The notes under the pieces: generated by a model
Told to the model about the DNA's origin: nothing
Database searches by the model: none
Seen by the model: the letters and a program-made list of their open reading frames with translations, nothing else
Made by a program: the position numbers and the translations under genes
From: Bacteroidales bacterium
Lineage (GTDB): Bacteria; Bacteroidota; Bacteroidia; Bacteroidales; P3
Assembly (NCBI GenBank): GCA_017530105.1
Contig: JAFXMW010000038.1
Span: 1 to 35,240 of the forward strand
Direction of reading: 5' to 3'
DNA length: 35,240 nucleotides
Shown here: piece by piece, positions 1 through 35,240 of the stretch
How the letters are laid out: the number at the start of each line of letters is the position of its first letter
Position numbering within the stretch: the stretch's first letter is position 1

Positions 1-407
1 TATCCTTTCTCGCTTTTTTAGGTCTGTTTATGACATATCAGCATTTCTTTCGGCATCTTGTCCACATCCCTGTCTCGCCGTAGCCCGCTACGTCTTCGCC
101 AGCGATGCGGCCAATCTGCTCGAAACAAATACTAATCTGCCATAAACCCTAATGACCGATTTGGGATAAACCGTGCCAGCGGCACGCACTCTCAATAACC
201 CCACATGCAATGTGTGTCCATCTTTCCGGAGGGAAGCACCCTCCTCTCCCTCGTTATTGAGAGCGACTCCCTTGGGTATCCGGAACCCCGTATATCCCTT
301 CTGAAAAAAGCACATTTCCGACACATTACCACAAGTTCACCAATGATATATTCATAAAAAATCGTGTTATTATTTCACGTATCTGTGTATAATTCAAGAA
401 TTATATG
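1..407. other. Intergenic region upstream of purH
   Basis: No convincing gene lies here. The only sizeable frame (88-324, minus strand) has no recognisable domain and covers an inverted-repeat structure, so it is not called. The right part (about 330-407) is AT-rich promoter DNA. The left part is GC-richer and carries nested hairpins, described separately. Any gene to the left lies outside the window. Confidence 0.6.
172..263. other. Nested inverted-repeat structure, possible structured RNA
   Basis: Several perfect stems nest here. A 6-bp hairpin lies at 172-177/181-186. An 11-bp stem pairs 189-199 (CTCTCAATAAC) with 253-263 (GTTATTGAGAG). Inside it sit a weak 4-bp hairpin (202-205/211-214) and a 6-bp hairpin (228-233/239-244). 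On paper this is a stem closing two inner hairpins. It could be a small RNA, an intergenic repeat or a terminator for a gene outside the window. No known RNA family is recognised and the strand cannot be decided. Confidence 0.4.
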
Positions 408-415
408 TATATTTG
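408..415 (+). promoter_or_regulatory. purH promoter, -7 element
   Basis: TATATTTG matches the Bacteroidota -7 consensus TAnnTTTG. It predicts a transcript start near 421 and a leader of about 80 nt before purH. No clear -33 TTTG is present at the expected spacing. Confidence 0.6.
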
Positions 416-433
416 CATTTTGCAAGCAACTAT

Positions 434-461
434 ACAATATATCACGCAAGTGATGTATTGT
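434..461 (+). promoter_or_regulatory. purH leader hairpin with GCAA tetraloop
   Basis: ACAATA (434-439) pairs with TATTGT (456-461) and ATCAC (441-445) with GTGAT (450-454), with a T-G wobble between them. This gives a 12-bp stem closed by the GNRA-type loop GCAA. It begins about 13 nt after the predicted transcript start, so it would sit near the 5' end of the purH mRNA. It may stabilise the message or control translation. No purine riboswitch core is visible. Confidence 0.5.
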
Positions 462-502
462 CAGTACTTTATATAGACACTTAGGACATAAAAACAATAA
501 TA

Positions 503-2029
503 ATGGAACCTAAAAAGATAAAATCAGCCCTCATCTCCGTCTACTACAAAGACGGTCTTGAAGACATCGTCAAAGCCCTCGACCGCCAAGGCGTCACCAT
601 CTATTCCACCGGCGGCACACAGAAATTCATCCAAGAACTCGGCATCGAACCCGTAGCCGTCGAATCCCTCACCGGCTACCCCTCCATCCTCGGAGGCCGT
701 GTCAAAACGCTTCACCCCAAAGTCTTCGGCGGCATCCTCAGCCGTCGCGACATGTACTCCGACGGAGAGCAACTGACACAATACGAAATTCCGGAAATCG
801 ACCTCGTCATCGTCGACCTCTACCCCTTCGAAGCCACCGTGGCCAGCGGCGCCCCCGAGCAGGACATCATCGAGAAGATTGACATCGGAGGCATCTCCCT
901 CATCCGTGCCGCCGCCAAAAACTTCAACGACGTGGTCATAGTACCCGCCGTCAACCACTACCAAGAATTTCTCAACATCTACACCGAGCAGGACGGTGCC
1001 ACCACCCTCGAACAGCGCCGCCGCTTCGCCGCCTACGCCTTCAACGTCAGCTCCCACTACGACACCGCCATCTTCAACTACTTCAACCGACAGGAGCAGC
1101 TGCCCGTCTTCAAACTCAGCGGCTCACACGCCAACACCCTGCGCTACGGCGAAAACCCCCACCAAAAAGGCTGCTACTACGGCGACCTCGACGCCTGCTT
1201 CACCAAACTCAACGGAAAAGAAATATCATACAACAACATCGGCGACATCGACGCAGCCTGTGCTCTGATCGACGACTACGCCGACACCACCTTCGCCATC
1301 CTCAAACACAACAACGCCTGCGGCCTCGCCACCCGTCCCACCCTGCTCCAAGCCTGGACCGACGCCCTGGCCGGCGACCCCGTCTCCGCCTTCGGCGGCG
1401 TGCTGGTCACCAACCGCACCGTCACCAAAGAGGTGGCCGACGAAATGCACAAAATCTTCTTCGAAGTCTGCATAGCCCCCGACTACGACGACGATGCTCT
1501 CGCCGTGCTCCGTGGCAAAAAGAACCGCATCATCCTCAAACGCAACGCCTTTAAGATGAGCCCGCAGGTGTTCCGCAACGCCCTCGACGGCATCCTGGTG
1601 CAGGACCGCGACACAGTTGTCCCCACCGCCGCCGACATGGCCAAGAGTGTCACCTCCACCCCCATCACCGCGCAACAAGCCGCCGACCTCGCCTTCGCCA
1701 CCATCCTCGTCAAACACACCAAGAGCAACGCCATAGTCTTAGCCAAAAACGGGCAACTCTGCGCCAGCGGCACAGGCCAGACCTCGCGCGTCGACGCCCT
1801 GCGCCAGGCCATCGCCAAAGCCCAGTCCTTCGGCTTCGACCTCAACGGCGCTGTCATGGCCAGCGACGCCTTCTTCCCCTTTGCCGACTGTGTGGAGATT
1901 GCCCACCAAGCCGGCATCACCGCCGTGGCACACCCCGGCGGCTCCATCCACGACCAAGACTCCATCGACTACTGCGAAAAGAACCACATGGGCATGGCCA
2001 TCACCGGCTACAGGCATTTCAAACACTAA
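503..2029 (+). CDS. purH: Bifunctional AICAR transformylase / IMP cyclohydrolase
   Basis: PurH catalyses the last two steps of de novo IMP synthesis in the cytoplasm: formylation of AICAR with 10-formyl-THF, then ring closure to IMP. The 508 residues match the usual family length (about 510-530). The N-terminal MGS-like cyclohydrolase domain shows STGGT (35-39) and KTLHP (68-72). The transformylase half carries the catalytic Lys-His pair K268-H269 in KHNNACG, a variant of the usual KHxNPCG, and ends with a PGGS motif and the family-typical TGYRHFKH terminus. The ATG at 503 follows an AT-rich leader and gives the expected N-terminus. Codons are strongly C-ending. mreB follows after 79 nt with no obvious terminator, so co-transcription is likely. 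Confidence 0.97.
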   Translation: MEPKKIKSALISVYYKDGLEDIVKALDRQGVTIYSTGGTQKFIQELGIEPVAVESLTGYPSILGGRVKTLHPKVFGGILSRRDMYSDGEQLTQYEIPEIDLVIVDLYPFEATVASGAPEQDIIEKIDIGGISLIRAAAKNFNDVVIVPAVNHYQEFLNIYTEQDGATTLEQRRRFAAYAFNVSSHYDTAIFNYFNRQEQLPVFKLSGSHANTLRYGENPHQKGCYYGDLDACFTKLNGKEISYNNIGDIDAACALIDDYADTTFAILKHNNACGLATRPTLLQAWTDALAGDPVSAFGGVLVTNRTVTKEVADEMHKIFFEVCIAPDYDDDALAVLRGKKNRIILKRNAFKMSPQVFRNALDGILVQDRDTVVPTAADMAKSVTSTPITAQQAADLAFATILVKHTKSNAIVLAKNGQLCASGTGQTSRVDALRQAIAKAQSFGFDLNGAVMASDAFFPFADCVEIAHQAGITAVAHPGGSIHDQDSIDYCEKNHMGMAITGYRHFKH

Positions 2030-2108
2030 ACGAAACTTTCTCCCCCCTTTTGCGTACAAGCGAACAATAGTAAGTGAAACATCATACGAACAAAACATAA
2101 TAGTATAA

Positions 2109-3134
2109 ATGGGTTTATTTTCATTCTTTAACAAAGAGGTAGCAATGGACCTGGGTACCGCCAACTCCATTGTCATCCACAACGACCAGGTAGTCGTCGA
2201 CGAACCCTCCATCGTGGCCGTCGACCGCAACAACAACCGTATTATCGCCGTCGGCAAACGCGCCCAGATGATGGCAGGCAAAACCGACAACAAAAACATC
2301 GAAACCGTCCGCCCGTTGCGCGGCGGTGTCATCGCCGACTTCGAGATGGCCCAACACCTCATCCGCGAACTCATCGGCATGACCAACATCAACCGCTCCT
2401 TCATGCCCCCGTCGCTCCGCATGGTCATCTGCATCCCCTCGGGCATCACCAACGTTGAAGAACGTGCTGTGCGCGAAAGTGCCGAACAAGCCGGAGCCAA
2501 AGAGATACGCATGATCCACGAACCCATGGCCGCCGCCATAGGTATCGGCATCGACGTACTCGAACCCGAAGGACACATGATTGTCGACATCGGAGGCGGC
2601 ACCGCCGAAATCGCCGTCATCTCCCTCGGCGGCATAGTGTGCAACAACTCCATCCGCGTGGCCGGCGACGAATTCAACGAGAACGTAGTGGAATACATGC
2701 GCAAACAGCACAACATGGTCATCGGCGAGCGTACTGCCGAACAAGTGAAAATCAAAGTCGGCGCCGCTGTCAGCGAACTCGACGACCCCCCCGAGGACTA
2801 CCCCACCCTGGGACGCGACCTCCTCACCGGACTCCCCAAGGAAATCTCCGTCAACTACAAAGAGATTGCCCACGCCCTCGACAAATCCATCGCCCGCATC
2901 GAGCAGGCCATCCTCGACACCCTCTCGGCCACCCCGCCGGAGTTGGCTGCCGACATCTACCGCACCGGCATCTATCTGGCCGGCGGCGGCTCACTGCTCC
3001 GCGGCCTCGACCAACGCATCTCCTCCAAGACCAAACTCCAGGTCCACATTGCCGAAGACCCCCTGCGCGCTGTGGCTCGCGGCACCGGCATCGCCCTCAA
3101 GAACTTCTCCAAGTTCTCCTTCCTCATCCGCTAA
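2109..3134 (+). CDS. mreB: Rod shape-determining protein MreB
   Basis: MreB is the bacterial actin homologue that forms membrane-associated filaments and directs lateral cell-wall synthesis. The 341-residue length is normal. The N-terminus MGLFSFFNKEVAMDLGTAN contains the phosphate-1 loop DLGTAN, and DIGGGTAEIAV is the phosphate-2 loop of the actin/Hsp70 fold. GIYLAGGGSLLRGLD near the C-terminus is the family adenosine motif. The short hydrophobic N-terminus could serve as a membrane anchor. It follows purH, the usual Bacteroidales neighbour. Oddly, mreC, mreD, pbp2 and rodA, which normally follow in this order, are absent: a stem-loop and a 0.5 kb non-coding gap come next. Confidence 0.97.
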   Translation: MGLFSFFNKEVAMDLGTANSIVIHNDQVVVDEPSIVAVDRNNNRIIAVGKRAQMMAGKTDNKNIETVRPLRGGVIADFEMAQHLIRELIGMTNINRSFMPPSLRMVICIPSGITNVEERAVRESAEQAGAKEIRMIHEPMAAAIGIGIDVLEPEGHMIVDIGGGTAEIAVISLGGIVCNNSIRVAGDEFNENVVEYMRKQHNMVIGERTAEQVKIKVGAAVSELDDPPEDYPTLGRDLLTGLPKEISVNYKEIAHALDKSIARIEQAILDTLSATPPELAADIYRTGIYLAGGGSLLRGLDQRISSKTKLQVHIAEDPLRAVARGTGIALKNFSKFSFLIR

Positions 3135-3154
3135 CAGCATCACAGCACCATATC

Positions 3155-3190
3155 CACACCGCACCCTGCCCCCGCGCAGAGTGCGGTGTG
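3155..3190 (+). terminator. Stem-loop after mreB, probable terminator
   Basis: CACACCGCAC (3155-3164) pairs perfectly with GTGCGGTGTG (3181-3190), a 10-bp GC-rich stem starting 20 nt after the mreB stop codon. The following sequence (CTTGTTCCC) has only a poor T-tract, so termination may be weak or assisted. Confidence 0.5.
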
Positions 3191-3317
3191 CTTGTTCCCA
3201 ATCTCTCCCCAATCCATAAACCATCATATTGAAAACCAACACTTAGCCCCCACATCCAACAAACCACTCCACTTGTTTCATTCCGCCACCGACACCCGCC
3301 GCCCAACCCTTTGCCGC

Positions 3318-3379
3318 TTGTATTACACTTTTTCCCCACTTGTTTTACACTTTAAAAGTGAAAAACAAGTGTAAAACAA
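3318..3379. repeat. Triple box TTGTnTTACACTT with near-perfect palindrome
   Basis: Three copies of one box occur: direct at 3319-3331 (TTGTATTACACTT) and 3340-3352 (TTGTTTTACACTT), and inverted at 3367-3379. Overlapping them, 3337-3371 is a 35-bp palindrome with one internal A-A mismatch (3347/3361) and a central A. Arms are 3337-3346/3362-3371 and 3348-3353/3355-3360. It could be an operator for a dimeric regulator or a hairpin terminator; there is no T-tract. Confidence 0.6.
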
Positions 3380-3643
3380 CCGTCAAAAAAGCGAGAAACA
3401 AACGAACCTGATTGGAGGCAGAACGCCCCCTGCCCCCCCCCGGCAAACCAAAAGCATAAAAAACAAAAGCAGACGGCAAAATGTTAAATAGCGTTAATTG
3501 TGAGAAGAAGAGTTTATATATAAAAAAAAAATGTATGTTTGCGAATAAGAAAAGTATCGTCTGTGAGCGACAAACAACCCATATTGTATTGACCTACAAC
3601 AAATAAACACCTTATTAATAACAAACCTAAAATATTATCAATT
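3380..3643 (+). promoter_or_regulatory. Promoter region of the T9SS-exported gene
   Basis: The -7 element TATGTTTG lies at 3534-3541, about 100 nt upstream of the next ATG. A run of ten A (3522-3531) sits directly before it, in the spacer, and TTTA at 3513-3516 is a possible -33. Farther upstream, 3433-3441 is a run of nine C. No gene is visible between 3135 and 3643. Confidence 0.5.
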
Positions 3644-5209
3644 ATGAAAAGAATATATTTTTTTATCTATATGTTTCTTGCGGTGGCAGGCGTTGCGTGG
3701 GCGCAACGGCCTGTGGGGGATACATTGACCGCACCAGATACTGACTATTTCAACAACAACACATACCTCAATTGCTGGCCTATCAGCCCAGAATATTCGG
3801 ATACAGGATGGCATATTCATAGATATGATTTAATTATGTTTCAAAGAGGGATTACTTCAGAGATGCGGACATTCAGACATCGCGATGGAAACTATATCGG
3901 CGGGATACAGATGTTTGCCGACCGACCAATAAAAGTTGTCGGCATAGCTGTCTGTGCCTATATGCAGCGACCCATGGACACCACAACGAGTGCGCTTATG
4001 CACTATTACGATATTCCTCGTTCACATGAAATGGAACCAGGATTATTTTTCCTTAACACGCGCGACACCACTCTGAAAGGGAGAATTACCGACTCAGCCA
4101 TATTGTATAAACCCACCGACACCGGCCTGATGAAACTGGTATCAGTCCCCTGGAGAATAGAATATCCCCACCGATTCATACACCTTCCACCGGAGGATAC
4201 CTTGGATTGGGGTTTTTTTAATTTCACAAATCCAAATATGCCATGGACGTTGATTGCAAACTATGAAAGAGACCCTGTGCTGCCATTGTATGAAGTGATG
4301 TTTGATACTCCCGTGGTGGTGGAGGACTCGTTTGTAGTGGCAAGCACGGCACTCAACAACGAGGGGAGTATCAGCTGGGCTGCCCCTCCCGCAAACCCCA
4401 GTTTGGGGGAGAATATGTGGCTGTGGGATCACAATCCCACAAGATACTACAATATTATCTCGCCCTATTATATTAACACCACCATCGACAGCACCTGCAT
4501 CACCTGGGTAAAGTATCGCAATCACGAGTGGCGCAGGTCGTTACAGGCTGCATCTATGCGTGATTCTTCTACGGATCCTATTACCTACTCTTACTATTCC
4601 CTTGCTTATCCTTTCTTCCCCATAATCGAGCCGGGGTTTGACACGACATTATGCCATGAGGCGAGAAATATACGGGTGGCGGAGCGCACTGACAGCAGCG
4701 CGACGCTGATGTGGGACTCGGGCGATGGCGGCCCGTGGGAGGTGGCCTTCGGCAAGATAACAGACCAGTGGGAGGATTTCTCTTTCTTCACCGTCAGCAG
4801 CCCCACGGTGACCCTGACAGGGCTTGAGATTGGGACGGTGTATTTTGCCCTGGTACGTTCTTATTGCAGTGTTACACATGAGTTTGGGGACTGGAGCAGC
4901 CCCTTCGAAGTGGAGATTTACCACCAGCATGGTCCCGGAGAACCTGACGGAATAGACAATGAAAATGAAGGGGATTTGTCACGCTTCACCCAGCTGATGC
5001 CCAACCCTGCACACGACGTGGTGAATGTATTATCTTCGTACAGGCTGAGCCGCGTTGCCGTCTACGACCTCAACGGGCACAAAGTGGCGGAGCAGGAGGC
5101 CTGCGGCATCGCCGCCACCATCGACATCGCCGCCCTGCCCAAAGGCACATACATAGTGGCCATCCACACCCCCTACGGCATCGCCACAAAACGGCTGGTG
5201 AAAAACTAA
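3644..5209 (+). CDS. Secreted fibronectin type III-like protein with T9SS sorting domain
   Basis: Function is unknown, but export is clear. Residues 1-21 form a signal peptide ending AWAQ. Residues 22-335 form a Trp/Tyr-rich extracellular region without a recognised family. Residues about 340-425 resemble a fibronectin type III domain (RVAERTDSSATLMWD and later YFALVRSYC). Residues about 447-521 are a type IX secretion C-terminal domain: MPNPAHDVVNV, YDLNGHKV, LPKGTYIVAI and a basic C-terminus. The protein is therefore expected to cross the outer membrane via T9SS and be anchored or released at the surface. Base composition is more AT-rich and codon use more mixed than in purH/mreB, especially in the first two thirds. 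It is monocistronic, with its own promoter and a downstream stem-loop. Confidence 0.85.
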   Translation: MKRIYFFIYMFLAVAGVAWAQRPVGDTLTAPDTDYFNNNTYLNCWPISPEYSDTGWHIHRYDLIMFQRGITSEMRTFRHRDGNYIGGIQMFADRPIKVVGIAVCAYMQRPMDTTTSALMHYYDIPRSHEMEPGLFFLNTRDTTLKGRITDSAILYKPTDTGLMKLVSVPWRIEYPHRFIHLPPEDTLDWGFFNFTNPNMPWTLIANYERDPVLPLYEVMFDTPVVVEDSFVVASTALNNEGSISWAAPPANPSLGENMWLWDHNPTRYYNIISPYYINTTIDSTCITWVKYRNHEWRRSLQAASMRDSSTDPITYSYYSLAYPFFPIIEPGFDTTLCHEARNIRVAERTDSSATLMWDSGDGGPWEVAFGKITDQWEDFSFFTVSSPTVTLTGLEIGTVYFALVRSYCSVTHEFGDWSSPFEVEIYHQHGPGEPDGIDNENEGDLSRFTQLMPNPAHDVVNVLSSYRLSRVAVYDLNGHKVAEQEACGIAATIDIAALPKGTYIVAIHTPYGIATKRLVKN

Positions 5210-5235
5210 AGGACCTCGATAATCAAGACAAGGGA

Positions 5236-5276
5236 CACGACAGCCACCCCCCCGAACGGATTGGGTGGCTGTCGTG
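5236..5276 (+). terminator. Strong stem-loop after the T9SS gene
   Basis: CACGACAGCCACCC (5236-5249) pairs perfectly over 14 bp with 5263-5276 around a 13-nt loop, 26 nt past the stop codon. A T-tract is missing (GGGGTTC follows), so it may act as a 3' end stabiliser or a factor-assisted terminator. Confidence 0.6.
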
Positions 5277-5515
5277 GGGTTCATAATCCTTACGAAACGC
5301 CACTTACTCCCTTTCGATTTGCCGGGGAAGAGACGCGCAGCACAATGTTGTCAGGAACACTTTAGGGGCAGAAAAAAGAAACCTTGTTGAGCAAAGAGGA
5401 AGAAATATCGGGAAGAAATGAATTTTTTTTGTATCTTTGCAGTTTGAGTTTTTTGCGTCCCACAGGCGCAAACATTTATTAATGTGCATTTTATAGAAAA
5501 ACTATATATTTATAT
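5277..5515 (+). promoter_or_regulatory. ileS promoter region
   Basis: TATCTTTG at 5432-5439 matches the Bacteroidota -7 consensus, preceded by an 8-nt T run (5423-5430). It predicts a leader of about 70 nt. The leader holds only a small ACATT/AATGT hairpin. No T-box specifier or antiterminator is seen, and no gene lies in this gap. Confidence 0.6.
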
Positions 5516-8500
5516 ATGAGCTACAAGGAGTATAAACAGCTTAACATGACCCAGATTGGCGAGGAAATTCGCAAGTTTTGGGAAGAGAATGAGACTTTTG
5601 AGAAAGGACAACAGCTTGCCGAAGGGCATCCGGCCTATGTATTCTACGACGGTCCCCCGTCGGCCAACGGCAAACCGGGCATCCACCATGTGATGGCCCG
5701 CACGATAAAGGACGTGTTCTGCCGCTACAAGGCTCAGAAAGGATTCTTTGTGGACCGCAAGGCAGGCTGGGACACCCACGGGTTGCCCGTGGAACTGGGC
5801 GTGGAGAAAAAGCTGGGCATCACCAAGGAGGACATCGGCAAGAAAATCAGCGTGGACGAGTATAACCAGGCTTGCCGCACCGAGGTGCTGCAATACAAAG
5901 ACCTGTGGGACGAGCTGACCAAGCAGATGGGCTACTGGGTGGACCTGAAACACCCTTATATCACTTTCGAGAACGAGTATATCGAGACACTGTGGTTCCT
6001 GCTGAAGATGCTTTATGACAAAGGACTCCTGTACAAGGGCTATACCATCCAGCCTTTCAGCCCCGCAGCAGGCACAGGCCTGTCGAGCCACGAGCTGAAC
6101 CTGCCGGGATGTTACCGCGATGTGAAGGACACCACTTGCGTGGCGCTGTTTAGGATTTTGTCGGACTTGTCAAACTTGTCGGACAAATCGGGTGTTCCCA
6201 CTTACGCCATTGCTTGGACTACCACACCGTGGACACTGCCTTCGAACACGGCATTGTGTGTGGGCCCCACCATCGACTATGTGCTGGTGGAGACCACTCA
6301 CCCCTACAACGGCGAGGCCTGCAACATCATACTGGCCAAGCCTCTGTTTGGCAACTTCTTTACCGAAGGCGAACCCGACGAGAAGTCGAAGCTGCTGCAC
6401 GGCCACGTGATAGCCGAGTGCAAAGGCACTGCCCTGGAGGGTCTGGCCTATGAACAGCTTATCCCCTGGGTGAAGCCGACCGTGGTGAATGCTGCTGAGC
6501 AGAGCCACCGTACCGCCGAGCAAGTCGAGGCCTTCCGCATTATCTTGGGCGACTATGTCACCACCGAGGACGGTACAGGTATCGTCCATATCGCCCCCAC
6601 CTTCGGCGCCGACGACGCCCGTGTGGCCAAGAAGGCCGGCATTGCCGACTTGCTGATGTATGACCGCGACGGCAAGCAGGCCCCCATGGTGGACCGCACC
6701 GGCAAATTCTGGACTTTGGAAGACCTTGACCCCGAATGGGTGAAAGAGAATGTGGACACAACGACCTACGGCCAGTATGCCGGCAAGTTTGTGAAGAACG
6801 CCTACGACCCCACCAAGGGCGAGAAGGACATGAGCCTTGACGTGGAACTGGTGATTATGCTGAAGGAGCAGGGCAAACTGTTCAGGAGCGAAAAGCACAC
6901 CCACAGCTATCCCCATTGCTGGCGCACGGACAAACCCGTGCTGTACTACCCGCTGGACAGCTGGTTTATCCGCACCACGGCCATGCGCGACCGCATGATT
7001 GAACTGAACAAGACCATCAACTGGAAACCCGAAGCCACCGGCACTGGCCGCTTTGGCAACTGGTTGGAGAATATTGTGGACTGGAACCTGAGCCGCAGCC
7101 GCTACTGGGGCACCCCGCTGCCCATCTGGCGCACCGAGGACGGCAAGGAAGAGATTTGCATCGGCAGCATTGAGGAGTTGCGTAAGGAGATTGACAAAGC
7201 CGTGGCCGCCGGTTTCATGAAGAGCAACCCCTACCGCGAGGAGAAATATGACCTGCACAGACCCTATATCGACGATGTGGTGCTGGTGTCGCCCTCGGGC
7301 AAGAAGATGATGCGCGAGCCTGACCTGATTGACGTATGGTTCGACAGCGGTGCCATGCCCTACGCCCAGATTCACTACATGGGCGGAGAGTTGAAGGAAA
7401 GCCAGTTCCCGGCAGACTTTATCGCCGAAGGCGTGGACCAGACACGCGGTTGGTTCTATACCCTCCATGCTGTAGCCACCATGTGTTTCGACAGTGTGGC
7501 CTTCAAGAACGTGATAAGCAACGGTCTGGTGCTGGACAAGAACGGCAACAAGATGTCCAAACGCTTGGGCAACGGCGTTGACCCCTTCGAGACATTGGCC
7601 AAGCAAGGTCCCGACGCCACCCGCTGGTATATGATTACCAACAGCCAGCCTTGGGACAACCTGAAATTCGACGTGGAGGGTGTGGACGAAGTGCGCCGCA
7701 AGCTGTTCGGCACACTTTACAACACCTACAGTTTCTTCGCCCTCTATGCCAACATCGACGGTTTTGAATACAAAGAGGCCGACCTGCCCTTTGAGAAGCG
7801 TCCCGAAATAGACCGCTGGATACTCAGTGAATTGAACACCCTGGTGAAGAACGTGGACGAGGCTTTTGCCGACTACGAACCCACCAAGGCCGGACGCGCG
7901 ATACAGGAGTTTGTGGACGCCAACTTGAGCAACTGGTATGTACGTCTCAGCCGCCGCCGCTTCTGGAAAGGCGAGATGACCGACGACAAGATTTCGGCTT
8001 ACCAAACCTTGTACACCTGCTTGGAGACACTGGCACGCCTGATGTCGCCTATCGCCCCCTTCTTCAGCGAACGCATGTTCTTGGATTTGAACAACGTCAC
8101 CCACCGCATTAACGCCGAGTCGGTACACCATGTGGCTTTCCCCACCATCCACACTGAGATGATCGACAAGGCTCTTGAGGAGCGTATGCAACTGGCTCAG
8201 CACATTTGTTCCATGGGACTCTCTCTCCGCAAGAAGAGCAACCTGCGCGTGCGCCAGCCGTTGGCCAAGATTATGCTTCCGGTGCAAAGCGAAGGCTTCC
8301 GCCAACAGGTGGAGCGGGTACAAAACCTCATCTGCTCAGAACTGAACATCAAAGAAATCGAGTTCCTTGCCCCCGACAACGACATCCTTGTCAAGCGCAT
8401 CAAACCCAATTTCAAGACCCTGGGACCCCGTTATGGCAAAATCATGAAAGCCATCAGTGCCGAGATACAGGCATTCTCGCAACAGCAGATCAACGCCCTC

Positions 8501-8911
8501 GAAACTGCCGGCCGTTGCGAACTGACCATTGAAGGACAGCCCGTAGAAATTCTGCTCAGCGATGTGGAGATTGCCACTCAGGACATTCCCGGCTGGGTGG
8601 TGGCCAACGACGGCAGCCTGACTGTCGCCCTCGACATCACCGTGAGCGACGAGTTGAAGGCCGAAGGCATTGCCCGCGAACTGGTGAACCGCATCCAGAA
8701 CATCCGCAAGGAGGGCTTCGACGTCACCGACCGCATCACCGTCGACCTGCAAAGCGGCGAATGGGACGAGGCCGTGAAACGCCACATGGACTATATCTGC
8801 ACCGAGACTCTCTGCACCCGCCTGCAGTTACTCCCAACTGTGGAGAACGGAACCACGATAGAAATAATCGACGGAGTAAACACCAGCATTGCCGTATACA
8901 AAAGCAAGTAA
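5516..8911 (+). CDS. ileS: Isoleucine--tRNA ligase
   Basis: IleS charges tRNA-Ile in the cytoplasm and hydrolyses misactivated valine. The 1131-residue length is typical of the long Bacteroidota enzymes, which look closer to eukaryotic/type-2 IleS than to the roughly 940-residue E. coli type. The class I ATP-binding HIGH-like motif is PGIHH (54-58) after PPSANGK. The editing (CP1) region begins around WTTTPWTLPSN. The KMSKR loop is at 679-683, and WNLSRSRYWGTPLPIW is the usual catalytic-domain segment. The anticodon-binding region and a long C-terminal extension follow. The ATG at 5516 gives the family-typical N-terminus. A 9-bp DNA repeat encodes LSDLSNLSDKS (215-225) just before the editing domain. 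It heads a tight seven-gene run. Confidence 0.97.
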   Translation: MSYKEYKQLNMTQIGEEIRKFWEENETFEKGQQLAEGHPAYVFYDGPPSANGKPGIHHVMARTIKDVFCRYKAQKGFFVDRKAGWDTHGLPVELGVEKKLGITKEDIGKKISVDEYNQACRTEVLQYKDLWDELTKQMGYWVDLKHPYITFENEYIETLWFLLKMLYDKGLLYKGYTIQPFSPAAGTGLSSHELNLPGCYRDVKDTTCVALFRILSDLSNLSDKSGVPTYAIAWTTTPWTLPSNTALCVGPTIDYVLVETTHPYNGEACNIILAKPLFGNFFTEGEPDEKSKLLHGHVIAECKGTALEGLAYEQLIPWVKPTVVNAAEQSHRTAEQVEAFRIILGDYVTTEDGTGIVHIAPTFGADDARVAKKAGIADLLMYDRDGKQAPMVDRTGKFWTLEDLDPEWVKENVDTTTYGQYAGKFVKNAYDPTKGEKDMSLDVELVIMLKEQGKLFRSEKHTHSYPHCWRTDKPVLYYPLDSWFIRTTAMRDRMIELNKTINWKPEATGTGRFGNWLENIVDWNLSRSRYWGTPLPIWRTEDGKEEICIGSIEELRKEIDKAVAAGFMKSNPYREEKYDLHRPYIDDVVLVSPSGKKMMREPDLIDVWFDSGAMPYAQIHYMGGELKESQFPADFIAEGVDQTRGWFYTLHAVATMCFDSVAFKNVISNGLVLDKNGNKMSKRLGNGVDPFETLAKQGPDATRWYMITNSQPWDNLKFDVEGVDEVRRKLFGTLYNTYSFFALYANIDGFEYKEADLPFEKRPEIDRWILSELNTLVKNVDEAFADYEPTKAGRAIQEFVDANLSNWYVRLSRRRFWKGEMTDDKISAYQTLYTCLETLARLMSPIAPFFSERMFLDLNNVTHRINAESVHHVAFPTIHTEMIDKALEERMQLAQHICSMGLSLRKKSNLRVRQPLAKIMLPVQSEGFRQQVERVQNLICSELNIKEIEFLAPDNDILVKRIKPNFKTLGPRYGKIMKAISAEIQAFSQQQINALETAGRCELTIEGQPVEILLSDVEIATQDIPGWVVANDGSLTVALDITVSDELKAEGIARELVNRIQNIRKEGFDVTDRITVDLQSGEWDEAVKRHMDYICTETLCTRLQLLPTVENGTTIEIIDGVNTSIAVYKSK
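6158..6184 (+). repeat. Three 9-bp tandem repeats inside ileS
   Basis: TTGTCGGAC (6158-6166), TTGTCAAAC (6167-6175) and TTGTCGGAC (6176-6184) are in tandem and in frame. They encode LSD-LSN-LSD at residues 215-223, in the linker before the WTTTPWTLPSN segment. Codons TTG and TCG contrast with the surrounding CTG/AGC style, suggesting acquired repeat DNA. Confidence 0.75.
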
Positions 8912-8930
8912 CAACCGACACGTTGATAAG

Positions 8931-10145
8931 ATGAATAATATTATCGACACAATCAAGCAACTTGCCCACCAGTATCATGAAGAGGCTGTGGGTTGGCGGC
9001 GTTGGATGCACCGCCACCCTGATTTGAGCCAGCAGGAGTTCGGCACCATGGCATTTGTGGCCGAGCGCCTGACGGAAATGGGGCTGGAACCCAAGACAGG
9101 CATTGGCAAGACGGGCGTGATGGCCATGATTCGTGGCGGCAAAGACCCCGATGCCTATTGTGTGGGGCTGCGCGCCGACTATGATGCTTTGCCCCTCACC
9201 GAATGTACTGGTTTGCCCTTTGCCTCGGAGAACCCCGGCGTGATGCACGCCTGCGGCCACGATATGCACACCAGCTCGCTGCTTTGTGCCGCCAAAATTC
9301 TTTGCAGCATAAAGGAAGAACTGGAGGGAAGCATCATGCTTATCTTCGAGCCTTCGGAGGAGATGTATCCCGGCGGTGCCCGCATGATGATGGACGACGG
9401 GCTCTTCGATGAGGTGATGCCCAATGAAATTTATTCATTCCACTGCCTGCCTGAGATGGACTTCGGCCGCATCGGCATGAAAAAAGGCCGCTACATGGCC
9501 TCAACCGACGAGTTGTATTGGACCGTGAAAGGCAAAGGAGGCCACGGAGCCACACCCCACATGAGTGTCGACCCCATCCTTATTGCTTCGCACATCGTGG
9601 TGGCCTTGCAGCAAATAGTGAGCCGCAACGCAGCACCCATGATGCCCACAGTGTTGAGTTTCGGCAAGTTCATTGGCGAAGGTCGCACCAACATCATTCC
9701 CGACGAGGTGAAGATGGAGGGCATTATCCGCACCTTCGACCCCCAATGGCGGCTCGACTGCCACGAGAAGATACGCAAAATCAGTTGCGGCATAGCCGAG
9801 AGCATGGGAGGAGAATGTGACCTGTTTATTGACTACGGCTACCCTCCCGTCATCAACGACGACGAATGTACCCAACAGGTACACGACAACGGAGTGACTT
9901 TTCTGGGACAAGAGAATGTGGACTGGCTTGACCTGCGCATGACAGCAGAGGACTTTGCCTTCTTTGCACAGAAGATACCTGCCTGCTACTTCCGCGTAGG
10001 CATCCACATCCCCGGCACCCCCTACAGCAATCTGCACCGCCCCGACCTCATGGTCGACGAACGGTCTATCGAACTGGCTGGCGGCTTTGTGGCTTATAAC
10101 GCCTTCACAGCCCTTAAAAACAAGATAAAACAAATCCCCTCATGA
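8931..10145 (+). CDS. M20 family amidohydrolase / metallopeptidase (M20D-like)
   Basis: This is a cytosolic zinc-type amidohydrolase of the hippurate hydrolase/N-acyl-amino-acid deacylase group, expected to cleave N-acyl or peptide amide bonds. The exact substrate cannot be read from sequence. Metal-site and catalytic motifs are present: HACGHDMH (106-113, with C108 and H110), EPSEE (140-144, general base E143, ligand E144), SFHCLP, and a late His in NLHRPD. The dimerisation domain sits in the middle (GGHGATPH region). The start chosen is the ATG at 8931, giving 404 residues and lying 19 nt after ileS; an upstream in-frame ATG at 8889 would overlap ileS and add an unconserved-looking tail. 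The stop overlaps the next gene by 4 nt (ATGA), so the two are translationally coupled. Confidence 0.9.
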   Translation: MNNIIDTIKQLAHQYHEEAVGWRRWMHRHPDLSQQEFGTMAFVAERLTEMGLEPKTGIGKTGVMAMIRGGKDPDAYCVGLRADYDALPLTECTGLPFASENPGVMHACGHDMHTSSLLCAAKILCSIKEELEGSIMLIFEPSEEMYPGGARMMMDDGLFDEVMPNEIYSFHCLPEMDFGRIGMKKGRYMASTDELYWTVKGKGGHGATPHMSVDPILIASHIVVALQQIVSRNAAPMMPTVLSFGKFIGEGRTNIIPDEVKMEGIIRTFDPQWRLDCHEKIRKISCGIAESMGGECDLFIDYGYPPVINDDECTQQVHDNGVTFLGQENVDWLDLRMTAEDFAFFAQKIPACYFRVGIHIPGTPYSNLHRPDLMVDERSIELAGGFVAYNAFTALKNKIKQIPS

Positions 10146-11575
10146 GCACCGAGGCCATCGACACCACCAAAGAACTCGGGACACGAAACATACGGTCCCT
10201 GCTGTGGAAATACGCCTTGCCTGCCGTGGTGACACAGATTATCGCCACGGTATACAATCTGGTTGACAGCATTTTCTTGGGTCATGCTGAAAACGGCCCG
10301 CTCATTCTTGCCGCCCTAGCCATCACCCTGCCCATCATGAACATCATCCATGCCTTTGGCTCGCTGGTGGGAGCGGGAGCTTCGGCACGAATGAGCATTG
10401 TCCTTGGGCGCAAAGATGTGCGCTGGGCAGAAAAGATTCTGGGTAACAGTGTACATCTCACTTTCTTCTTCGGTGCACTGTTCCTGACTGCCGGCTACCT
10501 GTTCATGAGACCCATCCTCTCCATGTTCGGTGCCTCTGCCACCACCATCTCACTTGCCCAGGAATATCTGGACATCGTACTTCCCGGTATGTTCCTCACC
10601 ACCCTCACCTTCAACCTGTCGGGTCTGATTCGTGCTTCGGGATACGCATCCAAATCGATGTGGATACAAGTCAGCGGAGCACTGCTGAACATAGCCCTCG
10701 ACGCCCTATTCATTGTAGGTTTGGGCTGGGGCATCCGCGGCGGTGCATGGGCGACCACCATTGCCATGGCTTTCTCCGCAACACTGGCAGTGATGCATTT
10801 CCTCAACCCCAAATCATTCATCCGGTTCAAACGCCACTGCTGGAAGCCCAAGATGTACATTGTCAAGAATATCCTTGCCATTGGCATCAGCCCCTTCTCA
10901 ATGAACGTAGCAGCCTGTGCGGTGGTAGCACTTCTCAACTCGCAACTCATACACTACGGAGGTGACTTGGCCGTCAGTGCCTATGGAGTGGTGAACCGTG
11001 TGGCCATGCTGGTAGTGATGATACTGCTGGGCATCTGCCAGGGAATGCAGCCCATAGCTGGATACAACTATGGTGCCGGTAACAACCTCCGGTTGAAGCA
11101 TGTCTACATGTTGTCGATGAAATGGAATGTCGGGATTGGAGTTGTAGGGATGCTTTTGGCATTGATTATCCCCCGCCTGCTGGTGATGATGATGAGCGAC
11201 AACGAACAGCTTATCTCCATCTCCATCCCCGCCATGCGCTACCTGCTTGTGATGGCGCCCCTCATCGGCTTCACCATCACCAACTCGCAATTCTTCCAGT
11301 CCATCGACAAACCCTGGATAGCCATAGTCACCAGCCTCTCGCGCCAGGTCATCTTCCTCATCCCGATGATGTATCTGGTGCCAATGATTTACCTTCGCTT
11401 AGGCGGCGACGGGCTGTCGGGTGTATGGTGCAGCTGCACCGTCAGCGACCTGCTTGGAGCCGTCCTGTCAGGCTTCTTGCTACTCTCCCAACGCAAAGTA
11501 TTCGTTCCCGGGTACATCCCTCCCGAAAGAAAACCCCGCAAAGAACGCGGCCCAAATGGAACAATAAACCAATAA
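10142..11575 (+). CDS. MATE family multidrug/metabolite efflux transporter
   Basis: This is an inner-membrane cation-coupled exporter of the MATE family, 477 residues with about twelve hydrophobic segments. The opening LLWKYALPAVVTQIIATVYNLVDSIFLG is typical of the NorM/DinF-like branch, and the GAGASARMSIVLGRKD loop after the second helix is the family hallmark. A second half beginning about residue 240 mirrors the first (GMQPIAGYNYGA). The C-terminus is basic and cytoplasmic. It overlaps the amidohydrolase by ATGA, so they may act together, for instance exporting a product or analogue of the amidohydrolase substrate; that is inference only. Substrate unknown. Confidence 0.92.
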   Translation: MSTEAIDTTKELGTRNIRSLLWKYALPAVVTQIIATVYNLVDSIFLGHAENGPLILAALAITLPIMNIIHAFGSLVGAGASARMSIVLGRKDVRWAEKILGNSVHLTFFFGALFLTAGYLFMRPILSMFGASATTISLAQEYLDIVLPGMFLTTLTFNLSGLIRASGYASKSMWIQVSGALLNIALDALFIVGLGWGIRGGAWATTIAMAFSATLAVMHFLNPKSFIRFKRHCWKPKMYIVKNILAIGISPFSMNVAACAVVALLNSQLIHYGGDLAVSAYGVVNRVAMLVVMILLGICQGMQPIAGYNYGAGNNLRLKHVYMLSMKWNVGIGVVGMLLALIIPRLLVMMMSDNEQLISISIPAMRYLLVMAPLIGFTITNSQFFQSIDKPWIAIVTSLSRQVIFLIPMMYLVPMIYLRLGGDGLSGVWCSCTVSDLLGAVLSGFLLLSQRKVFVPGYIPPERKPRKERGPNGTINQ

Positions 11576-11584
11576 ACCAACATC

Positions 11585-12724
11585 ATGAAAAAAACAATTG
11601 TCCTGAGTTTTATCCTCTGTCTGACCTACCTCGCCAGTGCACAAGACAGTGCCAAATGCGTACTTTTCATTGGCAATAGCTATACCGAAGTCAACAACCT
11701 GCCATTGATGGTGCAGCAAGCTGCCGAAAGCGCCGGACAACGACTTGACTTCCAAAGCAACACCCCCGGAGGATGCACCTTCCAGCAACACTGTTCCAAC
11801 CGCTCCATGTCGCTCATACAAGAAGGCGGATGGGACGTGGTGGTGCTTCAAGAGCAGAGCCAATTGCCCTCCTTCCCCCAAAGCCAAGTGGAGGCAGAAT
11901 GTTTCCCCTACGCCCAACAACTCATCGACTCGGTCTACGCCAACAACCCCGATGGCGAAGCCATGCTCTACATGACTTGGGGCAGGGAAAACGGTGACCA
12001 GCACAATGCCTCGGTGTTCCCGCCACTCGGCACCTACGAAGGAATGGACAGCCTGCTGTACGAACGCTACATGTACATGGCACGCACCTACGATGCATCT
12101 GTCTGTCCGGTAGGACGTGTGTGGAGATACCTCCGCACCAACCATCGCGACATCCGTCTCTACGCAGCCGACGGCAGCCACCCCTCACTGGCCGGCAGCT
12201 ATGCCGCCGCCTGTTCGTTCTTCAGCCTCATCTTCCGCCAGTCGCCCCAATCCATCACCTACAACCCCGGCATTGAAGAGCGCGAAGCTCAAATCATCCG
12301 CGATGCCGTCCAAACCGTTGTTTTCGACACCATCGGTTTCTGGCTACGCCAAACCACCGACACCGCTAACACTGACACCACCTACACCGACACAACCCAC
12401 ACCGACACAACGAGTATCGACACTACTCACATCGACACCACAAATATCGACACCATCGCCGGCATCAATTTCCAATTCCCAGAACGGAACACCCAGATAT
12501 CCGTCTACCCCAATCCCACCACCAACCTGGCGACAATAGTCGTCGACGGTCCCGACCACAACTTCGACGCCGTACTCTACGACCCACACGGACGCAGACT
12601 AATCTCTTGCAAACTCACTGAATCCTCCACCACCATCTCCCTCCAAGACCTCAGTCCAGGCATATACCTGCTGGCCCTGCTCTCCCGCTCCGACACTCGC
12701 ACCATACGCATCATAAAACAATAA
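11585..12724 (+). CDS. Secreted SGNH-like (DUF4886-type) hydrolase with T9SS tail
   Basis: A signal peptide (about 1-19, ending LASAQ) precedes an SGNH/GDSL-like hydrolase domain (about 22-255). The nucleophile block is FIGNSYT with S32, and the C-terminal catalytic block is DGSHPS with D196 and H199. NTPGGCTF and VVVLQEQSQLP are typical of the DUF4886 branch. Such enzymes are usually esterases acting on acylated sugars or glycans; the substrate here is unknown. Residues 258 to about 287 are a Thr/Asp repeat linker (TDTxx units). The last 75 or so residues are a T9SS sorting domain (YPNPTTNLATIVV, LSPGIYLLAL), so the enzyme should reach the cell surface. It starts 9 nt after the MATE gene. 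Confidence 0.85.
   Translation: MKKTIVLSFILCLTYLASAQDSAKCVLFIGNSYTEVNNLPLMVQQAAESAGQRLDFQSNTPGGCTFQQHCSNRSMSLIQEGGWDVVVLQEQSQLPSFPQSQVEAECFPYAQQLIDSVYANNPDGEAMLYMTWGRENGDQHNASVFPPLGTYEGMDSLLYERYMYMARTYDASVCPVGRVWRYLRTNHRDIRLYAADGSHPSLAGSYAAACSFFSLIFRQSPQSITYNPGIEEREAQIIRDAVQTVVFDTIGFWLRQTTDTANTDTTYTDTTHTDTTSIDTTHIDTTNIDTIAGINFQFPERNTQISVYPNPTTNLATIVVDGPDHNFDAVLYDPHGRRLISCKLTESSTTISLQDLSPGIYLLALLSRSDTRTIRIIKQ
12356..12454 (+). repeat. 15-bp tandem repeat encoding a Thr/Asp linker
   Basis: Six units of about 15 bp beginning AC/ATCGACAC lie at 12356-12445, followed by a partial unit to 12454. Each unit encodes five residues of the form T/I-D-T-x-x. Units differ at silent and variable positions. 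They form the linker between the hydrolase and the T9SS domain, and copy number may vary between strains. Confidence 0.8.
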
Positions 12725-12743
12725 CCCCACCTACCACATTTCC

Positions 12744-15023
12744 ATGAAAAAAGCGGCCACCCTCCTTCTGCTCACACTCCTCTGCCTTGCCCCTGCCAAG
12801 GCTCAGCAACTATCCAACACCAATCCCACCCGTCCCAAAGTGGGCATAGCCCTCAGCGGTGGCGGTGCCAAAGGTGCCGCCCACATCGGTGTTCTCAAAT
12901 ACCTTGAAGAAATAGGCATCCCCATCGACTACGTCACAGGCACCAGCATGGGCTCCATTATCGGAGGGCTCTACTCACTCGGCTACACCCCCGACGAGCT
13001 GGCCAAACTCATCGCCGACATCGACTGGCCTCTATACATGAGCAACAACGTCGACCGCTACTACCAGTCCTCCACCATCCGCGCCCGCAAAAGCACCTAC
13101 CTCTTCTCTGTCCCCTTCGGATCCGGCAACTTCCAAGAAAAATCCTTCAACATCCTCTCCACCCTTCCCAGCGGAGTAATCAACGGCGCCAGCCTCATCA
13201 ACCTCTTCAGCCAACTCAGCATAGGCTACAACGACTCCCTCGACTTCCGACAACTGCCCATCCCCTTCGCCTGCATCGCCACCGACATCCTCACGGGCGA
13301 CTCTGTCATCCTCGACCACGGACGCTTCCCCAAAGCCATCCGCTCCAGCATGGCAATCCCAGGAGTCTTCTCCCCCGTGGAATGGGAAGGCCACATGCTT
13401 GCCGACGGCGGCATGGTCAACAACTTCCCCGTTGACCTATGCCTCAAAATGGGTGCCGACCTTGTAATAGGCGTTGAACTGGCCGAAGAACTATCCTCCG
13501 ACCCTGAGGAAATGAAATCACTCCCACAACAACTGTCGCAATACCTCAGCATAGCCGTCCAAAACAACCGTGGCGAAAACCGCCTGCTCTGCGACATCTA
13601 CCTCCATCCCGACATCACAGGCTACAACATGCTCAGCTTCACCGCCTCCGCCATCGATACCATGGTGCGCCGCGGATACGAATGTGCCAAAGCCCACCAC
13701 GACGAATTCATGGCTCTGAAACAAAGGCTCGAAGCCTTCGGTCCTTGCGGCAAAACCCTCCAAGCCCCTCGCGTTAAAACCATCCCACCCGACGACACCA
13801 TATTCCTCACCTCTGTCCTCTACCGCGGAATCATCCAATCCGACGCCCACTGGCTCATCAACAAAGGCAAACTCAAAGAAGGCACTGCCTCCACCCTCAA
13901 CCAAATAAAAAAAGCCATAGGCATCCTCATAGGCACCGGAGCATACTCCAGCATACTCTACAACATCTACCCCGACGACTCCACCGCACAAAGCTATCAC
14001 CTCATCATCGACTTTGAACCCGCCGAACCCCACCTCCTCTCTCTCGGCTTCCGCTACGACTCTCAAGAAAAAGCCTCTCTTCTCTTCCACCTCGGCATCA
14101 ACGAGCAAAAACTTTCAGGCTTCAAACTCGGCTTCGACGCCAACCTCAACTACAACATACGTTTCGCCACCAAACTCTCCTGGTGCAACATAGGCCTCGG
14201 CGACATCAACTTTGCCTACCGCTACCACAACAGCACCATGAACCTCGGCTCCTACGACACCGCATCCTACACCGTTTGGAAAATCAACCACCATAACTTC
14301 AGCCTCTACCTTTCCGAATTCCACCTTCTCAACCTCGCCTTTGCCTTTGGACTGGAAGAAGACATCTACTCCAACCAAAACAGTTTCTCGCTCGACAACA
14401 TCCTCTACGACGGCATTTTCCAACTCTACAAAGCCCACGCCTACTTCGGGACCTTCTTCCGGGCACTATACGATAATCTCGACGACGCCTACTTCGCCAC
14501 ACGAGGCATCTACGCCAAAACCGACATAGGGTGGCACGTCGAAAACAAATACCTCTTCAAACAATTAGACCTCAGTTTCCTCGACATCAGTCTATCCACA
14601 CAAACCTACATCCAATCATCACCCCGTCTCACACTCATCCCGCAACTGGCCGCACGCCTTGTCCTCGGCCACAACTCGATATGGTACGACAACATTGTGG
14701 GGGGCACCATCCCAGGCCGATATGTCGACCAACAACTCGCCTTCGTAGGCCTCAACCGCCCCATCCACGCCAACGACCTCGTCGCCATAGCACGCCTCGA
14801 CCTCCGCTACCAACTCTTCAACAAAACCTACCTCTACCTCATGCCCAACGTCATTTACTCCGCCGACTGGATACCGACCCCCGGCAGCAACAACCACATT
14901 AACTTCGGCGCCGCCATCCGCGCGGCATACGACAGCCCCATCGGTCCACTTTCCCTCGACCTCAACTGGAACAACCTAACCCACCGCCTGGGGCTATACC
15001 TCAACTTAGGATACGTATTCTAA
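12744..15023 (+). CDS. Patatin-like phospholipase with C-terminal outer-membrane beta-barrel
   Basis: A signal peptide (about 1-20, ending KAQ) precedes a patatin lipase domain (about 30-260). It has the oxyanion loop SGGGAKG, the nucleophile elbow GTSMG with S68, and the DGG motif with catalytic D221. A middle segment (about 350-420) resembles a single POTRA-like module. The rest, to residue 759, alternates hydrophobic and polar residues with many Tyr/Asn/Phe and ends in an aromatic residue (LGYVF), as in Omp85-family barrels. This matches the FplA/PlpD class of patatin autotransporters, which display or release the lipase at the outer membrane. Phospholipase A activity is likely. Spacing is 19 nt from the upstream gene and 14 nt to murB. 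Codons are extremely C-ending. Confidence 0.88.
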   Translation: MKKAATLLLLTLLCLAPAKAQQLSNTNPTRPKVGIALSGGGAKGAAHIGVLKYLEEIGIPIDYVTGTSMGSIIGGLYSLGYTPDELAKLIADIDWPLYMSNNVDRYYQSSTIRARKSTYLFSVPFGSGNFQEKSFNILSTLPSGVINGASLINLFSQLSIGYNDSLDFRQLPIPFACIATDILTGDSVILDHGRFPKAIRSSMAIPGVFSPVEWEGHMLADGGMVNNFPVDLCLKMGADLVIGVELAEELSSDPEEMKSLPQQLSQYLSIAVQNNRGENRLLCDIYLHPDITGYNMLSFTASAIDTMVRRGYECAKAHHDEFMALKQRLEAFGPCGKTLQAPRVKTIPPDDTIFLTSVLYRGIIQSDAHWLINKGKLKEGTASTLNQIKKAIGILIGTGAYSSILYNIYPDDSTAQSYHLIIDFEPAEPHLLSLGFRYDSQEKASLLFHLGINEQKLSGFKLGFDANLNYNIRFATKLSWCNIGLGDINFAYRYHNSTMNLGSYDTASYTVWKINHHNFSLYLSEFHLLNLAFAFGLEEDIYSNQNSFSLDNILYDGIFQLYKAHAYFGTFFRALYDNLDDAYFATRGIYAKTDIGWHVENKYLFKQLDLSFLDISLSTQTYIQSSPRLTLIPQLAARLVLGHNSIWYDNIVGGTIPGRYVDQQLAFVGLNRPIHANDLVAIARLDLRYQLFNKTYLYLMPNVIYSADWIPTPGSNNHINFGAAIRAAYDSPIGPLSLDLNWNNLTHRLGLYLNLGYVF

Positions 15024-15037
15024 ACCATACACGCAAC

Positions 15038-16030
15038 ATGATATACACCACCTTTGGAATACCCGCCACCGCCGACAGCTACCACGCCGTTGCCGACCGC
15101 GACCAACTGCTCACCCTGCTGCAACAGCACCGCACCACCGCCCCCCCCCTCTTCATCCTCGGCGGCGGCAGCAACGTAATCTTCTCCTCCCACTACCACG
15201 GCACCGTCATCCATCTCGAAAACAAAGGCATCCACCTCATAGGGCACGACCCCGAAAACGGAGACCTCCTCGTCCAAGCCGCCGCCGGCGAAAACTGGGA
15301 CTCCTTCGTCCGCCACTGCATCGACAACCACTGGCACGGAGCCGAAAACCTTGCAGCCATACCGGGCACCGTAGGAGCCGCACCCGTACAAAACGTAGGA
15401 GCCTACGGCACCGAAGCCAAAGACATCATCCACTCCGTCCTCGCCATCGACACCGTCACCGGCCAGGAACGCACCTTCACCAACGACGAATGTCGCTTCG
15501 GCTACCGCGACAGCATTTTCAAAAACCAACTCAAAGGACGCTACATCGTGTGGGCCGTAACCTTCCGCCTGCACCCCCGATTCACCCCCGACCTGCGCTA
15601 CAAAGGCCTTGCCGACGCCCTCGAAGCCTCCGGCCTCAACAACCCCACCGCCCGGCAAATGGCCGACCTCGTCACCACCGTCCGCTGGAACAAACTCCCC
15701 CGACCCGAAGAAACAGGCAGCGCCGGCAGTTTCTTCAAAAACCCCGTCGTCCCCGCAGCACAATACCTGCAACTCAAGCAACAATACCCCGGCCTCGTAG
15801 CCCACCCCGCAGGCGACAACTACAAACTCGCAGCCGGATGGCTCATAGAACAGGCCGGATGGAAAGGACGGAGCCTCGGCCATTGCGGAGTGTATCACAA
15901 ACAAGCTCTCGTACTTGTAAACCTCGGCGGATGCACCGGCAGCGAAGTAGTAGCCCTGGCCGACGCCATCACCGCCGACATCCAATCCAAATTCGGCGTA
16001 ACCCTCGAAAAAGAAGCAATAATCCTATAA
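15038..16030 (+). CDS. murB: UDP-N-acetylenolpyruvoylglucosamine reductase
   Basis: MurB reduces UDP-GlcNAc-enolpyruvate to UDP-MurNAc with NADPH and FAD, the second committed step of peptidoglycan synthesis. The 330 residues fit a type I (E. coli-like) enzyme. FAD-binding motifs ILGGGSNV (40-47) and IPGTVGAAPVQNVGAYG are clear. The catalytic block FGYRDSIFK contains the type I Tyr, GSAGSFFKNP carries the proton-donor Ser, and GVTLEKEAIIL supplies the C-terminal Glu. Nine consecutive C (15141-15149) encode Ala-Pro-Pro-Leu near the N-terminus and may be prone to slippage. It sits 14 nt after the patatin gene and 20 nt before the next gene. Confidence 0.95.
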   Translation: MIYTTFGIPATADSYHAVADRDQLLTLLQQHRTTAPPLFILGGGSNVIFSSHYHGTVIHLENKGIHLIGHDPENGDLLVQAAAGENWDSFVRHCIDNHWHGAENLAAIPGTVGAAPVQNVGAYGTEAKDIIHSVLAIDTVTGQERTFTNDECRFGYRDSIFKNQLKGRYIVWAVTFRLHPRFTPDLRYKGLADALEASGLNNPTARQMADLVTTVRWNKLPRPEETGSAGSFFKNPVVPAAQYLQLKQQYPGLVAHPAGDNYKLAAGWLIEQAGWKGRSLGHCGVYHKQALVLVNLGGCTGSEVVALADAITADIQSKFGVTLEKEAIIL

Positions 16031-16050
16031 ACAAACACCCTACAAAACCC

Positions 16051-16692
16051 ATGGACAAACACCCCGAAATATTCTGGAACTGGTTCGTTGCCAACAGCGA
16101 GCGCCTCACCATGCTCAACGACCTCGACCAGCCCGAGCGCCAGCAACTGCTCGACCAAATGCAGCAACAACTCAATGCCTACTGCGACGGTCTATCCTTT
16201 GAGATGGGCGACCAGACCGCACAAGGACGCACACTCACCTTCAGCGCCGACGGCGACTTCGACCTCTTCCGCTACGTCGTCGAACTCACCGACTCCGCCC
16301 CCGACGTCGACTGGTGGGAATTCATCCCCTTCCGCCAACCCAAGGGCAAAGGGTTCAAAGTCATCTTCGAAAAACACCGTTTCGAAACAGCCAAAATGGC
16401 ATTCCTGCAACTCGAAAACGAAGAAGAACCCGACATCATAGGACTCCGCATAGCACTCCCCGACATCACCTCCGACATCGACCCCGACCAAGCCACCCCC
16501 GACCAAGAAGACCTCCTCATTGGTGTCTATACCACTGTCGAAGCCCTCATCGGCGAATTCGACTGCACCACTCTCATCGGCTACATCGAACTCTGCCCCA
16601 TGCCCGACGAACCCTTCAAAGCAGGCTTCCGCCCCCTCGACGACCTGCCCGAATTCGTCGAATGGTTCAAAAACACCCGCGACAAAGACTAA
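16051..16692 (+). CDS. Uncharacterised acidic protein, 213 residues
   Basis: I do not recognise a named family. The ATG at 16051 lies 20 nt after murB and gives a soluble, strongly acidic protein with no signal peptide or membrane segment. It opens with an amphipathic, helix-rich segment (FWNWFVANSERL, then Glu/Gln-rich residues to about 45). A beta-rich middle follows with WWEFIPFRQPKGKGF near residue 90. The C-terminus has paired Phe/Trp (PEFVEWFKN). It is the last gene of the ileS run, so it is probably co-transcribed with murB. Codon use matches its neighbours, so it is likely native. Ortholog profiles of this N-terminal domain in other Bacteroidales would be the best clue to function. 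Confidence 0.75.
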   Translation: MDKHPEIFWNWFVANSERLTMLNDLDQPERQQLLDQMQQQLNAYCDGLSFEMGDQTAQGRTLTFSADGDFDLFRYVVELTDSAPDVDWWEFIPFRQPKGKGFKVIFEKHRFETAKMAFLQLENEEEPDIIGLRIALPDITSDIDPDQATPDQEDLLIGVYTTVEALIGEFDCTTLIGYIELCPMPDEPFKAGFRPLDDLPEFVEWFKNTRDKD

Positions 16693-16719
16693 CCGGCCTT
16701 CCTTCACTCGTTCCCCACC

Positions 16720-16777
16720 ATTTCTCCCATATTTCTCCCATATTTCTCCCATCCTGCATGGGAGAAATATGGGAGAA
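16720..16777. repeat. 11-bp tandem repeat forming a 20-bp hairpin
   Basis: ATTTCTCCCAT occurs three times in tandem (16720-16730, 16731-16741, 16742-16752). After the 5-nt loop CCTGC it is repeated inverted about twice (16758-16777). The arms 16733-16752 and 16758-16777 pair perfectly over 20 bp. It starts 28 nt after a stop codon at the end of the ileS run, so it could end transcription there, although no T-tract follows. Confidence 0.85.
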
Positions 16778-16904
16778 CTGACGCTGAAGAAACGGTGAAC
16801 GAGCGAACCTGCAACCACACCGCAAACCGCACGACAACACACTTTGCAGCACCCCCGGCAAACACTTGTAAAAGAAAAAATATTTCTAATTGAAAAAAAA
16901 AGCG

Positions 16905-16912
16905 TATCTTTG
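16905..16912 (+). promoter_or_regulatory. purA promoter, -7 element
   Basis: TATCTTTG matches TAnnTTTG, with an A-rich spacer (16893-16901) and a TTTC at 16883-16886 near the -33 position. It lies upstream of the ATG at 16956 and inside the reading frame opened by the TTG at 16890, which argues for the later start. Confidence 0.7.
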
Positions 16913-16955
16913 CATACGATATTTAAACAACAATATTAATCTAACTCACATTACA

Positions 16956-18260
16956 ATGAGCAAAGTAGACGTACTGCTGGGTCTCCAGTGGGGAGACGAG
17001 GGCAAGGGCAAAATAGTCGATGTCCTCACTCCGGGATACGATGTAATAGCCCGCTTCCAAGGCGGACCCAACGCTGGCCACACCATAGAATTCAATGGCA
17101 TCAAGCATGTATTGCATATCATTCCTTCAGGAATATTCCACGAAGACAAACTGAACGTCATAGGCAACGGCGTGCTGATTGAGCCCAACATTTTCAAGAT
17201 AGAAGTGGAAGCACTGAAACAGAAAGGCGTGGATGCCACAAAGAACCTGTTCATCTCCAAGAAAGCCCACCTCATTCTGCCTTCCCACCGCCTGCTCGAC
17301 GCCGCCAACGAACAAGCAAAAGGCAATGCCAAAATCGGCTCCACACTGAAAGGCATCGGACCGGCATACACCGACAAAATCGCCCGCGTGGGTCTACGCA
17401 TCGGCGACATCACGGCTTTCGACTTCCGTGAAAAATACGAGCTGCTCAAATGCCAGCACCTGCAAACCGCCCATACCCTCAACTTCGACATAGCCTCGTT
17501 CACCATTGACGGAATGGGGATTGACGAATACGAGAAGAAATGGCTCGACTCGCTCAACTTGCTTAAGCAGTTCCGCCTCATCAGCAGCGAATACTTCATC
17601 AACCAATGCCTCGACGAGGGCAAGAAAGTGCTTGCCGAAGGCGCCCAGGGCTCGATGCTCGACATCGACTTCGGTTCCTATCCCTTTGTCACCTCGTCCA
17701 GCACCATCACCGCCGGTGTCTGCTCCGGCTTAGGTGTCGCCCCGTCGCGCATCGGCCGCGTTATGGGTATCAGCAAAGCCTATTGCACCCGCGTGGGCGC
17801 AGGCCCATTCCCCACTGAGCTTTTCGACGAAACAGGAAGGTTGCTGTGCGACCTGGGACACGAATACGGTGCCACAACAGGACGTCCACGCCGCTGCGGA
17901 TGGATTGACATCCCCGCCCTACGCTACGCCTGCATGCTCAACGGGGTCACCGACCTCTTTGTCACCAAGCCCGATGTGATGAACGATTTTGAGGAAATCA
18001 AGATGTGTGTGGACTACGACATCGACGGCCACCGCACCAATGAGATACCGTTCGAATTCAACGAGGTGGAAATCAAACCCCAGCTCCGTTCCTTCCCCGG
18101 TTGGTGCCAGAGCCTGGAAGGCATTACCGACTACAACGCACTGCCACAGAACCTGCTCAACTATCTCGACGCACTTGAGATTGCCACCGGAGTGCCTGTG
18201 CTGGCGGTGTCCATTAGTCCCGACCGCAAGGATGTCCTCTTCAAAAAGAACCTCGGCTGA
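16956..18260 (+). CDS. purA: Adenylosuccinate synthase
   Basis: PurA joins IMP and aspartate with GTP hydrolysis to form adenylosuccinate, the first step from IMP to AMP. It therefore consumes the product of PurH encoded at the left of the window. The chosen ATG at 16956 gives 434 residues, normal for the family, and starts MSKVDVLLGLQWGDEGKGK. The P-loop is GDEGKGK (13-19) with catalytic D14; GGPNAGHT supplies the second catalytic residue, H42. STLKGIGPAYTDK and the late TTGRPRRCGWID segment are also diagnostic. An upstream in-frame TTG at 16890 is rejected because the promoter lies inside that extension. It has its own promoter and no close neighbour. Confidence 0.97.
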   Translation: MSKVDVLLGLQWGDEGKGKIVDVLTPGYDVIARFQGGPNAGHTIEFNGIKHVLHIIPSGIFHEDKLNVIGNGVLIEPNIFKIEVEALKQKGVDATKNLFISKKAHLILPSHRLLDAANEQAKGNAKIGSTLKGIGPAYTDKIARVGLRIGDITAFDFREKYELLKCQHLQTAHTLNFDIASFTIDGMGIDEYEKKWLDSLNLLKQFRLISSEYFINQCLDEGKKVLAEGAQGSMLDIDFGSYPFVTSSSTITAGVCSGLGVAPSRIGRVMGISKAYCTRVGAGPFPTELFDETGRLLCDLGHEYGATTGRPRRCGWIDIPALRYACMLNGVTDLFVTKPDVMNDFEEIKMCVDYDIDGHRTNEIPFEFNEVEIKPQLRSFPGWCQSLEGITDYNALPQNLLNYLDALEIATGVPVLAVSISPDRKDVLFKKNLG

Positions 18261-18273
18261 ACAAAAATGACAC

Positions 18274-18297
18274 CCCTGTAAACAATGTGATACAGGG
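18274..18297 (+). terminator. Weak stem-loop after purA
   Basis: CCCTGTA (18274-18280) pairs with TACAGGG (18291-18297), 13 nt past the purA stop codon. No T-tract follows directly, so terminator function is uncertain. Confidence 0.35.
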
Positions 18298-18385
18298 CGT
18301 TGCAAAAAAGTAAACATATTTTTTTAACTTTTGAAACAATAAAAAATTAATTATCGCGTTTCTTAGGGCAAAACTTATTTATGAG

Positions 18386-19438
18386 ATGAAAAAGATAGTT
18401 CTTTTGCTCCTTCTTGCCTTGCCGTTGTTATCAATGGCCCAGACCAAGATTAAAGAGACCCAGGTGCCCAAATCGGTTTTGAACGCACTGGAAAGAAAGT
18501 ACGACTCCTACAAGGTGAAAACCTGGTACCGCTCACCGGGACAATACGTTGCTGAATTCGTCTACGACGGACAGAACGGACGGGCCTATTTCACCCACAA
18601 CGGCGACTGGCAATACAGCTCCTTCCCCACCAAGGCCGAGGACTGCCCCACAGCCATGAACCGCTATTTCGTTGACAATTACCCCGGCTATCGCATCCGC
18701 TCCATCGACTATGTGGAACAGATGGACGGCGATGTCTATTACCGCATGATGATTGTCAAGACCGGTGTGGGTTACGAGGATAATGAGCTGATTTTCGACC
18801 CCCGAGGCCGTCTGCAGAAAAGCAACGCCCCCGACCCCGATGCAGTAAAGCGCGAATTCTACACCCTCAACAACCCTGATGATGAAGAGACTAACGACGA
18901 ACGCCTGAACAAGCTAAAGAGCAACAAGGGTGGCAAGCGTCCGGCTCCCGTCGAAGACGTGCCCGAAGTGCTGAGCATCGACACCACCTCCGACATCACC
19001 GCCCATTTCGGCAAAATCTGTCCCCCCTCAAAGGTGGTGGAAGGTCCCGAATGGGTCAACCGCACTCCCGGTCTTGTGGTGGCTTACTACATCAACCGTC
19101 AAGGGGTTGAAATGGAAGAGGTGTACGATGTGGCTTCCGATGCCCACATGATGAGTGGCAAAGTGCTGGACAAGAAACACTACACTGCCGCAATCGTGAA
19201 ATACCTCGACCAGAAATTCAAAGGCGAAAGCTACAAGATTGAGCGTATGATTGTCTACACCTACGACACCAAATGGCGCATCGACGGTAAAAAGCCCAAG
19301 CCCTACACCTATGTAGTGGTCAGCCAGAAAGTCAAGGGATTAGGCAACAAACTCAAATTCACCCGTATGGAATTTGATGCCGGTGGCAACTTCACAGGCT
19401 TGCTGGCTCAGCCTCTCGACAAGAACGACATTCAATAA
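18386..19438 (+). CDS. Secreted PepSY-like (putative beta-lactamase-inhibitor-like) protein
   Basis: The 350-residue product begins with a clear signal peptide (MKKIVLLLLLALPLLSMAQ) and is expected in the periplasm or at the surface. The mature part looks like two PepSY/BLIP-like modules. The first, about 25-150, runs from VPKSVLNALERKYDSYKVKTWYR through FVYDGQNGRAYFTHNGDW. The second, about 205-345, follows a charged linker (DDEETNDERLNKLKSNKGGKR). Members of this Bacteroidota group are common and mostly uncharacterised; inhibition of a lactamase or protease should not be assumed. A possible promoter (TAACTTTTG, one base longer than consensus) ends at 18333. A strong terminator follows at 19462-19503, so the gene is probably monocistronic. 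Confidence 0.75.
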   Translation: MKKIVLLLLLALPLLSMAQTKIKETQVPKSVLNALERKYDSYKVKTWYRSPGQYVAEFVYDGQNGRAYFTHNGDWQYSSFPTKAEDCPTAMNRYFVDNYPGYRIRSIDYVEQMDGDVYYRMMIVKTGVGYEDNELIFDPRGRLQKSNAPDPDAVKREFYTLNNPDDEETNDERLNKLKSNKGGKRPAPVEDVPEVLSIDTTSDITAHFGKICPPSKVVEGPEWVNRTPGLVVAYYINRQGVEMEEVYDVASDAHMMSGKVLDKKHYTAAIVKYLDQKFKGESYKIERMIVYTYDTKWRIDGKKPKPYTYVVVSQKVKGLGNKLKFTRMEFDAGGNFTGLLAQPLDKNDIQ

Positions 19439-19461
19439 AAGTAAATTTTTGTTTTCATGAT

Positions 19462-19503
19462 AAAAACTCTGTCTCCATTTATTGTGTGACAGAGTTTTTT
19501 TTT
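19462..19503 (+). terminator. Rho-independent terminator
   Basis: A 12-bp stem pairs 19462-19473 (AAAAACTCTGTC) with 19488-19499, and the T-run continues to about 19503. It lies 23 nt after the PepSY-like gene. The A-rich 5' arm would also allow some function on the opposite strand. Confidence 0.85.
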
Positions 19504-19520
19504 AGGAGATCACACTAACC

Positions 19521-19991
19521 ATGCCTGACCCCGACCGAATAGTCGTCATGTACGGCTCACCTGAGACTATATTCCACAAAAGAGAAAAAGCCGATAAACA
19601 GCTGCACAAACACATCGAAGTGGTTGCCGCAATACTGATTGACGACAATGCCGTCCTTGCCACTCAGCGCGGATACGGCGATTGGAAAGGATGGTGGGAG
19701 TTTCCTGGCGGCAAAATAAAATCTGGCGAGACACACGAGCAGGCCCTCATCCGAGAACTGCGTGAAGAGATGGACACCGACATCACCATAGACCGCTACC
19801 TCACCACCATCGAATACGACTATCCCGACTTCCACCTCACCATGCACTGCTACCTCTGCCATTTGACCGATGGGCATTACACCTTGAAAGAACACCTTGC
19901 TGCCCGCTGGCTCACTGCCGAGACACTGCAAACTGTCCAATGGCTTCCCGCCGATGAAGAGTTGGTTCAAAACCTCTCCTCAATACTATAA
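19521..19991 (+). CDS. Nudix hydrolase, MutT-like
   Basis: This cytosolic enzyme should hydrolyse nucleoside diphosphates linked to X; resemblance to the MutT group suggests oxidised nucleotide clean-up such as 8-oxo-dGTP. The Nudix box is complete apart from one position: GGKIKSGE, then REL and REEM, with Asp where the late Gly usually stands (MDTDI). VVAAILIDDNAVLATQRG is the typical first strand, and WWEFPGG precedes the box. The start is uncertain: the ATG at 19521 gives 156 residues with a 30-residue N-terminal extension, and the ATG at 19548 gives a shorter form. It begins just after the terminator of the preceding gene; no consensus promoter was found. Confidence 0.85.
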   Translation: MPDPDRIVVMYGSPETIFHKREKADKQLHKHIEVVAAILIDDNAVLATQRGYGDWKGWWEFPGGKIKSGETHEQALIRELREEMDTDITIDRYLTTIEYDYPDFHLTMHCYLCHLTDGHYTLKEHLAARWLTAETLQTVQWLPADEELVQNLSSIL

Positions 19992-20127
19992 AGGCAACAA
20001 CTACTGTTTTTCGCAGAACAGGCACTATCCGGGACTTTTACCCTGTTATTACCACCAACAGAATTCAACAGGTTGGATTTATTTTTGGCAATGGCAAAAA
20101 AAAACATGCTTATTGAGGAAAAAAGTG

Positions 20128-20135
20128 TATCTTTG
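20128..20135 (+). promoter_or_regulatory. tRNA-Leu promoter, -7 element
   Basis: TATCTTTG matches TAnnTTTG, placed about 50 nt upstream of the mature tRNA. The stretch 19992-20127 holds no other recognisable feature. Confidence 0.6.
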
Positions 20136-20183
20136 CAATCTGTTTCCGACAATAAGGAAACAGGCAATCATATTGTAAACCAT

Positions 20184-20268
20184 GCGGATATGGCGTAATT
20201 GGTAGCCGCGCTAGACTTAGGATCTAGTGGCGAAAGCCGTAACGGTTCGAGTCCGTTTATCCGCACCA
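20184..20268 (+). tRNA. tRNA-Leu (anticodon UAG)
   Basis: A complete cloverleaf is visible. Acceptor GCGGATA (20184-20190) pairs with TATCCGC (20258-20264), followed by A and an encoded CCA (20266-20268). The anticodon stem CTAGA/TCTAG encloses the loop CTTAGGA, giving anticodon TAG, which reads CUA leucine codons. A long variable arm (GGC, GAAA loop, GCC) marks it as class II. The T arm is AACGG/CCGTT around TTCGAGT. Confidence 0.96.
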
Positions 20269-20274
20269 AGGAAG

Positions 20275-20313
20275 AAAAAAGAGGTATGGCAAAAAACATA
20301 CCTCTTTTTTTTT
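20275..20313 (+). terminator. Rho-independent terminator after tRNA-Leu
   Basis: GAGGTATG (20281-20288) pairs with CATACCTC (20297-20304), extended by A-run/T-run pairing to 14 bp, and is followed by a long T-tract. Confidence 0.92.
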
Positions 20314-20371
20314 ATTTTGGATGCTACTTACAATGCAATAATATTTACTTTTCCACGTTATGAAGATTTGC

Positions 20372-21640
20372 ATGAAAAAGTGTATATTGATAACCCTGAT
20401 AATGCTGATAACCGTGCTGCCAACACGGGCAAGTTACCTGCTCATCCCCATGGACGAGGTGCAGAAAAACCATCTCAAAGCCTATGGAGTGGCTTATTAT
20501 GCCCTGCAACATGAGGTTGAAGTCACATGGCTGCTCAACTACCGCGGAGGCAGTTTTATGATGAAATACGCCGACCTACTGGAGAAAGAATGTCGTTTGC
20601 GCGGTGTAAGTGCCGAAGTGATAGCCGACGGGCAGTCGAGTGCCATCCTCTCCGAGATATCAGACCCCTCGGTGAACATGGATGCCGTCAAGTTGCAAAA
20701 GGCACCCAAAATTGCAGTCTATTCACCAAAGAACAAACTGCCATGGGACGATGCTGTGACATTGGTGCTGACCTATTCCGAAATACCCTACGATGTTGTG
20801 TACGACGAGGAGGTCATTGCCGGAGTACTTCCCACCTACGACTGGCTACACCTGCACCACGAAGATTTCACCGGACAATACGGCAAGTTCTGGGCCAACT
20901 ACCGTAATCAGCAATGGTACATAGAGGATGTCCGCGCCCAAGAAGCCACTGCCGCAAAACTGGGCTACGCCAAAGTGAGCCAGTTGAAGTTGGCAGTAGC
21001 CCACAAGATAAGGGATTTTGTCATGGGTGGAGGGTTCCTCTTTGCCATGTGTTCCGCACCCGACAGCTACGACGTGGCTTTGTCAGCCGAGAATGTTGAC
21101 ATCTGCGATGTCATGTTCGACGGCGACCCCATGCAACCCGATGCCCAGAACCAGCTTGACTATAACAAGACCTTTGCCTTTAAAGACTTCCGCATCAGCA
21201 CCAATCCCCAAGAGTACGAGATTTCAACCATCGATGTCGACGACCGTACACGTCAACGTATCGTGAACGAAAAGAACGACTTCTTCACCCTCTTCGACTT
21301 CTCTGCCAAATGGGATTGGGTCCCCACCATGCTCACCCAAAACCACACACGCATCATCCACGGCTTCATGGGACAAACCACGGCTTTCCGGCGCGACTGC
21401 GTCAAATCCTCGGCGGTGATTCTGGCCGAAAACAAAGCCCTCAACGAGGTGCGTTACCTCCACGGCGAATACGGCAAAGGGACATGGACTTTCCTCGGCG
21501 GCCATGACCCCGAAGACTACCGACATTTCGTAGGCGACCCGCCCACCGACCTCTCACTCTATCCCAACTCACCTGGATACCGACTGATACTCAACAATAT
21601 TCTTTTCCCAGCGGCAAAGAAAGAGAAACACAAAACTTGA
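20372..21640 (+). CDS. Exported GATase1-like protein (often annotated asparagine synthetase B)
   Basis: The protein starts with a signal peptide (MKKCILITLIMLITVLPTRAS) when the ATG at 20372 is used; an ATG four codons earlier (20360) is also possible. The mature part begins YLLIPMDEVQKNHLKAYGVAYYAL, a segment I associate with a Bacteroidota family commonly labelled 'asparagine synthetase B'. That label is doubtful: there is no Cys at position 2 of a mature N-terminal amidotransferase and no ATP-pyrophosphatase SGGxDS motif. The fold is more likely the class I glutamine-amidotransferase-like type (IAVYSPKN, VLTYSEIPYDVV, FVMGGGFLFAMCSAPDSYD). An intact Cys-His-Glu triad is not obvious. It heads a run of four genes for exported or envelope proteins. 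Confidence 0.7.
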   Translation: MKKCILITLIMLITVLPTRASYLLIPMDEVQKNHLKAYGVAYYALQHEVEVTWLLNYRGGSFMMKYADLLEKECRLRGVSAEVIADGQSSAILSEISDPSVNMDAVKLQKAPKIAVYSPKNKLPWDDAVTLVLTYSEIPYDVVYDEEVIAGVLPTYDWLHLHHEDFTGQYGKFWANYRNQQWYIEDVRAQEATAAKLGYAKVSQLKLAVAHKIRDFVMGGGFLFAMCSAPDSYDVALSAENVDICDVMFDGDPMQPDAQNQLDYNKTFAFKDFRISTNPQEYEISTIDVDDRTRQRIVNEKNDFFTLFDFSAKWDWVPTMLTQNHTRIIHGFMGQTTAFRRDCVKSSAVILAENKALNEVRYLHGEYGKGTWTFLGGHDPEDYRHFVGDPPTDLSLYPNSPGYRLILNNILFPAAKKEKHKT

Positions 21641-21677
21641 ACAAACAGCTAAACAAAACAGCACACCATTCCTTGAA

Positions 21678-22991
21678 ATGAAACACATCTATATCATATT
21701 ATCCGCCATCCTGCTCACCATCCCCGTTGCGGCGCAGACATGGACCAACTACAATACCAAAAATTCGGAACTGACCGGCAACAACATCCTTGCCATTACT
21801 GCCGACAACCGCGGCACCGTATGGGTTGGCACCACACAAGGACTGAACAGCTATAAAGACGGAAGGTGGACAGACTACTCCGACTTCAACGAGAAACTAA
21901 AGAACCAGTTTGTCAACTGCCTCATGTCCGAGGGCAACACCCTTTGGATAGGCACCGACGACTATGGAGTGATTGAATTCAACGGCAACCGTTGGTATGA
22001 GCACAGCGAAGAGACCCGTCGTCTGAACATGAAATACATACGCGACATCGCCGTCGACCATGCCGGAGTAAAATGGGTCGGCGTCACACTGAGCGGCTTT
22101 GTCCAATTCGACGGGGTCAACTGGAACAAATACACCGCCTCCGAAAGCGGCTTGCTAAGCGATTTCATCCTTTGCGTGGTAGTCGACAGCCGCGACCGCA
22201 AATGGATAGGCACCAACGACGGCCTTTGTGTCTTCGACGGCAACCGCTGGCTTTCCTACACCACCAAAAACTCCAAAATCCCCCACAATATCGTCCTTTC
22301 CATTGCCATCGACAAAGACAATAACAAATGGATTGGCACCCTCGAAGGCCTTTGCCGTTTTGACGGGGAAAACTGGAAAACCTACAACACCGACAACTGC
22401 CCCATTCCCGGCAACCAAGTCAACGACCTCGCCATCGACCGCAACGGCCTGCTTTGGATGGCCACCGAAGGGGGCGTTGCCGTTTTCGACTGCAATGACC
22501 GTTGGGACACCTTCCGTGCCGGCGACAACCTGCCGCGCTGCATGTATCAGAACGTTGCCATCGACCGCAACGGCAACTACTGGTTCGGCACCGACGAAAA
22601 AGGCATCTACTGCCTGTCGGGCTACAAAATGGCCGAACCCACCGTGGCCGAGAACAACCAAGAAGAAAGCATCGGGGAAACTTCAACCGAAGAAAACAAC
22701 ATCTCCAATAACGGCAAATCACAGAAAGCCGAAAGCAAGAAAACCGAAACAACCGAGTCCGAAGACCGCATCAAACTCACCCCCAACCTTGAGGAAGGAT
22801 ACCTCACCATCACCATGAACTCCCCCGAAGCGCAAGTCACCTTCCTCAACGCCAAAGGCGAGAAAGTACGCACCGTACCCCGCTACATCAACGGAAGCCA
22901 TATCAACATCTCCAAGATGAAGAAAGGCACCTATACCGTAAAAGTCAAAACCCAAAACGGAACACGCACAGCCAAATTCACATTGAAATAA
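21678..22991 (+). CDS. Seven-bladed beta-propeller protein with T9SS sorting domain
   Basis: A signal peptide (about 1-19, ending VAAQ) is followed by seven repeats of about 40 residues, each with a W-[IVMF]-[GA]-[TV] core: VWVGTTQGL, LWIGTDDYG, KWVGVTLSG, KWIGTNDGL, KWIGTLEGL, LWMATEGGV, YWFGTDEKG. These resemble the 'two-component regulator propeller' repeats of hybrid sensor kinases, but here no membrane, kinase or DNA-binding domain follows. Residues about 316-363 are a Glu/Lys/Asn/Ser-rich linker, and about 364-437 a T9SS-type C-terminal domain (AQVTFLNAKGEKVRTV, KKGTYTVKVKTQNG). The protein is therefore expected to be a surface or secreted binding protein; ligand unknown. It lies 37 nt after its upstream neighbour and 31 nt before the DsbD-like gene. 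Confidence 0.85.
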   Translation: MKHIYIILSAILLTIPVAAQTWTNYNTKNSELTGNNILAITADNRGTVWVGTTQGLNSYKDGRWTDYSDFNEKLKNQFVNCLMSEGNTLWIGTDDYGVIEFNGNRWYEHSEETRRLNMKYIRDIAVDHAGVKWVGVTLSGFVQFDGVNWNKYTASESGLLSDFILCVVVDSRDRKWIGTNDGLCVFDGNRWLSYTTKNSKIPHNIVLSIAIDKDNNKWIGTLEGLCRFDGENWKTYNTDNCPIPGNQVNDLAIDRNGLLWMATEGGVAVFDCNDRWDTFRAGDNLPRCMYQNVAIDRNGNYWFGTDEKGIYCLSGYKMAEPTVAENNQEESIGETSTEENNISNNGKSQKAESKKTETTESEDRIKLTPNLEEGYLTITMNSPEAQVTFLNAKGEKVRTVPRYINGSHINISKMKKGTYTVKVKTQNGTRTAKFTLK

Positions 22992-23022
22992 TAACCGAAA
23001 ACAAAGAAACAATATCTCCCTT

Positions 23023-25080
23023 ATGAAAAAATCCTTATCGTTTTTCCTGTTTCTCGGTCTGGTCTGGGCCAGCATGGCACAGATAATGGACCCCGTCAAA
23101 TGGTCTTTCCAAGTAAAAGACCTCAATGAAAACCAGTCGGAATTGGTGTTCATCGCCCAACTCGACGAGGGCTGGCACCTTTATTCCCAGCACACCGACC
23201 CCATGGGTCCCATCGGAATCTCCTTCGAGTTCACCCCCTCGAAAGACTACACCCTAAAGGGCAAAGTGAGTGAGCCAAAACCTCATGAGGAGTTCGACAA
23301 TGACTTCAAATGTACCGTGCGCTCCTTTAGTGGACGTGTGGTGTTCCGTCAGAAAATCGAGCGTCTTTCCTCTAAAGACTTTACAGTCAAAGGCACCTAC
23401 AGCTATCAGCTGTGCAACAACGGCTCATGCATTGCCCCCGACGACCGTGATTTCACCTTCTCGGTAAAGGGTGCGTCGCAGCCATTGGCCAACGATATGG
23501 TGAACAATGAAGAGCCCACCCCCGACACTGCCGCTGAAACAATACAGGAGCCCGAAGCTGCCACCGACACCGTGTTGACAACTGCCGTGGCCGACACCGA
23601 AGAGCAGCCCGAAGGGAAAGAGCAATCTCTTGCCGTGGTCTTCCTGCTGGCTCTGCTGGGCGGCATCCTCACCATGTTCACCCCCTGCGTCTTCCCCATG
23701 ATACCCATGACCGTCAACTTCTTCATGAACAGCACCGACGACAAGCGTGCCTCGCGCCGCCAAGCCTGGTTCTTCGGCTTCTCCATTGTCTTCCTCTTCG
23801 CCATCCTGGGAGCCATCCTCACCCTCATCTTCGGCCCCGAAGCGCTCTATTTCATCGGCACCCACTGGGTTCCCAACCTCATCTTCTTTGTCATCTTCCT
23901 TATCTTCTCCCTCAGCTTCTTTGGCCTGTTTGAAATCAAGATGCCCGAAAAGTGGATTAACAAGTCCGACGAGCAAGCCGACAAAGGCGGACTCCTTGCC
24001 CCCTTCTTCATTGCCCTCACCACCGTACTCGTCTCCTTCAGCTGCACCGGACCCATCCTTGGTGCCGCACTGGTGAGCCTCTCCACCAGCACCACCGACC
24101 GCTGGGTCTCCCTCATCACCATGCTGGGCTTCGGCATCGGTTTTGCCGCACCCTTCACCCTGCTGGCCATGTTCCCCTCCGTGCTCAAAAACATGAAGTC
24201 CGGCGGCTGGCTCAACACCGTCAAAGTGGTGTTCGCCTTCCTCGAACTGGCCTTTGGTCTCAAATTCCTCTCCATGGCCGACCTCTACTGCAACTGGCGC
24301 CTGCTCGACCGCGAAACCTATCTGGCTCTCTGGATTGTCATCTTCGGCCTCATGGGCATCTACCTGTTGGGCAAACTCAAATTCAAAGGCGATGAAGACC
24401 TCCCCCACATCGGCGTTGTCCGTCTCTTCCTGGCCATACTCGACTTAGCCTTTGTCGTCTACATGATTCCCGGCCTGTGGGGTGCCCCGCTCAAAGCCAT
24501 CTCAGGCTTCATCCCGCCCATGGAAACCCAAGACTTCAACATCGAACGCACCGTCGAAGAACACGCCTCCACTATCACCTACAGCCCGGGCGCTGCCACG
24601 CAAGACCTTGGCACCCGAAAATATGCCGACAAACTCCACATGCCCACAGGCTTCAACGGCTTCTTCGACCTCAACGAAGCCAAAGCCTACGCCAAACAAG
24701 TGGGCAAACCCATCTTCATCGACTTCACCGGCAAAACCTGTGCCAACTGCCGCGAAATGGAGCATTATGTCTGGGCCGACAAGGAAGTGAAGGAAATCCT
24801 CACCACCAAATTCGTCATGTGCGGACTGTACGTCGACGAAAACACCATCGACCTCCCCGAAGAGGAATGGATTACCGACAACAACGGCCGTGTGCTGAAA
24901 ACCCTTGGCCGCCGCAACCTCTACTACGAGAAAAGCATGTACAACATGAACGCCCAACCCTACTACGTCATCATCGACCCCGAAGGCAACGTGCTGACCA
25001 AGGAGAACTACAAATACGACCGCGACGTGCAGAAATTCATCGCCTACCTCAACGAAGGCCTTAACAACTACAAACAATAG
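23023..25080 (+). CDS. dsbD: Thiol:disulfide interchange protein DsbD-like
   Basis: DsbD-type proteins carry electrons from cytoplasmic thioredoxin across the inner membrane to periplasmic thiol proteins. The 685 residues show all three modules after a signal peptide (1-19). The N-terminal periplasmic domain (about 20-150) has the reactive pair C131/C136 in YQLCNNGSCIAP. The membrane core (about 205-500) has the paired Cys C222 (TPCVFPMIP) and C341 (FSCTGPILG). The C-terminal thioredoxin domain has CANC at 573-576. A Glu/Thr-rich linker joins the first two. Its companions in the run are exported proteins, at least one Cys-containing, so it may serve their folding; that is inference. A hairpin follows the stop codon. 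Confidence 0.92.
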   Translation: MKKSLSFFLFLGLVWASMAQIMDPVKWSFQVKDLNENQSELVFIAQLDEGWHLYSQHTDPMGPIGISFEFTPSKDYTLKGKVSEPKPHEEFDNDFKCTVRSFSGRVVFRQKIERLSSKDFTVKGTYSYQLCNNGSCIAPDDRDFTFSVKGASQPLANDMVNNEEPTPDTAAETIQEPEAATDTVLTTAVADTEEQPEGKEQSLAVVFLLALLGGILTMFTPCVFPMIPMTVNFFMNSTDDKRASRRQAWFFGFSIVFLFAILGAILTLIFGPEALYFIGTHWVPNLIFFVIFLIFSLSFFGLFEIKMPEKWINKSDEQADKGGLLAPFFIALTTVLVSFSCTGPILGAALVSLSTSTTDRWVSLITMLGFGIGFAAPFTLLAMFPSVLKNMKSGGWLNTVKVVFAFLELAFGLKFLSMADLYCNWRLLDRETYLALWIVIFGLMGIYLLGKLKFKGDEDLPHIGVVRLFLAILDLAFVVYMIPGLWGAPLKAISGFIPPMETQDFNIERTVEEHASTITYSPGAATQDLGTRKYADKLHMPTGFNGFFDLNEAKAYAKQVGKPIFIDFTGKTCANCREMEHYVWADKEVKEILTTKFVMCGLYVDENTIDLPEEEWITDNNGRVLKTLGRRNLYYEKSMYNMNAQPYYVIIDPEGNVLTKENYKYDRDVQKFIAYLNEGLNNYKQ

Positions 25081-25088
25081 CAACACCC

Positions 25089-25123
25089 TATGGGCAAGCC
25101 TGCCGACCGCAGACTTGCCCATA
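25089..25123 (+). terminator. Intercistronic stem-loop after dsbD-like gene
   Basis: TATGGGCAAG (25089-25098) pairs perfectly with CTTGCCCATA (25114-25123), 8 nt after the stop codon. Only a short pyrimidine stretch follows, so partial termination or mRNA stabilisation is possible. Confidence 0.5.
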
Positions 25124-25145
25124 CTCTGCATATCCTTTCTCAGCC

Positions 25146-25562
25146 ATGAAAAGAATCCTGCCACTGCTCATCACCCTCCTGTGCTTCAGTCAACCTGCCG
25201 AAGCACAGAAACCCAACAAAGTCGAAAAATTCATCAGCAAATACCAAATCTTTGTCGAGGAAGTGATAGCAACCCCTTTCGAGGATTTCCATGGCGACAC
25301 ACTCATCCGCACCAAACGGCAACAACGCTCCTTCATGTGCCGCTATCGGTGGTACTTCAAAAAACGCATGTCTGAAGAACAGCTGGAACGCTACAACAAA
25401 CTCTGCGGCCGATACCATCGCAAAATGAACCGCCTTGCCAACCGTCGCCGCTGGGCAGCAACAAAAGGACGTATCACTGGCCGTTTCGAAGGACTCTTCA
25501 AGAGGCAGGACAACCCAACCGACTCCCTGCCCATACCTGACACCCTATACTACGACGATTAG
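25146..25562 (+). CDS. Small secreted basic protein of unknown function
   Basis: I do not recognise a family. The 138 residues start with a signal peptide (MKRILPLLITLLCFSQPAEAQ). The mature part has EKFISKYQIFVEEVIATPFEDFHGD, then a very basic segment rich in Arg/Lys/Tyr with two Cys (RSFMCRYRWYFKKRM and LERYNKLCGRYHRKMNRLANRRRW). It ends in an acidic tail (DTLYYDD). The two Cys could be substrates for the upstream DsbD-like system. It is 65 nt after that gene with an intervening hairpin. The basic, helix-prone core might bind nucleic acid, glycan or membrane; nothing in the sequence decides this. Confidence 0.65.
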   Translation: MKRILPLLITLLCFSQPAEAQKPNKVEKFISKYQIFVEEVIATPFEDFHGDTLIRTKRQQRSFMCRYRWYFKKRMSEEQLERYNKLCGRYHRKMNRLANRRRWAATKGRITGRFEGLFKRQDNPTDSLPIPDTLYYDD

Positions 25563-25595
25563 CAACATCCACGCCATGACGATGTTGACATCCAA

Positions 25596-25646
25596 GGGCT
25601 GATAACAGGAAAGAAAAGCCTTCTGTTTCCAGCCCTTATTTTTTCA
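25596..25646 (+). terminator. Terminator of the exported-protein run
   Basis: GGGCTGATAACAG (25596-25608) pairs with CTGTTTCCAGCCC (25623-25635) with two mismatches, followed by a T-rich tract to about 25646. A smaller 7-bp hairpin (25563-25569/25581-25587) directly follows the preceding stop codon. Confidence 0.7.
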
Positions 25647-25773
25647 TTTTCCAACGTCAAAAAGCCTCTTTTATTAGTGGTGACAGACATTTCAATTATG
25701 TTAAATTGTCATTCGTAAACAACTGGTATTGATAGCATGATTTGTTAATTACCAACCCACAAAAAGATTTTTT

Positions 25774-25804
25774 TTTGCCATGTCGCAAAAAATTAGTACT
25801 TTTG
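25774..25804 (+). promoter_or_regulatory. Consensus promoter of tRNA-fMet
   Basis: TTTG (25774-25777), a 19-nt spacer, then TACTTTTG (25797-25804) is an exact match to the Bacteroidota -33/-7 promoter. It lies about 30 nt upstream of the mature tRNA. Confidence 0.85.
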
Positions 25805-25833
25805 CACACGATTTTCAACAGAAAATAACAGAG

Positions 25834-25905
<72 letters not shown>

Positions 25906-25919
25906 CAAAAACAGACAGG

Positions 25920-25947
25920 CAGGTTGCGGTAAGCAACCTGTTTTTTT
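25920..25947 (+). terminator. Rho-independent terminator after tRNA-fMet
   Basis: CAGGTTGC (25920-25927) pairs with GCAACCTG (25933-25940), followed by seven T. From here to 26085 there is no recognisable feature apart from a run of eight C at 26067-26074. Confidence 0.92.
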
Positions 25948-26085
25948 ATTCATGCTGTCCGCTGTGAGCATGTCCACATAAGGGCAGCAGAAATAAATAG
26001 CAACCCCGCATGTGGGCTATATTTTGAGCCAAGCCTACCACTGAATCGAGACCGAATGGGAGCAATCCCCCCCCTGCCACCTAAG

Positions 26086-26112
26086 AAAAACGGGCATCTT
26101 ACATGATGCTCT
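26086..26112 (-). terminator. Terminator of the ATPase operon
   Basis: On the minus strand, a GCATC/GATGC stem (26094-26098/26105-26109 on the + strand) is followed by CC, G and a five-base T-run (26086-26090). It lies just beyond the stop codon of the downstream gene of the pair. Confidence 0.55.
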
Positions 26113-26121
26113 GTTTTGTAT

Positions 26122-26652
26122 TTATTTTATTAAAGCTATGATATCGTCGGTGGAAGTATCATAACGTGACTGAAGAAGATAGCACAATACGTTCTTTAAT
26201 ATCTCTATTTCATCATGCCCCAGAATGGTAGCTAAAAGTTGTTTGACTCGTCTGTCGGTGAGAATATTCTCATTCTTAGTTAATTTGGTAAACTCCTTTA
26301 ACGTAGTTGGCAAACCGAAGTCATTGAGTGAATGCCCAATTTCATTCGTACAATCCATAATGAACCTGTCCATTGCTGGATTAACAGTAATGATATGATG
26401 CTTACCGTGGAGATGGGAGTAAAACTTCAAGTGCTTCGTTTGCCCTATGAGTTGAAACTCTCGCAAGTATGACACTCCATCTTTGTCATCGTCGATAATG
26501 CCGACAGCAAAGTCATCTCTATACTTTGCACGCATGACCTTGACAACATTATTGCAACTATGCTGATGGTTAACCCGATTGCCTAAAAGGAATTGGGTTA
26601 GCATTGTATCAATAAAACATTCAGGAATGATATATCCGTAATAATTGCTCAT
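26122..26652 (-). CDS. Putative TOPRIM-like partner of the adjacent ATPase
   Basis: This 176-residue protein has no family I can name with certainty. It shows a TOPRIM-like acidic pattern: a hydrophobic strand ending in Glu (YGYIIPE, E11) and, after a helix, a hydrophobic strand ending in an Asp cluster (FAVGIIDDDKDG, D54/D56/D58). The spacing is plausible for the E...DxD metal site of OLD-type nucleases and primases. Then come a His-rich stretch (FYSHLHGKHHIITVNPAMDRFI) and a helical C-terminal half. No signal peptide or membrane segment is present. Its start overlaps the ATPase stop by 4 nt (ATGA on the minus strand), so it is translationally coupled and probably works in a complex. It may be the effector nuclease of a two-gene defence module. 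Composition is clearly more AT-rich than the flanking DNA. Confidence 0.65.
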   Translation of the reverse strand: MSNYYGYIIPECFIDTMLTQFLLGNRVNHQHSCNNVVKVMRAKYRDDFAVGIIDDDKDGVSYLREFQLIGQTKHLKFYSHLHGKHHIITVNPAMDRFIMDCTNEIGHSLNDFGLPTTLKEFTKLTKNENILTDRRVKQLLATILGHDEIEILKNVLCYLLQSRYDTSTDDIIALIK

Positions 26653-27842
26653 ACAAATGCAGCACTATTAAAGAACAGGTCTGTGCCAGAAGTATAAATC
26701 TCATTCACCTCCTCTTCTGTGAGTTTTTTTAGGGAATAGCGGGTTGAGTTATCCTTATCACGATAAGTGAAATACATGTTCATTCCCTTACGATACTGCT
26801 TGCACATTTCATTAAGGATATATGGGCTATGCGTGGAGACTAAAAGAGTGTTTTCTCGTTTGGAGTCGAACACTTTCTCACAAAGCCAGTCTACCAGTTG
26901 ACTTTGAGTGGGAGGATACAGGTTTTGTTCAGGTTCTTCGAGGAATAATTCGCTGTGGTCAGTGTAAAGAAATCGAGTATATCTGTTTTTGAAAATAGTA
27001 GACTCCCTTTCGTTAAAAAAAGTATATGTTTTACCCTCTAATACCAGTTCTACATCTTGTTTCTCTTTATCTACATTACCCTGATGAAAATACAAATGAA
27101 TTGGTTTTGGAATAATCTTTTTGTATATTGCATTAATCAAGAAATCTCTTTCAGCTCTTTGTTCTAGTGTTAGTTCCTTCTTTTGAGCCTGTTTGTTGTC
27201 TTGTACTGAATGAAGACAATCAATTAGCAAATATAAAGGGACCAACGACTGAAGACCGCTGGAACTATCTGACAATGGCAGTGGGTTGCCATCTGCTGTA
27301 ATAATGTTGTCAGTATCGCTGGTGATGTCATAAGAATATGATATACCTAATTGGAGAATATTGTCCTCTACAGGTATGATTTGTCGGGCAGAGTCCCATT
27401 CGGAAAGGAATTCAAGTAATCCGTCTCGCACAGGTATTTTCTTCCATTTGGGAATAAAAGAAGCGATGTTGCGTTCGGATGGAATATATTGTATTTTTGG
27501 ACGTCGAAAATTCCAAATATTTGGTTTCTTATAAAAAGAAAAAACATGGTGTTTGTAAGAGAACGAAAGGTAGGGAGATGAATATTCCACAAAAGTGTCT
27601 CTATTGAAATATCCATTCAGTCCATAATACGAAACAAAGAAATCTCGGAAAGCATCAGGCTCTTGAAACATCTTATCAGATTGTGCCAATTGTATTCGTT
27701 TCTCCACCCAAGAGCAATAACACGCCATCTTCAGAAGAGAACTCTTACCTGAACTCTGCATACCAATGATTACAGCAATACGGTCGAGGTCTAATTCAGC
27801 CTCACTAATAGGTCCGAAATTCTTGATTTTTAATTGTTTCAT
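26649..27842 (-). CDS. OLD/AAA15-like ABC-fold ATPase
   Basis: The 397-residue protein has every motif of an SMC/RecF-like ABC ATPase. MKQLKIKNFGPISEAELDL is the typical first strands. Walker A is GMQSSGKSS (27-35, K33). The signature-like segment is DSSSGLQS (192-199). Walker B is LFLEEPE (299-305, catalytic E302/E303). The His switch is STHSPYIL with H338. The insertion between Walker A and the signature (about 155 residues, aromatic and basic) is too short for a full Rad50 coiled coil, as in OLD, PtuA and AriA ATPases. No nuclease domain is fused; that role may fall to the coupled downstream protein. It has its own promoter, AT-rich composition and opposite orientation to its neighbours, which suggests horizontal acquisition. 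Confidence 0.88.
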   Translation of the reverse strand: MKQLKIKNFGPISEAELDLDRIAVIIGMQSSGKSSLLKMACYCSWVEKRIQLAQSDKMFQEPDAFRDFFVSYYGLNGYFNRDTFVEYSSPYLSFSYKHHVFSFYKKPNIWNFRRPKIQYIPSERNIASFIPKWKKIPVRDGLLEFLSEWDSARQIIPVEDNILQLGISYSYDITSDTDNIITADGNPLPLSDSSSGLQSLVPLYLLIDCLHSVQDNKQAQKKELTLEQRAERDFLINAIYKKIIPKPIHLYFHQGNVDKEKQDVELVLEGKTYTFFNERESTIFKNRYTRFLYTDHSELFLEEPEQNLYPPTQSQLVDWLCEKVFDSKRENTLLVSTHSPYILNEMCKQYRKGMNMYFTYRDKDNSTRYSLKKLTEEEVNEIYTSGTDLFFNSAAFV

Positions 27843-27881
27843 TTCAAAATAATGTCAGCAGCGATACGGGATATTTTATTG

Positions 27882-27912
27882 CAAAGATACAAAGATTATT
27901 TCATACAATAAA
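27882..27912 (-). promoter_or_regulatory. Promoter of the ATPase operon
   Basis: On the minus strand the -7 element TATCTTTG lies at 27889-27882, with TTTA at 27912-27909 spaced 19 nt upstream as a near-consensus -33. The predicted transcript starts near 27876, about 34 nt before the ATPase ATG. Confidence 0.75.
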
Positions 27913-27939
27913 GAAAAATGCTTCCCCAAATTCTAAGAA

Positions 27940-28170
27940 TCATACTTTGGCTATTATTTTTTTGTTTGGTGGAAGAATAAATTTTGAGGGGTCGGGAATG
28001 AGGTGGCGCATGTTCCGCAACTTCTCCAAATCCTCAAGGAATTGGTGCGAAAAAATGACTTCTGGGGCTACCAAGACGGACAACCTTTCGGGGTTGTCTT
28101 TTTTTTCTTTTTTACGACGGCTTTTCAAAGCGGCTTTCAACACGCTGCAAATCAACCTTTCGTCCGTCAT
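27940..28170 (-). CDS. Doubtful small ORF upstream of the ATPase operon
   Basis: A 76-residue reading frame opens with ATG at 28170 and ends 97 nt before the ATPase gene, outside its promoter. The product is charged and helix-prone (LKAALKSRRKKEKK, then FLEDLEKLRNMRHL) with a basic C-terminus and no recognised domain. In favour: same strand as the pair, and a reasonable amino-acid mix. Against: no promoter is seen, the opposite strand is also open here, and a terminator-like hairpin lies inside it. It could be a small regulator, a remnant, or not a gene. Confidence 0.3.
   Translation of the reverse strand: MTDERLICSVLKAALKSRRKKEKKDNPERLSVLVAPEVIFSHQFLEDLEKLRNMRHLIPDPSKFILPPNKKIIAKV
28079..28106 (+). 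terminator. Terminator-like hairpin with T8 tract, orphan
   Basis: GACAACC (28079-28085) pairs with GGTTGTC (28092-28098) and is followed by eight T. It has the form of a + strand Rho-independent terminator, yet no + strand gene ends just upstream. It may end a small RNA or be a relic of a lost gene. Confidence 0.6.
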
Positions 28171-28377
28171 ATATATATCACATATATATCCGATATATAT
28201 TCAATGCATAGATAAGTGATAGACAACAACCGCATTTCCAGCACATAAGCCATACACTTATTGTTGACCTCGAACTACGGGTCACCAAGATGTCATCAAT
28301 GGGCTGGCGGCATTATCGTATTTCATAAAAAATTATTGTTTACCGATAAATATTTATAAGAATTCAAGAAAAATTTG
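28171..28377. other. AT-rich intergenic DNA before the efflux operon
   Basis: Repeated ATATATAT stretches lie at 28171-28200, and the rest is unstructured. No gene, tRNA fragment or insertion-sequence end is visible. It marks the right edge of the AT-rich island. Confidence 0.5.
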
Positions 28378-28385
28378 TATCTTTG
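28378..28385 (+). promoter_or_regulatory. Efflux operon promoter, -7 element
   Basis: TATCTTTG matches TAnnTTTG. The transcript would start near 28391, leaving a leader of about 85 nt before the adaptor gene. No metal-responsive operator is recognised. Confidence 0.7.
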
Positions 28386-28475
28386 CACGTTCATTCGCGG
28401 GTACGTCCGGATGCCAACATGGATATAATAATTTGATATATAACAAATATGATAGTCAAGCTTACTTTCGAAAGA

Positions 28476-29588
28476 ATGAAAAAACAGGTCTTATTGCTAC
28501 TCTGCGCAGGGTTGTTGGCAGGGTGTTCCAACACAACTAACAGCACCGACAGTGCTGAAAACAACTCTGTGGCAGTGCAAGGCGACACGCTTATCGTTTC
28601 ACCCTCATCCAACATTGCGGCGAATATTGTCTGCAGCACGGTGGGGAGGCAGGCTTATGCTCCCACCCTGTCCACCACGGGAGTGGTGACAGCCATCCCG
28701 TCGTGCTATGCCGAGGTGGCAGCGCCCTTCCCCGGCCGTGTGGTCCGCTCGCTGGTGAAGATTGGGCAGACCGTGAAGGCCGGCACCCCGTTGTTCGAGA
28801 TTTCGGCATCGGACTACGCCGAGGTGGTGAAGCGGTTCATTCAGAGCAAGTCGGAGATGGATATGGCCAAACGCGCCCTCGACCGCACACAGGACCTGCA
28901 TAACAACAAGGTGGCTTCGGCCAAGGAACTCGACGAGGCCAAGACCGCCTATGCCATGGCCATGGAAGAATACCACCATGCGTTGGCCGTGGCAAAGGAG
29001 TATCAGATAGACCTGAACAAGGCCGAGGTGGGGCAACCCATGATAGTGCGCTCGCCCATATCAGGCCGTGTGCTCAGCAACGACCTGGTGATTGGCGAAT
29101 ATCTGAAAGAGGATGCCGCTGCCAAGGTGGTGGTGGCCGACTTGAGCAAAGTTTGGGTAAAAGCCAATGTCAACGAAATGGATGCCCCCTATGTCGACGG
29201 GATAGATGATGTGGAAGTAAGCCTTGTTGCCCGACCCGACAGTGTGTTCCGTGGCCGTTTGACCTATACGGGAGGAGTGCTCGACCCCGAAACCCGATCG
29301 GTGGAAACAATAATCGAGTGCGAAAACACCCACCGGCAATTGCTTCCCAACATGTACGCCCGAGTGAACATGCACATTCAAAGCCTCAGCAGCATAGTGA
29401 TACCCAAAGACGCCGTGTTGCAGAATGACAAGGGGCGGTATGTGCTGCGCGAAATAAACGACAGCACTTTTGTGCGCACCCCGGTTGAGACGATGTCGAT
29501 AAACGAGCGCCTGTTGAGGGTGTTGAATGGTTTGAACGAAGGCGACCGGATTGTAACGGAGGGGGCTTTCTATCTAATAAACAAATAA
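28476..29588 (+). CDS. RND efflux periplasmic adaptor lipoprotein (membrane fusion protein)
   Basis: This CusB/CzcB-type adaptor links an inner-membrane RND pump to its outer-membrane channel. The start chosen is the ATG at 28476, giving 370 residues with a lipoprotein signal MKKQVLLLLCAGLLAGC (lipid-modified C17); the ATG at 28449 would add nine residues ahead of the signal. A lipoyl-like half (VAAPFPGRVVRSLVKIGQTVKAGTPLFEI), a helical hairpin (about 105-180), the second lipoyl half (IVRSPISGRVLSNDLVIGEYL) and a beta-barrel (VWVKANVNEMDAPYV; LDPETRSVETIIE) follow in the usual order. It precedes the RND gene by 58 nt, so they form an operon. Confidence 0.92.
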   Translation: MKKQVLLLLCAGLLAGCSNTTNSTDSAENNSVAVQGDTLIVSPSSNIAANIVCSTVGRQAYAPTLSTTGVVTAIPSCYAEVAAPFPGRVVRSLVKIGQTVKAGTPLFEISASDYAEVVKRFIQSKSEMDMAKRALDRTQDLHNNKVASAKELDEAKTAYAMAMEEYHHALAVAKEYQIDLNKAEVGQPMIVRSPISGRVLSNDLVIGEYLKEDAAAKVVVADLSKVWVKANVNEMDAPYVDGIDDVEVSLVARPDSVFRGRLTYTGGVLDPETRSVETIIECENTHRQLLPNMYARVNMHIQSLSSIVIPKDAVLQNDKGRYVLREINDSTFVRTPVETMSINERLLRVLNGLNEGDRIVTEGAFYLINK

Positions 29589-29646
29589 GGCGGAAACGCT
29601 CCTGAGTCAACAGTAATTAGTTATTGGATTTTAGTTTAACAAAATC

Positions 29647-32600
29647 ATGATAGAGAAACTTGTAGGCTGGGCCATAGACCATAAGGCAGTAACAGCGGCT
29701 GTTTTCGGGCTGCTTTGCATTGCCGGTATCATTTCGTGGAACGCATTGTCGATTGACGCCTATCCCGACATATCGGACACCACGGTGCAGGTGGTGACCC
29801 AAGTACCCGGACTGGCCACCGAGGAGATCGAGCAACAGATTTCCATCCCTGTGGAACGTGCAGTGAGCGGCATCCCCAATTTGGTCACCATGCGTAGCAA
29901 GAACAGTTTCGGACTGTCGACGGTGATTCTGGTTTTCGACGACGGTGTGGACGACTACTGGGCGCGTCAACGCGTCACCGAGCGGCTGACCGGCATCGAG
30001 TTGCCCTATGGGGCTGTGCCCGAACTCAATCCCCTCACCGCTCCCACGGGCGAGATATTCCGCTACATAGTGGAAAGTCCCGACGGCAGCCACGACTTGC
30101 GCAGCCTCACCGATATTCACAAGTGGACTATCATCCCCTATCTTAGGCAGATATCGGGTGTGGCGGATGTGAGCAACTATGGCGGTATCACCACGCAATA
30201 CCAGATTGAGTTGCTGCCCGACCGACTGACCGAATACGGCATTTCGCTGGCCGACATCACCGAGAAGATTGAGCAGAATAACCTCAATGCCGGGGGCAGC
30301 ATCCTGTCGGAGGGAAGTCTAAGCTATGTGGTGCGCGGCATTGGGTTGATCAGTGACCTGGAAGGTTTGGGCGACATTGTGGTGAAGACCGTCAATGGCA
30401 CGCCTGTATACCTGAAAGAGTTGGGCAATCTACAGTATGGCACTTTGGAGCGTAAAGGCGTATTAGGGTTCCGGGACGACGAACACAATTACGACGATGC
30501 CGTGGAGGGTATTGTACAGATGCTCCGCGGCGAGAACCCGTCGGAAGTGCTGGAACGAGTCCACACCTCTATCGATGAACTGAATAACGAAATCCTGCCC
30601 AAAGGTGTAAAGATACATCCATTCCTGGACCGCACCAGTCTGGTGGGCGAAACGCTCAAGACCGTCTCCCACACCCTGCTGATTGGCATGTTGCTGGTGA
30701 TTGTGGTGTTGATGATATTCTTGGGCAACTTCCGAGGGTCGCTGGTGGTGGCCATCACCATACCCATTGCGTTGCTGGTGGCCTTTGTGTTCATGAAACT
30801 TACCGGCATCCCGGCAAATCTGCTTTCGTTGGGAGCCGTTGACTTCGGCATACTGGTAGACGGTGCCATTGTGATGATGGAAAACATCTTGAAGAAACGC
30901 GAGAGGCATCCCGACCAAGAGCTAACCGCAGGCGATGCCAAGCAGCGAGCCAGCGAGGTGGCCCGTTCCATTTTCTTCTCCACCATCATCATTATCACAG
31001 CCTATTTGCCCCTATTTGCTTTCGAGCATGTGGAACGCAAACTGTTCACACCCATGGCCTACACCGTGGGTTACGCCCTGATAGGTGCCTTGCTCACCTC
31101 TCTGCTGCTTACCCCTGCCCTCTCCTATCTGGCTTACCGTAAGCCCCGCAAACTCTACCACAACAAATGGCTGGAAAAAATCAACAACGCCTACAACCAT
31201 CATATCGGTGTGCTGATTGAAAAGTCGCGGGCAGTGATAGTTGTGCTGCTGCTCATTTTGGGTGGTTCCATCGTTCTGTCCATCACCGTAGGCAAAGATT
31301 TCCTCCCACCACTTGACGAGGGCTCGGTATGGGTGCAGGTGCAACTGCCTCCGGGACTTTCCATCGAGAAGTCGAAGAAGATGGCCGACGATTTGAGAGA
31401 TGTGCTGAAGGAATTTGACGAAACCTCATACGTTATGACCCAGTTGGGACGCGACGACGAAGGGGCAGAGTGTTTTTCGCTGTCGCACATCGAAGCAGGT
31501 GTGGGACTGAAACCATACAACACATGGAAAAGCGGGCGTAACAAAGCCGAGTTGGTAGAGGCCATGTCAAAGGCCATAGAAAAGATGCCCGGCTATTCGG
31601 CAGGCTTCTCGCAGCCCATTATCGACATGGTGATGGACCAGATAGCCGGCACCCACAGCGACCTGGCTCTGAAAATCTATTCCGACGACATAGACGAAAG
31701 CCGCCGTGTGGCCGAAGAAGTGGCGAATGTGGTGGCGCAAATCGAGGGAGCCTCCGATGTGGCTGTGGACCAAGAGCCTCCCACCCCCCAGTTGCAAATC
31801 TCAGTAAATCGCACCAGCATCGCCCAATACGGTTTGAATGTATCGGACGTTACGGAATTGATTGAACTGGCCATAGGCGGCCGCGCCATTTCGCAGATTT
31901 ATGTGGGCAGCAAGGTGTACGACATCACCTGCCGCTATGCCGAGCAATACCGCAACACACCTGAGAAAATCGGGAACCTGATGCTCACCACCGCCGACGG
32001 GGTGAAAGTGCCCCTCTCAGCTGTGGCCGACATCAAAATGTCGCTCGGAGCCAGCACTATCATGCGCGAAATGAGCCGACGCTACACTCTGGTGCGCATC
32101 AACCTGCGCGGAGCCGACCTAACCACCTTTGTGGAGAAAGCAGACAAACTCATCTCTCAGCAAGTGCAGTACGACCACGAAAAGACCTCGTTGCACTGGG
32201 CAGGACAGTTCGAAAACCGCAACCGCGCTTTCAACCGTCTGGGTTTGGTCGTACCCCTGGCCCTTATGGTGATGTTCATCCTGCTCATCTTCGCCTTCGG
32301 CAAAGTGCGTCAGGCCGGACTGCTGATGTCTGTCGTCCCCCTGGCCCTGTTCGGCGGCATGTTGGCACTAAACGTACGCGGCATGACCCTCAACGTGTCG
32401 TCGGCCGTGGGTTTCATTGCCCTTATCGGTGTGGCTATTCAAAACGGAATCATTATGATATCTCACATCAATCACTTGCGGCTAAGAGGCTACGAACTGA
32501 AACGTGCCGTAATCGAAGGTGCCTCTCACCGTATGAGGCCCGTGCTGCTGACCGCCTCGGTGGCAGTGCTGGGACTTTTCCCAGCATCCATCTCAACAGG

Positions 32601-34023
32601 AATCGGGAGCGACGTGCAACGTCCTCTGGCAACAGTTATTGTCTACGGACTTATTTTCGCAACAATAGTAACCCTGTTCATTCTCCCAACCCTTTATTAT
32701 ATGATGGAAAAGCGAGTGGCCGAAAAAGCAGCCCTTCAGGTCTCCGAGCCTTCCGACAAGCCTAAAGGTCATTCGGCTCTGAAAATAATCATCCCCTTGA
32801 TAGCCATGCTTCCCTTCGCCGCTAACGGTCAGAACCTGGACTACACCACATTCATCAACCGGGTAATGGCGAGCAACCTCGACTATGCGGCGGCAAAACT
32901 CGACCTCTCCATATCGCAGGCCGACCTGACGGCTGCCAAGAAATTCACCGACCCCACCATCACCGCCGAGTATGGGAACAACAGCGACTGGGACATTGCC
33001 ATGGGGCAATCGCTTTCTTTCGGTCTGGAGAAAAGCATATCCTTTGGCAAACGGGCTGCACGCATCCGGGTGGCACGCAACCTGCTCGATGCGTCAGACG
33101 CCGGCCTGCAGTATTTCTCCAACACCCTGCGCGCCGAAGCCACACTGGCCTATATCAACGCCCTCCTGGCACGCGACCTTGCCCGCATCGGGCAGCAGAA
33201 CGCCCGCAACATGGCCTCCCTTTATCACAGCGACAGCCTGCGCCACGCCACGGGAGAGTTGTCCGAAATTGATGTCATGCAGACGCGACTTGAGTCCAAC
33301 ATTGCATGGCAAGAATACCGCCAATTGCAGGCTGACTACCGCAATGCGTTGGTGGAACTTGACCAATTGATGGGCATCGCCTTGCAAAGCACCGACAGCA
33401 TTGTGGGCAACCTCGGTGTGCCGACACACCTCTACAGCCTTCAAAACCTCTTGCAGGGTTCCGACACCCTGCGCATGGACATTGTGCAACAGCAACACAT
33501 GGCACGGGCTGCCGAGAGCGAGCTTACCCAAGTGCGCCGTGAACGTATGCCCGACATCGACCTCTCGCTTGGTGTCAGCTACAACTCCCGTGTTCGCAAC
33601 GAAGAGGCTCCTGCCCCTGAATTTGTGGGCTACACCGTCGGGGTGGGTATTCCCCTTCCCGTCTCCAACCTCAACCGAGGCGAAATCCGTTCCGGACAAT
33701 ACAAAGTCCGTCAAGCCCAAATACAGACCGACATAGCCCGGCGCACGGCACATTCCGAGATTATCAAAGCCTACAACAACTACCTGTCAGCCCTCAACCG
33801 CCTATCGGACTACAACACCTTTATCATGGACAATGCACAGCAGGTGCTGGACGGCAAACTCTACGCCTACCGTCGCGGCGAGACCTCACTGCTCGAGGTC
33901 ATCAACGCCCAGCATACCTACAACGAGTTGCAGCAATCCTATGCCGAATGTCTCCACGACTGCCTTTCCGCTCTGGTGGAACTGGAAAGTGCCTCCGGCA
34001 TCTGGGACATCACCTTAGAATAA
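29647..34023 (+). CDS. CusA/CzcA-type heavy-metal RND pump fused to a TolC-like outer-membrane domain
   Basis: Residues 1 to about 1030 are a complete heavy-metal-type (HME) RND transporter that expels metal cations using the proton gradient. Its opening is typical (HKAVTAAVFGLLCIAGI) and TM4 carries the HME signature DFGILVDGAIVMMEN with D399, D405 and E412, the charged residues used for proton relay in CzcA. After the last pump helix and MMEKRVAEK (from M1019), a hydrophobic signal-like stretch (about 1044-1062, LKIIIPLIAMLPFAANGQ) leads into a TolC-like outer-membrane factor domain of about 395 residues. That domain has two homologous helical halves (SISQADLTAAKKF; ARAAESELTQVRRERMPDIDLSLG). 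Length is about 400 residues beyond a normal CusA (about 1040). No stop or frameshift separates the parts. Which metal is exported cannot be read from this sequence. Confidence 0.92.
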   Translation: MIEKLVGWAIDHKAVTAAVFGLLCIAGIISWNALSIDAYPDISDTTVQVVTQVPGLATEEIEQQISIPVERAVSGIPNLVTMRSKNSFGLSTVILVFDDGVDDYWARQRVTERLTGIELPYGAVPELNPLTAPTGEIFRYIVESPDGSHDLRSLTDIHKWTIIPYLRQISGVADVSNYGGITTQYQIELLPDRLTEYGISLADITEKIEQNNLNAGGSILSEGSLSYVVRGIGLISDLEGLGDIVVKTVNGTPVYLKELGNLQYGTLERKGVLGFRDDEHNYDDAVEGIVQMLRGENPSEVLERVHTSIDELNNEILPKGVKIHPFLDRTSLVGETLKTVSHTLLIGMLLVIVVLMIFLGNFRGSLVVAITIPIALLVAFVFMKLTGIPANLLSLGAVDFGILVDGAIVMMENILKKRERHPDQELTAGDAKQRASEVARSIFFSTIIIITAYLPLFAFEHVERKLFTPMAYTVGYALIGALLTSLLLTPALSYLAYRKPRKLYHNKWLEKINNAYNHHIGVLIEKSRAVIVVLLLILGGSIVLSITVGKDFLPPLDEGSVWVQVQLPPGLSIEKSKKMADDLRDVLKEFDETSYVMTQLGRDDEGAECFSLSHIEAGVGLKPYNTWKSGRNKAELVEAMSKAIEKMPGYSAGFSQPIIDMVMDQIAGTHSDLALKIYSDDIDESRRVAEEVANVVAQIEGASDVAVDQEPPTPQLQISVNRTSIAQYGLNVSDVTELIELAIGGRAISQIYVGSKVYDITCRYAEQYRNTPEKIGNLMLTTADGVKVPLSAVADIKMSLGASTIMREMSRRYTLVRINLRGADLTTFVEKADKLISQQVQYDHEKTSLHWAGQFENRNRAFNRLGLVVPLALMVMFILLIFAFGKVRQAGLLMSVVPLALFGGMLALNVRGMTLNVSSAVGFIALIGVAIQNGIIMISHINHLRLRGYELKRAVIEGASHRMRPVLLTASVAVLGLFPASISTGIGSDVQRPLATVIVYGLIFATIVTLFILPTLYYMMEKRVAEKAALQVSEPSDKPKGHSALKIIIPLIAMLPFAANGQNLDYTTFINRVMASNLDYAAAKLDLSISQADLTAAKKFTDPTITAEYGNNSDWDIAMGQSLSFGLEKSISFGKRAARIRVARNLLDASDAGLQYFSNTLRAEATLAYINALLARDLARIGQQNARNMASLYHSDSLRHATGELSEIDVMQTRLESNIAWQEYRQLQADYRNALVELDQLMGIALQSTDSIVGNLGVPTHLYSLQNLLQGSDTLRMDIVQQQHMARAAESELTQVRRERMPDIDLSLGVSYNSRVRNEEAPAPEFVGYTVGVGIPLPVSNLNRGEIRSGQYKVRQAQIQTDIARRTAHSEIIKAYNNYLSALNRLSDYNTFIMDNAQQVLDGKLYAYRRGETSLLEVINAQHTYNELQQSYAECLHDCLSALVELESASGIWDITLE

Positions 34024-34085
34024 TGAAATTTTGGCAATGATCTTCAGAATTCATTATTCTAAGTTCATAATTCAATTTTTTTGTG

Positions 34086-34093
34086 TATTTTTG
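34086..34093 (+). promoter_or_regulatory. Peptidase promoter, -7 element
   Basis: TATTTTTG matches TAnnTTTG. The transcript would start near 34099, which excludes the ATG at 34098 and supports the ATG at 34119 as the real start, with a leader of about 20 nt. Confidence 0.65.
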
Positions 34094-34118
34094 CAGCATG
34101 AATCAACACTCCAACATC

Positions 34119-35240
34119 ATGAAAAAAATCGTTGCAAGCACGGCAGCAATGCTGCTTTGCATCTGCGCCACGGCGCAAGGTACACCTCAACAAAACCAAA
34201 AGCCCGACGAGGGCTATAAATTCACCATCACCAAGGAGCTGCCTGTCACCTCGGTGAAAAACCAAGGCAAGGCCGGCACCTGCTGGGACTATAGCGGAGT
34301 GGCCTTCATCGAGGCCGAATTGCTGCGTATGGGCAAAGGCACCTACGACTTCAGCGAGATGTTTCTTGCCTATTGGGACTATATGGACCGTGCCATGGCC
34401 TCCATACGCACCCACGGCGACATCGGCTTCAGCCAAGGGGGCTGCTTCGGCGACCTGCTGCACTGCATGGAACGCTACGGTCTGGTACCCGAAGAGCTGA
34501 TGCGCCCCGGAGCCATGTATCGCGACACCATCTCCAACCACAGCGAGCTCAGCTCCATGGTCAACCCCATGGTCAAGGCTGCCGCCGGCAACAACAGCCT
34601 GCAAAGCGACGAGAACTACCAACTGCTTTGCATGAAAGCCATCCGTGCCGTACACGATGTCTATCTCGGCATTCCGCCCGAGCGGTTCACCTACCAAGGC
34701 AAAAGCTACACCCCGCAAACGTTCTATGCCTCCACGGGGCTGAAAGCCGACGACTATGTCCAGATTACCTCCTTCCTGCACTACCCCTACTACACGACCT
34801 TCGCCGTCGAGAGCCCCGACAACTGGCGCCACGACCCCTCCTACAATGTTCCCTTGGACGAGTTGCAAGCCATTGCCGACTATGCTATTGCCCATGGCTA
34901 CCCCGTAGGCTGGGACAGTGACGTCAGCGAACCCGGCTTCCGTCAGAACTCCCGCAACGGCTTCTCTGTCCTGCCTGCCACCAACATGGCCGCCCCCGAC
35001 CTCAAGGGCAGCGACCTTGCCCATTGGACTGGCATGACCGCCAAGGAAATACAAGACGAGTCCGCCACCCGTCCCACGCCCCAACGTTGGGTCACCCCCC
35101 AGGAACGCCAGCTGGGATGGGACAACCACGAGACCAACGACGACCACCTCATGCTCATCTACGGCACCGCCAAGGACCAGCTGGGCAACGAATACTACAT
35201 GGTCAAAAACAGCTGGGGAGCCTACAACGGCGACTACAAA
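34119..35240 (+). CDS. Secreted C1-family cysteine peptidase, bleomycin hydrolase/aminopeptidase C-like (partial)
   Basis: The gene runs off the right edge; 374 residues are visible. The start at 34119 gives a signal peptide (MKKIVASTAAMLLCICATAQG). The papain-fold catalytic residues are all present: Cys55 in NQGKAGTCWDYSG, His343 in DDHLMLIYG, and Asn364 in VKNSWG. The long insert between Cys and His (about 290 residues) fits the C1B bleomycin hydrolase/PepC group rather than ordinary papains. Members act mainly as aminopeptidases, often in hexameric rings. Here the signal peptide points to a periplasmic or surface role in peptide use, common in Bacteroidales. It has its own promoter after the efflux operon. 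Confidence 0.88.
   Translation, partial: MKKIVASTAAMLLCICATAQGTPQQNQKPDEGYKFTITKELPVTSVKNQGKAGTCWDYSGVAFIEAELLRMGKGTYDFSEMFLAYWDYMDRAMASIRTHGDIGFSQGGCFGDLLHCMERYGLVPEELMRPGAMYRDTISNHSELSSMVNPMVKAAAGNNSLQSDENYQLLCMKAIRAVHDVYLGIPPERFTYQGKSYTPQTFYASTGLKADDYVQITSFLHYPYYTTFAVESPDNWRHDPSYNVPLDELQAIADYAIAHGYPVGWDSDVSEPGFRQNSRNGFSVLPATNMAAPDLKGSDLAHWTGMTAKEIQDESATRPTPQRWVTPQERQLGWDNHETNDDHLMLIYGTAKDQLGNEYYMVKNSWGAYNGDYK

Follow-up and report, generated by a model that had tools for sequence, protein, structure and literature searches.

A compact, apparently mobile ATPase and TOPRIM-like gene pair in Bacteroidales, and an ATPase tail that accompanies the TOPRIM-like partner

Introduction

Two-gene systems that join an AAA ATPase to a TOPRIM protein have already been published, as PARIS, AbiL, and the NetFlax pairs. 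In the 35,240-nucleotide stretch of DNA analyzed here (the window; Bacteroidales bacterium, assembly GCA_017530105.1, contig JAFXMW010000038.1), an ABC/OLD-type ATPase gene overlaps a gene for a much smaller protein, and a first-pass annotation put the two forward as a candidate undescribed defense module. Does this pair belong with the published systems, and what might tie the ATPase to its small partner?

Organization and occurrence of the gene pair

Both genes lie on the minus strand. The upstream gene (positions 26649–27842) encodes a 397-residue ABC/OLD-type (AAA_15) ATPase, the presumed sensor and holder, whose type we call FGP, a name coined here; the downstream gene (26122–26652) encodes a 176-residue TOPRIM-like protein, the presumed nuclease effector. 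The two share 4 nt (ATGA), and their positions, lengths, and overlap agree with the first-pass annotation. The setting described there was borne out for composition, the adjacent tRNA gene, and the immediate neighbors: the GC content of the module is 0.374, against a mean of 0.538 elsewhere (standard deviation 0.028, z of -5.9, equal segments that do not overlap the module); the module adjoins a tRNA-Met(CAT) gene (25834–25906, plus strand, ARAGORN); and the immediate neighbors, namely, a DsbD-like gene, a 138-aa ORF, the tRNA, and CusB/CusA-like genes, all run on the opposite, plus strand. The claim of a dedicated promoter and terminator held only in a weaker form. A TATCTTTG box upstream of the ATPase gene (27882–27889, minus strand, read from the sequence) resembles the Bacteroides -7 element, and a terminator-like stem of 5 pairs follows the partner gene (26094–26109, minus strand, from a consensus scan only), but a sigma-70 scan gave 5 sites, fewer than the mean of 8.6 in shuffled sequence.

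In draws from the family, the order, and the phylum, 11 of 190, 12 of 393, and 9 of 395 genomes, respectively, held a match to the partner; these draws overlap, and all of them contain the window's own genome, which holds a single copy. Among the 29 distinct matches over these draws, 28 have an ATPase gene directly upstream, overlapping the partner gene in 24 pairs, abutting it in 1, and separated from it by 2 to 8 nt in 3, which supports the proposed coupling of the two genes. The remaining match (genome G668, locus L027) is partial, interrupted by stops, and has no ATPase; seen in locus L098 (about 9409–9675), it adjoins an Abi_2 gene. At another locus (L081, 12137–13342), a second ATPase of 401 aa with no evident small partner stands near the module.

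A TOPRIM-like partner family

In an alignment of 27 partners that includes the window's own (A3), the sole invariant residues are E11, D15, D54, and D56. This E-x3-D plus D-x-D set corresponds to the acidic TOPRIM motif, with a Glu after strand 1 and D-x-D after strand 3, and it bears out the E11...D54xD56 pattern of the first-pass annotation while adding D15 to it. One relative, L029, which was left out of A3 because of masked letters, is an exception and reads D-K-N in place of D-x-D. By reading, its partner frame (1498–2364) passes through the masked stretch into YraN-like sequence, either a fusion or an artifact.

The VIA list for the partner was headed by OLD TOPRIM domains, with a VIA Z of 4.8 against AriB. 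Profile-profile alignment placed the D-x-D in register with RloB and with DUF4435 at probabilities of 32.6 and 30.9%, respectively, whereas column shuffling (40 rounds for each) never gave more than 0.9%, the DUF4435 alignment spanning 42 columns. Neither DUF4435 (PF14491) nor RloB (PF13707) matched the partner, the 11 members of alignment A1, or the window's genome; a PADLOC scan of the 11 A1 partners, with E values up to 1 allowed, gave no match to any model; and neither Pfam nor PADLOC found an HNH domain in the partner, as the first-pass annotation had said in denying it a PtuB-like motif. Taken as a set, conservation, model, phyletic pattern, and the failed family matches support assigning the partner as TOPRIM-like, along with the coupling, the mobility, and the separate type discussed below. 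Candidate identities for the window partner that were rejected, being far under cut-off and not recurring in relatives, were Pfam PIN_5 (0.037) and NCBIfam DfrA51 (0.014) and RNA_lig_partner (0.017). Isolated weak PADLOC matches (E up to 1) were also seen in three of five distant partners (Cas9, 0.03; PDC-M02A, 0.0022; mREase_IV, 0.019), and kinship with PDC-M02A was dropped because its two loci hold unrelated proteins and no neighboring ATPase.

Alternatively, the partner may have a TOPRIM-like fold without nuclease activity and serve, for example, as a regulatory or nucleotide-binding subunit. Such a role would fit the absence of a significant Foldseek match for the partner and the loss in L029 of the second Asp of D-x-D. 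However, an acidic set that is the only invariant feature of 27 aligned members is what would be expected of a catalytic metal site, and we therefore consider a noncatalytic partner very improbable and treat the protein as a putative nuclease.

The ATPase and its relation to known systems

The window ATPase matched Pfam AAA_15 (3.4e-18; 66.9 bits, cut-off 32.1) and AAA_21 (44.5 bits, cut-off 27), the families to which PARIS ATPases belong. Its AlphaFold2 model (pLDDT 89.1) found PtuA as the top Foldseek match (E of 7e-11). The residues K33, E302, E303, and H338, named in the first pass, are unchanged across 30 ATPases (alignment A4), and in the signature region S194, S195, G196, and Q198 are unchanged in all 11 ATPases of alignment A2. 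In two further ATPases of a second type, FKSI (alignment A6), Asp replaces the first Glu of EEPE.

The closest listed system is only a candidate. The ATPase matched PADLOC family PDC-M29A (1.6e-57), as did 11 of 11 members of A2, so the label "undescribed" has to be narrowed to the small partner family and its pairing, for which the libraries searched contain no model. PDC-M29, a name with no mention in the portions of the literature searched, is likewise a pair of genes with a short overlap, but its second component, PDC-M29B (PDLC04563), was found in 4 of 16 genomes tested, and the window's genome gave no match. PDC-M29B and similar partners instead carry a C[DE]...ExK motif, and their ATPases are without the F-x-N tail described below.

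PARIS (AriA, AAA_15/AAA_21; AriB, DUF4435) also keeps its ATPase and TOPRIM genes separate and shares the D-x-D register noted above, but the 176-aa window partner is short relative to the 238 positions of the Pfam DUF4435 model, which it does not match. AbiL/RloA-RloB (an AAA ATPase and an RloB TOPRIM) has this architecture in common and shows the weak profile similarity with D-x-D in register; PADLOC AbiLi is matched by FKSI-type ATPases, with a best value of 6.7e-24, whereas the window partner matches no RloB model. Septu and retron PtuA-PtuB differ in that the window partner has a TOPRIM signature rather than HNH, and no reverse-transcriptase-like gene was seen by eye among the flanking ORFs of the window. 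Class 1 OLD and Gabija GajA combine an OLD-type ATPase with TOPRIM as well, but fused, whereas here a separate 176-aa gene follows the 397-aa ATPase gene. Taken together, the lack of DUF4435, of HNH, and of a fused TOPRIM or adjacent helicase supports the earlier suggestion of a type separate from PARIS, Septu, and Gabija.

One could still regard the pair as a split Gabija- or OLD-like DNA nuclease. Unusual DNA would then be recognized by the complex, and the TOPRIM subunit would attack phage or plasmid DNA directly, by nicking or degradation, with no host suicide. We think this unlikely: no GajB-like helicase lies among the flanking ORFs of the window (DsbD- and CusB-like by reading), and separate, overlapping genes together with profile similarity to RloB and DUF4435 fit the AbiL/PARIS branch, within which AriB acts on tRNA (PMC12409363).

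Neither the partner family nor its pairing with two types of ATPase nor the accompanying tail turned up in Pfam, PADLOC, NCBIfam, or the accessible parts of the literature searched, which cover less than all surveys of ABC ATPases; Krishnan et al. 2020 could mention the pair. With no match above cut-off in PADLOC 2.0, Pfam, or NCBIfam, the partners add a compact family of presumed TOPRIM effectors.

A C-terminal tail that accompanies the TOPRIM-like partner

Residues 381–397 of the window ATPase (26652–26702, minus strand) form a C-terminal tail containing DLFFN, the presumed docking site for the TOPRIM-like protein. When 189 family genomes were searched with an ATPase alignment, 53 matches from 41 genomes reached 1e-30. 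Loci were read for 30 of these: 11 have a TOPRIM partner, and 19 do not. A further four, reached through PDC-M29B, bring the FGP-type ATPases without a TOPRIM partner to 23, and 22 of them are followed by a small gene with the C[DE]...ExK motif, a pattern written after the partners had been seen. Judged by reading, these small proteins (L103–L106, L120–L125, L127, and L129–L139) appear PD-(D/E)XK-like; the two that were scanned matched no Pfam family. The last of the 23 (L128) is broken, and no partner was found.

With a pattern chosen after the sequences had been viewed, [IVLMA]F-x-N was present within the last 18 residues of 29 of 29 TOPRIM-partnered ATPases of both types and in the last 30 residues of 0 of the 23 other FGP-type ATPases. 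The Fisher value of 2.8e-15 for this contrast should be read loosely because the rows are related. A looser F-x-N was present in 29/29 versus 3/23, and a stricter D-x-F-[FYALQ]-N in 25/29 versus 0/23; of 3484 stretches of 30 residues taken elsewhere in these ATPases, 130 contained [IVLMA]F-x-N. Among ORFs upstream of other TOPRIM-type partner genes, the same pattern was seen in 0 of 22 for RloB and 2 of 13 for DUF4435. For RloB, 18 of the 22 ORFs (L140–L163) instead have a G-x-x-G[AG]-x-P ending, which may be a separate docking tail. AlphaFold2 confidence falls over the window tail from about 93 to 72 and 63, which would fit folding that depends on the partner, or plain disorder.

A tree built from 52 ATPase cores after removal of the tails splits FKSI-type (17) from FGP-type (35) ATPases at 100/100, with some 3.3 changes per site between the two types (2.3 + 1.0 across the midpoint root). 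Within FGP, the 23 ATPases without a TOPRIM partner occupy one side of a branch (91/97), and since the label changes only once there, partner and clade are inseparable within this type. The uniform label of the FKSI side reflects selection, as all 17 were found through their TOPRIM partner. The argument for the tail thus comes from its presence on both sides of the 100/100 split, and the tail is probably a docking site for the TOPRIM-like partner.

In the partner tree, by comparison, the partners of FGP- and FKSI-type ATPases are not cleanly separated: the FGP-linked partners need 2 changes, a single clade for them is not rejected (p-AU of 0.19), and of its 25 inner branches 14 lack resolution. 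Because the ATPase types are far apart and yet their partners are not cleanly separated, the trees suggest an exchange of effectors between the two types. A bolder and rather doubtful extension, which we would not expect to hold as a whole, is that the [IVLMA]F-x-N tail acts as a transferable socket, such that FGP- and FKSI-type ATPases share one family of TOPRIM effectors while tailless FGP-type ATPases carry a PD-(D/E)XK-like effector. Were this so, the tail of an ATPase could reveal which effector it uses, and swapping tails would swap effectors. The association of tail and partner suggests how ABC-ATPase defense systems may exchange nucleases.

A proposed sensor-effector switch

The explanation we moderately favor is a mobile two-gene switch, composed of a sensor and an effector, that would work like PARIS or AbiL. 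Co-occurrence of the genes, the TOPRIM signature, the ATPase fold, horizontal spread, and the tail accompanying the partner speak for it; the hold exerted by the tail, the nature of trigger and substrate, and a defensive outcome are inferred. Under this model, the ATPase would bind the small, metal-dependent TOPRIM nuclease, probably through the [IVLMA]F-x-N tail, and hold it in an inactive state. The trigger, for which a component of the phage is the most likely candidate, would alter the ATPase and free or activate the nuclease, which would then cut nucleic acid, with tRNA or another RNA a likelier target than phage DNA, and growth would halt before the phage matures.

The precedents are of two kinds. 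In a PARIS study, AriA sequesters the Toprim tRNase AriB, which is released upon sensing of phage proteins (PMC12409363). In a second study, AAA ATPases neutralized TOPRIM_OLD toxins in assays, and the AlphaFold models of AAA-TOPRIM pairs were without a convincing interface (PMC10440598). By analogy with both, the ATPase would be the sensor and holder, the tail the docking site, and the TOPRIM protein the nuclease that stops growth.

Mobility, insertion site, and distribution

The refuting pattern named in the first-pass annotation was a fixed place in core genomes with no link to defense islands. On the first point, homologues do not sit at one fixed place: among the neighbors listed, the genes flanking the module differ between the 27 loci read. 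By reading, most are unrelated genes, and three loci lie amid polysaccharide genes. The link to classical defense islands was not supported, as no PADLOC family (1e-10) accounted for more than 3 of 114 neighboring proteins (112 of the 139 listed plus 2 added; 25 of 85 families listed; no control set). Two of the 114 are AAA ATPases themselves, and defense-type neighbors (YhcG/DUF1016, Abi_2, and DUF3990 proteins) occurred singly. The phyletic pattern and the differing neighbors support a mobile, horizontally spread module.

In the window, the insert sits between tRNA-Met and a CusB-like gene at 28449. Regions adjoining the DsbD-like gene were fetched from 14 of the 113 genomes of the genus with a DsbD-like match, and in 9 of these 14 (G113 not counted) a tRNA-Met lies between the DsbD- and CusB-like genes. 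The distance from the tRNA to the CusB match is only 229 to 392 bp in five of the nine, about 0.7 kb with no convincing ORF in one, and 1.9 to 2.9 kb with other cargo in three. In two of these three the cargo includes a defense-type family, AbiEii (4.6e-15) or REase-ARP (4.7e-22), both of which count in favor of a defense switch; the third has a weak match to an outer-membrane beta-barrel. G113 carries the module at the same tRNA, with an ATPase 76% identical and no CusB match in its region; the remaining 4 of 14 regions end early or are without a tRNA or CusB. The hotspot corresponds to window positions 25907–28448, with varying cargo in L064, L065, L069, and L073.

These observations bear on whether the pair could be housekeeping genes for DNA repair or recombination, RecF/Rad50-like and with no role in defense. 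The ATPase fold is indeed common to Rad50 and SMC heads, but 179 of 190 family genomes have no match, and the AT-rich composition, the differing neighbors, and the near-empty sites in sister genomes are all contrary to such a role, which we consider extremely improbable.

In L069, the REase cargo lies between 51-nt, att-like repeats that are 92% identical, one of which begins at the tRNA 3' end and spans the tRNA trailer. On the far side of the window insert, local alignment found a possible tRNA-Met 3'-end remnant (GCTACCA) with the trailer terminator (28067–28105, plus strand). Against near-empty sites and 300 shuffles, this segment scored 43 with L070 (best shuffle 23), 32 with L072 (25), and 33 with L067, barely above the shuffle best of 32; with L066 and L062 it did not exceed the shuffles. 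A stretch near window positions 28007–28081 recurs in L064 and L069 beside different cargo.

Beyond these chromosomal draws, three partner queries found a single relative among phage records, in the archaeal pleomorphic virus GahPV1 (L188, 4997–6438; pleolipovirus/provirus record), where gp15, annotated as an AAA family ATPase, is followed with a 1-nt overlap by gp16, a hypothetical protein with the same E-x3-D and D-x-D motifs. GahPV1 is reported as a provirus of Geoglobus ahangari (PMC10919331). The partner family thus occurs across the window's phylum and also in a provirus of an archaeon. A scan of IMG/VR with alignment A1 gave no relative. The 13 loci returned there by alignment A6 encode OLD-like ATPases of 513 to 688 aa and were set aside as not this module.

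Plasmid records encoded no relative of the three partner queries. ATPase relatives were present in three such records, and the one examined, a Bacteroides finegoldii plasmid (L189, 5139–6702), has an FGP-type ATPase with a PD-(D/E)XK-like partner amid polysaccharide genes. The plasmid result weighs against an addiction module of the toxin-antitoxin kind, mainly serving its own maintenance rather than phage defense, as does the best-studied analogue, in which deletion of the ATPase was nontoxic and a toxin-antitoxin system was excluded by its authors (PMC9122126). A compact, overlapping pair in otherwise unrelated loci would suit an addiction module, and so would the antitoxin activity of related AAA ATPases toward TOPRIM toxins in the assays cited above (PMC10440598). 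We judge this reading quite improbable, though addiction and phage-defense roles can overlap.

Window positions 29647–34023 hold an ORF of 1458 aa, by appearance a CusA-type RND pump joined in one protein with a TolC-like outer-membrane component.
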